Assembly: GCA_022709545.1 (NCBI GenBank)
Contig: JAKLIP010000001.1
Span: 186,001 to 250,000 of the forward strand
Length of the DNA: 64,000 nt
From: Patescibacteria group bacterium
GTDB taxonomy: Bacteria; Patescibacteriota; Minisyncoccia; Moranbacterales; GWC2-37-73
Direction of reading: 5' to 3'
A program made the translations under genes and the position numbers. Shown here piece after piece: positions 1 through 64,000 of the stretch. Positions within the stretch are counted from its first letter, which is position 1. Each line of letters starts with the position of its first letter. Below the pieces are notes generated by a model. That model made no database searches, was not told the origin of the DNA, and saw nothing but the letters and a program-made list of their open reading frames with translations.

Positions 1-34
1 AACCTAAATATACAAGATATAAAGGAGGTGTACT

Positions 35-592
35 TTGAAAGGAGATAATAAAAAAGGAATAATAGCTAAGGCTTTAGAAGGAAATTTTCTCTTAGAAGTT
101 TTTAAAATACTTAAAAGTGGAGATTTCGTAGATGTTAAATTTCATCCAGAAGAGGGGGATGTCCAGCTTGGAATATTAAGTGATTATGAAAAGGCTTTAT
201 TAACTTACATGACAAAAATTTCAGATGAAGCGGAGAAAATTTTAAAATCTCTTGAAAATTATCAAGGAGATTCATGGAGGTTAAAAGCAAGGATAAAAGA
301 AATAGAAACAAAGATGGAGACGGTTATTTTGGTAAAGTCAATTCTCTGGAATTCATTCAGGACAAGAACCGGATTCTGGGAAAAAGGGACTAAAATTATT
401 CTCAGAAGTGGTTTCAGAATTTTCAAGATGGCAGAAAATGGGGGCGCAGAATGCGATTGTGCTAAATGCCAGATAGAGAAAGCCTTGTCGGGTGGATCAT
501 TTGCAATTATTGAAATAGTTGGGTCGGAAGGAGAAAGGTCTGAGGAAATGGCTCACATTTCATCAGAAACGCCCAGTAAATACAAGCATTAA
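35..592 (+). CDS. Hypothetical protein, 185 aa, TTG start
   Basis: I do not recognise this protein. It starts at a TTG codon set by a near-perfect Shine-Dalgarno sequence (AAAGGAGGTG at 21-30), which most genes in the window lack. The sequence is soluble and charged, with no signal peptide or membrane segment. A Cys pair (CDCAKC) lies near residues 139-144, followed by a Gly/Ser-rich stretch; two or three cysteines could bind metal, but this is speculation. It is followed by an intrinsic terminator and appears monocistronic, although its promoter lies outside or at the edge of the window. Its start signal resembles the other small lineage-specific genes at 49427, 52368, 52640, 57595 and 57861. 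Confidence 0.7.
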   Translation: MKGDNKKGIIAKALEGNFLLEVFKILKSGDFVDVKFHPEEGDVQLGILSDYEKALLTYMTKISDEAEKILKSLENYQGDSWRLKARIKEIETKMETVILVKSILWNSFRTRTGFWEKGTKIILRSGFRIFKMAENGGAECDCAKCQIEKALSGGSFAIIEIVGSEGERSEEMAHISSETPSKYKH

Positions 593-610
593 AAAATGCA
601 TTATACCATG

Positions 611-656
611 AAAAAGAGCAGGGTTATCTGAATAGATTTAATTCCTGCTTTTTTAT
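611..656 (+). terminator. Intrinsic terminator
   Basis: AGCAGG (617-622) pairs with CCTGCT (644-649). A smaller ATCT/AGAT stem can form in the loop, and a T-rich run follows. It ends the gene at 35-592. Confidence 0.65.
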
Positions 657-662
657 TTATTA

Positions 663-691
663 TTGACTTGCTTTTCGATAATTGGGATAAT
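663..691 (+). promoter_or_regulatory. Sigma70-type promoter of the prenyl synthase gene
   Basis: TTGACT (663-668) and GATAAT (686-691) are separated by 17 bases. The predicted start is about 698, giving a leader of roughly 20 nt before the ATG at 717. Confidence 0.6.
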
Positions 692-716
692 AGGAAAGTG
701 AAAATAAAAAAGTTTT

Positions 717-1787
717 ATGAACTTTAAAGAAACTTTAATAAAACTGAAAAAAGAAATAGACGATGAATTAAAACTTCAATTTAATGGTCTTATTAAAAAT
801 GTGCGGAAAGAGGATGTGCTTATCGCTGAAGCCCTAGAACAAATTAAAAAAATAACTTTAGCCGGAGGAAAGAGAATCCGCGGAGCGCTTTTGTGCCAGG
901 CTTATTTTGGGGCAGGCGGTAAAAATAAGAAAAGAATAATAAAAACTGCTGCAGCTGCAGAATTATTGCACATGTTTTTTCTTGTCCATGACGATATCAT
1001 GGATAAGGGACTATTGCGGCACGGAGAAAAAACTTTGCAAACTTTCTTTGCTGGCAAAAAGCAAAAAAATATGCCCGCAGAAGAAGCACAGCATTTTGGA
1101 AATTCAATCGCCATTATTGCCGGTGACATGCTTTATGCAATGGCCAACAAAATAATTTTAGAAGCTGGATTTGACATTAAGACAACATTACAATCTTTGA
1201 TAAAAATGCAGAAAATAGTAGAAACTACAATAGTTGGGCAATCACAGGATGTTAAAATTGCACAGGGGAAAAAAGCTACCGAAAAAGAAGTTTTAGCTAT
1301 GTATGCCAATAAAACAGCTCGCTATACTTTTGAAAATCCCTTATGTATGGGTGTAATATTAGCTGGCAAAAATAATAAGAAATTAATGCAGTGTTTGAGT
1401 CGATATGCCATTAATGTAGGAATTGCTTTTCAGATTCAGGATGACATTCTGGGAGTTTTTGGAAATAAGAAAAAAACAGGTAAATTATCCGTATCAGATA
1501 TAGAAGAAGGAAAAAAATCTATCATGGTTATCAGGGCTTATAAGTGGTTAAATATCAGGCAAAAAAAGCAGTTGGACTTTATTTTAGGCAAAAAGGGTAT
1601 AACCAGTAAAGAAGTTATGGTTTTTCAGGACATCTTGAAAAATACAGGGGCGCTTGAATATGCTCAAGAAATGTCAGCAGGCTATTTGGCAAAAGGAAAA
1701 AGGGAAATAAAAAAGATGGCTTTTTTTCCTGAAGCTAAAAATTTTCTGACAGGATTAGTGGAATATTTAGAAAATAGGGAAGCTTAA
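717..1787 (+). CDS. Polyprenyl (geranylgeranyl-type) diphosphate synthase
   Basis: This is an all-trans isoprenyl diphosphate synthase that condenses isopentenyl diphosphate onto allylic diphosphates to make isoprenoid chains. The family signature GGKRIRG is at residues 50-56. The first aspartate-rich motif, DDIMD, is at 92-96 after a conserved helix (LHMFFLVH). The second is DDILG at about 242-246, followed by VFG. This replaces the usual DDxxD and resembles archaeal-type geranylgeranyl synthases. The 356-aa length is a little above the usual 300-340. The next gene, uppS, uses short prenyl diphosphates as primer, so the two probably act in sequence toward undecaprenyl phosphate. Chain length of the product cannot be read with confidence from the sequence. 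Confidence 0.9.
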   Translation: MNFKETLIKLKKEIDDELKLQFNGLIKNVRKEDVLIAEALEQIKKITLAGGKRIRGALLCQAYFGAGGKNKKRIIKTAAAAELLHMFFLVHDDIMDKGLLRHGEKTLQTFFAGKKQKNMPAEEAQHFGNSIAIIAGDMLYAMANKIILEAGFDIKTTLQSLIKMQKIVETTIVGQSQDVKIAQGKKATEKEVLAMYANKTARYTFENPLCMGVILAGKNNKKLMQCLSRYAINVGIAFQIQDDILGVFGNKKKTGKLSVSDIEEGKKSIMVIRAYKWLNIRQKKQLDFILGKKGITSKEVMVFQDILKNTGALEYAQEMSAGYLAKGKREIKKMAFFPEAKNFLTGLVEYLENREA

Positions 1788-1803
1788 TCAAATATTATAA
1801 TCA

Positions 1804-1812
1804 TGGTATAAT
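1804..1812 (+). promoter_or_regulatory. Extended -10 promoter of uppS
   Basis: TGGTATAAT is an extended -10 element about 60 bases before the uppS start. I see no strong -35 at standard spacing. The same TGnTATAAT form recurs before rnpB, murG, dnaB and the HAD gene. Confidence 0.5.
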
Positions 1813-1871
1813 TTAAAAGTTGATGAAACTTTTTTAATTTAACCAAAAAAGTAATTTTTTATAGTATCGCA

Positions 1872-2588
1872 ATGCTAAATAATGGAAAAAATAGTTTACC
1901 AAATCATGTTGTTATTATTCCTGATGGAAACCGCCGTTGGGCGAAAGAACACGGCCTTAAACCTTGGAAAGGGCATGAAGCTGGAGCAGAAAATACTGAA
2001 AAACTTTTGCGCAAGGCCCTTGATCTTGGGATAAAATGTTTTTCTGTTTGGGGTTCATCTCTGGAAAACCTCAAAAAGCGTCCAATAGAAGAAAGCCGGG
2101 AATTATTGCGCATTTATGAAGAGCATTTTACTAAGTTGCTCAAAAGTGAAGATATTCATAAACATCAGGTAAAAATAAATTTTATTGGCCATTGGGAAGA
2201 ACAGTTTCCGGATTCTTTGAAAAAAGTTTTATATGATTGCCTTGAAGCGACTAAAAACTATTCCCAGAATGTTCTTAATTTTTTTCTGGCTTACAGTGGT
2301 GATGATGAAATGGCTAGTGCTATAAAACAGATTATTAATAAGGAGATTCCAGCAGAAGCTATCTCTGCAGATACGATAAAGGAAAATCTTATGACCAAAT
2401 CTTTGCCGGCTGTTGATTTTATGATTCGTACTGGCGGTGAGCCTCATTTAAGTGCCGGTTTTATGATGTGGGACACCGCTAATGCTCAGCTTTATTTTTC
2501 AGAAAAATATTATCCTGATTTTGGAATAGAAGAGTTCGAAATAGCTATCAATGATTTCCTGAGTCGCGGCAGAAGGTTGGGTAAATAA
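1872..2588 (+). CDS. uppS: Isoprenyl transferase (undecaprenyl diphosphate synthase)
   Basis: This cis-prenyltransferase makes undecaprenyl diphosphate, the lipid carrier for peptidoglycan and surface glycans. The family signature IIPDGNRRWAK is near residues 15-25, with the catalytic Asp at about 18. The C-terminal substrate-binding region is IRTGGEPHLS, where IRTSGE is usual, followed by QLYFSEKYYPDF. The 238-aa length is typical. It lies downstream of a trans-prenyl synthase that could supply its primer, though a separate extended -10 promoter precedes it. No Shine-Dalgarno sequence is visible before the ATG. The Ser-to-Gly change in RTSGE and the GFMMWD segment in place of NFLLWQ are mild departures from better-known members. 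Confidence 0.93.
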   Translation: MLNNGKNSLPNHVVIIPDGNRRWAKEHGLKPWKGHEAGAENTEKLLRKALDLGIKCFSVWGSSLENLKKRPIEESRELLRIYEEHFTKLLKSEDIHKHQVKINFIGHWEEQFPDSLKKVLYDCLEATKNYSQNVLNFFLAYSGDDEMASAIKQIINKEIPAEAISADTIKENLMTKSLPAVDFMIRTGGEPHLSAGFMMWDTANAQLYFSEKYYPDFGIEEFEIAINDFLSRGRRLGK

Positions 2589-2717
2589 ATAAAGATAATT
2601 TTTTATTAATGCTAATAATTGTTAGTTATTTATAAAAGGACATTAATATAATAATTAATAAAAATAAGCAGGGTGATCTTTTTCATGAAGGTTATCAAGG
2701 CTTATCATTTAAGTTAT

Positions 2718-3035
2718 ATGGCTATAGAATTTACTGATGAAAATTTTGAACAGGAGGTTATAAAAAACGACAAGGTGACTTTAGTTGACTTTTGGGCGTC
2801 CTGGTGCGGACCTTGTCAGATAATGGGACCAATTATAGATGAACTAGCCAAGGAGATGGAAGGAAAAATTAGAATAGGCAAATGTAATGTGGATGAAAAC
2901 GGAGAAGCTGCTTCAAAGTTTGAAGTTATGTCTATTCCTTCTCTTAAAATATTCAAAAACGGAAAAATTATAAAAGAATTTTCGGGCGTGCAAAATAAAG
3001 AAATACTCAAGAAAGAGCTGGAAAGTTTAATGTAA
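2718..3035 (+). CDS. trxA: Thioredoxin
   Basis: Small dithiol oxidoreductase that keeps cytoplasmic protein thiols reduced. The active site WCGPC (Cys30 and Cys33 with the start chosen here), the cis-Pro segment (SIPSL) and the 105-aa length are standard. The open frame extends upstream to 2673, but that would add 15 residues absent from thioredoxins. The ATG at 2718 fits the family start (MAIEFTDENF). Thioredoxin reductase follows 120 bases downstream beyond a terminator, so the pair forms a complete NADPH-dependent thioredoxin system. Confidence 0.95.
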   Translation: MAIEFTDENFEQEVIKNDKVTLVDFWASWCGPCQIMGPIIDELAKEMEGKIRIGKCNVDENGEAASKFEVMSIPSLKIFKNGKIIKEFSGVQNKEILKKELESLM

Positions 3036-3050
3036 AAGAGGAAAATTTTT

Positions 3051-3084
3051 AAAAATAGCCTTGGATTTTTCCGAGGCTTTTTAA
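3051..3084 (+). terminator. Intrinsic terminator after trxA
   Basis: AGCCTTGG (3057-3064) pairs with CCGAGGCT (3071-3078) with one G-T wobble, and is followed by T residues. Confidence 0.75.
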
Positions 3085-3157
3085 AATTTTGTTTAAAAAC
3101 ATATTTATACTATAATTACTAAACAATGATAAATATTAAAAAAGGCAATATAAAATT

Positions 3158-4084
3158 ATGTACGATCTTATTATTATCGGCGCAGGTCCAGCAGGGCTAG
3201 GAGCTTCTATCTATGCATCTCGTTATAAAATTAAACATCTTGTTATAGGAGCTGAAATCGGAGGACAGATTACAAAAGCTTGGCAGATAGAAAATTATCC
3301 TGGTTTTGAATCAATTTCAGGACAGGAATTAACAGAACGCTTTAAAAAACAAGCAACAGCTCTGGGAGGAGAAATAATATCTGCGACAGTGGAAAACATT
3401 GATAATGTTCCTGGCGGGTTTGCTGTTTTTATTGGCGAAGACAAAAAATATGAATGCAAATCCATTATATTTGCGCTTGGTATGAATCCAAGAAAGCTTG
3501 ATATTGAAAATGAAGAAAAATTTATTGGCAGAGGTATTTCCTATTGTGCAATCTGTGATGCAATGTTTTTCAAAAATAAAGATGTGGCTGTCATAGGTGG
3601 AGGCGACAGCGCAGCCACGGCCTCGCTTCATCTGGCTGAATTTGCGAATTCCGTACATCTTTTATACAAAGAAGGGACAAAATGTTTTGAACCAGCTTGG
3701 GAAGAAAAAATAAAGAGTAACGAAAAAATAAAAGAAGAATCTTTCAGCGAGATTGAAAAGATATTGGGAGATGAAAAAGTTTCTGGACTATCATATACAA
3801 CAAAAAATGGAGAAAAAAAAGAAATCGAGACGCAGGGTATTTTTATAGAAATAGGTTCTGCGCCTGGGGTTGTAGTTGCTAAGGAATTAGGGGTTAAAAC
3901 TGATGAACATGATTATATAATTGTAAAATCTGATCAGAGCACAAATCTTGAACATGTTTATGCAGCAGGAGATGTCACAACAGGTTCAAATAAATTTCGC
4001 CAAATTGCTACAGCAGTAGCTGAAGGTGCAGTTGCAGCTGGAAGTGTTTATAAAAAAATGAAACTTACTGAAAATAAAAGTTAA
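3158..4084 (+). CDS. trxB: Thioredoxin reductase
   Basis: FAD/NADPH-dependent enzyme that reduces thioredoxin. The N-terminal FAD dinucleotide fold (IIGAGPAGLGAS, about residues 5-16) is followed by the redox-active CAIC pair at Cys130/Cys133. The NADPH-binding GGGDSA comes directly after it. The FAD-binding signature GDVTTG and the region around QIATAVAEGA lie near the C-terminus. The 308-aa length is typical of low-molecular-weight thioredoxin reductases. A TATAAT element near 3111-3116 could be its promoter. It pairs functionally with the upstream trxA. Confidence 0.95.
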   Translation: MYDLIIIGAGPAGLGASIYASRYKIKHLVIGAEIGGQITKAWQIENYPGFESISGQELTERFKKQATALGGEIISATVENIDNVPGGFAVFIGEDKKYECKSIIFALGMNPRKLDIENEEKFIGRGISYCAICDAMFFKNKDVAVIGGGDSAATASLHLAEFANSVHLLYKEGTKCFEPAWEEKIKSNEKIKEESFSEIEKILGDEKVSGLSYTTKNGEKKEIETQGIFIEIGSAPGVVVAKELGVKTDEHDYIIVKSDQSTNLEHVYAAGDVTTGSNKFRQIATAVAEGAVAAGSVYKKMKLTENKS

Positions 4085-4174
4085 TCACATTTGTATAAAA
4101 CAATAATTGTAGTAAAATAAAAATGAAATATACGACAAAAATAAGTAATTTTTTAAATTAATATAAAAAAATTT

Positions 4175-4618
4175 ATGGAAAAAATATACAAACAAAAAAT
4201 TGATCTGGAAAGCAAAAGCCAAGTAGAATTTTTTGATTTAACTGAACAAATTCAAAAAATTATCGATGATTCAAGAGTCCGAGAGGGATGTGCGATTGTT
4301 TTTGCTCCGCATACTACTATGGGCATTGTTATTAATCATAACGAACCTATGCTTATGCAGGATTTCATGAAGGTATTATATAAACTTGCTCCAGTTGATG
4401 ACCAATATTCGCATGATTTATTTGAGTTGCGTAAGGCTTCGCATTCAGACGGCAGGAGTAATGGACACTCGCATTGCAAATCATTTTTAACAGGAGTTAG
4501 TCAGACAATTCCTATCGAAAGAGGCAAACTTACAATTGGTAAAAATCAAAGTATTTTTGCGGTTGAATTCGATGGTTCTAGAAAGCGCGATGTTATAGTG
4601 CAAGTAATAGGAATATAG
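4175..4618 (+). CDS. YjbQ/UPF0047 family protein
   Basis: Member of the YjbQ (UPF0047) family, a small compact fold whose members are annotated as secondary thiamine-phosphate synthases, although the physiological role is unsettled. The hallmark residues are visible: APHTTMGIVINHNEP near residues 45-60, SHSDGRSNGHSHCKS with a His cluster near 88-105, and the C-terminal EFDGSRKRDV. The 147-aa length matches the family. No thiamine gene is nearby, so the context does not clarify its substrate. Confidence 0.88.
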   Translation: MEKIYKQKIDLESKSQVEFFDLTEQIQKIIDDSRVREGCAIVFAPHTTMGIVINHNEPMLMQDFMKVLYKLAPVDDQYSHDLFELRKASHSDGRSNGHSHCKSFLTGVSQTIPIERGKLTIGKNQSIFAVEFDGSRKRDVIVQVIGI

Positions 4619-4670
4619 TTAAATACATATTTTAAAATCTCATAATTTTAAAAAATTATTAGAAATTTCT

Positions 4671-5297
4671 ATGAGTCGCCTTGTTAATGATTTAATAAAA
4701 AACGGATACTTGCGCAATGATGATATTATTGATGCCTTTTCTAATGTGCACAGGATTGAGTTTGTTCCAGAAGACCTTTCTTCTCAGTCGGATGCAAACA
4801 TACCTTTGCCCATAGGATGCGGACAGACAATATCTCAGCCACTGACAGTTGCTTTCATGCTTGAACTTTTAGATCCGAAACGCGGACAAAACATATTGGA
4901 TGTTGGAAGTGGTTCAGGCTGGACAACAGGACTTTTAGCCCATATTGTGGGAGAAAAAGGGAGGGTGACGGCAATGGAAAAAATAAAAGATTTATGCGAA
5001 ATTGGGAAGAAGAATATTAATAAATTTGGTTTCATTAAAAAAGGAATAGCGGAGGTTTACTGTGAATCGGCAAAAAATGGATTTGAAAAAAATGCTCCTT
5101 ATGACAGGATTCTGGTTAGTGCTTCAGTTGATGAAATTCCCCCAGTATTTGAAAAACAATTATCCATAGGAGGTAAGATGGTTATTCCAGTAAGGAATTC
5201 AGTTTGGTATGTTGAAAAGAGGGGGGAAGATGATATTTATATAGAAAAATATCCGGGTTTTTCTTTTGTACCATTTATTTATGACGAAAATAATTAA
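4671..5297 (+). CDS. pcm: Protein-L-isoaspartate O-methyltransferase-like protein
   Basis: SAM-dependent methyltransferase of the Pcm family, which repairs isoaspartyl residues in aged proteins. Family motifs are the N-terminal HRIEFVPEDL, the IPLPIGCGQTISQP segment that forms the isoaspartate-binding region, and motif I, LDVGSGSGWTTG. The 208-aa length is typical. The gene sits between yjbQ and mltG with short gaps (52 and 12 bases) and may be cotranscribed with them. No Shine-Dalgarno sequence is seen. The C-terminal part is more divergent than the N-terminal half. Confidence 0.88.
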   Translation: MSRLVNDLIKNGYLRNDDIIDAFSNVHRIEFVPEDLSSQSDANIPLPIGCGQTISQPLTVAFMLELLDPKRGQNILDVGSGSGWTTGLLAHIVGEKGRVTAMEKIKDLCEIGKKNINKFGFIKKGIAEVYCESAKNGFEKNAPYDRILVSASVDEIPPVFEKQLSIGGKMVIPVRNSVWYVEKRGEDDIYIEKYPGFSFVPFIYDENN

Positions 5298-5309
5298 TAA
5301 ACAAACTAA

Positions 5310-6326
5310 ATGAGATTAGGAAAAAAAATAATCATAATATTTATCATTGCTGTAGCCATTATAGGAACTTTTTTTTATATTTATAATCAAATATATTTTT
5401 CTCATGGAACAAGAAATTCAAATAAAATATTTAATATAGAAAAAGGGGAAGGTAATACTGCTATAGCAAAAAATCTTAAATCAGAAGGAATTATTTCCAA
5501 TAAAATATATTTCTGGCTCTATCTTAAGTCGCATAATCTAATGAACAAAATTTATCCAGGAGCATATTTATTAAGTGGAAATCTTACAATTCCAGAAGTT
5601 GCTACTTTAATAACTAATCCGCAGAAGGCCTTCGTGAGCGTAACCTTTCCTGAGGGTTGGACAGCAAAACAAATGGCCAATCGCTTGGACGAAAAAGGTT
5701 TTAATGGAAAAGCTTTTTTAAACTTAGTAAATGATCCTCCTAAAGATATCATTTCCCAGTTTTCTATTTTTTCAGATAAACCTGAAAGCGCTTCGCTGGA
5801 AGGATATCTTTTTCCTGACACTTATAATTTTTCAAAAGATGCTACTCCAGAAGGTATTTTAAAAAAGATTTTAAATAATACCGAATTAAAAATGAATGAT
5901 GATATAAAAAATGAAATCGCTATTCAAAAAAAATCTATCTTTCAAATATTGACCATGGCAAGTATAATAGAAAAAGAAGTCAGCACAATTGAAGATTTCA
6001 AAATAGTTTCAGGCATATTTTGGAAAAGAATTGCCGATGGTCGTAATCTTCAGTCTTGTGCCACTCTAGCCTATATTTTAGGTGTAAATAAGGCTCAATA
6101 TACATATGAAGATACACAAGTTGAATCGCCATACAATACCTATAAATACAAGGGTTTGCCTCCAGGTCCTATATCTAATCCTGGCATAAATACTATACAT
6201 GCAACTCTTAATCCCGAAAAGACAAATTATAATTATTTCTTAACTGATCCAAAAAATCCAAAAAATACAGTTTATTCAGCCACTTTTGAACAGCATGTTG
6301 CTAATAAACTTAAATTTGGTTTATAG
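5310..6326 (+). CDS. mltG: Endolytic murein transglycosylase (YceG/MltG)
   Basis: Membrane-anchored lytic transglycosylase that cuts nascent glycan strands and so sets peptidoglycan chain length. One N-terminal membrane segment (about residues 5-27) is followed by a LysM-like region and the YceG domain. Diagnostic motifs are LEGYLFPDTY, MASIIEKEV (catalytic Glu region), and YNTYKYKGLPPGPISNPG. The 338-aa length is typical. It lies just upstream of the mre operon, fitting a role in wall growth. Confidence 0.93.
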   Translation: MRLGKKIIIIFIIAVAIIGTFFYIYNQIYFSHGTRNSNKIFNIEKGEGNTAIAKNLKSEGIISNKIYFWLYLKSHNLMNKIYPGAYLLSGNLTIPEVATLITNPQKAFVSVTFPEGWTAKQMANRLDEKGFNGKAFLNLVNDPPKDIISQFSIFSDKPESASLEGYLFPDTYNFSKDATPEGILKKILNNTELKMNDDIKNEIAIQKKSIFQILTMASIIEKEVSTIEDFKIVSGIFWKRIADGRNLQSCATLAYILGVNKAQYTYEDTQVESPYNTYKYKGLPPGPISNPGINTIHATLNPEKTNYNYFLTDPKNPKNTVYSATFEQHVANKLKFGL

Positions 6327-6335
6327 CTTCATTTT

Positions 6336-6364
6336 TTGACATTAAGGTTAGCTTGCCTTATTAT
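6336..6364 (+). promoter_or_regulatory. Promoter of the mreBCD-mrdA operon, overlapped by a palindrome
   Basis: TTGACA (6336-6341) and TATTAT (6359-6364) have 17-base spacing. An inverted repeat, CCTTATT (6356-6362) with AATAAGG (6367-6373), covers the -10 and the predicted start and could be an operator. The roughly 80-nt leader that follows can form AACACAA (6385-6391) with TTGTGTT (6430-6436), with a TTTCC/GGAAA hairpin inside. Confidence 0.6.
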
Positions 6365-6453
6365 AAAATAAGGTAAAAACAAAAAACACAATAAGTTTAA
6401 AAGCAAATATTTCCTTTAGGAAAGCCTTTTTGTGTTATTTAAATAAATATATT

Positions 6454-7539
6454 ATGGGGGAAAAAGTAAAAAACATATTTCAACGTATTTTTGGGAATTT
6501 TTTCAATAACATATCTCGTGATATAGGTATTGATTTAGGAACCGCCAACACACTTGTTTATCTTAAGGGCAAGGGAATTGTAATTAATGAACCATCAGTA
6601 GTTGCAATCAATAAGCGTACCGGGCAGGTTCTTGCAATTGGAAGAGAAGCTAAACGTATGGTTGGAAAAACGCCAGGTCATATTGTTGCAACAAGGCCAC
6701 TTGTAGATGGAGTTGTTAGCGATTTTGAAGTAACAACACAGATGCTTAAATATTTTGTTGAAAAGATAAACAAAGATTCTTTTTCTTTTTCACCGCGCCC
6801 GCGAATATTAATTGGTATTCCTTCATGCATTACGGAAGTTGAAAAAAAAGCTGTAGTCGATGCTGCTTTAAATGCGGGAGCCCGTGAAGCATTTCTTATA
6901 GAAGAGCCAATGGCTGCTGCAATAGGAGCTCGTCTTCCAGTTACAGATGCAAGAGGAAATATGGTTGTTGATATTGGTGGTGGAACATCAGAAATTGCCG
7001 TAATTTCCCTAGGCGGAGTGGTAAGTGCTAGAAGCCTAAGAGTAGCAGGTGATGAAATGAATGAAGATATTATACGTTATTGCCGCGATGAATTTAATTT
7101 ACTAATAGGTGAAAAAACAGCTGAAGATATAAAGATTGCCGTTGGAAGTGCCTATCCACCTAAAGAGTCTTTAAAAATTTCAGTGCGTGGACGTGATTTA
7201 GTCAGTGGATTGCCTAAAGAAGCTATTATTAATGATGAACAAATCAGAGAAGCAATTTCACGTTCAATAAGAATCATAATTAATAATATTAAAACAGTTA
7301 TTGAAGAAACACCTCCAGAATTGCTTTCTGATATAATGCAGAGAGGAATTATTTTAGCTGGCGGTGGAAGCTTGATACGTGGCTTGGATAAATTGGTTGC
7401 AAATCAGACTGAAATGCCAGTAAGAATGATGGAGGATCCCCTAACTGCAGTTGTTCGTGGTGTCGGCATAGTTCTTGAAGATATAGAAACACTTAAAGAT
7501 GTTCTGGTGGAGGATCAAAGAGAAAAATCGTTCAAATAA
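6454..7539 (+). CDS. mreB: Rod shape-determining protein MreB
   Basis: Bacterial actin homologue that organises lateral wall synthesis. Nucleotide-binding motifs of the actin fold are present: IGIDLGTANTLVY (phosphate 1), VVDIGGGTSEIAV (phosphate 2) and ILAGGGSLIRG (adenosine). I chose the ATG at 6454; the frame extends to a TTG at 6430, but those codons fall in the 3' arm of a leader hairpin. It heads a tight operon with mreC, mreD and mrdA. A clear promoter lies at 6336-6364. Confidence 0.96.
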   Translation: MGEKVKNIFQRIFGNFFNNISRDIGIDLGTANTLVYLKGKGIVINEPSVVAINKRTGQVLAIGREAKRMVGKTPGHIVATRPLVDGVVSDFEVTTQMLKYFVEKINKDSFSFSPRPRILIGIPSCITEVEKKAVVDAALNAGAREAFLIEEPMAAAIGARLPVTDARGNMVVDIGGGTSEIAVISLGGVVSARSLRVAGDEMNEDIIRYCRDEFNLLIGEKTAEDIKIAVGSAYPPKESLKISVRGRDLVSGLPKEAIINDEQIREAISRSIRIIINNIKTVIEETPPELLSDIMQRGIILAGGGSLIRGLDKLVANQTEMPVRMMEDPLTAVVRGVGIVLEDIETLKDVLVEDQREKSFK

Positions 7540-7553
7540 AAATTATAAAATAA

Positions 7554-8363
7554 ATGCAGAAATTTATTCATACTAAATTTTTCAAAATTATTATAATTGC
7601 AGCATTATTTTTGCTGCTTATTTTTTTAAATCCTTCTGATATTTTTAAACCTGTTCGCTCTGGTTTTTTAGCCTCACTAAAACCTTTTCAAAAGTTTTTC
7701 TATTCATTTTCTGTTGGAATTAATAACATTAAGGAATTTATCATATCAATAGATCAACTTAAAAGCGAAAATGAACAACTTATCAGGGATAATCAAGTAC
7801 TTTTATTTGAAAATGCATCAATTAGTGATATAAAAAATGAAAATACAACACTTCGCGAACAATTAAATCTGATTCCACGTGACAAATATGATTTATCCGC
7901 TGCTTTTATAGTTAGCTATGATCCAAGTGGCACCGGCAATTGGCTGGAGATTGATAAAGGAAGCGAAGATGGAATTTTTCCAGGGATGCCAGTAATTGTT
8001 TCTAAAGGAATTATAATAGGGCGTATATATGAAGTTAATAGAAAAAGTTCACAGGTAATGCTCCTGACTAATCCTAAAAGCACTGTAAATATAATAGACG
8101 TTGAAAGCGGTGCCAAAGGGGTTGCAAAAGGAGAATACGGACTTGGAATTATATTCGATATGGTGCTTCAAACAGATTCTATTAGTATAGGTGATAGTGT
8201 AATTACGTCTGGCATTGGCGGCGAAATTCCACGCGGACTTTATGTCGGGACTATTCAAGAAATACATCAATCCGAAGACCATCTTTTTCAACAAGCTGTG
8301 CTAACAGCTCCGCTTCAAATTTCAAATATACGCATGGTTTTTGTTATTAAAAACAATAAATAA
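7554..8363 (+). CDS. mreC: Rod shape-determining protein MreC
   Basis: Bitopic membrane protein that links MreB filaments to periplasmic wall synthases, including PBP2. It has one N-terminal membrane segment (about residues 10-28), a coiled coil (roughly residues 62-100, rich in Glu/Asn/Leu) and the beta-barrel MreC domain with VSYDPSGTGNWLEIDKGS and GEYGLGIIFDM. The 269-aa length is typical. It lies 14 bases after mreB and 2 bases before mreD. Confidence 0.92.
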   Translation: MQKFIHTKFFKIIIIAALFLLLIFLNPSDIFKPVRSGFLASLKPFQKFFYSFSVGINNIKEFIISIDQLKSENEQLIRDNQVLLFENASISDIKNENTTLREQLNLIPRDKYDLSAAFIVSYDPSGTGNWLEIDKGSEDGIFPGMPVIVSKGIIIGRIYEVNRKSSQVMLLTNPKSTVNIIDVESGAKGVAKGEYGLGIIFDMVLQTDSISIGDSVITSGIGGEIPRGLYVGTIQEIHQSEDHLFQQAVLTAPLQISNIRMVFVIKNNK

Positions 8364-8365
8364 TA

Positions 8366-8881
8366 ATGAAAAAAAAGCTTATTTATTTGTTAATTTTTTT
8401 TATAGCAATAGTAATTCAAACCAGTATATTGCCGGTTATTTTAGGGTCAAATTTTAATGGAGATATAGTATTAATGTTAGTGCTGGTGCTATCTGTAATT
8501 GATGGATTTTTTGCATTCCTAGGCTGGTCTATAATTCTCGGTATATTATATGATTTAGCTTCTTATTCAGTAATAGGAGAACACGCTTTAATATTCTCAT
8601 TAGTTGTTTATTTTGTGAGTTTTTTTTCCAGACGCTTGTCCCTGGAGGTTAAAGGAATAGGGTGGGTATTGCTGTTCATGTTTGTTATCATTGCCACTCT
8701 TCTTTCTAAAAGTATAATAGCTTTAATAACAGTCTGGAATTTTCAAGATCTTCATTTATATTGGAAAATATTCGGCAGTCTGAAACATATAGCTTTTCAG
8801 ATTATGTCTAATTCGATATTGTTTTTGTTTTTATTTTTTCTGATTAAAAAAATCAAAGAATTCTTTAAATTAGAAAAATAA
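8366..8881 (+). CDS. mreD: Rod shape-determining protein MreD
   Basis: Small integral membrane protein of the elongasome. The 171-aa sequence is almost entirely hydrophobic, with about five predicted membrane helices, and ends in a charged tail. Sequence conservation in MreD is low, so the call rests on size, topology and its position between mreC and mrdA in the canonical order. Confidence 0.85.
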   Translation: MKKKLIYLLIFFIAIVIQTSILPVILGSNFNGDIVLMLVLVLSVIDGFFAFLGWSIILGILYDLASYSVIGEHALIFSLVVYFVSFFSRRLSLEVKGIGWVLLFMFVIIATLLSKSIIALITVWNFQDLHLYWKIFGSLKHIAFQIMSNSILFLFLFFLIKKIKEFFKLEK

Positions 8882-8883
8882 TT

Positions 8884-10767
8884 ATGCCAAAACGTAAACG
8901 TAGTATTATAAAGTTTTTTTCCGGGATGGAGATTGAAGATTATGTGCTTACGGCTACAGAAAAAGAAGCTGCCAGAATGGAAAAACCTTTTGAGAAAAAA
9001 TGGTTTACTGTTTTTTGGTGGATTATTTTAATTGCTTTCGGAGCTCTTTTTTGCAGGATATTTTTTTTGACAGTAATAAGAGGAGCTTATTACAAAGATG
9101 TTTCTAAAGGCAATAGCATTCGATCAGTTGTTATACAAGCATCAAGGGGAAGAATTTTTGACAGAAGTGGCAATGCTTTAGTTAGTAATATCCCAAGTAT
9201 CGATGCTGTTATTATACCAGCCGACATTCCAAAAGATAAACAAAAAATAAAAGAAATAGCGAATATTGTTTCAGATGTTTTAAAAATGGACGAAAATGAA
9301 ATTCGAACAAAATTAGAAAATAGTGTTTCAAATTCTCTCAATGCTGTTTTACTTAAAGAACACATTTCTCAAGATGAATCTCTTGTTTTGCTTGAAAAAA
9401 ATAATTCTATTCCAGGTGTCAGTATTGAAAAAACAGCGATTCGTTCATATATGGATGGTTCAATATTTTCTCATATCTTGGGATATGAAGGAAAAATTGA
9501 AAAAAAAGAACTCGAAAAAGAACAAGGATATTCACTTACTGATTATATTGGTAAACATGGCATAGAGAAGTCGTACGAACAATTTTTAAGGGGTACTCGT
9601 GGCGCTAATCAAATGGAGGTTGATTCAATGGGAAATATAAAGCGGGAATTAGGAATAATAAATCCAAATCCTGGGAGTGATTTAGTATTAAGCATTGATG
9701 CTAATTTGCAAAAAAAAATATATGACAGTCTTAATGATATCTTGGAAAAAACAAAAACAAAAACTGCTGCAGCAGTTGCGATAAATCCACAAAATGGAGA
9801 AGTGTTAGCTATGATAAGTATACCAAGTTATGACAATAATTTATTTGCTCAAAAAATATCAGAAACCGATTATTCAAAATTAATAAATAATTCAAATAAG
9901 CCACTTTTTAATCGTGCAATATCCGGTGAATATCCTCCTGGTTCTACAATAAAACCTGTAATTGCTACAGCTGCTTTATCTGAAGGCATTATAACCCCCT
10001 CAACAATTATAAGTGGTTTAGGTGGAGTGCTCAAAATAGGCAATTATTCCTTTGGTGATTGGAAGGCGCATGCTCCAAGCGATGTACGCAAAGCTATTGC
10101 TGAAAGTAATGATATATTTTTTTATACTATCGGAGGTGGTTATGGTAAAATTGAAGGGCTTGGCATGAACAGAATGAAAAAATGGTATAACTTATATGGA
10201 TTTGGCCAATTATCGGGCATAGATATAGGGGGAGAATCTAGTGGGCTTATTCCAGATGAACAATGGAAACAGAATAAAATTGGGGAAAAATGGTCTATTG
10301 GTAATAGCTATCATGCTGCTATAGGTCAGGGATATATAACAGCAACTCCTCTTCAGCTTGCTAATTATACATCAACCATAGCGAATGGTGGTACGCTTTT
10401 TAAACCTCATATAGTTTCTCAAATAAAAAAAGGTGATGAAATATTGACTTTAATACAGCCACAAGTTATTCGTTCGAATTTTGTTTCTCCTGATATAATA
10501 AATGTTATTAGAGAAGGTATGCGCCAGGTTGTGACAGAAGGAACAGCACAGTCGCTCAAGGATCTTCCAGTTGATATTGCGGGAAAAACTGGTACAGCAC
10601 AATTTGGGTCAAATAATCAAACGCATGGTTGGTTTATATCATTTGCACCATATAATAATCCTCAGATTGCAATGGTAGTACTTGTTGAAGGGGGCGGAGA
10701 AGGACATTCTAGCGCTTTACCAGTTACTAAAGAGGTTTATGAATGGTATTTTAAGGAAAAATATTAA
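8884..10767 (+). CDS. mrdA: Penicillin-binding protein 2 (elongation transpeptidase)
   Basis: Class B penicillin-binding protein that crosslinks peptidoglycan during elongation. It has a single membrane segment (about residues 44-64), a dimerisation/pedestal domain beginning around SRGRIFDRSG, and a transpeptidase domain. The catalytic SxxK is S354-T-I-K357 in PPGSTIKP. The second motif is SND, and the third is KTGT in AGKTGTAQF. The 627-aa length is normal for PBP2. It is the last gene of the mre operon. The partner RodA does not follow, so the glycosyltransferase partner is elsewhere or is the FtsW-like protein at 14500. Confidence 0.94.
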   Translation: MPKRKRSIIKFFSGMEIEDYVLTATEKEAARMEKPFEKKWFTVFWWIILIAFGALFCRIFFLTVIRGAYYKDVSKGNSIRSVVIQASRGRIFDRSGNALVSNIPSIDAVIIPADIPKDKQKIKEIANIVSDVLKMDENEIRTKLENSVSNSLNAVLLKEHISQDESLVLLEKNNSIPGVSIEKTAIRSYMDGSIFSHILGYEGKIEKKELEKEQGYSLTDYIGKHGIEKSYEQFLRGTRGANQMEVDSMGNIKRELGIINPNPGSDLVLSIDANLQKKIYDSLNDILEKTKTKTAAAVAINPQNGEVLAMISIPSYDNNLFAQKISETDYSKLINNSNKPLFNRAISGEYPPGSTIKPVIATAALSEGIITPSTIISGLGGVLKIGNYSFGDWKAHAPSDVRKAIAESNDIFFYTIGGGYGKIEGLGMNRMKKWYNLYGFGQLSGIDIGGESSGLIPDEQWKQNKIGEKWSIGNSYHAAIGQGYITATPLQLANYTSTIANGGTLFKPHIVSQIKKGDEILTLIQPQVIRSNFVSPDIINVIREGMRQVVTEGTAQSLKDLPVDIAGKTGTAQFGSNNQTHGWFISFAPYNNPQIAMVVLVEGGGEGHSSALPVTKEVYEWYFKEKY

Positions 10768-10873
10768 TTAAAAATGAAAATATTGCTTTAAATAAGCCAT
10801 AATATAGCATTAGAAGTGATCAATGAAACTTGACAAAATAGTATTTTTTATATAAAGTTGATTAGTCACATTA

Positions 10874-10882
10874 TGCTATAAT
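10874..10882 (+). promoter_or_regulatory. Extended -10 promoter of rnpB
   Basis: TGCTATAAT is an extended -10 element 27 bases before the 5' P1 strand of RNase P RNA. A TTGATT at 10858 is too close (13 bases) to be an ordinary -35. TTGACA at 10830 could serve a second start using TATAAA at 10851. Confidence 0.55.
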
Positions 10883-10908
10883 ATATAGAGTTCTTTGAGA
10901 TTATAATT

Positions 10909-11263
10909 TATCAAGGCATTGAGATAATCGCTCTAATTTTTTATTAGAGAGGAAAGTCCGGACATTCACCTGTCACTTATAAATGACAGGTAGCGGGGTA
11001 GCGGGTAACTCCCGTCGAAAGTAATTTTAGAGGTGCGAGCAGAGACGATTTAATTCGAAAGAATTAAATTATCCTATTGAAAAAATAGGGTAAGTTCTTA
11101 TAGTAATATAAGAGGTGAAACGGCTAAAACCTTACCCGGATGCAAGACCGTATCTAGCACTCCCCTAGGAAGTACTGGAAGTGTCGCTTAATTTCCAATA
11201 GCAATATCGGAAATAGATAAATGATTATCCTTGACAGAATCCGGCTTATGAGATGCCTTGATA
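10909..11263 (+). ncRNA. rnpB: RNase P RNA, class A-like
   Basis: Catalytic RNA of RNase P, which trims the 5' ends of pre-tRNAs. The ends pair as an 11-bp P1 helix: TATCAAGGCAT (10909-10919) with ATGCCTTGATA (11253-11263). The universally conserved core is clear: GAGGAAAGTCCGGAC (10948-10962) near the 5' end, CCCGGATGCAAGACC (about 11135-11149), and the 3' GACAGAATCCGGCTTA (about 11233-11248). The roughly 355-nt length fits. The L15 region reads GGCTAAAACC where many bacteria have GGTAAACC, so the GGU that pairs with tRNA 3' CCA may be altered. The RNA lies alone between mrdA and the next gene. Confidence 0.95.
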
Positions 11264-11286
11264 AATTTTAAACTTAAAGAATAAAA

Positions 11287-12702
11287 ATGAAAAAACGCAG
11301 TGAATTGTTTTTCAGTGCAATACAGGTTCCAATGGATATAGCCATGATAATATTGGCAGCGCTTAGTGCTTTTGCCATTCGTGATATTCCCCAAATCATT
11401 GCGCTTCAGCCAAAACTTTATAATTTTCCATTTAGGAGCTACATTATTGTTGTGATTATGATAGTTCCTTTTTTTATTTTAATTTATGCTCTTGAGGGGT
11501 TATATGACTTGAAAGTGACTCGTAAATTTGGAAGAGAATCCTTAAAGGTTTTTTCTGCTACATCTATAGGTCTAGTCGCTATCATTGTGAGTATATTTTT
11601 AAAAAGAGAGTGGTTTTCTTCTCGTTTTATAATTTTAGCGGGATGGGTTTTGGCAACGGTATATGTGATAATTGGAAGGTCAATGTTGCGTGAAATACAA
11701 AAATTGTTCTTTAGATACAAAGGTATAGGTGTTCACAGACTTCTTCTTATAGGCAATAACGACAAGATTGAACTTATTAAAAAAGCCATAAGAAACAATC
11801 TATATTCAGGTTATAAAATTGTTTCCAATATAGATTCAGCCAGTATTCACAGAATTAAAGAGATAAGGAACAAGTTAGGAGTTGATGAAATAATAACGTG
11901 TGATGCATCTATAACTGATTCAGAACAGGAAAAGCTTATAGACTATTGTGCAATAAATAATATCGCCTATAAGTTTATGCCAACAACCCTACAAACGGCG
12001 AAATTTGAAGCCAGTATTTTTAATGGAGAACCAATTATAGAAGTTAAGCATACTCCGTTAGATGGCTGGGGCAAAATATTAAAACGCACTTTTGATATTA
12101 TCGGATCGATTTTGCTTATTATTCTTTTTTCTCCAATTATGCTAGTTGTTGCTGCTGCTGTTTGGATGGAAACTGGACGGCCGATAATTTATAAAAATGA
12201 ACGTGTCGGCAATGATGGCAGAAAATTTTTTGCCTATAAATTCCGTTATATGAAGTGGGAATATTGTGTCACTAAAGAAAATAAAAAAATCGAAGAGGCT
12301 TTAAGATATGAAAAGGAATTAATAGAAAAACATAGTTTACGTCATGGTCCTTTGTATAAAATAAAAAATGATCCTCGCAAAACCAGGGTGGGTAATTTTA
12401 TAGAAAAATATTCAATAGATGAATTACCTCAATTCTTCAATGTTTTAAAAGGGGAAATGAGTATTGTTGGTCCAAGACCACACCAGAAAAGAGAAGTTGA
12501 AAAGTATAATGAATATCACAGGCGCTTACTTACTATAAAACCGGGAGTTACGGGTATGGCGCAGATATCAGGACGTAGCGATTTGCAATTTGAAGATGAG
12601 TATAAGTTAGATGTTTATTATATAGAAAATTGGTCACTATGGCTTGATATACAAATATGCTTAAAAACGGTAACAGTTTTATTTAAAAGAAGGAAAAATT
12701 AG
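11287..12702 (+). CDS. Undecaprenyl-phosphate sugar phosphotransferase (WbaP/exopolysaccharide type)
   Basis: Polyprenyl glycosylphosphotransferase that starts a surface glycan by moving a sugar phosphate from a nucleotide sugar onto undecaprenyl phosphate. The N-terminal half has four to five membrane helices and a Rossmann-like domain (LLLIGNNDK, about residue 152). The C-terminal sugar-transferase domain begins at KRTFDIIGS, with a membrane re-entrant helix, then NERVGNDGRKF, YSIDELPQFFNVLKGEMS, IVGPRP and KPGVTGMAQISGRS. The 471-aa length is typical. No other polysaccharide gene is adjacent, so the donor sugar is unknown. It begins 24 bases after rnpB. Confidence 0.9.
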   Translation: MKKRSELFFSAIQVPMDIAMIILAALSAFAIRDIPQIIALQPKLYNFPFRSYIIVVIMIVPFFILIYALEGLYDLKVTRKFGRESLKVFSATSIGLVAIIVSIFLKREWFSSRFIILAGWVLATVYVIIGRSMLREIQKLFFRYKGIGVHRLLLIGNNDKIELIKKAIRNNLYSGYKIVSNIDSASIHRIKEIRNKLGVDEIITCDASITDSEQEKLIDYCAINNIAYKFMPTTLQTAKFEASIFNGEPIIEVKHTPLDGWGKILKRTFDIIGSILLIILFSPIMLVVAAAVWMETGRPIIYKNERVGNDGRKFFAYKFRYMKWEYCVTKENKKIEEALRYEKELIEKHSLRHGPLYKIKNDPRKTRVGNFIEKYSIDELPQFFNVLKGEMSIVGPRPHQKREVEKYNEYHRRLLTIKPGVTGMAQISGRSDLQFEDEYKLDVYYIENWSLWLDIQICLKTVTVLFKRRKN

Positions 12703-12742
12703 TTCAAACTATCTTTACTTATTTGTTTTATTTTTAGCGTGA

Positions 12743-12771
12743 TTGACAAAAACAAAAAATCAGATTATAAT
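12743..12771 (+). promoter_or_regulatory. Sigma70-type promoter of khpA
   Basis: TTGACA (12743-12748) and TATAAT (12766-12771) have 17-base spacing. Both hexamers match consensus exactly. The leader is about 83 nt. Confidence 0.8.
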
Positions 12772-12860
12772 TTTAGCTAGAAAGATAGAATAGAAATGGT
12801 TTGGTCAACTATTTCATGAATCTTTCTTATTATTAATCAGTAATTAAAGAAAGCATAATT

Positions 12861-13196
12861 ATGACAGACAAAAGAGCTACTGATCAGGAGTTTTTGGAGT
12901 TTGCTGTAAAAGCACTCGTTGATAATCCTGATGATGTAAAGGTTGAAAGAAAAATTGATGAAATGGGCGTCCTGATATCACTGGATGTAAATCCCGCTGA
13001 TATGGGAATGGTAATTGGCCGCGAAGGCCAGACAGCCAAGGCTCTCCGCACAATTTTGAGAGTTATCGGAGCAAGGAACAATGCACGCGTAAATCTTAAG
13101 ATTAATGAACCGGAAGGTTCAAATCGCGGTGAAAGACCAGCTAAAACATCAGATGAACCCAAGAAAAGCATCGATGATGTTTTAGGAAATATGTAA
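12861..13196 (+). CDS. khpA: KH-domain RNA-binding protein KhpA
   Basis: Small single-KH-domain RNA-binding protein (UPF0109), known in Gram-positive bacteria to bind many RNAs and to affect cell division with KhpB. The KH core shows the IGREGQ loop (MVIGREGQTAKALRTIL, about residues 53-69). A charged tail of about 25 residues follows. The 111-aa length is longer than the usual 75-80 because of N- and C-terminal extensions. It has a consensus promoter and a strong terminator, so it is monocistronic and probably well expressed. Confidence 0.9.
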   Translation: MTDKRATDQEFLEFAVKALVDNPDDVKVERKIDEMGVLISLDVNPADMGMVIGREGQTAKALRTILRVIGARNNARVNLKINEPEGSNRGERPAKTSDEPKKSIDDVLGNM

Positions 13197-13221
13197 TTTG
13201 TTCAAAAATTCTTTATATAAT

Positions 13222-13250
13222 AAAAACCCCAGTTTTTTGCTGGGGTTTTT
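13222..13250. terminator. Bidirectional intrinsic terminator between khpA and a convergent gene
   Basis: AAAAACCCCAG (13222-13232) pairs perfectly with CTGGGGTTTTT (13240-13250). It carries T-runs in both directions and separates convergent genes. Confidence 0.9.
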
Positions 13251-13273
13251 GCTATTTTTAATTTTATTGAATT

Positions 13274-13705
13274 TTAGTGTTTCTGAGCAGCTCCTGATAT
13301 TAAACCATCCATCAAATATTTATCAGCTTCTTTGGGTTCCCGTTCAGATAATACTAGTTTAAAATTCATATTCCTTAAAGAGTTCATGTAAAAAGTATTA
13401 TCTTCGAACTTTTTTTTCATATTTTTTAATTCCCCAAGTACAACATCAATGTTGTTTCTTGGTATCAAATGATATTTTTCTGTTATTCCTTTTAATTCCT
13501 CTGGACTGTAGTCTGGATCAAAGTTACTAAGAAGTCTAATAGCTTGTTCAATTTCTTCTAGTAATTGTGTTCTCATTGAATCACACACATGAAATTCTTT
13601 TGTTAAAGGTTCTTGTTCTTTTCCATTTTTATCACCATGAAGATTTAACGGTTCCTCTGGTAATCGAGACCCTTTTTCTAAGGATGAAAATATGTTTCCT
13701 GTCAT
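13274..13705 (-). CDS. Hypothetical protein, 143 aa
   Basis: I do not recognise this protein. It is soluble, charged and helix-rich. Residues 50-75 (SMRTQLLEEIEQAIRLL region) and 85-105 look amphipathic. No signal peptide, membrane segment or obvious catalytic motif is present. It is convergent with khpA and shares its terminator. Coding status is supported by a full-length frame with good codon structure and no competing gene on the other strand. Confidence 0.65.
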   Translation of the reverse strand: MTGNIFSSLEKGSRLPEEPLNLHGDKNGKEQEPLTKEFHVCDSMRTQLLEEIEQAIRLLSNFDPDYSPEELKGITEKYHLIPRNNIDVVLGELKNMKKKFEDNTFYMNSLRNMNFKLVLSEREPKEADKYLMDGLISGAAQKH

Positions 13706-13840
13706 ATAATTTATTTTTTTAATAATTAATTATCTGAAATAAGGATAATATAAAAAAAAATATTTAGCAACTGTAACTGGGGTTTTTGTTTTCCCAAAAA
13801 TATGATAAAATGGCCATAGTTAAGCTAAAAAGGAAATCAT

Positions 13841-14518
13841 ATGCAATTTGATATTATCACAATTTTCCCTAGGATTTTTGATTCGTATTTCAATGAGTCA
13901 ATCCTCAAGCGTGCGCGGAAAAATGGCTTAATAGATATTAACATTCATAATTTACGTGACTATACGACTGACAAACGCAAAACTGTGGATGATACGCCTT
14001 ATGGCGGAGGAGCCGGAATGGTGCTTAAGATTGAATCAATATATAAATGTGTTCAATCTTTAAAATCAAAAATCAGGAGTCGAAAGTTAAAAGTAAGGAT
14101 TGTTTTATTTTCCGCTAAGGGTAAAAAATATACACAAAAAGATGCTAAAAGGCTTTCAAAATACGATCAACTTATTTTTATTTGTGGAAGATATGAAGGA
14201 GTTGATGAAAGGGTAGCTAAATATATTGCCGATGAAGAAATTTCTATAGGAGATTACGTTCTGACTGGCGGCGAAATCCCAGCTATGATTGTAGCAGATT
14301 CCGTTTCTAGGATAATTCCTGGGGTTCTAGGCAACAACGAAAGCACAAAAATAGAATCACATTCAAAAGAAGGCTATCTTGAATTTCCACAATATACAAA
14401 ACCAGAAATTTTTAATAAGTGGAAAGTGCCAAAAATTTTATTATCCGGAAATCACAAGGAAATAGAAAAATGGAGAAAGAAAAATTCAAAACAAAAATTA
14501 TGTATGAAAAGTCAGTAG
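13841..14518 (+). CDS. trmD: tRNA (guanine37-N1)-methyltransferase
   Basis: SPOUT-family enzyme that methylates G37 next to the anticodon and prevents +1 frameshifting. The N-terminus MQFDIITIFP, the substrate segment VDDTPYGGGAGMV, and the SAM-binding trefoil-knot region FICGRYEGVDERV and IGDYVLTGGE are all intact. The 225-aa length is typical. In most bacteria trmD lies with rpsP, rimM and rplS; here it stands next to ftsW and overlaps it. AAGGAAA before the ATG may be a weak Shine-Dalgarno sequence, and TGATAAAAT at 13803-13811 is a possible extended -10. Confidence 0.95.
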   Translation: MQFDIITIFPRIFDSYFNESILKRARKNGLIDINIHNLRDYTTDKRKTVDDTPYGGGAGMVLKIESIYKCVQSLKSKIRSRKLKVRIVLFSAKGKKYTQKDAKRLSKYDQLIFICGRYEGVDERVAKYIADEEISIGDYVLTGGEIPAMIVADSVSRIIPGVLGNNESTKIESHSKEGYLEFPQYTKPEIFNKWKVPKILLSGNHKEIEKWRKKNSKQKLCMKSQ

Positions 14519-15609
14519 ATAAAACATTGCTTACCGTTGTGCTCATCCTGCTGGCTTTCGGGCTGGTTATGATTGCCAGTGCAGGAGTTATTTATTCCGA
14601 AACGCGTTTTGCTGACGAATATTATTTTTTTAAACACCAGTTATTTTTTGGTGTTATTCCTGGAATTATAGCCCTATATACTTTTTCTAAGATAGATTAT
14701 CATTTTTGGAAAAAAGTTTCCGTGCCTTTATTTTTTATTTCATTAGTATTTCTTATTTTGGTTTTTGTTCCTGGGATTGGAACAAAAATATATGGTGCCA
14801 GTCGCTGGATTCAGCTTGGTTCATTTTCATTTCAACCTTCAGAAATGGCAAAACTTTCCATAATAATCTACTTAGCTGCCTGGCTTGAAAGCAGAGGAGT
14901 TCACAGAATAAAAGATTTTCTTGAAGGATTTCTGCCTTTTTTAGGAATTATGGCATTTATAGGATTTTTAATTATAAAGCAGCCAGATATAGGAACTTTA
15001 GGTGTAATTTTACTTACCTCTATTTCAATTTTTTTTATATCTGGAGCTAGCCTGAAGCATATTTTTTCAATGGGCATACTAGGATTTTTTTTGCTTTGGA
15101 TACTTGTTAAAATTGAACCTTATCGTTTCAATCGTATAGCAACTTTTCTTGACAGAGGTTTTGATCCGCAAGGAATTGGATATCAAATCAATCAAGCTTT
15201 ATTAGCTATAGGATCGGGAGGTCTTTTGGGAGTCGGCTTAGGCCATAGCCGGCAAAAATTTAACTATTTACCAGAACCAGTAGGTGATTCAATTTTTGCC
15301 ATAATAGGAGAAGAATTAGGAATTATCGGAGCCGTAACCCTTGTTGTTTTGATAGTTTTGCTAGCTTTACGTGGCATAAAAATCGCAAAGAATTCGCCAG
15401 ACATGTTTGGAAGATTATTGGCAACAGGCGTAATAATGTGGATAGCTTTTCAGGCTTTCATTAACATAAGTGCTAATATAGCGTTGGTTCCACTCACAGG
15501 CGTTCCTCTTCCATTTGTAAGTTATGGCGGAACATCACTTATTTTTTTAATGTCAGCCGTAGGAATTTTGCTTAACATTTCAAAACATTTGAATATTAAC
15601 TGCAAGTAA
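14500..15609 (+). CDS. ftsW: Peptidoglycan glycosyltransferase FtsW
   Basis: SEDS-family polytopic membrane enzyme that polymerises glycan strands from lipid II at the septum. About ten hydrophobic helices are present. Typical SEDS motifs are KIYGASRWIQLG, FQPSEMAKL, KQPDIGTLG, FNYLPEPVGDSIFAIIGEE and PFVSYGGTSL. The LPEPxxDSIFA form and the murG/murC neighbours favour FtsW over RodA. The frame is open from 14419, inside trmD. The ATG at 14500 (MYEKSVDKTLL) best matches family N-termini and overlaps trmD by 19 bases; 14470 is an alternative. Confidence 0.93.
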   Translation: MYEKSVDKTLLTVVLILLAFGLVMIASAGVIYSETRFADEYYFFKHQLFFGVIPGIIALYTFSKIDYHFWKKVSVPLFFISLVFLILVFVPGIGTKIYGASRWIQLGSFSFQPSEMAKLSIIIYLAAWLESRGVHRIKDFLEGFLPFLGIMAFIGFLIIKQPDIGTLGVILLTSISIFFISGASLKHIFSMGILGFFLLWILVKIEPYRFNRIATFLDRGFDPQGIGYQINQALLAIGSGGLLGVGLGHSRQKFNYLPEPVGDSIFAIIGEELGIIGAVTLVVLIVLLALRGIKIAKNSPDMFGRLLATGVIMWIAFQAFINISANIALVPLTGVPLPFVSYGGTSLIFLMSAVGILLNISKHLNINCK

Positions 15610-15643
15610 ACTAATTAAAGAAGTAGATTTTTTAGCATCATAT

Positions 15644-15652
15644 TGCTATAAT
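15644..15652 (+). promoter_or_regulatory. Extended -10 promoter of murG
   Basis: TGCTATAAT is identical to the rnpB extended -10. It lies about 70 bases before the murG start. Confidence 0.5.
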
Positions 15653-15721
15653 ATAATTAATAACGATGCTTTTTATAAGCAAAGTCTAAAAATATAAAAA
15701 ATAAATGATTTATAAAAATTT

Positions 15722-16831
15722 ATGCGTGTATTATTAACAGGAGGTGGAACGGGTGGTCATCTTACGCCTCTAATTGCAGTAATAGATGAGCTTAGAAAAA
15801 AGATTGGTCCTGATCTTGAAATTTTATATGTAGGATCAGGTGCTCAAATGGAGAAGGAAATAATGTCGGAAAAAAATATTCCGGCAAAATTTGTTTTAAG
15901 CGGAAAAATGCGTCGCTATTTTTCATTAAAAAATATTTTAGACTTTTTTAAGCTGCCCATAGGATTTTTCCAGTCATTATGGATTTTACTGTGGTTTACT
16001 CCTGATGTTATTTTTTCCAAAGGAGGATATGTAGCAGTACCTATAGTGATAGCTGCTTGGATATACCGGATACCAATAATGATTCATGAATCAGACAGTA
16101 TTCCTGGAATAGCAAATCAATTTCTGTCTAAGTTTGCTGATCGTATAGCAGTAGCTTATCCTTCTGCTGAAGAATATTTTCCAAAAGAAAAAACTGCATT
16201 AATTGGAAATCCAATACGTTTTGAAGTTACCGAAGGCGATCCTTTAATATTAAGAAAAAAACTTGGATTTACTGAGTCAAAAAAAACAATATTAGTATTA
16301 GGAGGAAGTCAGGGTTCTCAAACTATTAATAATTTTATAATAAAAATTCTTCCGAAAATTTTACCTTATTATCAGGTTATTCATCAAACTGGCCAAGAAC
16401 ATTTTAATGAGGTTATTGAAGAGGCTGCATACCTGGGAATAAAGTCTGGACGTGAAGGATATTATGCTGTTCCTTTCATGAATGCAAACCAGCTCAGAGA
16501 TGCTTTTGCTGCAAGCGATTTGATTATAAGCAGAGCTGGGGCCACATCTATTACTGAAATTGCTGCAAATGCAAAACCTGCAATTCTTGTTCCAATTACT
16601 CATAGTGCCAACGATCATCAAAGAATGAATGCTTATGCATTAGCTGGTATAGGTGCTGCATTAGTACTTGAAGAGGCAAATCTTGGCGAGCATATATTAA
16701 TTGAGAAAATAGACACTATTATGAATGATGAAAATCTCAAGAGAAAAATGATTGAAAGATTGAAAACATTTTATCATCCAAATGCTACAGAGGTTATCGC
16801 GAACAGTATAATAGAAGTAGCTAATTCTTAG
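15722..16831 (+). CDS. murG: UDP-GlcNAc--undecaprenyl-PP-MurNAc-pentapeptide GlcNAc transferase
   Basis: GT28-family membrane-associated enzyme that converts lipid I to lipid II. The N-terminal glycine-rich loop GGGTGGHLTP is at about residues 7-16. The second is LGGSQGSQTIN, and the UDP-GlcNAc-binding region is ISRAGATSITEIA. The 369-aa length is normal. It sits between ftsW and murC in the expected division/cell-wall order, but murD, mraY and murF are absent here. No Shine-Dalgarno sequence is present. Confidence 0.95.
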   Translation: MRVLLTGGGTGGHLTPLIAVIDELRKKIGPDLEILYVGSGAQMEKEIMSEKNIPAKFVLSGKMRRYFSLKNILDFFKLPIGFFQSLWILLWFTPDVIFSKGGYVAVPIVIAAWIYRIPIMIHESDSIPGIANQFLSKFADRIAVAYPSAEEYFPKEKTALIGNPIRFEVTEGDPLILRKKLGFTESKKTILVLGGSQGSQTINNFIIKILPKILPYYQVIHQTGQEHFNEVIEEAAYLGIKSGREGYYAVPFMNANQLRDAFAASDLIISRAGATSITEIAANAKPAILVPITHSANDHQRMNAYALAGIGAALVLEEANLGEHILIEKIDTIMNDENLKRKMIERLKTFYHPNATEVIANSIIEVANS

Positions 16832-16858
16832 ATATTAAAAAATGGTACTTTCTAAAAT

Positions 16859-18226
16859 ATGGAGATAAAAGATATTTCAAAAGCATATCTCATAGGAATT
16901 AAGGGAGCTGGCATGGTAAGTGTGGCTCAGATTTTACAAAGCCGCAATATTGAAGTGTCAGGATCCGATACTGGAGAAATTTTTTATACCGATGCCATAC
17001 TTAAGCGCTGTAAAATTCCGTTTTTTGAGCAATTTGCTCCAGAGCACATTCCGCAGGATGCAGATTTGGTGATTTATTCAACGGCATACAACAAGGAAAA
17101 TAATGTGGAAATAGCTGAAGCAGAAAAAATGGGGATAACACTCATTAGTTACCCTGAATTTTTAGGTATGCTTTTAGGAGAAAAATTAGGTATTGCTGTT
17201 TCAGGAACCCACGGAAAAACAACCACGTCAGCTATGCTTGCGGAAGTTTTAAAATATGCGGAACTGAATCCAAGCGCAATTATTGGCAGCCAGGTTATTT
17301 CTTGGCAGGGCAGCGCGTTGGCAGGCAAAGGAGATTATTTTATAGCTGAAGCGGATGAATACCAAAATAAGTTGCAGTACTATAATCCATGGTCTGTTAT
17401 TCTTACGAGCGTTGATTGGGATCATCCGGATTTTTTTCATAGCTTTTCAGAATACAAAAAAGTGTTTGAAGATTTTGTCCAAAAAATTCCAAAAACAGGA
17501 TTTTTAATTGTGTGGGGAGACAGTTCTAGCGCATTAGAGGTTGCTGAAAAAGCTAATTGTAGCAAGGTAACTTATGGGTATTCAGAAGATTGCGATTATA
17601 AAATTGTAAAGCAGGATGGCTTACAAAAATTTGAAGTTTTTTATAAAGAAGAAAATTTGGGACTTTTTGAAATAGCTCTTATTGGAAAACATAATGTTCT
17701 TAATGCAACAGCGGTGATTGCATTGTGTCATCAAATGGGAGTTAATATGGAAAAAGTCAGAGAATCATTGAAAAATTTCAAGGGAACATCCCGTCGATTT
17801 GAAAAAATAGGAATGTTTGGAAAGATTATTCTGATTGACGATTATGCCCATCACCCAGATGAAATAAAAGCGACATTGGAGGGAGCGCGCGAATATTTTA
17901 AAGAAAAAACAATCTGGACGGTTTTTCATCCGCATACTTTTTCAAGAACTAAAGCTTTGCTTTCGGAATTTGCGCAAAGTTTTGATGACACTGAAAAGGT
18001 AATAATTATCGATATATATGGAAGCGCCCGCGAGAAACAGGGCGGAGTTTCTTCAAATGATTTGGTAAATCTTATCAATAAATATCAGCCTGGTAAAGCT
18101 GAATATGTTCCGCATGTTGATGAAGTAATCGAATATTTAAAGGAAAAATCAGGACAATATGATGTACTCATAACAATGGGCGCGGGAGATGTCTGGAAAA
18201 TAGGGGAAAAATTAAAAAATTTATGA
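16859..18226 (+). CDS. murC: UDP-N-acetylmuramate--L-alanine ligase
   Basis: Mur ligase that adds L-alanine, the first amino acid of the stem peptide, to UDP-MurNAc in the cytoplasm. The N-terminal nucleotide-sugar domain starts with YLIGIKGAGM. The ATP-binding loop is VSGTHGKTTTSAM (about residues 113-125). The central domain has EADEYQNK, and the C-terminal domain has DDYAHHPDEIKATL. The 455-aa length is typical. It ends in TGA and overlaps the next start codon by 4 bases, which suggests translational coupling. Confidence 0.95.
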   Translation: MEIKDISKAYLIGIKGAGMVSVAQILQSRNIEVSGSDTGEIFYTDAILKRCKIPFFEQFAPEHIPQDADLVIYSTAYNKENNVEIAEAEKMGITLISYPEFLGMLLGEKLGIAVSGTHGKTTTSAMLAEVLKYAELNPSAIIGSQVISWQGSALAGKGDYFIAEADEYQNKLQYYNPWSVILTSVDWDHPDFFHSFSEYKKVFEDFVQKIPKTGFLIVWGDSSSALEVAEKANCSKVTYGYSEDCDYKIVKQDGLQKFEVFYKEENLGLFEIALIGKHNVLNATAVIALCHQMGVNMEKVRESLKNFKGTSRRFEKIGMFGKIILIDDYAHHPDEIKATLEGAREYFKEKTIWTVFHPHTFSRTKALLSEFAQSFDDTEKVIIIDIYGSAREKQGGVSSNDLVNLINKYQPGKAEYVPHVDEVIEYLKEKSGQYDVLITMGAGDVWKIGEKLKNL

Positions 18227-19980
18227 AAATAATAGCGAATATTTTCCAAAAAATTAAATTTTGTGCAATATTTTTTTGGGTGGCACTCCTTATTTTTCCG
18301 GGCGTTGCTTTTGCGCGGGAAAATGTCTATGACTGGTATATTAAAGATTTTAATTCTGAAATTATTGTTAACAAAGATTCGACATTAAATATTACCGAAA
18401 CAATAGTTGCTGATTGTGGCAAAGCTACTGGCAAGCATGGAATATTCAGGATTTTGCCGACTAATATAAAAATAACTGACGGGGCAACTATAAAAACACC
18501 AGTGACTCTTTTAAGCATTACTGATGCAAATGGAAAGCCTTATAATTATCAGGAAACAAAAAATTCTTCCGACGATACCATTACTTGGAAAATAGGTGAT
18601 GCAGATAAAACAGTTTCAGGAGTCAATGTTTATAAGATTCGCTATTTAGTCAAGAATGTTATACGTTTCAGCAATAGCCAATTTGATGAGCTATATTGGA
18701 ATCTGAATGGAAACTTTTGGGATATTGAAACGGACAAATTTCATGCTAAATTTATTTTTCCCGAAGAAATAAACAGAGAAAACAGCGCCGTCGATTATTA
18801 TACAGGAGCACTTGGTTCAAAAAGCAAAGGCTTAGCGAATTTTTATTGGAGTAGCCCGAATATTTTAGAATTTACCTCTGAGAGAACATTATTAGTTAGA
18901 GAGGGAATTACCGCTTCTATAACTTTTCCTAAAAATATTTTAACACCATATCAGTTCAGCTTCTGGGAATTGTATGGCAAATATATTTTTATAATTATTC
19001 CGATTATAACATTTATCATCTGTTTTTATTTATGGTGGAAATTTGGCAAGGATCCGAAAGTGGATAAAGCCATAATTCCAGAATATGATGCACCAGGAAA
19101 TTTAAGCCCAATTGAACTCGGGATGCTGATGAAAAACGGGATGTTTAACAATAATTTAATCACGGCTGAAATAATTTATTTCGCAACGCGAGGAATCATA
19201 AATATCAAGGAAATTTCGGAAAAAATATTGTTTTTTGAAAGTAAGGATTATGAGTTGGAGAAAAAGGAAGGTGCAGAAGCTGAAAAAAATCTAAATATAG
19301 CTCAAAAAGAAATTCTAAATTTTATTTTCGAGGATAAAAAAAATAAAAAAATATCAGGTTTAAAGAACTCTTTCTATAAAAATATTGAGGAAATCAAGTT
19401 AGCAACCCAGCAAATTTTAGGAGATAAGAAGCTAATTGATCCCAAAGGCTTACGCATACAAAGATATCTGACTGGAATTATTGTTATCATTTTTGTATTT
19501 ATAGGGGTTATCTTGGGGAATATTTTTAATCTCAGTTCTATATATTTTTATTGCTGTGCGTTATCTGTTTTGGAAATTTTCATTTTTGCTATTTTTATGC
19601 CCAAGCGGACCATAGCAGGAGCCAACCTTAACTGGGAAATAAAAGGATTTAAATTATTCATGGAGACAGTAGATAAGGATCGGGCAAAATTTTATGAAAA
19701 AGAAAACATTTTTGAAAAATTTCTGCCGTATGCGATTGTTTTCGGAATAACCGAAGAATGGATAAAAAGGATGGAAGAAATCTACGGAAAGGATTTTTAC
19801 AACACTTATGCCCCAGCTTGGTATGCAGGAAGCCTTTCTTCTTTTAATACTGATAGTTTTGTTAGTGCTATGGATAATTTATCTTCAGATATTTCTTCTA
19901 ACACCTCTGCGCCTTCAGGCTCGGGCGGTAGTGGCGGTTCTGGCGGCGGAGGCGGCGGAGGCGGCGGAGGCGGATGGTAA
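18223..19980 (+). CDS. DUF2207 membrane protein with Gly-rich C-terminus
   Basis: Predicted exported membrane protein of the DUF2207 family, whose function is unknown. A signal peptide (about residues 1-31, ending FARENVYDW) is followed by an extracytoplasmic beta-rich DUF2207 domain (about 35-230). Next come one membrane helix near 250-275, a cytoplasmic segment, two further helices near 410-450, and a C-terminal Ser/Gly tail ending in a poly-Gly run and Trp. This tail type is usual in the family. The start codon overlaps the murC stop. Coupling to murC may reflect gene packing rather than function. Confidence 0.85.
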   Translation: MKIIANIFQKIKFCAIFFWVALLIFPGVAFARENVYDWYIKDFNSEIIVNKDSTLNITETIVADCGKATGKHGIFRILPTNIKITDGATIKTPVTLLSITDANGKPYNYQETKNSSDDTITWKIGDADKTVSGVNVYKIRYLVKNVIRFSNSQFDELYWNLNGNFWDIETDKFHAKFIFPEEINRENSAVDYYTGALGSKSKGLANFYWSSPNILEFTSERTLLVREGITASITFPKNILTPYQFSFWELYGKYIFIIIPIITFIICFYLWWKFGKDPKVDKAIIPEYDAPGNLSPIELGMLMKNGMFNNNLITAEIIYFATRGIINIKEISEKILFFESKDYELEKKEGAEAEKNLNIAQKEILNFIFEDKKNKKISGLKNSFYKNIEEIKLATQQILGDKKLIDPKGLRIQRYLTGIIVIIFVFIGVILGNIFNLSSIYFYCCALSVLEIFIFAIFMPKRTIAGANLNWEIKGFKLFMETVDKDRAKFYEKENIFEKFLPYAIVFGITEEWIKRMEEIYGKDFYNTYAPAWYAGSLSSFNTDSFVSAMDNLSSDISSNTSAPSGSGGSGGSGGGGGGGGGGGW

Positions 19981-20128
19981 AGTTATTTACTATAGGATTT
20001 AATGGTTGTGTGAGCTGTATTACAAAAATCCAAGGATAGTAGGAGAATTTATTGAAGACGAGTTGGAAGAAATAAAAAAATCACGAAATAAATCCTGGAA
20101 TATAATGCACTAAAAATAATTCATAAAA

Positions 20129-21079
20129 ATGAAAAATATGGATCCACAATTTAAATTTGAGAATCCGAAAAGGAGGAATGATTTTGAGAGAAATCCAGAA
20201 GAAGGATTTGAAAAACTATTTTCAGCTTTAGCGGATAAAATTAATCATGAATATTGTGAGCCAGGCGAAAAAAATCTGGTTTTAAATGACGGACGTATTA
20301 ATATGGAGGTTTTTGATAGTTATGATCAGGAAAAAGATGAAAAATTTATAAAAGATATAAAATATGAAAATTTTGGCATTAATAATGAATCTATAAAAAA
20401 TTTTTATGTTTCAGAAATTAGGGAGAAAAGCAATTCATCAGAAGGTTTAGAGGTTTCAGATGAGCAGATTATTAAATATCGCGAAAGAGAACAAGAAAGT
20501 CAGTTAAGTTTTAGGTGGGAAAAAGCATCAACAGTTTTATTATCCAGAGTTTTGGGGAATGATTTTATCGTACTTAGATCATCAGAATTAGATGATTATA
20601 CAAACAAAACAGACACTGTGATTGTCGACAAAGAAAGCGGTGCAGTTATTTGTGCCATTGATTTGGTTAATGACAGAGCTGGAGGAGATAGGTATGAAAA
20701 AAAGTTACAGCAACTTAAAAAAGATGCGCGAGGAGGTCAGGGAGGGGAATTACGTTTTGGCATAACAGTGGAAAAAGATAAAAAAACAGGAGAAAAAAAA
20801 TTGGTAAAAAAAGAACTTAAAAATATTCCCAGATTTTTTTTGCCAGCAGAAGAAAATGATTTAAGAAGACTTTTAAAAGAAATGTCCAAAGACTTTAACG
20901 CACCGCTAATTGAAATAGAAAAGATAATATTTGGAAAGTTATTAAATTCACTTGAAGAACAAAAGGGAATCTATGCACAAAACATCAAGCAATCAAATAT
21001 CTCAGAAATTTTCAGGTTAAATTTTAAAAAATTTGAATCTTCTTTGGAAAAAATGAAAGAAGCAAAAAACAAATTTTAA
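20129..21079 (+). CDS. Uncharacterised protein, 316 aa, possible nuclease-like core
   Basis: I cannot assign this protein to a family with confidence. It is soluble and charged. A central segment reads SSELDDYTNKTDTVIVD, then AVICAIDLVND around residues 155-185. This Asp-plus-hydrophobic-strand-plus-acidic pattern resembles the core of PD-(D/E)xK-like nucleases, but the catalytic Lys is not evident. The following region is rich in Gly and Lys. A TATAAT at 20101-20106 would give a short leader of about 16 nt. The next gene, also unrecognised, begins 50 bases downstream and may be cotranscribed. Confidence 0.7.
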   Translation: MKNMDPQFKFENPKRRNDFERNPEEGFEKLFSALADKINHEYCEPGEKNLVLNDGRINMEVFDSYDQEKDEKFIKDIKYENFGINNESIKNFYVSEIREKSNSSEGLEVSDEQIIKYREREQESQLSFRWEKASTVLLSRVLGNDFIVLRSSELDDYTNKTDTVIVDKESGAVICAIDLVNDRAGGDRYEKKLQQLKKDARGGQGGELRFGITVEKDKKTGEKKLVKKELKNIPRFFLPAEENDLRRLLKEMSKDFNAPLIEIEKIIFGKLLNSLEEQKGIYAQNIKQSNISEIFRLNFKKFESSLEKMKEAKNKF

Positions 21080-21129
21080 AAAATAGTTTATGTATATTGA
21101 AATAAGATAATTAATATTGAATTTTAAAT

Positions 21130-22113
21130 ATGAATGAGAGCAATATTTTTAATCCACAACCTACTGTAAAAAGCATAGAGAAAGTTGATCAGGAAGAAAT
21201 TGAAAAAGTTACGGAAAAATTAGAAGCAGAAAAAAATAGAGAAAATATAATTGAGAAAGCCGGAAATCTTAATATTCCTATTTTGAATGAAGAAAATATA
21301 GATGAAATTTTAGGCGACGAGCCATATTTCAGTCACGCTATCATAAGTGATCCTGCAAAACTTGTAAAAATATTAGAAGCTGGCGAATTGCAAAGTTCTA
21401 AAAAATCAGGTATTTCTGCTATGACATATGAAATTGATAAATTAATTGGTATGGATGAAAATGTTTTTTTTGCCTTAGGAAAGGGTTATATGAGAAAAGA
21501 CACCTGTGGGTTTGTTTTTAGTGCTGAAAAATTAGCTAAAATGTCAGACGCCAGTTTTGTAAAGGAAGACTTGATGAATATGGAAGGAGAAATAGTTGAA
21601 GAATTTCTTGAAAAACACAAGGAAGAAATGATGGAAGTCATAAATCAAAAAAGAGATTTATTGAAAAATATTTTTAAAAAAAGAGTTGCACATGCCTTTA
21701 AAGGGGGGTATGGCATATATGAAAAATATTTTGGTGATCATAGTCAGGACAGGATCCAGGATTTTTTTAATGCTATAAAAGCCAAAGGATTTAATGGAAT
21801 TAGCGCGGCAAAAGAAGTTATCGATCAATTTACGATAGAAAGGGATGCAATATTAGGTGAGGAAATTATGCCAGTAGACCTGAGAATAAAACTGATAAAA
21901 TTATTGAAAGAAAAAGTTGTTGAGCCGCACACTATTACAGGAAAAGAAAATATAAAAAAGGCTATTTCTCAATTTTGGGAAAAAGATAAGGATTTATATA
22001 GACAATTTTTGCCCGGGCATAAAAATGTCCCAGAGAAGGTAACAGAACTCAGAGTTGCCAATGAGGTAGATTTAAAAGAAGCTATTATTGGTGTTTATGT
22101 TCCAATGATTTAA
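21130..22113 (+). CDS. Uncharacterised protein, 327 aa, possible ADP-ribosyltransferase-like fold
   Basis: I do not recognise the family. The N-terminal 50 residues are Glu/Lys-rich and probably disordered. The rest has a layout that recalls small ART-like enzymes: FSHAIISDPAKLVKILEAG near 70-88, VFFALGKGYM near 114-123 and, at the very end, TELRVANEVDLKEAIIGVYV. In DarT and related folds a His strand with an IL..G turn opens the domain and an E-hydrophobic strand before a GVY end closes it. This is a pattern match only, with a long helical insert in the middle. It follows another unknown gene at 20129. Confidence 0.7.
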   Translation: MNESNIFNPQPTVKSIEKVDQEEIEKVTEKLEAEKNRENIIEKAGNLNIPILNEENIDEILGDEPYFSHAIISDPAKLVKILEAGELQSSKKSGISAMTYEIDKLIGMDENVFFALGKGYMRKDTCGFVFSAEKLAKMSDASFVKEDLMNMEGEIVEEFLEKHKEEMMEVINQKRDLLKNIFKKRVAHAFKGGYGIYEKYFGDHSQDRIQDFFNAIKAKGFNGISAAKEVIDQFTIERDAILGEEIMPVDLRIKLIKLLKEKVVEPHTITGKENIKKAISQFWEKDKDLYRQFLPGHKNVPEKVTELRVANEVDLKEAIIGVYVPMI

Positions 22114-22155
22114 AAATAAAAAAATAGTTCAAATTATTAAGCATATAAATTTAAA

Positions 22156-24882
22156 ATGGAAAAACAAATATACAATTTAAATGCTGATGAAATCTTAGAA
22201 AAATTTTCTGCGACTAAAAAAGGACTGTCTTCACAGGAGGCTAATTTGAGGCTGAAAAAAAACGGGCCAAATATGGTTCGCAAAAAACAGGCTTGGAGTT
22301 GGTTTTCATTACTGTTTCGACAGTTTAATGATGCCTTGGTCTGGATTTTGCTGGTGGCTGCTTTTTTGGCTTTATTATTCGAAGAATATCGCGATACTAC
22401 AATTATACTTTTGATTGTTTTTATTAATGCTATAATTGGTTTTTTTCAGGAATTCAGAGCAGAAAAAACATTGGAAAATATACGCAAACTCACAACCGAC
22501 AAAGCTATAGTTATGCGCGATGGTAAAAAAATAGAAATTGATTCACGCTTTTTGGTTGCTGGAGATGTTATTTGTCTTTCTTCCGGCGATACTGTTCCAG
22601 CAGATGCCTATTTACTGGAAGGATATGATCTTTATGCAAATGAATTTATTTTTACTGGAGAATCAAAACCCAAGAAAAAACAAATTAGTTCAATTTCGGG
22701 AGAAAATTTAAGTGTTGCCGATATTTCCAACATGATTTTTATGGGCAGCACTTTAACGCGTGGCGAAGCTGTTGCAGTTGTTTCTCAAACAGGTATGGAC
22801 ACGGCACTTGGAAAAATAGCCCATTTGGTTAGTAATGTTAAAGAAGATGAAACTCCACTTCAAAAACAAATGAGAGTTCTTGGTCGTGATGTTACCATTT
22901 TAGCAGTAAGTGTAGGCATTCTTGTTTTAATTGCCGGGTATTATTATGAAAAATCATGGTATGATAATTTTCTTTTCGCTTTAGCCTTGGCTGTTTCAGT
23001 TGTACCCGAAGGATTGCCAGCAGCTGTATCTGTAACTCTTTCTTTAGGAATGAAAAAATTACTGAAGCATAATGTATTAGCAAAAAAACTCAATGCGGTT
23101 GAAACTTTAGCTTCAGTTAATATAATATGTACCGATAAAACGGGAACCATAACTCGTAATGAACTTATGGTTACTAATATTATTGCTGGTGGCGAAGATG
23201 AATTTATTGTTGATGGTCAGGGATATGAACCGAAAGGAAATTTTTATCAGTTTGGCAGAATTGTTGATCATAAAAAAATCCCTGTTCTAGAAAAAATCAT
23301 GCGTATTGCTAGTCTTTGCAATAGTTCTGAACTTATAAAAGATGGTGAAAAATTTGAGATAACAGGAGATCCAACCGAAGGAGCCCTAATTGTAGCTGCC
23401 AGAAAATATAATGAAAATTTTCAAAAGATATTAAAAGACGAGAAAAAAATAAATGAGATTCCTTTTTCTTCAGAAAAAATGAGAATGAGTGTTGTTTATA
23501 AGAACGAAAAAAATGAAAGCATAAGTTCATATGTAAAAGGTTCTCCAGATGTGCTATTGGATCTCTGCAATCAAATACAAATTAATGGAAATGTGATTCC
23601 TCTTTCCGATGGAGAGAAACAAAAAGTCAGGGACAGCTATAATTTAATGTCCAAGCAAGCCTTGAGAGTTTTGGCTTTTGCAGAGAGAAATATGAATAAT
23701 GTTGCAGAAAATAATTTTACAAATGAAGCAGATAAAAATTTGACTTGGATTGGCATGATGGGAATGATAGATCCTCCACGGTTGGATGTGCATAAGGCTA
23801 TTGAAGATTGCATTAACTCAGGCATAAAAGTAATTATGATTACTGGAGATTATGAGCTTACAGCCGAAGCTATTGCCAGAAAAATAGGACTTTTAAAATC
23901 TAAAAATTCAGAAATTATAAATGGAAAAACACTGAATCAGATGACGGATGAAGAGTTATTTGAGAAAATTTCCCAAAAAGAAGTTGTTTTTGCCAGAATT
24001 GCGCCTGAGCAGAAATTGCGCATTGCTACGATTCTTAAAAATAATGATGCAGTCATTGCTATGACAGGAGACGGCGTTAATGATGCGCCAGCTCTTAAAA
24101 AAGCTGATATTGGTGTAGCTATGGGAGTAATAGGAACCGATGTTTCCAAGGAGGCATCTGATATGATTCTATTGGATGATAATTTTGCATCAATTGTAAG
24201 AGTTGTGAAAGAGGGTCGTACTATTTATCAGAATCTTAAGAAATTTGTCTATTATGTTTTTACTTCCAATGTGAGTGAATTTTTCACAGTGATTATCGGC
24301 GTTTTACTGCAAATCCCACCACCAATAGCTGCTGTGCAGATTTTAGCTGTAGACTTAGGCACCGATATTTTTCCTTCTTTTTCTTTAGGATTGGAACCTT
24401 CAGAGCCGGGAGTTATGAAGAGAAAACCCTTTAATATAAAGGAAAAAATAATAAATAAACAAGGAATATGGCGACTTATAAAGGTTGGTCTTATAATGGC
24501 AATTGGAGCAGTAATAACCTTTATTCTTTCCATGAAAAGAGGAGGCTGGGATTTTGGAGATAAAGTAGACGCTAATAGCGTATTATATATCAGATCGACA
24601 ACTGCTGCTTATGCTGTAATTGCAATGACACAAATGGCAAACCTATTGCAGGCAAGGAGTGAAACACTTTCAGTTTTTAAAATAGGTTTTTTTAGAAATA
24701 AATTTGCTATAATATCAATACTTGTTTCTATCGGAATACTATTGTCTTTTATGTATATTCCTTTTTGCCAAAAATATCTGCACATGTTGCCGATAGCTTG
24801 GCAGGATTGGGTGGCGGTTATTATATCTGTAATAGTGGTGTTTATTTTTGAAGAAGGTAGGAAAGCGGAAATTAAAGATTAA
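22156..24882 (+). CDS. P-type cation-transporting ATPase (P2 type)
   Basis: Membrane pump that moves cations using a phospho-aspartate intermediate. It has the N-terminal cation-ATPase domain, actuator TGES (residues 167-170), PEGLPA in M4, the phosphorylation site DKTGT (Asp327), and TGDGVNDAPA (from 637) in the hinge. The C-terminal helices follow. M6 reads DLGTDIFPSFSLGLE, closest to the Na,K/H,K-ATPase form DLGTDxxPAxSLAYE and unlike the SERCA sequence. The 908-aa length is full. Substrate could be Ca2+, Na+ or K+ and is not settled by the motifs. It lies 42 bases after an unknown gene and 12 before murB. Confidence 0.93.
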   Translation: MEKQIYNLNADEILEKFSATKKGLSSQEANLRLKKNGPNMVRKKQAWSWFSLLFRQFNDALVWILLVAAFLALLFEEYRDTTIILLIVFINAIIGFFQEFRAEKTLENIRKLTTDKAIVMRDGKKIEIDSRFLVAGDVICLSSGDTVPADAYLLEGYDLYANEFIFTGESKPKKKQISSISGENLSVADISNMIFMGSTLTRGEAVAVVSQTGMDTALGKIAHLVSNVKEDETPLQKQMRVLGRDVTILAVSVGILVLIAGYYYEKSWYDNFLFALALAVSVVPEGLPAAVSVTLSLGMKKLLKHNVLAKKLNAVETLASVNIICTDKTGTITRNELMVTNIIAGGEDEFIVDGQGYEPKGNFYQFGRIVDHKKIPVLEKIMRIASLCNSSELIKDGEKFEITGDPTEGALIVAARKYNENFQKILKDEKKINEIPFSSEKMRMSVVYKNEKNESISSYVKGSPDVLLDLCNQIQINGNVIPLSDGEKQKVRDSYNLMSKQALRVLAFAERNMNNVAENNFTNEADKNLTWIGMMGMIDPPRLDVHKAIEDCINSGIKVIMITGDYELTAEAIARKIGLLKSKNSEIINGKTLNQMTDEELFEKISQKEVVFARIAPEQKLRIATILKNNDAVIAMTGDGVNDAPALKKADIGVAMGVIGTDVSKEASDMILLDDNFASIVRVVKEGRTIYQNLKKFVYYVFTSNVSEFFTVIIGVLLQIPPPIAAVQILAVDLGTDIFPSFSLGLEPSEPGVMKRKPFNIKEKIINKQGIWRLIKVGLIMAIGAVITFILSMKRGGWDFGDKVDANSVLYIRSTTAAYAVIAMTQMANLLQARSETLSVFKIGFFRNKFAIISILVSIGILLSFMYIPFCQKYLHMLPIAWQDWVAVIISVIVVFIFEEGRKAEIKD

Positions 24883-24894
24883 AATTATAAGATT

Positions 24895-25836
24895 ATGTTG
24901 AATATCCAAAAAAACATAAAAATGGCTATCCATACAAGCTTTAACATTGGCGGAGAGGCCCGATATTTTGTAGAAGTTGTGAATGAAAATGAACTCGAAG
25001 AAGCTTTAAAGTACGCTTTAGAAAATAAAATTGATTTTTTTGTTCTGGGTAGTGGAAGTAATATATTAATAAGCGATAATGGATTTGATGGAATAATCAT
25101 AAAATTAAAAACAGAAGATTTAAAGTTAAAAGTTAATGAAAATAATTCAATAGAATGTTTTGCGGGCGAAAGTTTGGCAAAAATAGTAAATTTTGCCAGA
25201 GATAACTCTTTATCAGGTCTGGAGTGGGCCGTTGGAATTCCTGGAACAGTTGGGGGAGCTGTTAGGGGAAATGCCGGAGCTTTTGGTGGAGACATGCAAA
25301 ATATAGTTGATAGAGTCGAATGCATTTATACTGATGATAATTTAAAAAAGAAAATTTTTTCAGCTAAAGAATGTCAATTTGCGTACAGGAATAGTTTATT
25401 TAAAAAAAATCCAGATTTAATAATTGCTTCCGTGATCTTTAAACTAAAAGAAGGCAATAGAGAAGAAATTAATAATAAAATGAGGAATATTATACTGCAA
25501 AGGAAAGAAAAAAATCCAAGGGAATCAAAAAATGCAGGATCTTTTTTTGTAAATCCAGTCATAAACAATAAAAAATTATTGGAAGAATTCGAAAAAGACA
25601 GTGGAAAAAAAAATATAAATAATATAATCCCAGCTGGCTGGCTGATTCAGGAAGCCGGATTATCAGGAAAACAAATTGGAGGAGCGGCCGTCAGCGAAAA
25701 ACATGCCAATTTTATTGTTAATATAGGAAATGCTACAGCCGAAGATGTTATAATGTTAGCAAGTATTATAAAGCAAAAAGTCAGGACTAAATTTGGGGTA
25801 CAACTGGTTGAAGAGGTAAAGCTTTTAGGATTTTAA
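24895..25836 (+). CDS. murB: UDP-N-acetylenolpyruvoylglucosamine reductase
   Basis: FAD enzyme that reduces UDP-GlcNAc-enolpyruvate to UDP-MurNAc. Motifs include HTSFNIGGEARYF, the FAD-binding VLGSGSNILISD, GIPGTVGGAVRGNAGAFGG, the catalytic Ser region NAGSFFVNP, and the C-terminal IGGAAVSEKHANFIVN. The 313-aa length is typical of type II MurB. It feeds MurC, encoded about 7 kb upstream. It is separated from the mur cluster by the P-type ATPase and unknown genes. Confidence 0.95.
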   Translation: MLNIQKNIKMAIHTSFNIGGEARYFVEVVNENELEEALKYALENKIDFFVLGSGSNILISDNGFDGIIIKLKTEDLKLKVNENNSIECFAGESLAKIVNFARDNSLSGLEWAVGIPGTVGGAVRGNAGAFGGDMQNIVDRVECIYTDDNLKKKIFSAKECQFAYRNSLFKKNPDLIIASVIFKLKEGNREEINNKMRNIILQRKEKNPRESKNAGSFFVNPVINNKKLLEEFEKDSGKKNINNIIPAGWLIQEAGLSGKQIGGAAVSEKHANFIVNIGNATAEDVIMLASIIKQKVRTKFGVQLVEEVKLLGF

Positions 25837-25861
25837 AAATTAATTTTTTAACATAAAAAAT

Positions 25862-26224
25862 ATGATCACAGAAAAAAACATGAAGTTTTTTTACAAGGGA
25901 GTTGAAATTGATGAACGCACTAAAAAATATGTAGAGAAAAGACTAAGCACTCTAGATAAGTTCATTGATAATATTTTAAAAACCGAGGTGGAAATAGATT
26001 TAGATAAAAAAGGAAAATTTAGAGTAGAGGTAATGATACACACCTCGCGTAATTTGTTCAGGGCTGATAATACAACAGACAGCATTGAAGCTTCAACTGA
26101 TATGGTTGTGGACGAACTCCAGGATCAGATGACTCACATGAAAGACAAGCTCAGAACGCTCAAAAAACGCGGTGCTAGGTCACTGAAAAAGAAGATGGTG
26201 GTTGATAATGGTGCCAGATTTTAA
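25862..26224 (+). CDS. hpf: Ribosome hibernation/ribosome-associated inhibitor (HPF/RaiA family)
   Basis: Short-form ribosome-associated factor that binds the 30S decoding region in resting cells and blocks translation. The family N-terminus MKFFYKGVEIDERTKKYVE starts at residue 7, so translation could begin at 25880 instead. The second half carries the DELQDQMTHMKDKL helix followed by a Lys/Arg-rich tail. The 120-aa length corresponds to the short form without the dimerisation domain. It is 25 bases after murB and abuts the next gene by 2 bases. Confidence 0.9.
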   Translation: MITEKNMKFFYKGVEIDERTKKYVEKRLSTLDKFIDNILKTEVEIDLDKKGKFRVEVMIHTSRNLFRADNTTDSIEASTDMVVDELQDQMTHMKDKLRTLKKRGARSLKKKMVVDNGARF

Positions 26225-26226
26225 AT

Positions 26227-26691
26227 ATGATTAACAATAAAAGAAGATTGAAGCCGGAAATAAGAATTGCAAAAATGTCAGCCAAAGATATCAATGCTTT
26301 ACTGGAAATGGGCAAGGCTCACTGGAAGGATGAAAGTTGGCTTACAAAAAATTATATAAAATCCTCCTTTGTCCAGCCGGGCACAAGTTATGTGGCAAAA
26401 TCTGAAAACAAAGTAATTGGAGGAATTATTTTTGTCTATGAAGATATTGTGAAAAACTGGATAAGGTATTTGATTGTTGAAAAAAAATACAGAAGACAGG
26501 GTGTGGGCAAATCATTGTTGCAAAAAATATTCGGCAAAACCAAGAAAGGCGAAAGCATTTTTCTTGATACTGGCACTCAAGACAGGGGAACAATTGCTTT
26601 TTATCAAAAGCTTGGTTTTAAAAAATGCGGAATGGTCAGGAGTCTTTATGGCAATAAGTCTGCATATTTTTTGAAAAAGACAATCAAATAA
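26227..26691 (+). CDS. GNAT-family N-acetyltransferase
   Basis: Acetyl-CoA-dependent acyltransferase of unknown substrate. The acetyl-CoA binding motif A is YRRQGVGKSLLQKI (about residues 87-100), preceded by the LIVEKKY strand. Motif B ends in TIAFYQKLGFKKCG. The 154-aa length is typical. The start lies 2 bases after hpf, so the two are probably cotranscribed. Substrate could be a ribosomal or small-molecule amine; nothing in the sequence decides it. Confidence 0.88.
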   Translation: MINNKRRLKPEIRIAKMSAKDINALLEMGKAHWKDESWLTKNYIKSSFVQPGTSYVAKSENKVIGGIIFVYEDIVKNWIRYLIVEKKYRRQGVGKSLLQKIFGKTKKGESIFLDTGTQDRGTIAFYQKLGFKKCGMVRSLYGNKSAYFLKKTIK

Positions 26692-26707
26692 AAATTAAAA
26701 TAAAGAA

Positions 26708-27424
26708 ATGCTTAATAAAAAAATCGCCAGTGAAGTTTCAATTGGGATAATTTCGCTTTTAGCTATAGTGGTCGGAGGAATATTTTATTGGCAGAACCAG
26801 AAGATATCAGAAGTTGATAATAAACAGCCAGAACAAAAAGCTTGTACCATGGAAGCCAAACTTTGCGATGACGGATCTTATGTCGGACGGACTGGACCGA
26901 ATTGTGAATTTGCACCGTGCCCAGTGGCCAGTAAACAGGATATAGCAGACAGTAAACAGCAAATGGCAAATCCTGCTTCGGTTTATTGCGAACAGAATGG
27001 CGGCAAATTAGAAATCAGAACCGCGTTTGATGGAGGTCAAACCGGATACTGTAAATTTAGCGATGGGTCAGAATGCGAAGAATGGGCGTATTTTAGGAAA
27101 GAATGCGAGACTGAAAAATTGGATGCGAATCAGATAAAATCACAAAGCATTAATCAGTGGCAGCAATGCAAAAGTAAAACCATAACTGCAGATACAATTT
27201 TGTCTTGGAATATTAAAATTTCTGATACCAATTCTTTTGGAGGATATTACGCGAAAGGTTTTTTAAATAGCAATCCTGTCTATCCTGTGCATGTTATAGT
27301 AAAACTTGATGTTCAAAATTTGGATCAAATAAAACAAAGAATTATTCCTGGAGAAATAGTAGCTTTAAAGGGACAATGCACAGGTATTGAAACAGATGGT
27401 TCGATTATTTTTGAAGTATTTTAG
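26708..27424 (+). CDS. Exported DUF333-containing protein
   Basis: Predicted membrane-anchored extracytoplasmic protein. One N-terminal hydrophobic segment (about residues 11-27) is followed by a Cys-rich module with CDDGSYVGRTGPNCEFAPCP (about 54-73). A DUF333-type segment follows: PASVYCEQNGGKLEIR, then GYCKFSDGSECEEWAYF (about 91-133). The last 85 residues look like a small beta domain ending in GSIIFEVF. Even-numbered cysteines suggest disulfides outside the membrane. The function of DUF333 proteins is unknown. Confidence 0.8.
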   Translation: MLNKKIASEVSIGIISLLAIVVGGIFYWQNQKISEVDNKQPEQKACTMEAKLCDDGSYVGRTGPNCEFAPCPVASKQDIADSKQQMANPASVYCEQNGGKLEIRTAFDGGQTGYCKFSDGSECEEWAYFRKECETEKLDANQIKSQSINQWQQCKSKTITADTILSWNIKISDTNSFGGYYAKGFLNSNPVYPVHVIVKLDVQNLDQIKQRIIPGEIVALKGQCTGIETDGSIIFEVF

Positions 27425-27483
27425 TAACTTTGAAAAATATTAAGGATGATGATTATAAAAAAAGAAATTTATTAAAAACGTAA

Positions 27484-27509
27484 AATCCCTTTGACCAAGG
27501 GGTTTTTTT
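27484..27509 (+). terminator. Intrinsic terminator before secA
   Basis: AATCCCTT (27484-27491) pairs with AAGGGGTT (27497-27504), followed by TTTTT. Confidence 0.8.
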
Positions 27510-27544
27510 GATGTAAAATAAACAAAGAAATTGATGTTTTAAAA

Positions 27545-27563
27545 TAACCCTAAAATAGGGTTA
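27545..27563. promoter_or_regulatory. Perfect palindrome upstream of secA
   Basis: TAACCCTA (27545-27552) and TAGGGTTA (27556-27563) form an 8-bp inverted repeat with a 3-base centre, 16 bases before the secA ATG. No T-run follows, so it looks more like an operator or an mRNA hairpin than a terminator. Confidence 0.5.
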
Positions 27564-27578
27564 TGTTGTGTTTATTTT

Positions 27579-30227
27579 ATGGAATTTTTAACTAAAATCT
27601 TTGGATCAAATGAAAGGGAAATAAGAAAACTGCAACCCATTGTAGATTCTATTAACGCGCTTGAGAAAACAATTAGCGCTCTTTCAGATGAAGAATTAAA
27701 AAATAAAAGAAAAGAACTTAAAGAAAAGCTTGATAAAGGTAAAACTCTGGATGATATTCTTCCGGAAGCTTTTGCTGTTGTGCGGGAAGTTGCAAAGAGA
27801 ATTATCGGTGAACGCCACTATGATGTGCAACTCATGGGCGGAATTGCTTTGCATAGAGGGACAATAACAGAAATGAAAACTGGCGAAGGAAAAACTTTAA
27901 CTTCAACATTGGCAATATACCTTAATGCGCTGGAAGGCAAAGGAGTGCATGTAGTTACAGTTAATGATTATCTGGCGAAACGCGACTGTAATTGGATGGG
28001 TAGCGTATACTATGCTCTTGGACTTTCAACAGCTTGCATAATGCATGATGTCTCCTATTTATATGAACCAAAAGTTGTTGATAAAGAGGAAGTTAGTGTA
28101 GAAATGGAAAATCTCAAAGAAATTACCCGGCGTGAAGCTTATGCAGCTGATATAACTTATGGAACCAACAATGAATTTGGATTTGACTATCTGCGCGACA
28201 ATATGGTGCAGAGTTTTGAACAAATGGCACAAAGACCGGACTCAAATGGGGGACTAAATTATGCCATTGTTGACGAAGTTGACTCAATTTTGATTGATGA
28301 AGCCAGAACTCCTTTAATTATTTCTGCACCCGACAGTGAATCAACAAAATTATACCAGCGTTTTGCCCAAATTGTTCCAAGACTCAAGGAAAGAGAGGAT
28401 TATGAAGTGGATGAAAAAATGAAAGCAGCTACACTGACAGAAGCTGGCATTTCCAAGGTGGAAAAAGAACTAGGAGTCGGAAATATTTATGAGCTGGGGA
28501 AAATAAATTATGTCCATCATTTAGAGCAATCTCTTAAAGCTGAAGTTATTTTTAAGCGCGATCGCGATTACGTTGTAAAAGAAGGACAAGTAATAATTGT
28601 TGATGATTTTACCGGACGCTTAATGGAGGGCAGGAGATATAGCGATGGTCTCCATCAAGCTATTGAAGCTAAAGAAAGAGTGGAAGTCCAAAAAGAATCA
28701 AGAACGCTGGCAACGATCACATTTCAGAATTATTTTAGGATGTATAAAAAATTAGCCGGCATGACAGGAACAGCTTCCACCAGCGCGGAGGAATTTTCAA
28801 AAGTATATAAGTTAGATGTACTGGAGATTCCAACCAACAAGCAAATGATTCGTCAGGATCTTCCGGACGTGGTGTATAAAACTGAAAAAGGAAAATTCGA
28901 TGCGATTACTCAGTTTATTAAAGAACTTAATAAAAAAGGCCAACCGATTTTGGTTGGTACTATTGCCATTGAAAAATCTGAGTATCTTAGCGCGCTCCTT
29001 GATCGAGAAGGTATTAAACATGAAGTTTTAAATGCTAAGCATCATGAAAAAGAAGCTCTAATTGTGGCAAATGCTGGACAAAAGGGAGCTGTAACTATTG
29101 CCACAAATATGGCAGGACGAGGAACTGACATAAAACTTGGTGAAGGCGTTAGGGAGGTAGGCGGGCTTTGTATAATCGGTACAGAACGTCATGAAGCCAG
29201 ACGTATTGATAATCAGCTCCGGGGACGCGCAGGACGACAAGGTGACCCTGGAACCAGCCAATTCTATGTTTCGCTTGAAGATGAGCTTATGCGCAGATTT
29301 GGTGGCGATAAATTGAAAAATATGATGGATACGCTTGGGCTTCCGGAAGATCAGCCGATTCAGAATTCAATTATTTCAAAGACTATTGAGAGCGCACAAT
29401 CAAAAATTGAAGGTTATAATTTTGATATTCGAAAACACGTTTTGGATTATGACGATGTGATGAATAAACAAAGAGAAGTTGTTTATAAAAAACGCAAGGA
29501 AATTTTAGCAGCCGAAGAAGTTAGAAATGAAATGATGAGTTATATTAACGAAGAAATCGAAAGAAATATTTCCATGCACTCTTTGGGGGAAGAATATGAA
29601 TGGAATACAGAAATTATTTCAGCTGAAATCCAGAATATCTTTCCTTTTTCAGACCAAGATAAAAAGAAAATCGAACAAATACGCGATGATAAATCCAAAA
29701 ATGTAGCGGAAAAAATTTCACTAATGACTGAATATGTCATGGGCAAAGCTAAAGAAGCTTATATTCAGAAAGAAAAAGAAATAGGAGCAGAAAATTTTAA
29801 ACAAGTTGAAAAGGCTATAATACTGCAAACAATCGATACTCTATGGATGAATCATCTGGATGAAATTGATTATTTACGCCAGGGGATAGGTCTTAGAGGA
29901 TACGGACAGCGCGATCCATTGGTTGAATATAAACGTGAGGCTTTCCATTTATTTTCTCATCTTATGGAAAATGTGCGTTCCACGGCTGTTAGGACTATTT
30001 TCAGGATTTCTTTAGTCCCAAATCAAATGCAAGCACAAGCTCAACCGAAAAATATACAGTATAAAGGAGCAGAAGAAAACCAGGAACAATTTGGTGCAGC
30101 CAGAGAAAATGACGCTAACGAAGCTCCTGCTCAGCAAAAACCAATCATAAATGAAAATAAAGTTGGACGAAACGATCCTTGTCCATGCGGATCAGGTAAG
30201 AAGTATAAAAAATGCTGCGGAAAATAA
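27579..30227 (+). CDS. secA: Preprotein translocase ATPase SecA
   Basis: Motor ATPase that drives unfolded preproteins through SecYEG. It has the Walker A MKTGEGKTL (about residue 101-109), the DEAD region IVDEVDSILIDEARTPL, the preprotein crosslinking domain, the second nucleotide-binding domain with NMAGRGTDIKLG and RGRAGRQGDPG, and the scaffold/wing domains. The C-terminal SEC-C zinc motif is CPCGSGKKYKKCCG. The 882-aa length is typical. secD and secF lie just downstream, with a small Nudix gene between, forming a protein-export block. Confidence 0.97.
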   Translation: MEFLTKIFGSNEREIRKLQPIVDSINALEKTISALSDEELKNKRKELKEKLDKGKTLDDILPEAFAVVREVAKRIIGERHYDVQLMGGIALHRGTITEMKTGEGKTLTSTLAIYLNALEGKGVHVVTVNDYLAKRDCNWMGSVYYALGLSTACIMHDVSYLYEPKVVDKEEVSVEMENLKEITRREAYAADITYGTNNEFGFDYLRDNMVQSFEQMAQRPDSNGGLNYAIVDEVDSILIDEARTPLIISAPDSESTKLYQRFAQIVPRLKEREDYEVDEKMKAATLTEAGISKVEKELGVGNIYELGKINYVHHLEQSLKAEVIFKRDRDYVVKEGQVIIVDDFTGRLMEGRRYSDGLHQAIEAKERVEVQKESRTLATITFQNYFRMYKKLAGMTGTASTSAEEFSKVYKLDVLEIPTNKQMIRQDLPDVVYKTEKGKFDAITQFIKELNKKGQPILVGTIAIEKSEYLSALLDREGIKHEVLNAKHHEKEALIVANAGQKGAVTIATNMAGRGTDIKLGEGVREVGGLCIIGTERHEARRIDNQLRGRAGRQGDPGTSQFYVSLEDELMRRFGGDKLKNMMDTLGLPEDQPIQNSIISKTIESAQSKIEGYNFDIRKHVLDYDDVMNKQREVVYKKRKEILAAEEVRNEMMSYINEEIERNISMHSLGEEYEWNTEIISAEIQNIFPFSDQDKKKIEQIRDDKSKNVAEKISLMTEYVMGKAKEAYIQKEKEIGAENFKQVEKAIILQTIDTLWMNHLDEIDYLRQGIGLRGYGQRDPLVEYKREAFHLFSHLMENVRSTAVRTIFRISLVPNQMQAQAQPKNIQYKGAEENQEQFGAARENDANEAPAQQKPIINENKVGRNDPCPCGSGKKYKKCCGK

Positions 30228-30228
30228 T

Positions 30229-30690
30229 ATGAAAAATAAAAAATTTAAACCAAAAAAGGGGCAGATTGATTATACTAATGCAAGATGGACACCAGTGATA
30301 AATTGTGTGCTTAAATATGGCAATAGAATTTTATTAGTTCAAAGAAATAAAAATCTTAATTTTTATCCTGGTTATTGGAATGGAATTTCAGGTTTTTTAG
30401 ATGATAAAAGAAGCCTAAAGGAAAAAGTTTGCGATGAAATAGGGGAAGAGCTGGGAATTTCCAAAAACAAAATAAAAAGCATAAAAATTGGAGAAATTTT
30501 CGATCAGGAAGAGAGAAAATATAAAAAAACTTGGATAGTCCACCCTGTTTTAGTTGAAGTGAAAACCAATGAAATAAAGCTTGACTGGGAAGCAGAAAAT
30601 TTCAAATGGATTTATATGAAAAATATAAAAAAACTAAGGTTATTACCAGGGTTTAGTAATGTTATAAAAAGTTTATCAAAGTATATTTAG
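30229..30690 (+). CDS. Nudix-fold hydrolase with degenerate Nudix box
   Basis: Nudix-family protein that would cleave nucleoside diphosphate derivatives. The fold is clear (VINCVLKYGNRILLVQR, then YPGYWNGISGFLD). The Nudix box reads G-x5-R-x7-DEIGEELGI, so the first Glu and the Arg of the consensus Gx5Ex7REUxEExGU are replaced while the metal-binding EExG is kept. Activity may be reduced or altered. I chose the ATG at 30229, two bases after the secA stop; the frame is open from 30151 within secA, but those residues belong to no Nudix domain. Confidence 0.85.
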   Translation: MKNKKFKPKKGQIDYTNARWTPVINCVLKYGNRILLVQRNKNLNFYPGYWNGISGFLDDKRSLKEKVCDEIGEELGISKNKIKSIKIGEIFDQEERKYKKTWIVHPVLVEVKTNEIKLDWEAENFKWIYMKNIKKLRLLPGFSNVIKSLSKYI

Positions 30691-30712
30691 AAACTAAGTT
30701 TATTGTTTAACC

Positions 30713-30741
30713 TTGCAGTTTTTATTTTACTGAAATATAAT
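30713..30741 (+). promoter_or_regulatory. Promoter of secD, probably leaderless
   Basis: TTGCAG (30713-30718) and TATAAT (30736-30741) have 17-base spacing. The secD ATG starts 8 bases after the -10, where transcription itself should begin, and no Shine-Dalgarno sequence exists. Confidence 0.7.
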
Positions 30742-30748
30742 ATAAAAC

Positions 30749-32425
30749 ATGAATATAAAACAGAAATTACAACTTAAATTTGCCGGAATCGTGATTTTGT
30801 TTGTGGTTTGTGCAGTTATGGCATATCCTCAGGCGGTAAAAAATATACCGTCTGTTTATGATAAAATTAATAAATTAAACATGAAGCTAGGTCTTGATTT
30901 ACAGGGAGGAATTCACCTGGAATATAAAGCCGATGTTTCCAAAATAGATTCTTCCAAAATTTCTGATGCTATGCAGGCTGCACAAGATGTAATTGAGCGT
31001 CGAGTAAATGCTTTCGGCGTCGGAGAACCTTTAGTCCAGACTACAAAAAAAGGGGATGATAATCGGGTCATTATAGAGCTTCCTGGGGTTACTGATATTG
31101 AGGAAGCAAAAAAGAAAATAAAAGATGCACCATTGCTTGAATTCAAGGAAGAAGGAGAACCTGATTCTCAGATCACACAAATGTTCGAGCAAATGAATGC
31201 ACAGTCAAAAAAGAAAGCCGAGGAAATACTTACTCAGGCTAAGGAAAAAGAAATAAGTTTCGAACAATTAGCCAAGGATAACAGTCAGGATCCAGGATCA
31301 AAAGAAAAAGGAGGGGATTTAGGTTTTGTAAAAAAATCCACATTTGTTCCAGAATTCGACAAAGTCATTTTTGAAGGCAATATGCAACCCGGAGAAATAT
31401 ATTCAAGTTTAGTTGAAACTCAGTTTGGATGGCATATCATAAAATTCATTGAATCCAGAGGCGAAGGTGATGAAAAGGAAGTTCATGTCCAGCATATACT
31501 TTTTGGCAAACAGAATGCAGCGCAGTATGAAGAATTCAAATATAAAGACACAGGTCTTACCGGGAAAAACTTGAAAAATGCCACAGCTCAATATTCACAA
31601 GGCCAAGGTTTGGGAGAACCAGAAGTAGCTTTACAATTTGATGATGAGGGGACAAAATTATTTGCAGAACTGACAAAGAAAAATCTTGGCAAAAAAATAG
31701 CTATTTTCCTGGATGGGCAATTGCAAATAGCTCCAACTGTTCAGGCTGAAATTACAAATGGGCAAGCTGTAATTACAGGAAATTATACATTTAAAGAAGC
31801 TAAGGATATAGCCGATAGATTGAACCAAGGAGCACTTCCTGTACCGCTGACATTAGTTGGACAGCAAAGCGTGGAAGCAACACTCGGAGCAGATTCATTG
31901 AAAAGTATTTTAATTGCCGGTGCAATTGGAATGGCTGCAGTAATTATTTTCATGTTAGTGTTTTATAGATTTTTAGGATTTGTAGCTTCATTGTCTTTGC
32001 TTATTTATACCGTTTTAATGATAACAATATTTAAACTAACAGGGATAACATTAACATTATCTGGAATTGCCGGTTTTGTACTTTCTATTGGTATGGCAGT
32101 GGATGCTAATATTCTTATTTTTGAACGCACTAAAGAAGAAATAAGGAGTGGCAGAAATATTCCTAATTCACTGGACGAGGGATTTAAACGAGCTTGGACA
32201 TCAATTCGTGACGGTAATATTTCTTCGCTCCTGACTGCCGGCATACTTTATTTTATGGGAACAGGATTTGTTAAGGGATTTGCCGCTTCATTATTTATAG
32301 GAGTTGCAATTTCTATGTTTACAGCTATCACAATTACGCGGACAATGCTGAAATTTATCATTGGTGAATGGATACATGAAAGAGTCTGGATGGTTGGAGT
32401 AAATAAAAAAAGCATTAAAGAATAA
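30749..32425 (+). CDS. secD: Protein translocase subunit SecD with embedded parvulin-type prolyl isomerase domain
   Basis: Polytopic subunit that uses the proton-motive force to pull exported proteins outward. It has an N-terminal helix (about 10-26), LGLDLQGGIHLEY, the P1 domain, and the six-helix RND-type C-terminal region with GFVLSIGMAVDANILIFER. About 125 residues (roughly 137-262) are inserted in P1. They contain parvulin features: KKKAEEIL, FEQLAKDNSQDPGSKEKGGD, FVPEFDKVIFEG and VETQFGWHIIKF, followed by VHVQHILF. That last strand normally begins a parvulin, so the insert looks circularly permuted. SecF follows 6 bases downstream. Confidence 0.93.
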   Translation: MNIKQKLQLKFAGIVILFVVCAVMAYPQAVKNIPSVYDKINKLNMKLGLDLQGGIHLEYKADVSKIDSSKISDAMQAAQDVIERRVNAFGVGEPLVQTTKKGDDNRVIIELPGVTDIEEAKKKIKDAPLLEFKEEGEPDSQITQMFEQMNAQSKKKAEEILTQAKEKEISFEQLAKDNSQDPGSKEKGGDLGFVKKSTFVPEFDKVIFEGNMQPGEIYSSLVETQFGWHIIKFIESRGEGDEKEVHVQHILFGKQNAAQYEEFKYKDTGLTGKNLKNATAQYSQGQGLGEPEVALQFDDEGTKLFAELTKKNLGKKIAIFLDGQLQIAPTVQAEITNGQAVITGNYTFKEAKDIADRLNQGALPVPLTLVGQQSVEATLGADSLKSILIAGAIGMAAVIIFMLVFYRFLGFVASLSLLIYTVLMITIFKLTGITLTLSGIAGFVLSIGMAVDANILIFERTKEEIRSGRNIPNSLDEGFKRAWTSIRDGNISSLLTAGILYFMGTGFVKGFAASLFIGVAISMFTAITITRTMLKFIIGEWIHERVWMVGVNKKSIKE

Positions 32426-32431
32426 AAGTTT

Positions 32432-33331
32432 ATGTATAACATTATTGATAAAATGAAATATGCTTATGCATTCTCGATAATACTTACAATATTAAGTGTT
32501 GTGAGTTTATTTGTGTGGGGACTTAAATATGATATAGATTTCACTGGGGGTACGCGTATGGGCGTAAAATTTACCAATCAAATTCCGGAAAAAAATGAAA
32601 TTGCAGATATACTCAAGGATTTAAATTTGGGAAGCTTGACTATGCAGAACTCAGAAAACAATACCATGTTTATCCGTTATGCAGTTGAAGATGACCAAAT
32701 AAATGAAAATGTTTGGAAAAATATAAAAGAAAAATACCCGGAAGCTACACAAGTAAGTGTTGATTTTACTAATTCTTCTGTTTCTAAAGAATTAAAATCT
32801 AAATCTCTTCAGGCAATTGCATTTGCTATAGTTATGATTATGGCTTATATAGCCTGGGCATTCCGCAAGGTTTCTCGCCCGGTTGAATCCTGGAAATACG
32901 GATTAGGGGCCGTGATTGCTCTGGCTCATGATATTATAATTACAACCGGAATATTTTCCGGGCTGGGACATTTTTATGGCGTTGAAGTTGGAATACCATT
33001 TATTGCAGCTTTGCTAACGATTCTAGGTTTTTCAGTGCATGATACAATTGTGGTTTATGATAGAACCAGGGAAAATCTTTTAAAAAGCTCCAATAAAGAA
33101 CTTTTTCCAGATATAGTTAATAAGAGCTTAAATGAAACATTGGTTCGTTCAATCAATACTTCTTTGACAGTTATAATTACCCTGTTAGCCATTTATATTT
33201 TTGGTGGAGCATCTATAAAATTTTTCGCGCTCGCATTGCTAGTTGGCATAACTTTTGGAACATATTCATCTATATTTATAGCTTCTTCACTTTTGGTAAC
33301 ATTTTACAATTTAACCTTAAAAAATAAATAA
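32432..33331 (+). CDS. secF: Protein translocase subunit SecF
   Basis: Partner of SecD in the SecDF complex. It has an N-terminal membrane helix, the signature GLKYDIDFTGGTRMGV, a short periplasmic domain and five further helices with FSVHDTIVVYDRTRENL. The 299-aa length is typical. It starts 6 bases after secD and ends 4 bases before a small downstream gene, so the three are one operon. Confidence 0.96.
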   Translation: MYNIIDKMKYAYAFSIILTILSVVSLFVWGLKYDIDFTGGTRMGVKFTNQIPEKNEIADILKDLNLGSLTMQNSENNTMFIRYAVEDDQINENVWKNIKEKYPEATQVSVDFTNSSVSKELKSKSLQAIAFAIVMIMAYIAWAFRKVSRPVESWKYGLGAVIALAHDIIITTGIFSGLGHFYGVEVGIPFIAALLTILGFSVHDTIVVYDRTRENLLKSSNKELFPDIVNKSLNETLVRSINTSLTVIITLLAIYIFGGASIKFFALALLVGITFGTYSSIFIASSLLVTFYNLTLKNK

Positions 33332-33335
33332 AGTT

Positions 33336-33605
33336 ATGGGAATCTTAGATGTATTCAAAAAAAAGAAAAAAACCAGCAATCCGATGGATCCTGAAAATAT
33401 GGGTTTCATGCAGCGCATGGCCATGAAAAAACTGGAAAAAATGAGTCCAGAAGAAAGGGAAAAACTTATTAAGAAAGTTGTAACTCCTGAGAATATACAG
33501 AAGAATAAAAAGGATATTCTGAAAACACTTGAACAGATGGAAAAATCGGGGCAAATGAATTCACATCAGGTTTTTGAAGCTAAAAAGAGGATGGGTTTAT
33601 TGTAA
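33336..33605 (+). CDS. Small hypothetical protein in the secDF operon
   Basis: An 89-aa hydrophilic protein that I do not recognise. It has a Lys-rich N-terminus (KKKKK near residues 8-13), a Met-rich segment (MGFMQRMAMKKLEKM) and a predicted helical C-terminal half. No membrane segment. It is cotranscribed with secF (4-base gap) and closed by a strong terminator, so a role linked to SecDF or the membrane is possible but unproven. Confidence 0.75.
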   Translation: MGILDVFKKKKKTSNPMDPENMGFMQRMAMKKLEKMSPEEREKLIKKVVTPENIQKNKKDILKTLEQMEKSGQMNSHQVFEAKKRMGLL

Positions 33606-33617
33606 AAAAATATATAT

Positions 33618-33650
33618 AAAAAAGACTGCATGTTTTGTGCAGTCTTTTTT
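33618..33650. terminator. Bidirectional intrinsic terminator
   Basis: AAAAAAGACTGCA (33618-33630) pairs perfectly with TGCAGTCTTTTTT (33638-33650). It separates the secDF operon from the convergent transporter gene. Confidence 0.9.
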
Positions 33651-34516
33651 TATCCGAATAATTTTATTAAAACTAAACCTATAACAACTAAAATAGCCCC
33701 ACTGAGTCTATCTTTAAATTCGCTCTCTTCTTTGAATATTTGTTTTCCCCAAAAAACAGAAAAAAGTGCGCTAGTTCTTTTTATTGAAATTACATAAGGT
33801 ACAATTGCAAGTTCAAAAGCAGCAAATTGGAAGCCAACTTCACTTGTCATGAAAACAGATAAGGCAGCTAGCCCTTTAAAATTTTTCTTAATTGATGTAA
33901 AAAAATCTTTTTTAATTAAAGCAAAAGGTAAAAAACAGGCAAAGATAAAAAAATTAACAACTAGAATAAAAAAGAATGGAGAAGAATTTATTGTGCCAAC
34001 GGAATCATAGTTAGCAGAAATGCTCCATAAAAAAGCCACTATTAGGGCTGATTTAACTCCCTTACTTCTCCAAATAGCTTTTATCGGTTCTATCCAACCA
34101 AGCTTTTTTTCTTTTATTTTCATTTGATAAATTCCGCCCATACTAAAAAGAATTCCAACTGTTCCTAAAATTGTAGGGAATTGGTTGTTAATTAGAGGGG
34201 AAGTTATGAGAAGAAAAACAGGACTTAAGACAAGAATTGGTGATACTAAAGACAATTCACCTTCCTTTAGAGCTTTCAAGCTGAGAAAAGTTGTGAAAAC
34301 ATTTATTAATCCACTTACAATGACTGCTTTTATAAATGCGGGACCGATATTAGGAATACCCTGAAAGGCAACAATTAAAAAGGCTATGAAAGCAACCAAG
34401 CCTCTAGCCACACAGCCAACTGAAATGACATCCATTGTCTGCATGACTTTTTTACTAGCTACATCAGAAAAAGATTTACTTAATGCTGAACACAGCGATA
34501 ATATAAACCAATACAT
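33650..34516 (-). CDS. EamA/DMT-superfamily transporter
   Basis: Polytopic membrane protein of 288 aa with about ten hydrophobic helices arranged as two EamA repeats. The first repeat starts MYWFILSLCSALSKSFSDV; the second starts near residue 150 (ALIVAFLWSISANYDSVG). Members move metabolites or amino acids, but the substrate cannot be inferred. It lies 6 bases downstream of a hypothetical gene on the same strand (34523-35671), which suggests cotranscription. Confidence 0.85.
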   Translation of the reverse strand: MYWFILSLCSALSKSFSDVASKKVMQTMDVISVGCVARGLVAFIAFLIVAFQGIPNIGPAFIKAVIVSGLINVFTTFLSLKALKEGELSLVSPILVLSPVFLLITSPLINNQFPTILGTVGILFSMGGIYQMKIKEKKLGWIEPIKAIWRSKGVKSALIVAFLWSISANYDSVGTINSSPFFFILVVNFFIFACFLPFALIKKDFFTSIKKNFKGLAALSVFMTSEVGFQFAAFELAIVPYVISIKRTSALFSVFWGKQIFKEESEFKDRLSGAILVVIGLVLIKLFG

Positions 34517-34522
34517 CTTATT

Positions 34523-35671
34523 TTATATAGGAGATAAAATTCCTTTTTCTTGCTGTCTTTTTGTCAGAACTATTTCAGGATTACCCTCAGTATTTATACG
34601 TGAAAAAAATAAATGCTTATCCACTAAGTCATCCAAGATTGTGTTTATTTTTTCTTCTGTTAATTTATCTTCATTGCCTAAATCAATTTTTCCACGTTTT
34701 CCAGCCTGTCGTATGGCTCTTTCTGCATAAATTTTATATACAGCTACTCTTCTTAAATATTTAGCATCAACGCCCATAACTTCACCTTGGCGTTCATCTA
34801 TGATGTTAGGTTCTATCAATAATATACAATCTTTGTCGTGGTACAACATCTGATTTAATCCATATAGGAAATCTTCATTTCCGCCAATAGGCTCTTGTTT
34901 TCCGTTTATTTCTAATTTTCCAGCAAGGGCGTTATCTGTGATACCTGAAAATTTTACGTTTTTTCCCGCTAAAGAAAGGGTATTATTGTGTAAAACACGG
35001 CTCAAATTATTTATATCTATATCATCTTCTCCCTTAATTATTTTATTTATTAATTCTATGTCGTGTACACCCTTAACAGCAGACCCCATTATGGCTAGTT
35101 TTTCTGGACGAGATGCCTCAAAAAAATCTTTAGTTTTTTTCATAGCTAAAATTTGTATCAGCAACTCCTTGGGTTTATTTGCTAAATCAGAACTTGCAAA
35201 AATAAAATCAGAAAAATCTTCATCCTTGATGGGTTTGTTAAGCATATCAGCATAACTAAAATCGCCTTTAGCTGAACTTCTATCTCCAACTATTTTTTTG
35301 CCCAGATCCGACCTTCTTTTTGCTTTGGATTGCTCAGTGTACAAAATATTTAATCCGGAAAAATCAAGTTCTTTTTTGCCTGCCTCCTCCAAGTCAGAAT
35401 TCGTTATAATTGTTGTTTGAGGAGCTTTTTCTGCTAATTTATTAGAAATAAGTTGATTAAAATTGCTTATTGATGAGACTTGTTTTCGAAATTGTTCTAA
35501 AGATTTTTCGTCAAATTTTCCAATTTTAAATACCCGGAAACAGAGCGCTGAATTTGATAAATCCGGTTCATTTTCAAAAAGTTTTTGTTCCATGATATCC
35601 CGCTTGTCTTTTGGCGGTTTCAATGCACTTTCTTCTTTAAAGGGGGCTTGAGATTCAAACATTTTTTCCAT
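34523..35671 (-). CDS. Hypothetical protein, 382 aa
   Basis: I do not recognise this protein. It is soluble, acidic at the N-terminus, and lacks a signal peptide or membrane segment. Recurrent features are SSALC-like hydrophobic strands, AIMGSAVKGVHDIELI near residue 191, a Gly/Asn-rich segment near 260-270, LLIEPNIIDE near 280, and a helical C-terminus. It shares a transcription unit with the downstream EamA transporter. The divergently arranged tyrS begins about 100 bases away. Confidence 0.7.
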   Translation of the reverse strand: MEKMFESQAPFKEESALKPPKDKRDIMEQKLFENEPDLSNSALCFRVFKIGKFDEKSLEQFRKQVSSISNFNQLISNKLAEKAPQTTIITNSDLEEAGKKELDFSGLNILYTEQSKAKRRSDLGKKIVGDRSSAKGDFSYADMLNKPIKDEDFSDFIFASSDLANKPKELLIQILAMKKTKDFFEASRPEKLAIMGSAVKGVHDIELINKIIKGEDDIDINNLSRVLHNNTLSLAGKNVKFSGITDNALAGKLEINGKQEPIGGNEDFLYGLNQMLYHDKDCILLIEPNIIDERQGEVMGVDAKYLRRVAVYKIYAERAIRQAGKRGKIDLGNEDKLTEEKINTILDDLVDKHLFFSRINTEGNPEIVLTKRQQEKGILSPI

Positions 35672-35734
35672 AAAATTAAATTATGTTCCTTAATATAGGC
35701 TAAAATTACCATATTTAATACAATAGAACAAGTA

Positions 35735-35763
35735 TTGCATTGGGTTAATTTAATTGGTATTAT
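35735..35763 (+). promoter_or_regulatory. Promoter of tyrS, probably leaderless
   Basis: TTGCAT (35735-35740) and TATTAT (35758-35763, preceded by TGG) have 17-base spacing. The tyrS ATG is 9 bases after the -10, and no Shine-Dalgarno sequence exists. Confidence 0.65.
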
Positions 35764-35771
35764 AAGCTCAT

Positions 35772-36968
35772 ATGGATAAAAATATTGAAAAACAAATAGA
35801 TGAGATTTTGACGCGGGGAGTTGAAAATATTTATCCCAGCAAAGAAGCACTCAAAGAGGTCTTGATGTCTGGGAAAAAGATAAAACTTTATTGCGGTTAT
35901 GATCCTACAGCCAAATCTCTTCATATTGGAAATGCAATTTCCATAAACAAGCTTGGCCAATTTCAAAAATTGGGACACGAAGTCATTTTTCTTGTGGGTG
36001 ATTTTACGGGAATGATAGGCGATCCAACTGATAAAAGTGCAGTGCGAAAAAAATTAACCAGAGAAGAAGCACTAAAAAATAGCGAAAACTACAAAAAACA
36101 AGCTTCAGGATATTTAAAATTTGATGGAGAAAATCCAGTTAAAATTCTATATAATAGTGAATGGAATGATAAACTCACATTTAAAGACTTAATAGAAATA
36201 TCTTCGAATTTTACCGCTCAGCAAATGTTTCAAAGAGACATGTTTCAGGAAAGGATAAAAAACGAGAAGCCTATATACCTACATGAATTTTTGTATCCAT
36301 TGGCTCAAGCTTACGACAGTATTGAGTTGAATGTAGACCTAGAAATTGGCGGTAATGACCAAATGTTTAACATGATGTGCGGCAGGGATTTAATGAAAGC
36401 CGTGAAAAATAAGGAAAAATTCGTTTTAACAATGAAACTTTTGGCTGATGAGACAGGTAAAAAGATGGGTAAAACCGAAGGCAATGTAGTAAATTTAGAC
36501 GAAACTGCTGAAAATATGTTCGGACAAGTAATGGCTTGGTCAGATGGACTTATAATTCCGGGGTTTGAACTTTGCACAAACATTCCAGCAGAAGAATTAA
36601 AAGAAATTGATACGAAAAAAAATCCACGCGATGCTAAGCTGAAATTAGCCTATGAAATAACTAAAATTAATTATGGTGAAAAAAAAGCCAAAGCAGCACA
36701 GGATTATTTTATAAATACTTTTTCAAAAAAGGAAATTCCAAGTGATATTGCGGAATTTAAGATAAATGAAGAATCAAAAAAATTGGCAGAAATTTTGGTT
36801 GAATCAGGCAATGCGAAAAGTCTGAGCGATGCTCGCCGAAAAATTGAACAAGGCGGTGTTTCTATTGATGATGAAAAAATAACAGACATTCAGACTATAA
36901 TTACGCAAAAAGAAAATAAAAAAGTTTTAAAAATAGGAAAATTGGGATTTATAAAAATAATATTCTAA
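35772..36968 (+). CDS. tyrS: Tyrosine--tRNA ligase
   Basis: Class I synthetase that charges tRNA-Tyr. The HIGH-type motif is LHIGNAI in YDPTAKSLHIGN (about residues 46-54), the KMSKS-type motif is KKMGKTEGN (about 230-238), and the C-terminal S4 RNA-binding domain (LSDARRKIEQGGVSI) is present. The 398-aa length is normal. It has its own promoter and is followed 25 bases later by the PheRS pair, forming a short synthetase cluster. Confidence 0.95.
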   Translation: MDKNIEKQIDEILTRGVENIYPSKEALKEVLMSGKKIKLYCGYDPTAKSLHIGNAISINKLGQFQKLGHEVIFLVGDFTGMIGDPTDKSAVRKKLTREEALKNSENYKKQASGYLKFDGENPVKILYNSEWNDKLTFKDLIEISSNFTAQQMFQRDMFQERIKNEKPIYLHEFLYPLAQAYDSIELNVDLEIGGNDQMFNMMCGRDLMKAVKNKEKFVLTMKLLADETGKKMGKTEGNVVNLDETAENMFGQVMAWSDGLIIPGFELCTNIPAEELKEIDTKKNPRDAKLKLAYEITKINYGEKKAKAAQDYFINTFSKKEIPSDIAEFKINEESKKLAEILVESGNAKSLSDARRKIEQGGVSIDDEKITDIQTIITQKENKKVLKIGKLGFIKIIF

Positions 36969-36993
36969 AAATTAATGCCGTAAAAATATTTTT

Positions 36994-37422
36994 ATGGAAT
37001 TTTTATATAATTGGCTCAAAAAATTATTCAATACAGGAAAATCAGCTGAAGAAGCTTTAAAAAGTCATATAACGCGCTCTTTCGAAAATATTGTAGTGGG
37101 GAAAATTTTGGAAATAAATAAGCATCCTAACGCGGACAGGTTAAGATTGGTGAGGGTTGATATAGGCAGCAAGAAATTAGAGGTTGTCTGCGGGGCGCCA
37201 AATATTGAAACAGGACAAAAAGTGCCAGTTGCACTTTTGGGTGCAAAATTGCCAAATGGAATTGAAATAAAAGAAGCTGAAATCCGTGGTGTAAAATCTT
37301 GTGGAATGCTTTGTGCCAAGGACGAACTGGGTTTAGGCGATGATCATACGGGAATTATGATTTTAGATGAAAATGCCGAAATTGGAATGGAATTTGCAAA
37401 ATATCCTAACTTGAATAAATAA
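36994..37422 (+). CDS. Stand-alone PheT-like N-terminal tRNA-binding domain
   Basis: This 142-aa protein matches only the N-terminal part of the PheRS beta subunit. It has a short FLYNWLKKLF start, then the OB-fold EMAP/tRNA-bind domain: FENIVVGKILEINKHPNADR, VVCGAPNIETGQKVPVAL, RGVKSCGMLCAKDELGLGDDHTGIM. The editing (B3/B4), B5, B6/B7 and B8 domains of PheT are missing. The stop is clean and the next gene follows 20 bases later, so it is not an obvious recent frameshift. It probably works in trans with the adjacent PheRS-like enzyme, perhaps to grip tRNA. This role is inference. Confidence 0.85.
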   Translation: MEFLYNWLKKLFNTGKSAEEALKSHITRSFENIVVGKILEINKHPNADRLRLVRVDIGSKKLEVVCGAPNIETGQKVPVALLGAKLPNGIEIKEAEIRGVKSCGMLCAKDELGLGDDHTGIMILDENAEIGMEFAKYPNLNK

Positions 37423-37442
37423 ATTCACAATAAAATAAGCAT

Positions 37443-38585
37443 ATGCAAAAAATTGTCATTGAGAACAAAGAAGAAAAAATTTTAATAGAGGAACTAAACA
37501 AAAGAAGCGATATAAAGGCAGAGCGCATAAAAAAACTTTTAGCATTGCCGGATCTTACCAAAAAAGAAAACTCGCCAGTTAAAATTTTAGTTGATGCTAT
37601 ATTGGAATTACCAAGATTTAAAGATTTTTATGTGGTTGATTTTCCGAAAATTGTTACAGTTGAAGAAAACTTCGATGTTTTAAACACTCCCCAGGATCAT
37701 CCTTCCAGAAGGGAATCGGATACATATTATTTGGATAAAAAAAATATTCTTCGCACTCAGACTACAACCATGTGGCCCTATTGTTTACGCGACGAAAGAA
37801 TTATTGAAATTTTAGAAAAAGAAGGAAAAATTGGAATTATGGGACCGGGTATCGTTTTCAGAAAAGATGAAATTGACCGAAGTCATTATCCAGCATTTAA
37901 TCAGATAGATGGTCTTTATATTTGTAAAAAATCGGACCATGAAATAACCCGTAAAGAGCTAGAGGATATTCAAGCTGATGCAGCCAAAGCGGTCTTTGGC
38001 GAAGATTGTGAATACCGTTTTTTAGATGATACTTTTCCTTTTACCGATCCTTCAACTCAGATTGAAGTTAAATTCGGCGATAAATGGATGGAATTGTCCG
38101 GCTCTGGATTGGTGCACAAAGAATGTTTGAAAAATTTCGGATTGGATCCGGAAATTTATAACGGTTGGGCGTTTGGTTTTGGAATAGATAGATGGGCAAT
38201 GGTAAAAATGAATATACAGGACATCAGAGTGTTGTGGTCAGATGATCCCAGAATCACTAGTCAATTCAAGGATATAAACAGCAAGTTTAAAGAAGTCAGT
38301 AAGTTTCCGGAAACAGTAAGAGATATTTCTTTCATCATTGACAAGAATATTAATCTTAATAATTATTACGAAATTGTCCGCGATTTTGCTGATGATTTGA
38401 TTGAAGAAGTAAAACTTTTGGATGAATATGAAAATGAAGAAAAATTCGGCAAGGACAAGAAGAGCTATACTTTCCGCATCACATATCGCTCCATGGAAAG
38501 AACACTCACTAATGAAGAAATAAATAAAATTCAGGAAGAAATCCGCAAGAAAACCGAACAGGATCTCAAAGCCGTACTGCGATAA
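37443..38585 (+). CDS. pheS: Phenylalanine--tRNA ligase, monomeric mitochondrial-type architecture
   Basis: Class II synthetase for tRNA-Phe. The catalytic core (about residues 70-265) includes HPSRRESDTYYL, motif 2 region VFRKDEIDRSHYPAFNQID (139-157) and motif 3 GWAFGFGIDRWAM (241-253). Unlike normal bacterial PheS, the C-terminus (about 287-380) is a ferredoxin-like anticodon-binding domain (FPETVRDISF, then FRITYRSMERTLTNEE), which is usually the last domain of PheT. This core-plus-FDX-ACB order is that of mitochondrial PheRS. It suggests an alpha-only enzyme without the editing domain. A PheT tRNA-binding fragment precedes it. Confidence 0.9.
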   Translation: MQKIVIENKEEKILIEELNKRSDIKAERIKKLLALPDLTKKENSPVKILVDAILELPRFKDFYVVDFPKIVTVEENFDVLNTPQDHPSRRESDTYYLDKKNILRTQTTTMWPYCLRDERIIEILEKEGKIGIMGPGIVFRKDEIDRSHYPAFNQIDGLYICKKSDHEITRKELEDIQADAAKAVFGEDCEYRFLDDTFPFTDPSTQIEVKFGDKWMELSGSGLVHKECLKNFGLDPEIYNGWAFGFGIDRWAMVKMNIQDIRVLWSDDPRITSQFKDINSKFKEVSKFPETVRDISFIIDKNINLNNYYEIVRDFADDLIEEVKLLDEYENEEKFGKDKKSYTFRITYRSMERTLTNEEINKIQEEIRKKTEQDLKAVLR

Positions 38586-38630
38586 ATTTATTAAGGGTGA
38601 AGGTGAAAAAATAAAAAATAACCACAATAC

Positions 38631-38667
38631 AAAATCAGGAATTTTCAAAACATTGCCTGATTTTTTT
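38631..38667 (+). terminator. Intrinsic terminator after the PheRS gene
   Basis: AAAATCAGG (38631-38639) pairs with CCTGATTTT (38656-38664), followed by more T residues. Confidence 0.75.
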
Positions 38668-38735
38668 ATGGATATTGACTTAAAATTAAGTTTATGCTTT
38701 TATTACATACCATTTTCTGTAATTAAAAAGGGATG

Positions 38736-38764
38736 TTGACAAAAAATTAATTATGTGGTAATAT
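38736..38764 (+). promoter_or_regulatory. Strong promoter with a long leader
   Basis: TTGACA (38736-38741) and TAATAT (38759-38764, preceded by TGG) have 17-base spacing. The predicted start at about 38771 gives a leader of roughly 175 nt before the gene at 38946, unusually long here. Apart from AT-rich sequence I see no riboswitch family in it. Confidence 0.75.
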
Positions 38765-38945
38765 AGCTTGAATTCTAAAATTGCCAATAAAGCAATTTAA
38801 ATTCGCCCTATTAGTTTATTTTGCTTAATAAATAAAAGATTTGGTGCATTTTTAAAGCAAGATTATAATCGGAAGTTAATTTTTCATTATAATAAGTTGG
38901 TTTGTTTTTTTATTTAAAATTCAAATCTTATTTAAAAATATAAAT

Positions 38946-40001
38946 ATGGAAAAATCACTTAAACAAGCCGGAAAATACACAGCAGACGAAAATCTGTTTT
39001 TTTCTGATTCCTTAAGAGAGCTAATTTTTGACCTTCCCGAAAGATCTCAAGAGATTATTTTGAATAGGTATGGGGTATTTTTACCTAATAAAATGACTCT
39101 TGAAGAAATTGGCAAGAAACACCGCATCACCCGCGAACGTGTACGTCAGATTATACGTGAAGTTTTAAAAAAAATAAGAGACAAGAAAGAACACCCTGTT
39201 TTTATACAAATTCAGGAAAAAATAACCTTGGCTTTGCAATCAAATAGTGGTATAATGGAAGAAAGTCACATTATATCTGTCTTAGGAAAAGGCAACACAA
39301 ATGAAGAAGCTGCTGCACGTTTTTTCTTGGAATGTTTAGAAGATGTTTTAGGTAATGAAGTTAAAAATGAGCTTAAATTCTCTTATGCTCTTAAAGATTT
39401 TAAATTTGATCACTGGAAAAATGTAAAAAATGCAGCTATAGAAACCTTAAAGAATCATAAAAAGCCCTTGCCATTTGATATATTATTTGAACATATAAAT
39501 AAAACTAAAAATTTAGACATACCAAAAGAAACGTTAAAGCATTTTTTGCAAGTTTCTGGTGAATTAAGTAAAAATGCTTTTGATAAATGGGGTATTGTAG
39601 ATTGGAAAGAAATTTCTCCGAAAGGAACACGTGAAAAAGCTTATCTTGTCATAAAAGAGTTCGGAAAACCGCTTCATTTTAGAGAAATTGCCAAGAAAAT
39701 AGATCAAAATCGTTTAAACAAGAAAAAAACCCATCCACAGACAGTGCATAATGAACTTATAAAAGACAGTAATTTTGTTCTAGTTGGTAGAGGAATTTAT
39801 GCATTAGTTGAATGGGGGTACAAAAGAGGCACAGTCAAGGATGTTATTGAAGAAATTATAAAAAATAGCGCAAAACCGCTAAAAAAGGAAGAAATTATTG
39901 AAAAAGTTCTTGCTGTAAGGCAGGTTAAAGAATCAACTATAGTTATTAATTTGAATAATTATTTCTCTAAATCAAAAGAGGGTACTTACTCAATTAAATG
40001 A
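38946..40001 (+). CDS. Sigma-70 region 4-like / HARE-HTH DNA-binding protein
   Basis: Predicted transcription-associated protein of 351 aa. Residues about 20-80 match sigma factor region 4: LPERSQEIILNRYG, TLEEIGKKHRITRERVRQI. Regions 2 and 3 are absent, so it is not a normal sigma factor. Residues about 225-290 resemble a HARE-HTH winged helix (REKAYLVIKEFGKPLHFREI, then GRGIYALVEWG), as in the RNA polymerase delta subunit. A further helix-turn-helix-like segment ends the protein. It may modulate RNA polymerase or chromosome structure. It has its own strong promoter and a long leader, and is followed by the TraG-like pair. Confidence 0.82.
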   Translation: MEKSLKQAGKYTADENLFFSDSLRELIFDLPERSQEIILNRYGVFLPNKMTLEEIGKKHRITRERVRQIIREVLKKIRDKKEHPVFIQIQEKITLALQSNSGIMEESHIISVLGKGNTNEEAAARFFLECLEDVLGNEVKNELKFSYALKDFKFDHWKNVKNAAIETLKNHKKPLPFDILFEHINKTKNLDIPKETLKHFLQVSGELSKNAFDKWGIVDWKEISPKGTREKAYLVIKEFGKPLHFREIAKKIDQNRLNKKKTHPQTVHNELIKDSNFVLVGRGIYALVEWGYKRGTVKDVIEEIIKNSAKPLKKEEIIEKVLAVRQVKESTIVINLNNYFSKSKEGTYSIK

Positions 40002-40046
40002 TGGCACATAAAAGCCATTTAGTTTCTATAAAAAACAAAAAATACC

Positions 40047-41330
40047 ATGAATATTCTTCTTGAATCATTTCAACAATTAGGGGATTCTTTGAAAACGGCA
40101 TCAGAGGCGATGAGTTATGTATGGTTCATTGTTTTGCCGCCCCTTTTTTATTTCCTTTTCAAATTAATCTGGATGAAGCACATTCAGGATAAATTTGCAG
40201 CTATGCCGGACTGGGTTGTTCTTGAGATTATTCCTCCAAAAAATATCGAAAAAAGCCCAAAGCCTATGGAAGCTTTATATAATGGTTTTTGCGGGGTGCA
40301 AAAATCACTTAACCCAGTGGAAATTTATATAGACGGCGCTTTTACTGATTACATGAGTTTGGAAATAGTAGGTGATTCTGGCAGTGTGCATTTTTATATC
40401 AGGGTCATGCAAAAGTATCGCCATTTGGTGGAAGCTCATCTTTACGCACAATATCCTGATGTAGAAATTATTGAAGTTCCTGATTATGTAAACGATGTTC
40501 CTAAAATTATTCCAAACAGTCAGTGGGATTTATGGGGTTCAGATCTTGGATTTACAAAAAATAATGCTTACCCTATTAAAACTTATCCAAAATTTGAAGA
40601 ATCTATAACCGGTAAAATGATAGATCCCTTGTCTGGTCTTATAGAAACAATGGGCAAACTCGGACTAAATCAAAAATTATGGTTGCAATGGATAATTCAG
40701 CCAACAGATACAAGCTGGTCTTCAAAGGAGGGCAAGCCAACGCTAGATAAGTTAAAGGGCAGGGAAACAGAAAGAAAAAGCATATTTGAAGAAATATGGA
40801 AGGACATATTTGAAATTTTAAGCAGTATTCCAAAAGCTTTTAGTAATCCAGTAGAATTTGCTGAAAGTGCCAAAAAGGAAGAAAAGGAACCATTGGAGTT
40901 CCGCTTATCTCCAGTTGAAAAAGATGTCCTAAAAGCCGTAGAAGATAATCTTGGAAAACCACAGTTTTATGTAAGACCTCGTTATCTTTACATAGGTCGT
41001 CGCGAAAACTATGATAAAGCAGTTGGAATTAATTCTTTTTTTGGTGCCATAAGGCAATTTTCTGATGATAATCTGAATTCACTTAAACCTAATACTACAA
41101 AGACCACTGCGTATCATATTTTTATAGAAACTCGTTTACGTTATTTACAACGCAAATTGTTACGCAGATACAGAGGTAGAAGCATGGATGGAGAAGGAGG
41201 CAAGCTTGTTATGAGCACTGAAGAACTTGCGACAGTATTTCATTTGCCAGACATGAATGTACTAGCGCCTTCATTGGCAAGAGTAGAATCAAAACATGGC
41301 GGGGCACCTTCTAATTTGCCTGTAGAATAG
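40047..41330 (+). CDS. Membrane protein paired with TraG/VirD4-like ATPase
   Basis: A 427-aa protein of no named function. One N-terminal membrane segment (about residues 23-44) is followed by a cytoplasmic region of alternating strands and helices: MPDWVVLEIIPPKN, FYIRVMQKYRHLVEAHLYAQ, then QWIIQPTDTSWSS and VRPRYLYIGRRENY, with a basic RKLLRRYRGR segment and a Gly/Pro-rich end. It lies 52 bases before an AAA ATPase and ends with a short segment (STEELATVFHLPD) typical of proteins that accompany such ATPases. It is likely the membrane anchor of that ATPase. Confidence 0.75.
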   Translation: MNILLESFQQLGDSLKTASEAMSYVWFIVLPPLFYFLFKLIWMKHIQDKFAAMPDWVVLEIIPPKNIEKSPKPMEALYNGFCGVQKSLNPVEIYIDGAFTDYMSLEIVGDSGSVHFYIRVMQKYRHLVEAHLYAQYPDVEIIEVPDYVNDVPKIIPNSQWDLWGSDLGFTKNNAYPIKTYPKFEESITGKMIDPLSGLIETMGKLGLNQKLWLQWIIQPTDTSWSSKEGKPTLDKLKGRETERKSIFEEIWKDIFEILSSIPKAFSNPVEFAESAKKEEKEPLEFRLSPVEKDVLKAVEDNLGKPQFYVRPRYLYIGRRENYDKAVGINSFFGAIRQFSDDNLNSLKPNTTKTTAYHIFIETRLRYLQRKLLRRYRGRSMDGEGGKLVMSTEELATVFHLPDMNVLAPSLARVESKHGGAPSNLPVE

Positions 41331-41382
41331 AAGAATAAATTAAGGAAGCATATATAAAAAATTAACTACAACGATAGTTATT

Positions 41383-43344
41383 ATGGATAATGAAATCAAC
41401 TTCTTTGCTAAAACTAATTTTCGCAATCAGGAACGGGCTTTTGGCATAAAAACAGACGACAGAAGACGCCATATGTATGTCATTGGTAAGACTGGTATGG
41501 GCAAGACCAATCTTCTGGAAAATATGGCTGTTCAGGACATACGCAGTGGCAAGGGCGTATGTTTCATTGATCCTCATGGGGATACTGCAGAAAAACTGAT
41601 AAAAGCAATGCCTTCTAGTAGAATTAATGATGTTATATATCTTAATCCGGCAGATCAGAATTTTCCACTAGCTTTCAACGTTATGGAAGCTGTTGACCCA
41701 GAATACAGACATCTTGTGGCATCAGGCTTAATTGGAGTATTCAAAAAAATATGGGCAGATTCATGGGGACCACGCCTTGAATATATTCTTCGTAATGCAA
41801 TATTAGCGCTTCTTGAATATCCAGGAAGCACACTTCTTGGCGTTACTAGAATACTTGTTGATAAAAGATATAGAGAAAAAGTTGTTGATAATGTATCCGA
41901 TCCAGTAGTTAAGCAATTTTGGATTGAAGAATTTAGCAAATGGAATGAAAGGGTTTTACAGGAAGTTATTTCTCCTATTCAAAATAAAGTCGGACAATTT
42001 CTATCCAGCTCTCTTATTAGAAATATAGTTGGACAAACAAAATCTTCTTTTAATATACGTGAAGTTATGGATTCCCAGAAGATTTTAATATTAAATCTTT
42101 CTAAGGGTCGCATAGGTGAAGACAATAGTGCATTGCTTGGAGCTATGATGATTACCAAGATACAATTAGCCGCCATGGAAAGAGTTGATATTCCTGAAGA
42201 AACCCGTAAGGATTTTTATCTATATGTTGATGAATTCCAAAATTTTGCTACTGAATCATTTGCTAATATTCTTTCTGAAGCCAGAAAATATCGATTAAAT
42301 CTTATTTTAGCCAATCAATATATAGCCCAAATAGACGAAAAAGTTCGTGATGCTATTTTTGGAAATACCGGAACTATCGTTTCATTCCGTGTGGGTGCAA
42401 CAGATGCTGAGTTTCTAGAAAAAGAATTTTCTCCAGTTTTTATGCAGAATGACCTTGTGAATATTCCTAAATATCAGATTTATTTAAAACTGATGATAGA
42501 TGGAATCGCTGGTGATGCTTTTTCAGCAACAGTTCTTCCTCCTATTTATATTAAAGATACCCTGGAAAATGAAGAAAAAATAATAACTGTTTCGCGTGAA
42601 CGTTATGCCTCAAGTAAAATTGAAGTTGAGGAAAAAATAGCCAAATGGGCTGGTATAATGCCGACTGATGGCTTTAAAACAGTCAATAAGGCTCCTGAAC
42701 AAGTTCATCAAGATGTTTCTTTTTTACAGTCTCAAGAAGCACGCCCTGCTCAAGAAAATCAGACAAAAAAAACTGAAACAGATTTTTTAAAGAACAAGCA
42801 AGATTCACAAAAAGACACAGAGAATAAAAGACCCATGTTCGGTGCTGTATGTGATATGTGTGCCAGTGAAATCCAGGTACCTTTTCAGCCTGATGGTAAA
42901 AGGCCTACTTTCTGCAAAGAATGTCTTAAAGATTACCAGCGTATGACAGCTAAGGAGAAGATTGCCCAAGAAAGAAAAAAACAAAGAGAAACTGAAGAAA
43001 TACAAGAAAATAAATATTTTAATAATAATGAACATACCAAGACAATCAAAAATCAATATTTTAAAAAAAGCATATCTCTTGAAGATGAAGTAAAAAGAGA
43101 AAAAGAAAACCCAAAAGAAAATAAATTTGAGCATAAAGCATATATTCCAAATGAGAAACCAATGGCTCTTTCCCAGATGCAATATATAGCCCCAAAAAAA
43201 TTCAAACCACAACGCCATAAGCCAAATATTAATTTAAATGAAGTGAGAAATCTTATAATTAAAAATGCTCAAAATAAAAGTAAGATTACTCAAACTCAGG
43301 ATGATGAGGATTATGATTTAGACAAAAGGGAAATAGGCAGATAA
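41383..43344 (+). CDS. TraG/VirD4-like AAA ATPase with C-terminal zinc ribbon
   Basis: P-loop ATPase related to type IV secretion coupling proteins and HerA-type translocases. Walker A is GKTGMGKT (35-42). Walker B is YLYVDEFQNF, with D283/E284. ANQYIAQ and FRVGATDAEFLEKEF follow. No membrane helix is present, so membrane contact probably comes from the protein encoded just upstream. The C-terminal third is low-complexity and charged, with a CDMC...CKEC four-cysteine zinc ribbon near residues 490-520. No relaxase or other conjugation gene is nearby. DNA or protein export for an unknown purpose is possible. It is 2 bases from mnmA. Confidence 0.88.
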   Translation: MDNEINFFAKTNFRNQERAFGIKTDDRRRHMYVIGKTGMGKTNLLENMAVQDIRSGKGVCFIDPHGDTAEKLIKAMPSSRINDVIYLNPADQNFPLAFNVMEAVDPEYRHLVASGLIGVFKKIWADSWGPRLEYILRNAILALLEYPGSTLLGVTRILVDKRYREKVVDNVSDPVVKQFWIEEFSKWNERVLQEVISPIQNKVGQFLSSSLIRNIVGQTKSSFNIREVMDSQKILILNLSKGRIGEDNSALLGAMMITKIQLAAMERVDIPEETRKDFYLYVDEFQNFATESFANILSEARKYRLNLILANQYIAQIDEKVRDAIFGNTGTIVSFRVGATDAEFLEKEFSPVFMQNDLVNIPKYQIYLKLMIDGIAGDAFSATVLPPIYIKDTLENEEKIITVSRERYASSKIEVEEKIAKWAGIMPTDGFKTVNKAPEQVHQDVSFLQSQEARPAQENQTKKTETDFLKNKQDSQKDTENKRPMFGAVCDMCASEIQVPFQPDGKRPTFCKECLKDYQRMTAKEKIAQERKKQRETEEIQENKYFNNNEHTKTIKNQYFKKSISLEDEVKREKENPKENKFEHKAYIPNEKPMALSQMQYIAPKKFKPQRHKPNINLNEVRNLIIKNAQNKSKITQTQDDEDYDLDKREIGR

Positions 43345-43346
43345 TT

Positions 43347-44435
43347 ATGAGTATAATCAGTGAAGACAAAAAAAGAGTAATTTTGGGCATGTCTGCTGGA
43401 GTTGATTCTTCTTCTGCGGCCGTTTTGCTTAAAAAACAAGGTTATGATGTTATAGGCGTTTTTATGCACTTCTGGAAAGAACCTAGTCAAGATGTGTTTC
43501 GTGAAAATAAATGCTGCTCTATTGAATCCCAGCAGGATGCTCGAAAAATTGCGCGAATTTTAGGTATTCCTCTTTATACAATAAATGTTGCCAGAGAATT
43601 TAAAAAAGAAGTGGTAAATTATTTTATTAGAGAAACTAAAGATGGGAAAACTCCTAACCCTTGTGTTGTTTGTAATGAAAAAATTAAATTTAATTTTCTT
43701 TTAAAAAAAATGATTGAGATGAGAGCGGATTATGTGGCTACAGGCCATTATGCGGAAATAAAGAAAATAAAAGGAAAATATCATCTGTATATTCCATCGG
43801 ATAAAGAAAAAGACCAAACATATTTTCTTTATTCATTAACGCAGAAACAATTAAAACACATTTTATTTCCTGTTGGAAAATATAAGAAATCTAAAATAAG
43901 AAAAATTGCTGAAAAAGCAGGTTTGCCTGTTTTCAATAAAGATGATTCTCAGGGTATTTGTTTTATTTCTGAAAAATCACCGTCGGATTTTATAAAAAGA
44001 AATATTTCTTTGTCTCCGGGAGATATTGTTTTAACAAATGGAAAGAAAATCGGAAAACATGAGGGGCTAGAACTTTACACTATCGGTCAGCGTAAAGGAA
44101 TAAAAATAGGTGGAACGGGCCCCTATTATGTTATTGGCAGAAATTTTCTGAAAAAACAGCTTATTGTTACTGATAAAAAAAGTGATCTTGGTATAAATAA
44201 TAAGTCAATGATGGTTGAAATAAAAAACTGGATTATTCCACAGACTAAATTCCCCTTGAAAATAAGTGTAAAAATTCGCTATCGACATCCATTAGTGCAT
44301 GGTATAATAAAGAAAGTCAAGAATAATCTTTATGAAATACAATTTAAACAACCGCAGAAAGCTATAACACCAGGACAATCTGCTGTGTTTTATGCTAAAA
44401 ACAAAGAGGTTATTGGAGGAGGAATTATAATTTAA
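43347..44435 (+). CDS. mnmA: tRNA-specific 2-thiouridylase
   Basis: Enzyme that thiolates U34 of tRNA-Lys, -Glu and -Gln. The PP-loop is GMSAGVDSSSA (SGGVDSS is usual). The two catalytic cysteines are in NPCVVCN and GICFISE. The C-terminal barrel domain is present (YTIGQRKGI). The 362-aa length is typical. It begins 2 bases after the ATPase gene, so it may be cotranscribed, but the functional link is not obvious. Confidence 0.95.
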   Translation: MSIISEDKKRVILGMSAGVDSSSAAVLLKKQGYDVIGVFMHFWKEPSQDVFRENKCCSIESQQDARKIARILGIPLYTINVAREFKKEVVNYFIRETKDGKTPNPCVVCNEKIKFNFLLKKMIEMRADYVATGHYAEIKKIKGKYHLYIPSDKEKDQTYFLYSLTQKQLKHILFPVGKYKKSKIRKIAEKAGLPVFNKDDSQGICFISEKSPSDFIKRNISLSPGDIVLTNGKKIGKHEGLELYTIGQRKGIKIGGTGPYYVIGRNFLKKQLIVTDKKSDLGINNKSMMVEIKNWIIPQTKFPLKISVKIRYRHPLVHGIIKKVKNNLYEIQFKQPQKAITPGQSAVFYAKNKEVIGGGIII

Positions 44436-44449
44436 TTTATAATAATCAT

Positions 44450-44716
44450 ATGCAAAATCAAGATCCGCAAGTAGCTGCTGAAAGAAAAAAAATGCAATTA
44501 GAGATTATTCTCAAAGAGTCTGACTTAAAGAAAAACATGCGAAGCAAAATAGATGTAGAAACAACTCTTCATGATCTCAAGCGAAAAAGTGTTTCAATCC
44601 AGATGGAAATCAATTCAAAAGAAAATGAATTAAAGAAATTTGAAGCTGAATTTATTCAACTGCAAAACGAGCTTATAAAACTGAAGCACAAAATGAGTGC
44701 TTTATCACATGATTAA
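44450..44716 (+). CDS. Small coiled-coil protein, 88 aa
   Basis: Hypothetical. Nearly the whole sequence (about residues 8-85) predicts as a coiled coil, with repeated Lys/Glu/Leu and few aromatic residues. No domain is recognised. TATAAT at 44438-44443 sits 6 bases before the ATG, so a leaderless start is possible, though the -35 is poor. It lies between mnmA and another small gene. Confidence 0.7.
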   Translation: MQNQDPQVAAERKKMQLEIILKESDLKKNMRSKIDVETTLHDLKRKSVSIQMEINSKENELKKFEAEFIQLQNELIKLKHKMSALSHD

Positions 44717-44735
44717 TTTTTTAAAATATAAAAAT

Positions 44736-44996
44736 ATGGCCATACATTCAAACATAGGAGAAGTTTTAGAAAATAATATAAAAGATGAAAAATTATTGAA
44801 CAGCGTAAAAGGCAAATTCCATACTGTAGAAGTGGAGGTAGATAGTATTTTAAATGAAGAAAATACAAATGAAAATAAAGCTTTGAAAAGAGCCAAAGAA
44901 TTAATAGGATACATATTCGGTTATAATTGGATAAATGAAAATTGGAGAAAAATCGAACATGATATTAAAAAAGAAATAGAGGCATCAAAAAGATAA
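44736..44996 (+). CDS. Small hypothetical protein, 86 aa
   Basis: Unrecognised soluble protein. The frame is open from 44697, within the end of the previous gene, but the ATG at 44736 avoids overlap. The sequence is acidic in the middle (EVEVDSILNEEN) and helical at the C-terminus (RAKELIGYIFGYNW, then WRKIEHDIKKEIE). It ends 4 bases before alaS and may be cotranscribed with it. Confidence 0.65.
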   Translation: MAIHSNIGEVLENNIKDEKLLNSVKGKFHTVEVEVDSILNEENTNENKALKRAKELIGYIFGYNWINENWRKIEHDIKKEIEASKR

Positions 44997-45000
44997 TTTT

Positions 45001-46797
45001 ATGACAACGCAGGAATTAAGGGAAAAATATTTGAAATTTTTTGAGTCGAAAGGGCATAATATCATTCCTTCGGCTTCTTTGATTCCGCACGAAACCGACA
45101 CTTCTACGCTTTTTACAACAGCTGGAATGCATCCCTTAGTCCCATACCTTTTAGGAGATGATCATCCAGGAGGCAAAAGAGTTGTAAACGTCCAAAAATG
45201 CGTCAGGACGGGAGATATTAATGAAGTTGGAGATAATAGACACCTTACTTTTTTTGAGATGATGGGGAATTGGAGTTTTGGGGACTACTTTAAAAAAGAA
45301 GCGATTGTTTGGAGTTTTGAATTTTTAACCGACAAAAAATGGCTCGGATTAGATAAAAATAGGCTATATGTCACAGTTTTCGAGGGTGACGGTAATATTC
45401 CGCGTGATGAAAGGTCTATTTTTATTTGGCAGGATGTTTTTAAAAGAACAAATTTAAAGGCGGAGATAGCAAAAAACAAAAATATAGAAGAAGACATAAG
45501 GATAATTCCCTTAGGAGTGGAAGATAATTTTTGGATTGCTGGCTCAACAGGTCCTTGTGGTCCAGACACAGAAATATTTTATGACACGAGACCAGAAGAA
45601 GGGAAAATAAAGGGAAATTTTTCTGATTTGGTTGATTCAGGACGGTTGATTGAAATATGGAATAATGTTTTTATGGAATTTAATAAAAAAGAAAATGGAA
45701 CTTTTGAAAAACTGAAGCAGCAAAATGTTGATACTGGTATGGGAGTCGAAAGAACACTAGCAGTTCTGAATGGCAAAGAAAATGTTTTTGAAACAGAATT
45801 GTTCCAGCTGATATTTGAAAAAATAGAAAAATTGTCTGGAAAAAAATATGAAAATTATAAAAAAGAATTCAGGATTATTGCCGACCACATAAAAGCAGCA
45901 ACTTTCATCATTACTGAAGGCGTAGAACCTTTAAATATTGGCAGGGGATATGTGTTGCGCCGACTTATCCGTCGCGCGATAAGATATGGAAAATTATTAG
46001 GTGGAGAAAATAATTTTACAAAAGAAATTGCCGAAGTTGTCATTGAAATGTATAAAAATTTTTACAAAGAATTAGAAAACAATAAAGAAAAAATATTTGA
46101 AGAATTAGAAAAAGAAGAAAATAAATTCAGAAAAACTTTAGAACAAGGATTGAAAGAATTCAATAAATTACCTTTTATTTCTGGAGCGGATGCATTTAAT
46201 TTATACCAGACCTATGGATTTCCTTTGGAAATAACAGAAGAATTAGCCAAAGAAAAGGGCGTAGAAGTCAACAAGAAAGAGTTCGAAGATGAATTCGAAA
46301 AACATCAAAAACTTTCCCAGACTGCTTCTGCCGGAATATTCAAAGGTGGATTGGCAGACACATCAGAAGAAACTGTAAGGTATCACACCACAGCTCATTT
46401 GATGCTGGCAGCGATTAGGAAAATTTTAGGCGAGGATATTATACAAAAAGGTGCCAATATTACGGCGGAACGTTTGCGATTTGATTTTAATTATCCGCAA
46501 AAACTTACGCCGGAACAAATAAAAAAAATTGAAGATTTGGTAAATGAAAAAATACAGGAAAATATTCCAGTTGAAATGACAGAAATGCCTAAAGAAGAAG
46601 CTTTGAAAATTGCTAAAACATCCTTTGATGCTTCCAAATATGGCGATATTGTTAAAGTTTATAAAATAGGTGATTTCAGCATTGAAGTCTGCGGCGGTCC
46701 ACATGTTAAAAATACTGGAGAATTGGGCCATTTTAAGATTAATAAAGAAGAATCGTCTTCAGCTGGAGTAAGGCGCATAAAAGCGATTCTTGAGTAA
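45001..46797 (+). CDS. alaS: Alanine--tRNA ligase, short form without C-Ala domain
   Basis: Class II synthetase that charges tRNA-Ala, with catalytic and tRNA-recognition domains (TTAGMHPLVPYL, NVQKCVRTGDINEVG, FFEMMGNWSFGDYF) and an editing domain. The editing metal ligands are intact: H462/H466 in HTTAH and C564/H568 in CGGPH. At 598 aa it is about 270 residues shorter than the usual form because it ends directly after the editing domain (EESSSAGVRRIKAI), so the C-Ala dimerisation/tRNA-elbow domain is missing. It ends cleanly before the rplU promoter, so the loss looks genuine. Confidence 0.94.
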   Translation: MTTQELREKYLKFFESKGHNIIPSASLIPHETDTSTLFTTAGMHPLVPYLLGDDHPGGKRVVNVQKCVRTGDINEVGDNRHLTFFEMMGNWSFGDYFKKEAIVWSFEFLTDKKWLGLDKNRLYVTVFEGDGNIPRDERSIFIWQDVFKRTNLKAEIAKNKNIEEDIRIIPLGVEDNFWIAGSTGPCGPDTEIFYDTRPEEGKIKGNFSDLVDSGRLIEIWNNVFMEFNKKENGTFEKLKQQNVDTGMGVERTLAVLNGKENVFETELFQLIFEKIEKLSGKKYENYKKEFRIIADHIKAATFIITEGVEPLNIGRGYVLRRLIRRAIRYGKLLGGENNFTKEIAEVVIEMYKNFYKELENNKEKIFEELEKEENKFRKTLEQGLKEFNKLPFISGADAFNLYQTYGFPLEITEELAKEKGVEVNKKEFEDEFEKHQKLSQTASAGIFKGGLADTSEETVRYHTTAHLMLAAIRKILGEDIIQKGANITAERLRFDFNYPQKLTPEQIKKIEDLVNEKIQENIPVEMTEMPKEEALKIAKTSFDASKYGDIVKVYKIGDFSIEVCGGPHVKNTGELGHFKINKEESSSAGVRRIKAILE

Positions 46798-46821
46798 ATT
46801 TTGGTTTAAGTTAGTGTGGGA

Positions 46822-46850
46822 TTGACACTTAAACTATATTAAAGTAAACT
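46822..46850 (+). promoter_or_regulatory. Promoter of rplU
   Basis: TTGACA (46822-46827) and TAAACT (46845-46850) have 17-base spacing. The -10 matches consensus at four of six bases. The leader is about 35 nt. Confidence 0.55.
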
Positions 46851-46890
46851 GAAGTACGTGCATTTAATTTTCTTAATATAACTTAAAGAC

Positions 46891-47199
46891 ATGTTGGCAA
46901 TTATTAAAACAGGCGGAAAGCAATATAAGGTGGCAGAGGGCGATAAAATTAAGGTTGAAAAAATTGAAGGAGAGGTTGGTGCAAAAATCGCATTTGATGA
47001 AATCCTTTTTATTGGAGATGAAAAAGATGTAAAAATTGGAGAACCCTTGGTAAAAGGCGCCAAAGTTGAAGCTAAAATCGTAAGACAGGGAAGACATAAA
47101 AAAGTATGGGGAATCAAGCATAAGCCTAAGAAAAGATATAAAGTTAAGTTTGGACACAAACAGCTTTTTACGGAGGTAGAAATTACAAAAATAGCATAA
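46891..47199 (+). CDS. rplU: Large ribosomal subunit protein bL21
   Basis: Ribosomal protein L21, 102 aa. It opens with MLAIIKTGGKQYKVAEGDKI and ends with the family signature KVWGIKHKPKKRYKVKFGHKQ. rpmA (L27) normally follows in bacteria, but here a terminator and convergent recR come next, so the usual rplU-rpmA pair is split. It has its own promoter. Confidence 0.96.
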   Translation: MLAIIKTGGKQYKVAEGDKIKVEKIEGEVGAKIAFDEILFIGDEKDVKIGEPLVKGAKVEAKIVRQGRHKKVWGIKHKPKKRYKVKFGHKQLFTEVEITKIA

Positions 47200-47203
47200 A
47201 TAA

Positions 47204-47230
47204 AAAATCCCGAGCAATCGGGATTTTATT
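47204..47230. terminator. Bidirectional terminator between rplU and recR
   Basis: AAAATCCCGA (47204-47213) pairs with TCGGGATTTT (47218-47227) around a GCAA tetraloop, with A/T runs on both sides. Confidence 0.9.
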
Positions 47231-47241
47231 TTATTTGTTTT

Positions 47242-47829
47242 TTATAATTCTTTCCTATTTGTTAATGCCTCAGAAAGAGTAATTTCGTCGGCGTATTCAA
47301 GATCGGCGCCGGTTGAAAGTCCGCGGCCAAGACGCGTAACCTTGATATGTAATGGTTCTATTTTATGTTTAAGATAAAGTGCAGTAGCATCGCCTTCAGT
47401 TGTTGGGTTCATAGCTAGAATAATTTCATTTATTTTGTCTTTTTTGATCCTGTCTAAGAGCTGAGGAATTTTTAGTTCACTTCCAGTATTGTCTCCCACC
47501 TGCAAAACTCCTCCTAAAACGTGATACAAGCCATGATAAGCTCCAGTGCGTTCCAGTGAAATAATATCCAATGGTTCCTCAACTACACAGATTAAATGCT
47601 GATCACGTTTTGAGTCTTTGCAATATTCGCACAGTTCACTCTCAGCTATATTAAAACACTTGTGGCAAATTTTCATACTTTTTATTTCTAGAAGATTTTC
47701 GGCAAAATCCTTTATTTTTTCAGTATCTTGTTTAAATAAATACAAAACCAGCCGTTCAGCCATTTTTGGTCCGACAGATGGAAGGGAAGCTAGATTTTTT
47801 ATTAGTTTTTGGAAAGCCTTAGGATACAT
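47242..47829 (-). CDS. recR: Recombination protein RecR
   Basis: RecR forms a clamp that helps RecF/RecO load RecA at gaps. It has an N-terminal helix-hairpin-helix (LPSVGPKMAERLVLYL), a four-cysteine zinc finger (CHKC...CEYC, about residues 55-70), a Toprim domain (ICVVEEPLDIISLE, GVLQVGDNTG), and the Walker B-like end near RLGRGLSTGADLEYAD. The 195-aa length is typical. It starts 3 bases after dnaB ends, so dnaB-recR are cotranscribed on the minus strand. Confidence 0.95.
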   Translation of the reverse strand: MYPKAFQKLIKNLASLPSVGPKMAERLVLYLFKQDTEKIKDFAENLLEIKSMKICHKCFNIAESELCEYCKDSKRDQHLICVVEEPLDIISLERTGAYHGLYHVLGGVLQVGDNTGSELKIPQLLDRIKKDKINEIILAMNPTTEGDATALYLKHKIEPLHIKVTRLGRGLSTGADLEYADEITLSEALTNRKEL

Positions 47830-47832
47830 ATT

Positions 47833-49203
47833 TTATTGTTGCGTTCTTGCTTTTTCAAGTGATCTGAAGGAAGCACAATTTTCCTGGAAGTAAGTGTTAA
47901 TTTCGCCAACCGGTCCGTTTCTGTGTTTGGCTATGATAACTTTTACAACACCCTTATTCGGAGTATCAGGTTTTTCGCGATCCTCACGATACAAGAATAA
48001 TACCACATCAGCATCTTGTTCGATAGATCCGGATTCGCGGAGATCTGAAAGTTTTGGAATTTGCGGAGAACGGGACTCAACAGCACGGGATAACTGCGAT
48101 AAAGCTAAAATAGGTATATTAAGTTCGCGCGCCAGATTTTTAAGTCCGCGAGATATTTCAGAAATTTCCTGGACGCGATTGTCTCCTCCGCGTCCTTCCA
48201 TGAGTTGCAGATAATCTATAATAATCAATCCTAGCTTATGCTCTGCCTGAAGCCTACGTGCCATAGTTCTCATTTCCATTATATTTGCGCTGGCAGTGTC
48301 ATCAATAAATAATTTAGCTTCAGAAAGCACTCCCATAGCATCTCCGATTCTTTGAAAATCATTATTTTCTCCATCGCTTTTTAATCTTCCGGTTCTAAGC
48401 CGCCACAAATCAACATTAGCTTCAGCTGCTAACATACGATCAACTAATTGATCGGAGGACATTTCCAAAGAAAACATGCCAACCGAAACATTCTCTCTGA
48501 CTGCCACGTGGCGGGCAATATCCAGGGCTAAAGATGTTTTTCCAATAGAAGGGCGTGCTGCTAGGATAACAAGATCTGATTTTTGAAGTCCAGCCATAAT
48601 ATTGTCCAAATCTGCAAAACCTGTCGGAATGCCCCGAAATTTACTGCCATCACGGTGAAGTTCATCAATTCTATTGAAAGCTGCTTCCAGAACTGATCTG
48701 ATTGGTACAAAATCCTGCTTGATATATTTCTGCGAAACACCAAAAAGTTTTTGTTCGGCTTCATCAAGAACTTTTTCAATATCTTCACCCTCATTGTATC
48801 CAGCTTCCAAAATTTCAGTGGCAGCATCAATGAGGCGTCTCAGCAGTGCTTTTTTCTGAACAACTTTTGCATAGTGCACAATATGCGCTGCTGAAGGCAC
48901 AGTTGCAACAAGAGAAGCTAAATAAGAACTGCCGCCGATTTTTTCCAGTTGCTTTTTTTCATCAAGTTTATTGGAAATACTCAAAACATCCAGAGGTTCA
49001 CGCTGTTCATATAATTCCAGCATCGCTTCATAAATGGTGTTGTGTATATCCTTATAGAAATCTCCAACTTTCAAAAGATCTGCGATTTTTATGACAGCAT
49101 CTCTTTCCAGCATCAAAGAACCCAAAACCGATTGTTCAGCTTCAATATTATGCGGAGGAATACGGAGATCATTTTTATTGGTATTTTTAGCTATAGCTGC
49201 CAT
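47833..49203 (-). CDS. dnaB: Replicative DNA helicase DnaB
   Basis: Hexameric helicase that unwinds DNA at replication forks. The N-terminal domain opens with IPPHNIEAEQSVLGSLM. The RecA-like domain has Walker A ARPSIGKTSLA, Walker B LIIIDYLQLM, and the DnaB signature ALSQLSRAVESR with DLRESGSIEQDADVV. No intein is present. The 456-aa length is normal. It heads a dnaB-recR unit with a minus-strand extended -10 promoter about 30 bases upstream. Confidence 0.96.
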   Translation of the reverse strand: MAAIAKNTNKNDLRIPPHNIEAEQSVLGSLMLERDAVIKIADLLKVGDFYKDIHNTIYEAMLELYEQREPLDVLSISNKLDEKKQLEKIGGSSYLASLVATVPSAAHIVHYAKVVQKKALLRRLIDAATEILEAGYNEGEDIEKVLDEAEQKLFGVSQKYIKQDFVPIRSVLEAAFNRIDELHRDGSKFRGIPTGFADLDNIMAGLQKSDLVILAARPSIGKTSLALDIARHVAVRENVSVGMFSLEMSSDQLVDRMLAAEANVDLWRLRTGRLKSDGENNDFQRIGDAMGVLSEAKLFIDDTASANIMEMRTMARRLQAEHKLGLIIIDYLQLMEGRGGDNRVQEISEISRGLKNLARELNIPILALSQLSRAVESRSPQIPKLSDLRESGSIEQDADVVLFLYREDREKPDTPNKGVVKVIIAKHRNGPVGEINTYFQENCASFRSLEKARTQQ

Positions 49204-49232
49204 AAATTTTAATAAGCTTTAAAAGCTAGTTT

Positions 49233-49241
49233 ATTATACCA
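49233..49241 (-). promoter_or_regulatory. Extended -10 promoter of dnaB
   Basis: On the minus strand the sequence reads TGGTATAAT. A weak TTGCAG lies 16 bases upstream. The dnaB start at 49203 would have a leader of about 22 nt. Confidence 0.5.
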
Positions 49242-49299
49242 ATCCTGCTTATCTCTGCAACTATAAAAATTTCATTTTTATACACTATTTAATAACACA

Positions 49300-49328
49300 T
49301 TGACAAGTGCTGAAAAAAATTATATAAA
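49300..49328 (+). promoter_or_regulatory. Promoter of a 30-aa membrane peptide
   Basis: TTGACA (49300-49305) and TATAAA (49323-49328) have 17-base spacing. The leader to the ATG at 49427 is about 90 nt. Confidence 0.65.
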
Positions 49329-49426
49329 ACATTGAAAAGTAACTTAAAAATATAAGAGCATTGAATAGTTTAAAATTGGTAGGTAAATAAGTTAAGATAT
49401 TTTAACAGAAAAAGGAGGTTATCTAT

Positions 49427-49519
49427 ATGTCTTCGAGTAAAAAAACAGCGGTGATTATAGTAACATTGCTTCTTGGTGCCTTTATCATCTCTTTTATTAT
49501 GGTGATAAAACTGATGTAA
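49427..49519 (+). CDS. Single-pass membrane micropeptide, 30 aa
   Basis: Very short gene with all expression signals: a consensus promoter at 49300, a strong Shine-Dalgarno sequence (AAAGGAGG at 49411-49418) 8 bases before ATG, and a terminator just downstream. The translation opens with MSSSKK, continues as one hydrophobic helix of about 20 residues, and ends VIKLM. Function is unknown. It may regulate a membrane protein or be a toxin-like peptide; neither is supported by more than size and topology. Confidence 0.6.
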   Translation: MSSSKKTAVIIVTLLLGAFIISFIMVIKLM

Positions 49520-49546
49520 AAAGTATGAAAAAAATAAATTGTTTTT

Positions 49547-49581
49547 AAAAAGGCGAGATAAAGTTTTTATCCTCGCCTTTT
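49547..49581. terminator. Bidirectional terminator
   Basis: GGCGAG (49552-49557) pairs with CTCGCC (49572-49577). The stem extends with ATAAA/TTTAT and is flanked by A- and T-runs. It serves the micropeptide gene and cysS on the opposite strand. Confidence 0.8.
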
Positions 49582-49600
49582 ATTTTTGTAAAAAAGATAG

Positions 49601-51025
49601 TTATTTTTGCTTTATCGATGTTCCATCCTTAGTATCTTCCAAAATATAGCCTTTCTTTTCAATCAACTCTCTGAGGTCGTCTGATTTTTTGAAATCTTTT
49701 CCTTTGCGGGCATCTTCTCTTTTCTGAACTAAATCCTTTATTTCCTGAGGGATTTCTGCCTGACCGGAAAGCACTAAACCAAAAACGGAATTTATTTTTT
49801 TCCAGAAAGCCAGAATTTTTTTGGCATCATCGGAAGAGAGAGAATTAGTAGCGCTTAATTTATTTATTTCACTTATCATTTCATATAAAACACTCAAAGC
49901 CAAAGGCGTGTTCAGGTCATCATTCATGGCAGCTTCAAATTTTTCCTGAAAAGATTTTAAGTTGAAACTTTCAGAAGCTAATATGTTTCCAGCAACAACA
50001 ACTTCCATGTTTAAAACAAAATCATTTATTCTTTGCAGGTTTTTGCGGGATTGCTCCATGACATCCCAAGTAAAATTGACCTGTGATCGATAATGGGCAG
50101 AAAGGAGCAGCAGGCGCAGATCCATAGGCGAAAAACCTTTCTCTTTGATATCATCCAGCTTATAAAAATTACCTTTTGATTTTGACATTTTTTGTCCGTC
50201 AACCATGAGGTGACGAAGATGTAGCCAATAATTTACGAATTTTTGCCCGGTATAGCATTCAGTTTGTGCGATTTCAGCTTCATGGTGGGGAAAAATATTG
50301 TCTTCACCTCCAGTATGGATATCTAAAGTATTTCCTAAATACTCTGTACTCATAGCAGTGCATTCAATGTGCCAGCCTGGATAACCAACTCCCCAAGGAG
50401 ATTCCCATTTGAGCAGGTGTTCTTTGGGGGCCTTAAGCCAAAGGGCGAAATCCCAGGGATTTTTCTTGTCCGGATGTTCCTCGAGACGTGCACCAACTTT
50501 TAGGTTTTCTAAAGTATTTCCAGAAAGCTTTCCATAATCAGGAAATTTTGTTACATCAAAAAAAACATTACCATTTTTTTCATAAGCAAACCCTTTTTCC
50601 AAAAGGCCTTTAATGATTTTAATCATTTGGGGAATATGGGCAGTAGCCTTGGGAAAATACTGGGCCGGCAGAATGTTCATTTCTTTTTCAACTTGGCGAA
50701 AATAATCTTCGTAAAATTTAGCTATATCCTCAGGCTTCTTCTTTTCTTTATCAGCAGCTTTCATCATTTTATCTTCTCCGGAATCTCCTTGTGAGATATC
50801 ATCTTCAGTTAAATGGCCGACATCTGTAATATTTTTAATTAATCGCACCTCATATCCATTGTATTCCAGATAGCGCCGGATAGTGTCAGAAAGCAAATAA
50901 GCTCTTATGTTGCCGATATGGATAAAATCATAAACAGTCGGTCCGCAAGTATACATCCCGATTTTGCCGGGATTTATTGATTTAAATTCTTCTTTAGTTT
51001 TTGATAAAGTATTGTAGAATTTCAT
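49601..51025 (-). CDS. cysS: Cysteine--tRNA ligase
   Basis: Class I synthetase charging tRNA-Cys. The N-terminal [13 protein letters not shown] carries a zinc ligand Cys and the HIGH motif. Other zinc ligands lie in HIECTAMS and HHEAE, and the KMSKS motif is [10 protein letters not shown]. The DALR-type C-terminal domain is present. I chose the start MKFYNTL at 51025, which matches the family; an in-frame ATG at 51037 would overlap the upstream gene by 10 bases. It is 2 bases after the corA-like stop, so the two form one minus-strand unit. Confidence 0.95.
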
Positions 51026-51027
51026 AA

Positions 51028-51936
51028 CTATAGCCATTTCTTAATCTTAAAAAGAATAATAGTAAAAAGAGAAATTAAAAGCATTATAGAAACGTGTATT
51101 GCGAAAGCGTGTGGACTATTGCCGAAAGGTATGTTGGCGCTCATTGCAAGAATATTAGAATATACAGTCATAGGCATCATTATAGCTGAAAAAACAGTAA
51201 GAACTTTCATTGTGAAATTCAATTTATTGGAAAGCAGTGAATTATTTGTTTCTTCGAGAGATTCAATTGTTTCCTTATTGCTTTCTAGTGCATTCCAAAG
51301 GCGGATGTTTGTACCGACAAGATCTTGAAAATAGGGTATAAGTTCTTTATCAATAAATTCGGATTTCATCTGAGTAATAGATTCTATGATATGCCTTTGT
51401 GGTTTGAGAGTTCTACGAAAATTAAGAATATCACGCTTAACAACAGAAATTTCAAAGACCATTTCTTTTTCTTTTCCACTGAAAACTTTTTCTTCAATAT
51501 CTAATAGTTTTTCATGAATATGGTCAAGGTTTGGGAAAAAAGAGTCAAGAAGAGTGTCGATAATGTTATATAACAGGTGAGCTGGAGTTTTGCTCATATA
51601 TAATCTGCGTTTGCCTTCACTTTCCTGCAATAAATTGAAAAAACTATCTAATCTATAAATATTTTTCGTATGACCAGTAATGATGTGATCTTTAGTAATC
51701 ACTATGTCGAGTTCTCCTGGATAAGTTGTTCTTGACTTTGTGTCAAAGAGAGGTATGTGAATAGTGAGAAACAGGCAATTATCATAGTGTGTGGCTTTTG
51801 GACGAAAGGTCGGGGTGATAAATTCTTCGATTGCAGTTGGATGTATATTGAAGTTTTCCTGCATGTAAACAACATCATCTGCGCTAGGATCTTCAAAATC
51901 TATCCAAGTTACATTTTTAAATGAAATAGTCCTCAT
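51028..51936 (-). CDS. CorA-like Mg2+ transporter family protein lacking GMN
   Basis: CorA-family membrane protein, 302 aa: a large N-terminal cytoplasmic domain (WIDFEDPSADDV, VVKRDILNFRRTLKPQR) and two C-terminal helices. In true CorA channels the first helix ends in YGMN, the ion-selectivity motif. Here the aligned segment is ILAMSANIPF, so GMN becomes AMS (264-266). The channel may therefore have altered selectivity or be a non-transporting homologue. It is cotranscribed with cysS, which lies immediately downstream. A Mg2+ or divalent metal role is inferred from the family only. Confidence 0.85.
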   Translation of the reverse strand: MRTISFKNVTWIDFEDPSADDVVYMQENFNIHPTAIEEFITPTFRPKATHYDNCLFLTIHIPLFDTKSRTTYPGELDIVITKDHIITGHTKNIYRLDSFFNLLQESEGKRRLYMSKTPAHLLYNIIDTLLDSFFPNLDHIHEKLLDIEEKVFSGKEKEMVFEISVVKRDILNFRRTLKPQRHIIESITQMKSEFIDKELIPYFQDLVGTNIRLWNALESNKETIESLEETNNSLLSNKLNFTMKVLTVFSAIMMPMTVYSNILAMSANIPFGNSPHAFAIHVSIMLLISLFTIILFKIKKWL

Positions 51937-52045
51937 TAATCAAAATGAAATCTTACGAGCTATGCCCGAAAGAAACCCTTTATTTTATTTATTTTATTTT
52001 TTGTTAATTTATTGGTTTGCTTAAATTATACACTATTTTTTCTTA

Positions 52046-52074
52046 TTGACAAAGCATAGTTATTAAAATATAAT
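52046..52074 (+). promoter_or_regulatory. Consensus promoter of yidD, leaderless start
   Basis: TTGACA (52046-52051) and TATAAT (52069-52074) match consensus exactly with 17-base spacing. The expected transcription start is about 52081-52082, which is the ATG of YidD's usual first residue. Confidence 0.8.
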
Positions 52075-52081
52075 CATGTCT

Positions 52082-52327
52082 ATGAAAAAGAGCATATTGT
52101 TTGTTATAAGGGTTTATCAAAAAGTATTTTCTTTTGATCATGGCATTTTATCTAAAGTTTCGAATAGAAGATATTGTAGATTTTATCCAACTTGCAGTCA
52201 ATATGCTTATGAAGCAATTGAAAAATTTGGAATTTTAAAAGGAACTTGGCTAGCAATTAAAAGAATTGCCAGGTGTCATCCTTGGAATGAAGGCGGATTT
52301 GATCCAGTTGAAAGCAAAGAAATTTAA
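52082..52327 (+). CDS. yidD: Membrane protein insertion efficiency factor YidD
   Basis: Small membrane-peripheral protein that aids YidC-dependent insertion. The signature [15 protein letters not shown] and [12 protein letters not shown] are intact, with the three conserved cysteines. The promoter predicts transcription starting at the ATG at 52082, and the family N-terminus ([15 protein letters not shown]) also begins there, so I prefer it to the in-frame ATG at 52076. Length is 81 aa. It is not next to rnpA or yidC here, which is its usual place. Confidence 0.93.
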
Positions 52328-52367
52328 TTTAATATAATACAAAAAAATAAAGGAAGGAGTTTTACGA

Positions 52368-52532
52368 ATGAAGAAAGAAAGATCGGAAAATGAAACTGTG
52401 GTACAAGTTGGTCAGGGCAAGTGTGGGAAATATTTGATAATTCCATCAGGCCAAGAAGCCTGTAAGAAGTATCAGGCAGAACATCCCCAAGATCAGATTT
52501 GCGAAGGATGCATGGGAAAAAAGGCAAAATAA
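52368..52532 (+). CDS. Four-cysteine miniprotein A, 54 aa
   Basis: Short gene with a clear Shine-Dalgarno sequence (AGGAAGGAG at 52351-52359). The protein is basic and has cysteines at 19, 32, 45 and 48, with GKCGK early and CEGC late. This spacing (C-x12-C-x12-C-x2-C) suggests a small metal-binding or disulfide domain. The next gene encodes a shorter relative with the same GKCGK and CxGC elements, so the two are probably paralogues. I know no named family for it. Confidence 0.6.
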   Translation: MKKERSENETVVQVGQGKCGKYLIIPSGQEACKKYQAEHPQDQICEGCMGKKAK

Positions 52533-52639
52533 AAATATTATTGGTTCTTTTAAATTTTTTAATTAAGGGATAGGTAAGGAGGCTATCCAAAAAAGATTTT
52601 TATCTATTAGTATTAAAAAAATAAAAGGAGGTATAAAAT

Positions 52640-52795
52640 ATGCCAGTTAAGGGGAAGTGTGGCAAGTCAGTTAAAAAAGCTGATTGTCAAATCCCAAAAA
52701 AAGCTTGCCTTGGCTGTTTGTTACGGCCAGACATGAGTTATTTAAAGGCAAAGCAAATTTTAAAAATTCAATCTCCGGCGTTAACCGTAAATTAG
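52640..52795 (+). CDS. Four-cysteine miniprotein B, 51 aa
   Basis: Short gene with a strong Shine-Dalgarno sequence (AAAAGGAGG at 52623-52631). Cysteines lie at 7, 16, 23 and 26 (C-x8-C-x6-C-x2-C), with GKCGK at 5-9 and CLGC at 23-26, matching the pattern of the upstream gene but shorter. The C-terminal half is a basic amphipathic stretch. A good terminator follows at 52833. Function unknown; zinc binding is plausible. Confidence 0.6.
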   Translation: MPVKGKCGKSVKKADCQIPKKACLGCLLRPDMSYLKAKQILKIQSPALTVN

Positions 52796-52832
52796 GAGAT
52801 TTGAAATAAATTGATATTGAAATAATTTAAAA

Positions 52833-52870
52833 AAGCCATCGTATGCAAAAATGCTGCGATGGCTTGTTTT
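52833..52870 (+). terminator. Intrinsic terminator after the four-Cys genes
   Basis: AAGCCATCG (52833-52841) pairs perfectly with CGATGGCTT (52857-52865), then GTTTT. An inner GCA/TGC can also pair. Confidence 0.85.
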
Positions 52871-52888
52871 ATTTTAAAAAAATAAAAG

Positions 52889-52915
52889 TTAGCACTCAGA
52901 CTTGACGACTGCTAA
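52889..52915 (+). promoter_or_regulatory. CIRCE operator (HrcA binding site) at hrcA
   Basis: TTAGCACTC (52889-52897), nine bases, then GACTGCTAA (52907-52915). Consensus is TTAGCACTC-N9-GAGTGCTAA, so there is one mismatch. It overlaps the -35 of the hrcA promoter, as expected for autorepression. Confidence 0.9.
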
Positions 52916-52930
52916 TGTATCCTATATAAT
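52902..52930 (+). promoter_or_regulatory. Promoter of the hrcA operon, near-leaderless
   Basis: TTGACG (52902-52907) and TATAAT (52925-52930) have 17-base spacing, with the -35 inside CIRCE. The hrcA ATG lies 10 bases after the -10, leaving only 2-3 nt of leader and no Shine-Dalgarno sequence. Confidence 0.8.
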
Positions 52931-52939
52931 TAAATTATT

Positions 52940-53683
52940 ATGAATATCAGGCAACAAAAAATATTATCAGCCGTAATAGAAGAATATACGAAAACTGCTG
53001 TGCCGGCCGGTTCGCAAATTTTGGCAAGCAAATATCGTTTTAATGTCAGTCCGGCAACACTCAGAAATGATATGATGTCTTTAGAAAAAGAAGGTTATCT
53101 TTATCAGCCGCATATCAGCGCGGGCAGAATCCCGACTGACAAAGGCTATCGTTTTTTTGTCGAGGAAATAATGAAGGATAAAGAACTTTCTAAAGAAGAA
53201 CAGCACAAATTACAGCGTGAATTTTTAAAACTGAAAGCTCAAAATACTAGACTGACAAAAACATCGGCCAAACTGCTTTCTCATCTCAGTGGCAATCTGG
53301 CTATTAGTGGATTAATTGATAATGATGAATTTGCCGATTTTGGAATGAGAGAATTAATGGAAGAGCCCGAATTTCAGGATTTAGATGATATGTGCCGTTT
53401 AGTTGAAACCTTGGACTATGTGGACGAAAAATTTGATAAATTGATGAAAAACATAAAATACGGAGAAACTAAGATTTTTATCGGAAAGGAAAATCCGATC
53501 GAAGGAATTAATAATTGTTCTATGATGGTTTCGCCATATAAATTAAAAACTGGAGAAAAAGGAATCTTGGCGCTGATTGGACCAAAAAGAATGAAATATG
53601 CCAAAAACAAATCAATGATGGAATATATGAAAAAGTTATTAGGAGCCTCAATGGTTGTAGTAATTTTTGTAAATATAATATAA
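52940..53683 (+). CDS. hrcA: Heat-inducible transcription repressor HrcA
   Basis: Repressor that binds CIRCE and turns off chaperone genes when not stressed. The winged-helix N-terminus has MNIRQQKILSAVIEEY, TLRNDMMSLEKEGYLYQPH and SAGRIPTDKGYRFFV. The C-terminal GAF-like domain is present but short. The whole protein is 247 aa against about 340 usually, so the inserted dimerisation domain is reduced. It carries its own CIRCE-covered promoter and heads the unit hrcA-(Nudix-grpE)-dnaK. Confidence 0.93.
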   Translation: MNIRQQKILSAVIEEYTKTAVPAGSQILASKYRFNVSPATLRNDMMSLEKEGYLYQPHISAGRIPTDKGYRFFVEEIMKDKELSKEEQHKLQREFLKLKAQNTRLTKTSAKLLSHLSGNLAISGLIDNDEFADFGMRELMEEPEFQDLDDMCRLVETLDYVDEKFDKLMKNIKYGETKIFIGKENPIEGINNCSMMVSPYKLKTGEKGILALIGPKRMKYAKNKSMMEYMKKLLGASMVVVIFVNII

Positions 53684-53687
53684 AAAT

Positions 53688-54569
53688 ATGACAGATAAAA
53701 AACAAAAAAGCAATGAAAAAAAATATCCCGAAGCTATTGTTGGCGCATTGATAATAAACAGTAAAGAAGAAATACTTTTAGGAGAAAGTAAGAAATGGAA
53801 AGGAAAATGGACTGTTTTTGGCGGACATGTGGAATTAGGAGAAAAAACGGAAGAAGCAATAGCAAGGGAGATAAAAGAAGAAACAGGGTTGGATGTAAAA
53901 GTTGAAGCCCAGCTGGATTTTTCAGAAAGTATTTTTGATAAGGATTTTCATGAAGAAAAACATTTTATTTTCCTTGACTATGTATGTAGATATGAAGGAG
54001 ATGAAAAGGTTAAAGTTAATGGAGAATTTAAAAAAGATGGATACAAATGGCTAACCATTGAAGAAGCAAAAAAAATGAATTTAGCAGTGGGAACTGAGCA
54101 AGCAATTGAAAAATATTCAAAATATAAAGAACAAAAAAGTTTTTTAGACGGCTGGAAGCGTTGTCAGGCAGATTTTGAGAATTACAAGAAAATGCAGGCA
54201 GAATCGCAGAAAGAATTTATGAAATATGTCGGACAGAATATTGTTATGCAGATTATTCCAGTATTGGACAATTTTCATATGTCTACCGATCATATTCCGG
54301 AAGATCAGAAAGATAACGCCTGGGTAGTTGGCATAATGCATATTCAGAAACAACTGGAAAATGTTCTGATAGAAAACGGGGTTGAAGAAATTCTGACCAA
54401 AGAAGGAGATAAATTTGATCCAGCAATACATGAAGCAATACAAGACAGCAGTCAGGAAAAAGGGGAGAGAAAACAAGAAGAAATTAAGGGAATAATTAAA
54501 AAAATCACATTTAAAGGATATAAATTAAACGGGAAAGTTTTGAGGGCAGTAAAAGTAATAGTTGAATAA
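53688..54569 (+). CDS. grpE: Nudix hydrolase-GrpE fusion protein
   Basis: Two-domain protein in the slot where grpE normally lies. Residues about 12-145 are a Nudix domain with a perfect Nudix box: G46-x5-E52-x7-R60-E61-I-K-E64-E65-T-G67-L. Residues about 150-293 are GrpE: FLDGWKRCQADFENYKK, IIPVLDNFHMS, then GVEEILTKEGDKFDP, HEAIQ and the beta-domain end GYKLNGKVLRAVKVIV. The GrpE part is about 144 residues, so most of the disordered N-terminus and long paired helix that normally precede it are missing. GrpE releases ADP from DnaK. The Nudix substrate is unknown. No stop or frameshift separates the domains. Confidence 0.92.
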   Translation: MTDKKQKSNEKKYPEAIVGALIINSKEEILLGESKKWKGKWTVFGGHVELGEKTEEAIAREIKEETGLDVKVEAQLDFSESIFDKDFHEEKHFIFLDYVCRYEGDEKVKVNGEFKKDGYKWLTIEEAKKMNLAVGTEQAIEKYSKYKEQKSFLDGWKRCQADFENYKKMQAESQKEFMKYVGQNIVMQIIPVLDNFHMSTDHIPEDQKDNAWVVGIMHIQKQLENVLIENGVEEILTKEGDKFDPAIHEAIQDSSQEKGERKQEEIKGIIKKITFKGYKLNGKVLRAVKVIVE

Positions 54570-54641
54570 TAAATAAGTAATAAATTAATTTAAACTGCTG
54601 GTTATTATTTTATTTAATAATCAAGCGGCAAAACAAAACAT

Positions 54642-56558
54642 ATGAGTAAGATATTGGGAATCGATTTAGGCACAACCAACAGCGCCATGGCTGTCGTCAT
54701 GGGCGGCAAGCCGGAAATTATTGAAAACAAGGAGGGTAACAGAACAACTCCTTCCATGGTTGCAATTTCTAAGGCTAATGAAAGATTGGTCGGGCTTTTG
54801 GCTAAACGCCAAGGCGTAACCAATCCGGGAAACACTTTGTTTTCAATTAAAAGGCTCATTGGGCGTTCATATAATGACGCTGAGGTTCAGCGCGATGTGA
54901 AGCTCATGCCATATAAAATTGTGCATGCGGGAGAAACTGTGAAAATTACCATGGGAGATAAAGACTATACTCCTCAGGAAATTTCTGCCATGATTCTGCA
55001 GAAACTTAAACAGGATGCAGAAGAAAAACTGGGCGAGAAAATTACTGACGCGGTCATCACAGTTCCTGCCTATTTTGACGACTCACAAAGAAAAGCCACC
55101 AAAGAAGCTGGAGAAATCGCAGGCTTCAATGTGCGCCGAATTATCAATGAACCGACAGCGGCAGCTTTGGCTTATGGTTTTGACAAAAAAGCTGACGAAA
55201 AAATTGCTGTTTATGATCTTGGAGGCGGGACTTTTGATATTTCAGTTCTGGAAGTAGGCGGCGACACAGTGGAAGTGAAATCAACCAACGGCGACACCCA
55301 TCTTGGGGGAGACGATTTTGATCAGAGAATAATTGAATGGATTATAAATGAATTCAAAAAACAGGAAGGCATTGATCTTTCCAAGGATCCTTTAGCTCTT
55401 CAAAGAATCAAGGAAGCCGGAGAAAAAGCCAAGATTGAACTTTCAACTTCCATGGAAACCGAAATCAATCAGCCTTTCATTACATCCGATTCATCCGGTC
55501 CGAAACATTTGGTTATGAAAATGACCAGAGCGAAACTGGAAGAATTGGTTGGGGATTTAGTTGAAAAAACCTTAGGTCCGGTCAAGAAAGCCTTGGAAGA
55601 TGCAAAACTTTCCGCCAAGGATATCAATGAAGTTGTTTTGGTCGGAGGAATGACCAGGATGCCATTAGTTCTTCAGACTGTAGAAAAATTCTTTGGCAAG
55701 AAACCAAACATAACAGTGAACCCTGATGAAGTTGTGGCGCTCGGTGCTGCGATACAGGGAGGCGTTTTGGAAGGTTCAGTCAAAGATGTGCTACTCCTTG
55801 ATGTGACGCCTCTGACGCTTGGAATTGAGACTATGGGAGGCATTTCAACTCCGCTTATAGACCGCAACACAACCGTCCCAACAGCCAAATCACAAGTATT
55901 TTCAACTGCCGCTGACAATCAGCCAAGTGTTGAAATCCATGTCTTGCAAGGCGAACGCGAAGTAGCTTCTGGCAACAAAACTCTGGGCAGATTTATTCTG
56001 GATGGTATTCCACCAGCTCCAAGAGGCATTCCGCAGATTGAAGTGACATTTGATATTGATGCCAATGGAATTTTGAATGTAACCGCCAAAGACAAGGCTA
56101 CTGGCAAATCACAATCAATCAAAATTGAAGCTTCAAGTGGACTTTCCAAAGATGAAATTGAAAAAATGAAGAAAGATGCCGAGATGCATGCGGAAGAAGA
56201 CAAGAAGAAAAAAGAATTGGTTGAAGCCCGCAATCTGGCCGACACACTTGTTTATACAACCAAAAAAGCTTTGGCTGATGCCGGCGACAAAATCACAGCC
56301 GATGAAAAGAAGCCGGTTGAAGATGCTATTGCAGAATTGGATAAAGTAAAGAACGGCGATGATCTGGATGCCATTAAGGCCAAAACCGAAGCGCTTTCCC
56401 AAACCGCACAGAAGATTGGGGAGAAATTATACAAAGCCGCGCAAGAGGCGCAGGCTGCCCAGGGTGGACAGGCAAGTCCAGAAGGCGAAAAGAAAGATGA
56501 TAATGTAAAAGACGCCGAAGTGGAGTCTGATAAAAAAGATGAGACAGAGAAAAAATAA
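54642..56558 (+). CDS. dnaK: Chaperone DnaK (Hsp70)
   Basis: ATP-dependent chaperone. The actin-like ATPase domain has [41 protein letters not shown] and [10 protein letters not shown]. The [11 protein letters not shown] linker and substrate-binding domain follow, then a Lys/Glu-rich lid ending in an acidic DKKDETEKK tail. The 638-aa length is typical. It is the third gene of the hrcA operon, 72 bases after the Nudix-grpE gene, and is closed by a strong terminator. Its codon use is GC-richer than that of neighbouring genes, as expected of a highly expressed gene. Confidence 0.98.
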
Positions 56559-56571
56559 GCCTTTTTAAGAT

Positions 56572-56603
56572 AAAAAAGCAAGGTGTAAAAACCTTGCTTT
56601 TTT
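56572..56603 (+). terminator. Intrinsic terminator after dnaK
   Basis: AAAAAAGCAAGGT (56572-56584) pairs perfectly with ACCTTGCTTTTTT (56591-56603). Confidence 0.92.
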
Positions 56604-56658
56604 GTTGTATAAAAGGGTTTTTGAAAGTGTATCCAAGAAATATTTAGGGAAATATAAA

Positions 56659-56794
56659 AGGACTTGGAGAAAAAGTTGTGCTCTAGGGTTTAAGAACCCC
56701 TGGATATAAATCCAGCCTTTTAAGATAGCGCTTACGCCTACCGATTGGGTCGTAAATCCATCGATAACAAACGTCCACTTTTTCTCCTAGTCCT
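56659..56794. ncRNA. Candidate structured RNA of unknown family
   Basis: The 320-base gap between the dnaK terminator and the HAD gene holds a 136-base element whose ends pair. AGGACT (56659-56664) pairs with AGTCCT (56789-56794), and GGAGAAAAAGT (56666-56676) with ACTTTTTCTCC (56777-56787), separated by one T-T mismatch: 17 pairs in all. Inside are hairpins GGGTT/AACCC (56686-56699 region), CTGGAT/ATCCAG (about 56700-56715), GCG/CGC (near 56728-56737) and CGAT/ATCG (near 56742-56763). The GC-rich interior stands out from the AT-rich surroundings. Orientation is uncertain; a weak minus-strand promoter could start exactly at the helix. It matches no tRNA, tmRNA, 6S or SRP pattern that I recognise. 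Confidence 0.55.
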
Positions 56795-56835
56795 GGTTAA
56801 AATTAAACATATATAAAAAATAAAATCAAGTCGTG

Positions 56836-56844
56836 TGTTATAAT
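56836..56844 (+). promoter_or_regulatory. Extended -10 promoter of the HAD gene
   Basis: TGTTATAAT is an extended -10 element about 36 bases before the ATG at 56881. Confidence 0.5.
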
Positions 56845-56880
56845 TAAATATAGATTAATAATAAAAAATAAAACAAGTCT

Positions 56881-57528
56881 ATGCACAATATCAGGGCAAT
56901 CTTATTTGATCTAGATGGAGTAATTATAGACAGCGAACCGCTGCATTTTGAGGCGCATAAAAAAGTTTTAGAAAAGTATAAAATCAAATTATCTCTGGAA
57001 GATTATATGCGTTTTGGTGTCGCAAAGGGAGACAATATTCTCTATGAAAAAATGTCTGAAAAATTCGGCATGCCAATAAATAAAAGTGAAATATCACAGA
57101 GAAAAAAACAAGCCTACTGGGAAATATTAGATAAAAAAGGAGAGTTGATGCCAGAGATTTTGGAGATATTGCAAAATTTTTCTAAAAAATACGACCTGGC
57201 AATAGTTTCTTCGGGCGTTAAGGCGTCAGTCGAACATGTGCTTGATAAGTTTAATGTAAGGAAATATTTTGAAGTTGTTATTACAGGAGAAGATGTTGAA
57301 AAAATAAAACCTTTTCCGGATGTTTATTCGAAAGCTTTGGAAAAATTAGAGCGCTCCAAGGAAGAATGCATAGCCATTGAAGACTCGCAAACAGGCATTG
57401 AAGCAGCTAAAAATGCCGGGTTAAAGTGCATAGCTATCCCAAATGAATTCACAAAAAACCATGATTTTTCACAGGCAGATATAATTTTATCCAGCGCGAA
57501 AGAATTAGTTGACATTGTAAATCGGTGA
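56881..57528 (+). CDS. HAD-superfamily hydrolase, beta-phosphoglucomutase-like
   Basis: Phosphatase or phosphomutase of HAD subfamily IA. Motif I is FDLDGVIIDSEPLH, with the two aspartates near residues 10-12. Motif II is IVSSGVKASVE, and the Lys/Asp-rich end is KIKPFPDVYSKAL with EDSQTGIEAAKNAG. The 215-aa length and cap position fit the beta-phosphoglucomutase/Gph group. The substrate is not set by sequence alone. It stands alone between the RNA candidate and a group of small genes. Confidence 0.9.
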   Translation: MHNIRAILFDLDGVIIDSEPLHFEAHKKVLEKYKIKLSLEDYMRFGVAKGDNILYEKMSEKFGMPINKSEISQRKKQAYWEILDKKGELMPEILEILQNFSKKYDLAIVSSGVKASVEHVLDKFNVRKYFEVVITGEDVEKIKPFPDVYSKALEKLERSKEECIAIEDSQTGIEAAKNAGLKCIAIPNEFTKNHDFSQADIILSSAKELVDIVNR

Positions 57529-57594
57529 TGCTTAAATGGCTTTAGCAATAGTTATTTTAAAAAGTTCAAAAAATTACCGGAAAGGAGTTTTATT

Positions 57595-57714
57595 ATGATA
57601 GAAAAGATTAAAGATTTTGGCTTTGCACTATCTATCTGTATTTTAATATTGTTATTATTTATCTCAGTTGCCCTTAGGGGTCTTCAATGTGAAATTGAAG
57701 ACAGAATAAGATAG
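57595..57714 (+). CDS. Small membrane protein, 39 aa
   Basis: Short gene with a good Shine-Dalgarno sequence (GGAAAGGAG, 57579-57587). The protein has a charged start (MIEKIKDF), one hydrophobic helix of about 20 residues with a Cys, and a charged tail (LQCEIEDRIR). A terminator follows. It is one of several such peptides between 57595 and 60070. Function unknown. Confidence 0.6.
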   Translation: MIEKIKDFGFALSICILILLLFISVALRGLQCEIEDRIR

Positions 57715-57741
57715 TCAATAATTTAAAAAATCATTAGTTTT

Positions 57742-57775
57742 AAAGGCGTTATAAAAGATAGCGCCTTTATTTTAT
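57742..57775 (+). terminator. Intrinsic terminator
   Basis: AAAGGCG (57742-57748) pairs with CGCCTTT (57762-57768), followed by ATTTTA. Inner bases can extend the stem. Confidence 0.65.
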
Positions 57776-57860
57776 GATTTGACTTTTTTCTTTTTTTTGC
57801 TTAATTTTTAAGCAGTTATCTTAACAATATCATTAAATTAAAAGAAAGGAGGCGAGATCT

Positions 57861-58430
57861 ATGGGTTTTAGGAGTATGTCTTTATTCAGTAAAGAAATAA
57901 TAGAAAAGATAGAAAGGTATTGTTTGTTTCACAAACTCGATCTAGCCACTTTCAGACAACTTTGCGCAGCCAGTTTTGACGATGAAGCAAGGGAATGTTC
58001 TGAAAAATTGGCTTTAATGGCAGAGTCATTAGCTTTAAGGGCAGGATCCAAAACAGAAGCAAGAATTTCTTTTTTTGCAGGACTTCTTTTAAATAGTACA
58101 GGATTAGGCATAATTCCGTATAAAATTTTCAATGGTAGAGAGGAAAACAAGGAGAAATGTGAGCAAATTAAAGCCTGCATTTTTGCGCTCCTTTGTAAAT
58201 GCAGCGAGGGTGGCATTTTTATAGCTCATTGCATAGCTTTACAGCACGAATTGCAAAGTGTGGGATATGGAATATCGGAAAAAGATTTTCCTGTGAATTT
58301 TCCCGCACGAGCAAGAGAAAAATGCCTGAAATATATTGAAGAAGTCGGAAAGATAATCAATTTTTGCAATAAAGAGATTCAAAGAGAATTTGAAAAAGAA
58401 GTTTTAAGAAAGGGGGTGCCGGAAATTTGA
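57861..58430 (+). CDS. Hypothetical protein, 189 aa
   Basis: I do not recognise it. It has a strong Shine-Dalgarno sequence (AAAGGAGGCGA, 57845-57855). The protein is helical, with Cys and Ala clusters (LCAASFDDEAREC near 33-45; ACIFALLCKCSEGG near 107-120; FIAHCIALQHEL near 122-133) and seven or more cysteines, unusual here. No clear signal peptide. It ends in TGA that overlaps the TTG of the next small gene (TTGA), so the two are translationally coupled. Confidence 0.7.
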   Translation: MGFRSMSLFSKEIIEKIERYCLFHKLDLATFRQLCAASFDDEARECSEKLALMAESLALRAGSKTEARISFFAGLLLNSTGLGIIPYKIFNGREENKEKCEQIKACIFALLCKCSEGGIFIAHCIALQHELQSVGYGISEKDFPVNFPARAREKCLKYIEEVGKIINFCNKEIQREFEKEVLRKGVPEI

Positions 58431-58561
58431 AAAATTCTCTCAAGGAAACATGGCAGAAGATATGGGATAGGATAATAGTCCCTTGTTTAATAGCTATTTT
58501 AATACTTGCTGTAGGAATTTATTATTTTTATCCCAGTCTATTGCATAAAATGATGAGGTGA
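58427..58561 (+). CDS. Small membrane protein, 44 aa, TTG start
   Basis: Begins with TTG overlapping the upstream TGA and has a G-rich Shine-Dalgarno sequence (AAGAAAGGGGGTG, 58407-58419). The protein has a charged start (KNSLKETWQKIW), one hydrophobic helix (about residues 17-36, with IYYFYP), and a short basic end. Its stop is 3 bases before the next possible start. Translational coupling with the 189-aa gene suggests a shared function. Confidence 0.6.
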   Translation: MKNSLKETWQKIWDRIIVPCLIAILILAVGIYYFYPSLLHKMMR

Positions 58562-58564
58562 ACC

Positions 58565-58774
58565 ATGGGCGCAGCTATATGGTGTGAGCCTAAAAAAGGC
58601 CAGCCAATTAAAGGAAATCTCTTTCTTTTTAGAAAAATGAGAAAAAAGAAAAAGCCTAAAAAAAAATTAAAAGCGTTGTTTCAATTTGGAAGCAACGCTT
58701 TTAAAATTTTTCTGACAATTTTTAAAAAGTGTTGTATAATTAAATTGTTAATAATTAATAAAAAACAAATATGA
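58565..58774 (+). CDS. Doubtful small ORF, 69 aa
   Basis: An ATG with GAGGTGA eight bases upstream follows the 44-aa gene by 3 bases, so translation could continue from it. However, the frame runs through the terminator hairpin at 58667-58704 and the promoter at 58712-58740. The codons in that part simply read these signals, giving a Lys/Ile-rich sequence. Either a shorter protein is made or the ORF is not real. Low confidence. Confidence 0.3.
   Translation: MGAAIWCEPKKGQPIKGNLFLFRKMRKKKKPKKKLKALFQFGSNAFKIFLTIFKKCCIIKLLIINKKQI
58667..58704 (+). terminator. Intrinsic terminator
   Basis: TTAAAAGCGTTG (58667-58678) pairs with CAACGCTTTTAA (58693-58704), then a T-rich run. It ends the small-gene unit that starts at 57861. 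Confidence 0.75.
58712..58740 (+). promoter_or_regulatory. Promoter of the lipoprotein gene
   Basis: CTGACA (58712-58717) and TATAAT (58735-58740) have 17-base spacing. The leader is about 24 nt. Confidence 0.7.
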
Positions 58775-59370
58775 AAAAAATGCTTTTAAGTGTTTTTGTT
58801 GTTGTAGCAGTGATTTTTCTTTCTGGTTGTGCCAAGCCAGGTGCTGTTGATCAAAGTACAGCACAGAATCAACAGGATAATTCATCAAAGAGTTCTGCGA
58901 TTACTTCAATCAAGGAAGCTATGGGTTTGGGTAAAAAAATGGAATGTACTTACACGACTAAAATTAACGGCAAGGAGATAAAAGCTGTTATGCAGACAGA
59001 TGGAAAGAATTTTAAATCTACATCAGAAATTGATGGAAGAAAAATGTATTCCGTGATGAAAGATGAAGTGTCTTATACTTGGGGCGAAGGGATGCCAATG
59101 TCCAGCAAATTAGCAATGAGCTGTATAAAAGATTTGCCAAAAATGGAAGGACAAGAATCAGCTCCTTCATTTCAAGAACCAGAAAAAGCTTTTGACGCTG
59201 CTACTAATGTTGTTTGTGCTCCTATAGCTTCAGTTGATATTAGCATACCAGACAATATTCAGTTTCAAGATATGTGTGAAATGATGAAAGGGATGATGAA
59301 TATGGCTAAAGATATAAAAATTCCATCTGGAGCAAATAGTCCAAATATTCCAAACGTTCCTGTGCGATAG
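58771..59370 (+). CDS. Predicted lipoprotein, 199 aa
   Basis: An N-terminal signal peptide (MKKMLLSVFVVVAVIF) ends in the lipobox LSGC (Cys20), so the mature protein should be lipid-anchored on the outside. The next 30 residues are Ser/Gln-rich linker. A beta-rich domain follows (MECTYTTKINGKEIKAVMQ, then YSVMKDEVSYTWGEG), with pairs of cysteines and a Met-rich helix (CEMMKGMMNMAK). The function is unknown. It has its own promoter. Confidence 0.8.
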   Translation: MKKMLLSVFVVVAVIFLSGCAKPGAVDQSTAQNQQDNSSKSSAITSIKEAMGLGKKMECTYTTKINGKEIKAVMQTDGKNFKSTSEIDGRKMYSVMKDEVSYTWGEGMPMSSKLAMSCIKDLPKMEGQESAPSFQEPEKAFDAATNVVCAPIASVDISIPDNIQFQDMCEMMKGMMNMAKDIKIPSGANSPNIPNVPVR

Positions 59371-59402
59371 TTAAAACTTTCTTTGAGTAGGTGCTTTTAA
59401 TG

Positions 59403-59431
59403 TTGACAGTTGGAGCTAAAAGTGATTAAAT
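59403..59431 (+). promoter_or_regulatory. Promoter of a 51-aa protein gene
   Basis: TTGACA (59403-59408) and TTAAAT (59426-59431) have 17-base spacing. Confidence 0.5.
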
Positions 59432-59444
59432 TAATAATCATAGG

Positions 59445-59466
59445 TTTTGTAAAACATTTTACAAAA
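59445..59466 (+). promoter_or_regulatory. Perfect hairpin between promoter and ribosome binding site
   Basis: TTTTGTAAAA (59445-59454) and TTTTACAAAA (59457-59466) are perfect inverted repeats that end just before the Shine-Dalgarno sequence at 59467. They could be an operator or a hairpin that limits ribosome access. Confidence 0.5.
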
Positions 59467-59478
59467 AAGGGGGTTTTA

Positions 59479-59634
59479 ATGGAAGATAAGCCGCTGGAAG
59501 AAAAAAGGGAAGAAAAATTTTCAAAGGGAAAAAATCCCTACGATCCTCTTAGGGAAATTATTCTTATCGATGCCCGTCCTTATTATAAAAATAAGGAAGA
59601 AGAAGAAAATGAAATAATAATAGTAGTAAAATAA
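59479..59634 (+). CDS. Small charged protein, 51 aa
   Basis: The ATG at 59479 follows a G-rich Shine-Dalgarno sequence (AAAAAGGGGG). The frame is open from 59410, but the upstream codons cover the hairpin and lack a ribosome site. The protein is highly charged at both ends (MEDKPLEEKREEKF and KNKEEEENE) with a hydrophobic centre (REIILIDARPYY) and end (IIIVV). Unknown function. A terminator follows at once. Confidence 0.55.
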   Translation: MEDKPLEEKREEKFSKGKNPYDPLREIILIDARPYYKNKEEEENEIIIVVK

Positions 59635-59635
59635 A

Positions 59636-59666
59636 GGCAGGTCTTAAATAAGGCCTGCCCTTTTTT
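59636..59666 (+). terminator. Intrinsic terminator
   Basis: GGCAGG (59636-59641) pairs with CCTGCC (59654-59659), with CTT/AAG extending the stem, followed by TTTTTT. Confidence 0.85.
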
Positions 59667-59677
59667 GGTTGTTTTGT

Positions 59678-60070
59678 TTAATTTTCTATAATGGAAGCAA
59701 ATAACTTCAAGAGTTTAAAATTCGATATGGGACTTTTATGCAAAATTATTTTAGCATAACCAGTGCGGGTCCTGGTTCCCAACTTTATTGTTGCAATCAA
59801 TAAAGATAATGATATTACTGTAGCAAAGAAAAAATTTATTGGCTGTAAAAAATCAAGTGAGGTAACGTTTGAGTTGATCATGTAAATTAATAAAAAAACT
59901 GTCAGAAAAGAAGCTATGCTCAATGCACATACTTCAATAAGTGGCCTGCCTAATTTGTAATAGTTTTCTTCTTTGCTTATTTTATAAACCCTCTTTAGTA
60001 TGAACCACATAATAAAGGAGGCTATTATTTTCAATAAATAAGCTCTTATAAACATCATGAGAATTTCCAT
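59678..60070 (-). CDS. Small membrane protein, about 130 aa
   Basis: Polytopic membrane protein with about three hydrophobic helices (IIASFIMWFIL, ALSIASFLTVFLLIYMI, FFFATVISLSLLIATI) and a basic C-terminal tail. The frame opens at 60103, but on the minus strand AAAGGAGG lies at 60081-60088, just before the ATG at 60070 (MEILMMF), so that is the better start. The strong Shine-Dalgarno sequence places it in the same class as the other small genes nearby. No family recognised. Confidence 0.65.
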   Translation of the reverse strand: MEILMMFIRAYLLKIIASFIMWFILKRVYKISKEENYYKLGRPLIEVCALSIASFLTVFLLIYMINSNVTSLDFLQPINFFFATVISLSLLIATIKLGTRTRTGYAKIILHKSPISNFKLLKLFASIIEN

Positions 60071-60146
60071 TTTTAAAGTACCTCCTTTATTAGTATTTTT
60101 CATTATTATACTCTAAAATTAAAAAAGCTACAATTTTTATTTTTTA

Positions 60147-60155
60147 TGATATACT
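60147..60155 (+). promoter_or_regulatory. Extended -10 promoter of the 323-aa membrane protein gene
   Basis: TGATATACT, an extended -10 element, lies 17 bases before the ATG at 60173, giving a leader of about 11 nt without a Shine-Dalgarno sequence. Confidence 0.45.
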
Positions 60156-60172
60156 TTAATAAATAAAAAAAT

Positions 60173-61144
60173 ATGAAAAAAAATATATTAAAGTATGCTT
60201 TGCTAAGCTTGATCATTGTCTTTGGATTTTTTTCTTGGTTTTTAATTTTTTATTTATCTAAAATGCCTAACCTGAACGCTTGGTTTCTTTTGATTTTGTT
60301 TTTTTCTTTACTTATTATTTTCATGTGCTTAACAACTATTTTAATTAGCCAAAGAATTATCGTAGAAATTATAGTTGTAATATCTTTTATTTTTAGCCTT
60401 ATTTTCAGTCCTTTTTTGTGGTATTTGCCAATTCTTTTATTAGCTATTCTTTTAGTAATTTCAGGTTTGAGAGAAATAAGAAAAGATCTGGATCTCAATA
60501 TTAAAATAGATATATGGAAATCTCTTTATATGGGAAAATTCAAAATAGTGTTGGCTTTATCCTTGCTTATCTCAAGTCAGTATTTTTTCATAACAAATAA
60601 TCCAAACGGGCAAAAAGTTATTCCAAAATTAGATTTCAGTTTAATCACCTCAAAAGTTGTTGAGCCTGTTTTATCTTTTGTTAATCCAAGTTTTAAATCA
60701 ATACCAAAAGGAGAGTTGACTGTTGATGAATTTATAATACACTCGCAACAAAACATCGATAAAACTAACTCATCTGAAGAAATAAATAGCTCTCGAATCC
60801 AGTTTTTGCAAAAAAATAATGAAATGATAGTCCAAGAAGGACGAAGACAACTTTCTCAGATGGTCGGCCGTGTTGTAGGAGGGAATGAAAAAATGTCTGA
60901 TATATTTGCCGAACTTATTAATAAAAAAATAAATGATTTTTTCCAGCCAAAAATAAATGATGATTCAAGTTTTTCTTTTTATTCTTATGCTGTTGCAATT
61001 ATTTTATTCATTACAATTTGGCCATTAAGTTCAATCCTGACTATTTTATGGTTCCTGATAATTATTTTTATATTTAAAATATTTGTTTATTTTAGCTTAG
61101 TAGAAATAAAAAAAGTTACCGTGCAGAAAGAAATAATAATATAA
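60173..61144 (+). CDS. Membrane protein of unknown function, 323 aa
   Basis: Not recognised. The N-terminal 100 residues form about four closely spaced helices. Another helix follows near 122-138 (IVLALSLLISSQYFF). A long extracytoplasmic or cytoplasmic loop of about 130 residues is rich in Ser/Asn/Gln, with a Gln/Arg helical part (EGRRQLSQMVGRVVGG). Two helices end the protein (about 273-312). It lies just upstream of dnaJ, but dnaJ has its own CIRCE promoter. Confidence 0.75.
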   Translation: MKKNILKYALLSLIIVFGFFSWFLIFYLSKMPNLNAWFLLILFFSLLIIFMCLTTILISQRIIVEIIVVISFIFSLIFSPFLWYLPILLLAILLVISGLREIRKDLDLNIKIDIWKSLYMGKFKIVLALSLLISSQYFFITNNPNGQKVIPKLDFSLITSKVVEPVLSFVNPSFKSIPKGELTVDEFIIHSQQNIDKTNSSEEINSSRIQFLQKNNEMIVQEGRRQLSQMVGRVVGGNEKMSDIFAELINKKINDFFQPKINDDSSFSFYSYAVAIILFITIWPLSSILTILWFLIIIFIFKIFVYFSLVEIKKVTVQKEIII

Positions 61145-61156
61145 AAATTTTATGAA

Positions 61157-61183
61157 TTAGCACTCTTAATATGGGATTGCTAA
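61157..61183 (+). promoter_or_regulatory. CIRCE operator at dnaJ
   Basis: TTAGCACTC (61157-61165), nine bases, then GATTGCTAA (61175-61183). One mismatch to CIRCE. Its right half contains the -35 (TTGCTA at 61177-61182) of a promoter whose -10 is TAAAAT at 61200-61205 (17-base spacing). Confidence 0.9.
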
Positions 61184-61228
61184 TTTTTTTATTTAGGTGT
61201 AAAATATACTAGTAAAAATATTATCAAT

Positions 61229-62338
61229 ATGGCTAACTATTATGAAATTCTAGGTGTCAACAAGAGTGCTTCTGATGATGAAATAAAGAAAGCATATCGA
61301 AGGCTGGCTCATAAATATCATCCTGACAAACAGGGTGGTGATGCTGATAAATTTAAAGAGGTAAACGAGGCCTATCAGGTACTTTCCGACAAAACTAAAC
61401 GCCAGCAATATGATCAATTTGGTCAAACTTTTGATCAAAGTAGGCGTGCAGGGCAGGGAGGATTCAGTGGCTTCGAAGGCTTTGATTTTTCTGGATTTCA
61501 GCAAGGATTTAACGGACAAGGCTTTGAATTTAATGGGGGGTTCGAAGATATATTTTCTGATATTTTTGGCGATAATTTTAGCAGGAGTCGTAGACAATCT
61601 TCTCATAAGACGGGCAGGGATATCCAGATTGATGTGGAAATAAAATTTGAAGAAATTGTAACCGGAGCAAAAAGGGAAGTTTCTTTGCTGAGAAATGTGG
61701 TTTGCGACGTTTGTCGCGGCACTGGAGGTGAACCAGGAATAAAAGAAGAAACCTGCCCGACATGCAAAGGCAGCGGGCAAGTCAAGAAAGTTACTCGTAG
61801 TTTTTTTGGATCATTCCAGCAAGTTTCCACCTGTCCTACTTGTGAAGGAGCAGGCAAGATATATTCAAAGAAATGTCATAAATGTGGTGGCGACGGAAGA
61901 GTCCGAGAAAAACAGAATATTAGCATAGAAATTCCAGCCGGAATTGCCGATGGGCAAACAATCTCATTACAAGGATATGGTGAGGCTGGAGAAAGAGGTG
62001 CTAGAAGTGGAGATCTTTATGTAACTGTTCATGTAAAACCACATGATGAATTTCAACGCAAAGGTAGTAATATATTTTCAACTGAGCATATATTATTTTC
62101 ACAGGCAGTTCTTGGAGATAAGATAAACGTTAAAACTATTAAAGGCCCGGTTACTATTAAAATACCAAGTGGAACCCAATCAGGTGAAATTTTCCGCATA
62201 AAAGGACAAGGAGTGCCTCAATTAGGTCGTGACTACATTAAAGGTGATCATATGGTTACCATTATTGTAGACATTCCAAAAGCTACCACAAAAGAGCAGA
62301 AAAGGGCTATTGAAGATTTGAAAAAATACGGAATTTAA
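61229..62338 (+). CDS. dnaJ: Chaperone DnaJ (Hsp40)
   Basis: Co-chaperone that stimulates DnaK ATPase and delivers substrates. It has a J domain ([20 protein letters not shown], with HPD in KYHPDKQ), a G/F-rich region ([18 protein letters not shown]), four CxxCxGxG-type zinc repeats ([32 protein letters not shown]), and the C-terminal beta-domains. The 369-aa length is typical. It is separate from dnaK by about 4.7 kb but shares HrcA control through its own CIRCE. Confidence 0.97.
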
Positions 62339-62363
62339 GGTAATTAATATAATGTATTAAAAT

Positions 62364-62398
62364 AAAAAACGAGTTGTTTTTACTACTCGCTTTTTTAT
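62364..62398 (+). terminator. Intrinsic terminator after dnaJ
   Basis: ACGAGT (62369-62374) pairs with ACTCG (62385-62389), flanked by A- and T-runs. Confidence 0.65.
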
Positions 62399-62409
62399 TT
62401 AAAAGCTAT

Positions 62410-62415
62410 TATAAT
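62410..62415 (+). promoter_or_regulatory. Possible -10 element of the acetate-CoA ligase gene
   Basis: TATAAT lies 8 bases before the ATG at 62424, which again suggests a leaderless start. The -35 region overlaps the dnaJ terminator and is poor, so this is weaker than the secD and yidD cases. Confidence 0.4.
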
Positions 62416-62423
62416 GGGTATAT

Positions 62424-64000
62424 ATGAAAAAAATAAAAAAATACAAATCGTTGTTCAGCCCTAAATCTATAGCAATTGTAGGCGCTTCAAATAAGAAAGG
62501 TAAGATAGGAAATATTATAACTGAAAATATTTTAAAATTAGGATATGAGGGGAAAACATATTTTGTTAATCCTGCATATAAAATTTTAAAAATGAGACGT
62601 TGCTATGCTTCTTTAGGAGAGATTAAAGATAAAATTGATCTGGCTATAGTATGCGTACCAGCAAAGTTCGTATTAGATGTAGTAAATAATGGATCAAAAA
62701 ATGTTAGAAATTTTGTTATTATTTCTGCTGGTTTTTCAGAAAGTGGTCCAGAAGGAGTAAAAAGAGAAAAAGATCTCTTAGTCTTAGCAAAAAAATATAA
62801 AATAAACATTTTAGGCCCAAATTGCCTTGGTTTTATTGTACCTAAATTAAAAATCAATGCTTCTTTTGCCAGTGGAATGCCTAAAAATGGAAACATATCC
62901 TTTGTTTCGCAGTCTGGAGCATTAGCAGTTGCTCTTATGGATAAATCTTCAGAAGAAAATCTAGGATTTTCAAACATAATTTCAGTGGGAAATCAAATGC
63001 AAATCAATGAGATAGAGCTGTTAGAATATTTAGCTGAGGACAGGGAAACGAAAGTTATTGGAATGTATTTAGAGGGCATAAAAGATGGAATAAAATTTTT
63101 GGAAAAAGCCAGAGAAGTTTCAGTTAAGAAACCTATTGTTATATTAAAAGCAGGGAAAACAGAAAAGTCACAGCAAGCAATTTCTTCACATACTGGAGCG
63201 TTAGCGGGCAGTGATGATGTAGTTAACGCTGTATTTGAAAGCGCAGGCATAATAAGAGCATATGATTTAAATAATTTTTTTGATTTATTAAAGCTCATTT
63301 CATTCACAAATGCACCAAGAAATAATACTGCCACAGTAGTCACTAATGCAGGAGGAGCTGGTGTTCTTACAACAGACGCTTTTAAAGGCAAAGATATATT
63401 TTTAGCAGAATTAAATGAAAAAATAAAGACTGAAATAAGAAAAAATCTTCCAGAAGAATCAGCCATACAAAATCCTATAGATCTCTTGGGTGATGCAAAA
63501 GAAGATAGATATGAAAATGTTATTAATCTTATAAAAGGAAGCGACACGGGTTCTATACTTTGTTTACTTACTCCACAAGAACAAACACCGGTTGAAAATA
63601 TAAGTAAAATAATTATTAAATCAAAAAAATCAATAAAATTGCCAATAGTAGCTGTTTTTATAGGTGGAAAAAGAGTAAAAAAAGCTATTTCATATCTTGA
63701 AGAAAAAAATATTCCTAATTTTTCCAATCCTGAAGATGCGGTGCGGGCATTGGATCAATATTACAAATGGGACTTTTTTAGGAAAAACAAATTATCAAGA
63801 AAAAGAATAAAAAAATTAGCAGAAAGAAGAAATCAAGTCGCTGAAATAATAGCACAAGCTTATAAACAAAAAAGGGGTTCTCTTTTTTTCAGTGAATCAG
63901 CAAATGTTATGAAAAGATATGGCATAAAATGCTCAGAATTTTATGAAATTTCAAATTATAATGATTTTCCTAAAAATATCAACTATCCAATAGCTTTAAA
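62424..64000 (+). CDS. Acetate--CoA ligase (ADP-forming), truncated by the window end
   Basis: This enzyme converts acetyl-CoA, ADP and phosphate to acetate, CoA and ATP, giving energy from fermentation. The CoA-binding domain starts with LFSPKSIAIVGASNKKGKIG. The ligase-CoA domain has GPNCLGF and SQSGALAVA. The catalytic phospho-His is H256 in SSHTGALAGSD. The second CoA-ligase domain contains VTNAGGAGVL and NPIDLLGDA. Near the end (SANVMKRYGIKCSEF) an ATP-grasp beta domain begins, so alpha and beta subunits are probably fused. The gene runs off the edge after 525 codons. No Shine-Dalgarno sequence is visible. Confidence 0.9.
   Translation, partial: MKKIKKYKSLFSPKSIAIVGASNKKGKIGNIITENILKLGYEGKTYFVNPAYKILKMRRCYASLGEIKDKIDLAIVCVPAKFVLDVVNNGSKNVRNFVIISAGFSESGPEGVKREKDLLVLAKKYKINILGPNCLGFIVPKLKINASFASGMPKNGNISFVSQSGALAVALMDKSSEENLGFSNIISVGNQMQINEIELLEYLAEDRETKVIGMYLEGIKDGIKFLEKAREVSVKKPIVILKAGKTEKSQQAISSHTGALAGSDDVVNAVFESAGIIRAYDLNNFFDLLKLISFTNAPRNNTATVVTNAGGAGVLTTDAFKGKDIFLAELNEKIKTEIRKNLPEESAIQNPIDLLGDAKEDRYENVINLIKGSDTGSILCLLTPQEQTPVENISKIIIKSKKSIKLPIVAVFIGGKRVKKAISYLEEKNIPNFSNPEDAVRALDQYYKWDFFRKNKLSRKRIKKLAERRNQVAEIIAQAYKQKRGSLFFSESANVMKRYGIKCSEFYEISNYNDFPKNINYPIAL

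Follow-up and report, generated by a model that had tools for sequence, protein, structure and literature searches.

We analysed a 64,000-nucleotide stretch of DNA (the window) from an uncultured, small bacterium of the Patescibacteria (candidate phyla radiation, CPR) and found in it a 380-aa protein, here called PheRSm, which is most probably the sole PheRS of its cell: a single-chain, mitochondrial-like and editing-free enzyme of a Patescibacteria subfamily that would have replaced pheS-pheT in situ, with a 142-aa OB protein as an optional helper. We give this reading a probability of nearly nine in ten. The coordinates of the genes and domains are collected in Table 1.

Table 1. Predicted features of the PheRS locus and its conserved neighbours in the window
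Feature	Coordinates	Strand	Description
tyrS	35772..36968	+	Conserved upstream gene marking the pheS-pheT slot; no component of the enzyme
Stand-alone PheT N-terminal remnant (putative)	36994..37422	+	142 aa; OB-fold B2 and B1 vestige; accessory tRNA-binding (predicted)
OB-fold B2 of the 142-aa protein	37090-37389	+	PF01588 (tRNA_bind, EMAPII-like OB fold); sole domain
Single-chain PheRS (PheRSm)	37443..38585	+	380 aa; class II PheRS core and C-terminal FDX-ACB (B8)
Catalytic core of PheRSm	37557..38267	+	PF01409, residues 39-275, E 3e-55
FDX-ACB / B8 anticodon-binding domain of PheRSm	38298..38582	+	PF03147, residues 286-380, E 4e-26
Sigma70_r4/HARE-HTH protein	38946..40001	+	Conserved downstream gene marking the slot; no component of the enzyme

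A preliminary description of this DNA had proposed that a PheS core and an FDX-ACB domain are joined here in one chain, the layout of mitochondrial PheRS, and both domains (PF01409 and PF03147) were indeed found in the 380-aa ORF. In the NCBIfam profile match the FDX-ACB part corresponded to PheT positions 691-798. The top NCBIfam model for the whole protein was SrmL with 261.9 bits, below its cut-off of 300; pheS_mito gave 254.8 bits (cut-off 258.35) and pheS 179.5 (cut-off 237.45). In terms of strict membership, PheRSm is neither TIGR00469 (pheS_mito) nor SrmL, both cut-offs being missed. Among the solved structures in the PDB, human mitochondrial PheRS was its best relative at E 2e-54, whereas the top bacterial PheS chain reached 9e-40; a profile of 27 relatives improved the human match to E 4e-80. 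The two segments described earlier as resembling the human mitochondrial enzyme do align with it, HYPAFNQ with HYPIFHQ and RITYRSMERTL with RITYRHMERTL. The residues of motif 2 (RKDEID..H) and motif 3 (AFGFGIDR) were conserved, the motif residues being invariant over 27 members, and PheRSm retained the Phe-pocket segment FPFT, the WAFG alanine and the arginines of motifs 2 and 3. Note that the His of FHQ, nearly invariant elsewhere, is Asn (FNQ) in the window sequence and also in L044.

AlphaFold2, run on 27 natural sequences, modelled PheRSm with a pLDDT of 92.5 and a pTM of 0.88. Foldseek aligned the model over the whole chain with human mitochondrial PheRS 3cmq (TM 0.77, 387 columns, E 6e-34); the TM was lower (0.58) with 3tup, the tRNA-bound open form of the human enzyme, and canonical alpha chains matched the core only, with TM about 0.55 or less. 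The tRNA-Phe of the window genome presented G1-C72, A73 and GAA, the small identity set used by human mt-PheRS (PMC9976931). It was also 94% identical over 66 bases to the tRNA-Phe of G059, a genome with canonical PheRS; therefore no special tRNA was seen, and a co-evolution of the tRNA with PheRSm was dropped as a candidate.

The genome of the window has 1.02 Mb in 17 contigs and is 98% complete, with 9.6% estimated contamination. Genome-wide, the full PheT model recovered just two PheT pieces, the 380-aa and 142-aa ORFs, and no full pheT, in agreement with the preliminary description. A comparable second PheS was likewise absent from the whole genome, the next match reaching 20.6 bits over 52 positions of a 491-aa frame. 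The editing domain had also been proposed to be missing: B3/B4 gave no match in the genome at E up to 1, and the control search was positive in 14/14 reference genomes. Having no PheT, the cell would therefore have no B3/B4 post-transfer editing, and we infer that PheRS editing is lacking in vivo and that Tyr may be mischarged. It is hardly credible that a normal pheT was missed in an assembly gap or that the single-chain gene is contamination. The number of contigs and the estimated contamination would allow it, but 28 further genomes presented the same exclusion, a 378-kb contig carries the PheRSm gene within a conserved gene order, and the pheS-pheT slot itself is filled by the new genes. 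A recent contaminant, considered in the preliminary description, is equally at odds with the syntenic position and with orthologs 63-88% identical in other Patescibacteria, those named belonging to Moranbacteria, Staskawiczbacteria and Wolfebacteria.

The gene order around the locus was compared with that of two canonical genomes of the same family, G281 and G340, which share the arrangement secD, secF, a small gene, tyrS, pheS, pheT and homologs of the window genes starting at 38946, 40047 and 41383. In the window, tyrS is followed by the OB gene, PheRSm and the same three downstream genes. Because pheS-pheT lies between identical neighbours in sister genera, the new genes have taken its place there. 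The protein with Sigma70 region 4 and HARE-HTH downstream of the PheRS slot is also present in canonical G281 and G340. Between the secF/small gene pair and tyrS, the window carries at 33650-35671 two minus-strand genes (a 288 aa membrane protein and a 382 aa protein) that were not found in G281 (L188:5651-7240), which suggests that they were inserted locally, next to the exchanged locus.

The distribution of both enzyme types was determined in draft genomes, 286 from the phylum Patescibacteria and 73 from the order of the window genome. Full PheT scored above its cut-off in 219/286 genomes of the phylum sample and the single-chain type was present in 25/286, a count made up of 24 matches of at least 150 bits that extend to the C-terminus of pheS_mito, together with G089, which is cut by a contig end. 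Not one match in the 286 genomes reached the pheS_mito cut-off of 258.35. The two types excluded each other: full PheT was found in 0/25 single-chain genomes and in 219/261 of the others (p 3e-18). The same held within the order, where 5/73 genomes had the single-chain type, with full PheT in 0/5 of these and 65/68 of the rest (p 4e-6). Since the same enzyme recurs in 25/286 and 5/73 genomes, none of them with full PheT, the absence is no assembly accident; three of the single-chain genomes are nearly closed and 100% complete (G132 with 2 contigs, G214 with 3 and G025 with 6). The window genome is alone in its family of 12 genomes in having the single-chain type. Both types occurred together within families f1, f2, f9, f35, f60, f74, f133 and f135, which requires transfer or repeated replacement.

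The survey also revealed unusual forms of PheT itself. Many Patescibacteria PheT begin around position 157-163 of the model, i.e., without the B1-B2 front, as in G061, G103, G174, G205, G273, G022, G007, G069, G079, G005, G258, G093 and G013 of the phylum sample, none of which had a stand-alone OB copy, and in G306, G310, G313, G320, G331, G337, G344, G351 and G358 of the order. PheRS beta chains of many CPR have been described as having no B2 (PMC5370408). Five PheT matches (G101:C18, G152:C33, G162:C66, G335:C25 and G357:C17) were located inside open frames of ~960-1050 aa, longer than PheT, which may be fusions or insertions. In family f77 (G092, G147, G166, G259 and G267) the PheT matches contained one or two in-frame TAA/TAG, reflecting either an overrun of the end of the alignment or something odder.

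Trees were built from the core plus FDX-ACB, with canonical rows composed of PheS and the PheT C-terminus; the family survey covered Patescibacteria, phages and plasmids, and mitochondria were represented by one human sequence joined from two pieces in PDB alignments. The mitochondrial affinity proposed earlier held in this phylogeny: a 100/100 branch separated the single-chain enzymes of Patescibacteria, huge phages and human mitochondria, the window gene among them, from canonical PheRS. The single-chain group was divided into a Patescibacteria subclade (100/97-98) and one of huge phages with human mitochondria (100/100); the window PheRSm fell outside the latter, its own clade being the sister. 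PheRSm therefore belongs to the clade of single-chain PheRS (PheRS-M, broadly defined) and shares ancestry with mitochondrial PheRS; within that clade it is classed in a distinct Patescibacteria subfamily, the sister of the phage and mitochondrial clade. A local and independent fusion of a Patescibacteria PheS with a PheT C-terminus, the mitochondrial likeness being convergence, would fit the domain arithmetic, which is the same, and the PheT N-terminal remnant that adjoins PheRSm. It is nevertheless very improbable, given that a 100/100 branch set the single-chain group off from every canonical PheRS, that of G281 from the same family included, and that a clade of Patescibacteria single-chain and Patescibacteria canonical rows was rejected (AU p 7.6e-8). 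We give just as little credence to the transfer of a eukaryotic mitochondrial gene into Patescibacteria: it would explain the mitochondrial layout and the best PDB match, but a clade of human mitochondrial and Patescibacteria enzymes without phages was rejected (p 0.0055, with one mitochondrial sequence) and the Patescibacteria enzymes form a deep clade of high diversity. In the best trees the human mitochondrial sequence was positioned among the phage rows, but a phage-only clade was not rejected (AU p 0.42 and 0.19 in two trees).

The top rank of SrmL among the NCBIfam models brings in another reading, namely that the protein is a relative of SrmL ("PheS-related mystery ligase"), a ligase whose function is other than that of a PheRS. 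SrmL (NF051887) resembles PheRSm in having a PheS core and a C-terminal FDX-ACB-like domain in one chain, and in one tree the SrmL rows fell on the Patescibacteria side (96/94), with a very long branch (2.38). It is, however, a separate curated family whose true members, L092 (NZ_CP142605.1), L093 (NZ_CP066311.1) and L094 (LR745206.1), scored 423-524 bits, and the window protein is below the cut-off. The active-site and FDX-ACB residues are conserved in PheRSm, and since the genome contains no other PheRS, some protein must charge tRNA-Phe, so we regard an SrmL-type ligase as a most unlikely identity for it. The true SrmL members corresponded to two plasmid genes annotated as "hypothetical protein" and, in a 635-kb phage, to a gene without annotation; no literature on SrmL was found in the open-licence papers searched.

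When IMG/VR was scanned with the Patescibacteria profile, 24 single-chain enzymes were found, their contigs measuring 5-536 kb; a second scan found 31, seven of them on contigs absent from the first. Viral contigs with single-chain PheRS were L065-L088, L100-L108 and L121. Terminase matches at E up to 0.001 were obtained in 7/19 records checked, four of them above the cut-off; the terminase-bearing contigs included those of L065, L068 and L082 (533, 430 and 323 kb). The phage enzymes share domain layout and clade with the window protein, to which they are 34-41% identical, and differ from it in their shorter N-terminus and in being virus-borne. They are closer to mitochondria than the Patescibacteria enzymes are: L065 is 52% identical to human mitochondrial PheRS, and all five phage enzymes tested (L065, L068, L069, L073 and L082) scored above the pheS_mito (TIGR00469) cut-off, with 267-386 bits, and are therefore more mitochondrial by the curated model. 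The huge-phage enzymes are the nearest relatives of human mitochondrial PheRS found here. The position of the human enzyme in or beside the phage clade suggests, without proof, that it came from a phage source. A wider scenario, which we put forward tentatively and with more doubt than confidence, is that single-chain PheRS originated or diversified among the genes of huge phages and mobile elements and displaced the cell's own (alpha-beta)2 enzyme on two or more occasions, in the mitochondrial ancestor or in early eukaryotes, and more than once in Patescibacteria. Mitochondrial RNA polymerase is of phage descent, and if this scenario were true, mitochondrial PheRS would be so too.

The 142-aa protein had been described as a separate B1/B2-like domain and the only other PheT piece; the whole-genome search agreed with this, except that the protein is mainly B2, with only a trace of B1. 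Its best NCBIfam match was PheT (positions 38-157, 163 bits). YtpR (NF045760) gave 134.8 bits, over the cut-off of 100 but along profile positions 68-185 of 185 only, and TapR (NF045867) 71.4, below the cut-off of 120. As a stand-alone EMAPII-like OB fold (PF01588) it resembles YtpR, TapR and PheT B2, but it matches PheT itself best, is without the N-terminal third of YtpR, and has PheRSm rather than TyrS as genomic partner. The B1 trace is seen at its start, MEFLYNWLKKLF where PheT starts MKYSYNWLKELS, and relatives of the same order have more B1 left, e.g., L049 with MKYNYNWLKNLLG...LTMHPAEIESLEKQ (NYNWLK...LTMHPAEIESLEKQ); the protein may therefore most simply be seen as a kept PheT front end of N-terminal (B1-B2) origin. 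In a B2 tree the OB rows were all apart from the PheT rows (98/95), and the comparison of a local PheT remnant with co-transfer alongside PheRSm favoured neither significantly (AU p 0.135).

The OB gene directly adjoined PheRSm in 15/25 single-chain genomes of the phylum sample and in 5/5 of the order; in a 16th of the 25 it was on another contig, with PheRSm at a contig start. No stand-alone OB was present in the 14 canonical genomes examined (0/14; association with PheRSm, p 9e-5). TyrS was rejected as the partner: in L046, which has no tyrS alongside, the OB gene still accompanies PheRSm, and its partner is therefore PheRSm. This association and the grouping of the OB proteins against PheT N-termini (98/95) would fit an obligate two-part enzyme, a heteromeric, reduced alpha/beta-like PheRS composed of the 380-aa chain and an essential OB protein. 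We consider this unlikely, because an OB partner was not detected in 9/25 single-chain genomes, several of them 99-100% complete, the human mitochondrial enzyme functions without one (PMC3275996), and B2 of canonical PheRS is described as dispensable in the title of Roy & Ibba 2006 (cited in PMC5370408). On account of the nine genomes we call the OB protein accessory; it is best regarded as a putative, dispensable PheT N-terminal remnant and not as half of an obligate enzyme.

The analogy with mitochondrial PheRS suggests how PheRSm, probably a monomer, would charge tRNA-Phe. The class II core would activate Phe and transfer it to tRNA-Phe, and the tethered B8 would read the anticodon (G34) following a domain movement, both as in the mitochondrial enzyme. 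With no PheT, Tyr would be excluded by the active-site pocket alone. The OB helper probably raises tRNA affinity in trans.

PheRSm thus shares with mitochondrial PheRS (PheRS-M, FARS2, TIGR00469) the core-B8 arrangement in one chain with no beta subunit or editing domain, the clade as against canonical PheRS, and a full-length fold match. It differs in belonging to a sister subfamily 3.5 bits short of the curated cut-off, in having N-terminal helices of its own (residues 1-40), and in being a bacterial protein, the only PheRS of its cell and often paired with an OB-fold PheT remnant. Canonical (alpha-beta)2 PheRS has a homologous core (PheS) and B8 (PheT C-terminus) and occupies the same slot in sister genera, but it is a heterotetramer encoded by two genes and with B3/B4 editing; in the window the beta domains are gone except for B8 and the B2 remnant. 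A review described the heterotetrameric form of PheRS as conserved throughout the known prokaryotes and eukaryotic cytosols, the monomeric form being mitochondrial (PMC3275996), and we found no report in the open-access literature of single-chain PheRS in Patescibacteria, other bacteria or phages. Against that universal heterotetramer, whole bacterial lineages appear to live with single-chain PheRS alone, lacking the Tyr-editing domain. Three questions thereby become open to testing: what lets cells survive without PheRS editing, by what route an essential enzyme encoded by two genes is exchanged in situ for one encoded by a single gene, and, now that phage enzymes are available as its close relatives, what the origin of mitochondrial PheRS was.

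Follow-up and report, generated by a model that had tools for sequence, protein, structure and literature searches.

A Nudix–GrpE Fusion in the hrcA–dnaK Operon of Patescibacteria, with a Nudix Domain That Has Apparently Been Swapped Repeatedly

The heat-shock operon of a patescibacterial genome carries a grpE gene in which a Nudix hydrolase domain is fused ahead of GrpE. We find that this architecture is widespread and modular, beyond a single genome, that its Nudix domains have been swapped, that their catalytic residues are conserved, and that a CIRCE site precedes the operon. The GrpE and Nudix families are both known, and the fusion is a new variant of GrpE, not a new kind of protein. At about even odds (roughly 0.5), we read it as a two-function heat-shock co-chaperone, that is, an active Nudix hydrolase which GrpE docks onto DnaK. 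What is surprising is how far the fusion has spread, that swapping has recurred at a single boundary, and that most of the domains exchanged there have to do with nucleotides.

Results

The Fusion Gene and Its Operon

The fusion gene occupies positions 53688..54569 on the forward strand of the window (the whole stretch of 64,000 nucleotides that was analysed) and forms a single frame of 293 aa, from ATG to stop and without interruption. The earlier note had read in it a Nudix domain with a perfect Nudix box followed by GrpE, and both domains indeed score above the curated Pfam cut-offs: NUDIX matches residues 17-136 (E = 2.7e-20, 73.2 bits vs. a cut-off of 21.1) and GrpE (PF01025) matches residues 138-292 (E = 8.1e-30, 104.1 bits vs. 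25.8). From the Pfam match, the AF2 fold and the tree, the Nudix hydrolase domain is placed at residues 13-133 (53724..54086, +) and assigned to lineage B (see below). The Nudix box GHVELGEKTEEAIAREIKEETGL, running from G46 to L68 (53823..53891, +), fits the pattern GX5EX7REX2EEXG[ILV] (PF00293) in full. The retained GrpE domain, according to Pfam, alignments and AF2, comprises residues 154-293 (54147..54566, +) with the DnaK-contact helix, the bundle helix and the beta domain. No second GrpE was found in the rest of the source genome (1.02 Mb, 98% complete). An internal start that would yield a free GrpE (the Met in KKMNLAVG) is not supported, because this Met varies in the nearest relatives.

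The gene lies inside the hrcA–dnaK operon, as had been proposed, in the order CIRCE, hrcA, Nudix-grpE and dnaK. The CIRCE element, the operator of HrcA (52889..52915, +; TTAGCACTC-N9-GAGTGCTAA, 1 mismatch), stands 24 bp upstream of the heat-shock repressor gene hrcA (52940..53683, +; 247 aa), which was assigned by position and sequence and whose product is 88.7% identical in the sister genome G005. The end of hrcA at 53683 is 4 nt upstream of the fusion gene, and dnaK (54642..56558, +; 638 aa, its product 94.7% identical to that of G005 over the first 300 residues) starts at 54642, 72 nt downstream of it. This setting is common to the relatives, where hrcA lies directly upstream of 69 of the 70 fused genes and dnaK downstream of 64. 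At three or fewer mismatches, 2 CIRCE matches were observed in the window against 0.03 expected by chance. Because the operon carries this operator, heat stress probably induces the hydrolase along with DnaK and GrpE. The second CIRCE element (61157..61183, +; 1 mismatch) lies directly upstream of dnaJ (61229..62338, +; 369 aa, with the J domain and the CxxCxGxG repeats read from sequence), and dnaJ therefore probably belongs to the HrcA regulon, though it is outside the dnaK operon.

Distribution of the Fusion and an Empty Site in a Sister Genome

To see how far the two-domain architecture extends among related genomes, a search that the earlier note had proposed, we surveyed 131 genomes of the Candidatus Moranbacteria order (Patescibacteria), whose members are uncultured bacteria of very small size; 118 of these genomes have a GrpE match. 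Nudix–GrpE, counted as an end-to-end match to a two-domain profile, is present in 56 of these 118 genomes. It is found in all members of two families (f9, 8/8; f11, 8/8), in most of a third (f5, 13/15) and in some genomes of f10, f7 and f4; in the source genome's own family (f1), 17 of the 18 genomes are unfused and bear a short, mostly acidic GrpE tail. In a draw from the whole phylum (380 genomes, E ≤ 1e-40), the fusion turned up in three genomes only, G000 and, from another class, G369 and G419. A survey of 286 genomes of that patescibacterial class gave 11 matches from end to end, and several of these stand alongside unfused members of the same family. No relatives were found among the viral contigs searched. 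The earlier note knew of no described Nudix–GrpE architecture; our literature search likewise found no paper on such a protein, and automatic domain-architecture listings (InterPro) may already list it.

The nearest relative by GrpE, G005, shares 72% identity in GrpE, 89% in HrcA and 95% in the first 300 residues of DnaK. The DNA of the two genomes is about 79% similar up to the end of hrcA and the left edge of the Nudix block, and the similarity returns at 80% from about codon 155; the block itself (53691..54149, +, from the DNA comparison) has no counterpart in G005. G005 thus offers a clean empty-site comparison, which argues against contamination. A contamination figure of 9.6% is listed for the source bin, but the fusion gene sits on a 378-kb contig, and HrcA, GrpE and DnaK all match this sister of the same family. 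Moreover, the recurrence of the same two-domain frame in 56 genomes of the order excludes a frameshift artefact, and with it a stop or frameshift between residues 145 and 150, which the earlier note had considered. These comparative data refute an assembly artefact or contamination, to which we give a negligible chance.

Exchange of the Nudix Domain

The GrpE tree broadly tracks the families, whereas the Nudix tree does not. In the latter, the order's fused domains fall into three lineages: A, with 29 domains and one unfused gene; B, with 7; and C, with 20 and the long branch of G104. Each lineage is drawn from several families. Lineage B consists of the domains of G000, G028, G039, G103, G036 and G072 and the second Nudix domain of G077, and its carriers stand at seven separate places in the GrpE tree, each of which is required by branches with good support. 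When the tips are scored as no fusion, A, B, C or nucleotidyltransferase, 24 changes are needed on this tree. Monophyly of the carriers in GrpE is rejected for all three lineages (A, P = 3.0e-29; B, P = 1.3e-63; C, P = 1.6e-6, AU test; the groups were named after the Nudix tree had been seen, and there are only 145 columns in the GrpE alignment), so that a single vertically inherited fusion is rejected. One common origin of all fused Nudix domains is not rejected (P = 0.13, AU test), and the best tree joins those of the other class, with two degenerate ones excluded, to lineage B at moderate support (82/72). These results indicate, as far as the trees can tell, that the Nudix module has been exchanged many times between species and independently of the GrpE half.

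Several loci bear on how the module moves. In G077 (L053/L160; L053:3866-5200), GrpE is preceded by two Nudix domains in tandem, one of A type and one of B type, in a protein of 445 aa, and this arrangement is likely an intermediate of replacement. In a pair of the same genus, G056 and G050, the Nudix block is mostly 50-60% identical and the flanks mostly 75-90%. G105 bears a separate grpE and a lone lineage-A Nudix gene (L169) whose C-terminal residues YLQMQNFSDGRRK resemble the junction, and it is possible that the lone gene is a relic of fission. The low synonymous divergence of the Nudix part between G053 and G110 had also been considered as a sign of transfer; this argument was dropped because the C-terminal part of GrpE is unusually divergent in this pair and the flanks match each other as closely as the Nudix part does.

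Predicted Structure at the Junction

In an AF2 monomer model (50-sequence alignment; mean pLDDT 89.8, pTM 0.66), the protein is predicted to consist of a Nudix fold, one unbroken helix over residues 134-201 (54087..54290, +; block pLDDT 90-97), in which the C-terminal helix of Nudix passes into the long helix of GrpE, the bundle helix at 211-229 and the strands of the beta domain between 232 and 292. The unbroken helix carries W156, R158, K167 and K168. R158 is invariant in A1 and A2 and aligns with residue 64 of Mycobacterium tuberculosis GrpE, an arginine that touches both DnaK domains (PMC10803776). By this alignment, the junction lies just ahead of the DnaK-contact segment. The fusion residue 150 aligns with residue 56 of Escherichia coli GrpE; the replaced portion is the disordered tail and, if the E. 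coli helix starts near residue 40, about 16 residues of the helix, with the C-terminal helix of Nudix filling in. The claim that Nudix replaces the N-terminal disordered part of GrpE therefore stands, whereas the claim that it also replaces most of the paired helix does not, given the unbroken helix in the model; the DnaK-contact part of the paired helix appears to be retained and lengthened by the Nudix helix.

The residues ahead of the Nudix domain, about 13 in number, contain no hydrophobic triplet, that is, no motif like the DnaK-binding IIM. Among 41 unfused relatives, such a triplet is present in only 8, and it is outside the Pfam definition of GrpE. In E. coli, the disordered tail of GrpE binds the substrate site of DnaK and promotes release, and its removal abolishes the effect (PMC12915176, PMC10803776). 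The fusion protein thus resembles GrpE of E. coli and M. tuberculosis in its long helix with a conserved DnaK-contact residue, its bundle helix, its beta domain and its gene next to dnaK, but where these have a disordered tail that binds the substrate-binding domain of DnaK, it has a Nudix domain, which also supplies the first turns of the long helix.

Catalytic Residues and Candidate Substrates

The catalytic REx2EE of the Nudix box is exact in 63 of the 68 fused Nudix domains; two have D for E, and the site is lost in three (G031, G687 and G745). Where measurable, dN/dS is 0.07-0.31 in the Nudix part vs. 0.05-0.21 in GrpE, by simple Nei–Gojobori counts in which several pairs are near saturation at synonymous sites. 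Both the retention of REx2EE and these ratios favor the view that the catalytic function of the fused Nudix domain is kept.

The best PDB matches of the Nudix domain in Foldseek are the Thermus Ap6A hydrolase structures 1vc9 and 1vc8 (TM 0.84, target-normalised), and among the next ones are a Rickettsia MutT-type enzyme, the Aquifex Ap4A hydrolase 3i7u, NudI and AtNUDX1; in score, the MutT-type enzyme, NudI and AtNUDX1 are about level with the ApnA hydrolases. The scores shown for the NCBIfam equivalogs, which define substrate subfamilies, are all below cut-off. The domain is thus like these Nudix hydrolases (Thermus Ndx1 for Ap6A, the Aquifex Ap4A hydrolase, NudI and the MutT/AtNUDX1 type; PF00293) in its fold and complete Nudix box, and unlike them in being joined to GrpE by a continuous helix, in lying in a heat-shock operon and in matching none of the substrate subfamilies shown at cut-off. 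Heat shock raises the level of Ap4A, which is a ligand of DnaK, GroEL and ClpB and a substrate of Nudix enzymes (reviewed in PMC10148737). For these reasons, a dinucleoside polyphosphate of the ApnA type, such as Ap4A, is perhaps the best single guess for a substrate, at odds that are clearly against it. (p)ppGpp may be another candidate among the stress nucleotides. The presence of a RelA/SpoT homologue was considered as a test of a link to (p)ppGpp and is uninformative, being near-universal in the order (118 of 124 genomes).

Discussion

Possible Role of the Nudix–GrpE Protein

In the two-function co-chaperone that we consider about as probable as all else together, the C-terminal half would serve as the cell's only GrpE, the nucleotide exchange factor of DnaK, and the N-terminal half would be a Nudix hydrolase whose active site is complete, set in place of the disordered tail and running into the long helix. 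A GrpE dimer would then carry a pair of Nudix domains on the tips of its helices, next to the substrate-binding domain of DnaK, and the hydrolase would be produced with DnaK and GrpE in heat stress through CIRCE. The most likely role of such a protein would be to bring a Nudix activity to DnaK, clearing or sensing a nucleotide made under stress. We infer the dimer geometry, the enzyme activity, the place next to the substrate-binding domain, the substrate and the regulatory meaning from the features above, and the link between DnaK nucleotide exchange and a stress nucleotide or alarmone, which the earlier note had drawn, is suggested by them only indirectly. Several points stand against this reading: neither fold nor sequence reveals the substrate of a Nudix enzyme, three domains have lost their catalytic residues, about half of the order's genomes (17 of 18 in the source genome's own family) lack the fusion, and other domains occur at the same place.

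Some of these points speak for a structural role, in which a folded and perhaps dimerising or heat-sensing Nudix domain caps the long helix in the tail's stead and alters substrate release by DnaK or how GrpE responds to temperature, while its catalytic activity is incidental. The same place is held by domains as varied as three Nudix lineages, a nucleotidyltransferase-like domain and DUF1653, and the tail that they replace normally acts on the substrate-binding domain and on release. Against it stand an active site that is exact in nearly all of the fused domains, purifying selection on the Nudix region and, in the nucleotidyltransferase-like domain, an intact GS...DxD motif; we regard a purely structural role as doubtful. 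It is also conceivable, if rather improbable, that the two halves are independent and merely expressed together, with a housekeeping Nudix enzyme (e.g., a sanitiser of damaged nucleotides) placed under CIRCE. The heat-shock operon, the coming and going of the fusion among close relatives and the case of G105, where the halves can part, are all consistent with this, but a separate gene in the operon would suffice for such a purpose, and yet the join is held at one helix boundary by three Nudix lineages and in two classes. The same genomes, moreover, have further Nudix genes that are unfused. The fusion has a partial parallel in the PilZ–DnaK chaperones CsdK1 and CsdK2 of Myxococcus xanthus (PMC10313047), in which a domain linked to nucleotide signalling is likewise joined to a component of the Hsp70 machinery; there, PilZ is on DnaK and the signalling is by c-di-GMP, whereas here a hydrolase is on GrpE.

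GrpE is usually seen as a uniform accessory of DnaK, and here it carries its own, repeatedly swapped Nudix domain with catalytic residues intact. The meaning of the binding of Ap4A to DnaK has been a question since cross-linking work in 1991 (reviewed in PMC10148737), and Nudix–GrpE makes it testable in one protein. A GrpE without its tail also puts current models of substrate release to the test, and modules are exchanged here inside a gene of reduced genomes, exactly at a helix boundary.

Other Domains and Inserts at the GrpE N-Terminus

A nucleotidyltransferase-like domain precedes GrpE in the three genomes G023, G029 and G047; the loci of this architecture are L073:3509-4435, L077:3455-4414 and L079:3171-4148. 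One of the three proteins matches Pfam NTP_transf_2 below cut-off (E = 0.004), GS...DxD is intact in all of them, and the remote structural matches of the predicted domain, with weak E-values, are MenT1, tRNA-processing nucleotidyltransferases and JHP933. In the other class, a DUF1653-like domain is found on GrpE of G721 (Pfam E = 3e-23) and, by similarity, of G485 and G621. G639 encodes DUF1653–Nudix–GrpE; the DUF1653–GrpE loci are L219, L227, L228 and L230, with Nudix in between in L219. These arrangements allow the tentative proposal, to which we would give somewhat less than an even chance, that the N-terminus of patescibacterial GrpE is a socket for exchangeable, mostly nucleotide-processing domains (the three Nudix lineages and the nucleotidyltransferase-like domain) and for DUF1653, alone or combined. 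Such modules would pass from species to species as cassettes, without regard to the GrpE half, and would couple the substrate-binding end of the DnaK cycle to stress nucleotides, for instance Ap4A or (p)ppGpp.

The GrpE tails of the unfused members of the source genome's family (L013, L014, L018, L021 and L029) often have the motif EEEIVVEQ or a similar one, which is perhaps the counterpart of the DnaK-binding motif IIM of E. coli. Palindromic elements of about 35-75 nt, with predicted hairpins of -18 to -36 kcal/mol (coding, e.g., PARNASHSDAGG), are also present in frame within grpE of relatives (L029, L030, L046, L078, L171 and L012). Their place is the tail and, for L029 and L046, just ahead of the last beta strands. 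These inserts recall the palindromic elements of Rickettsia.
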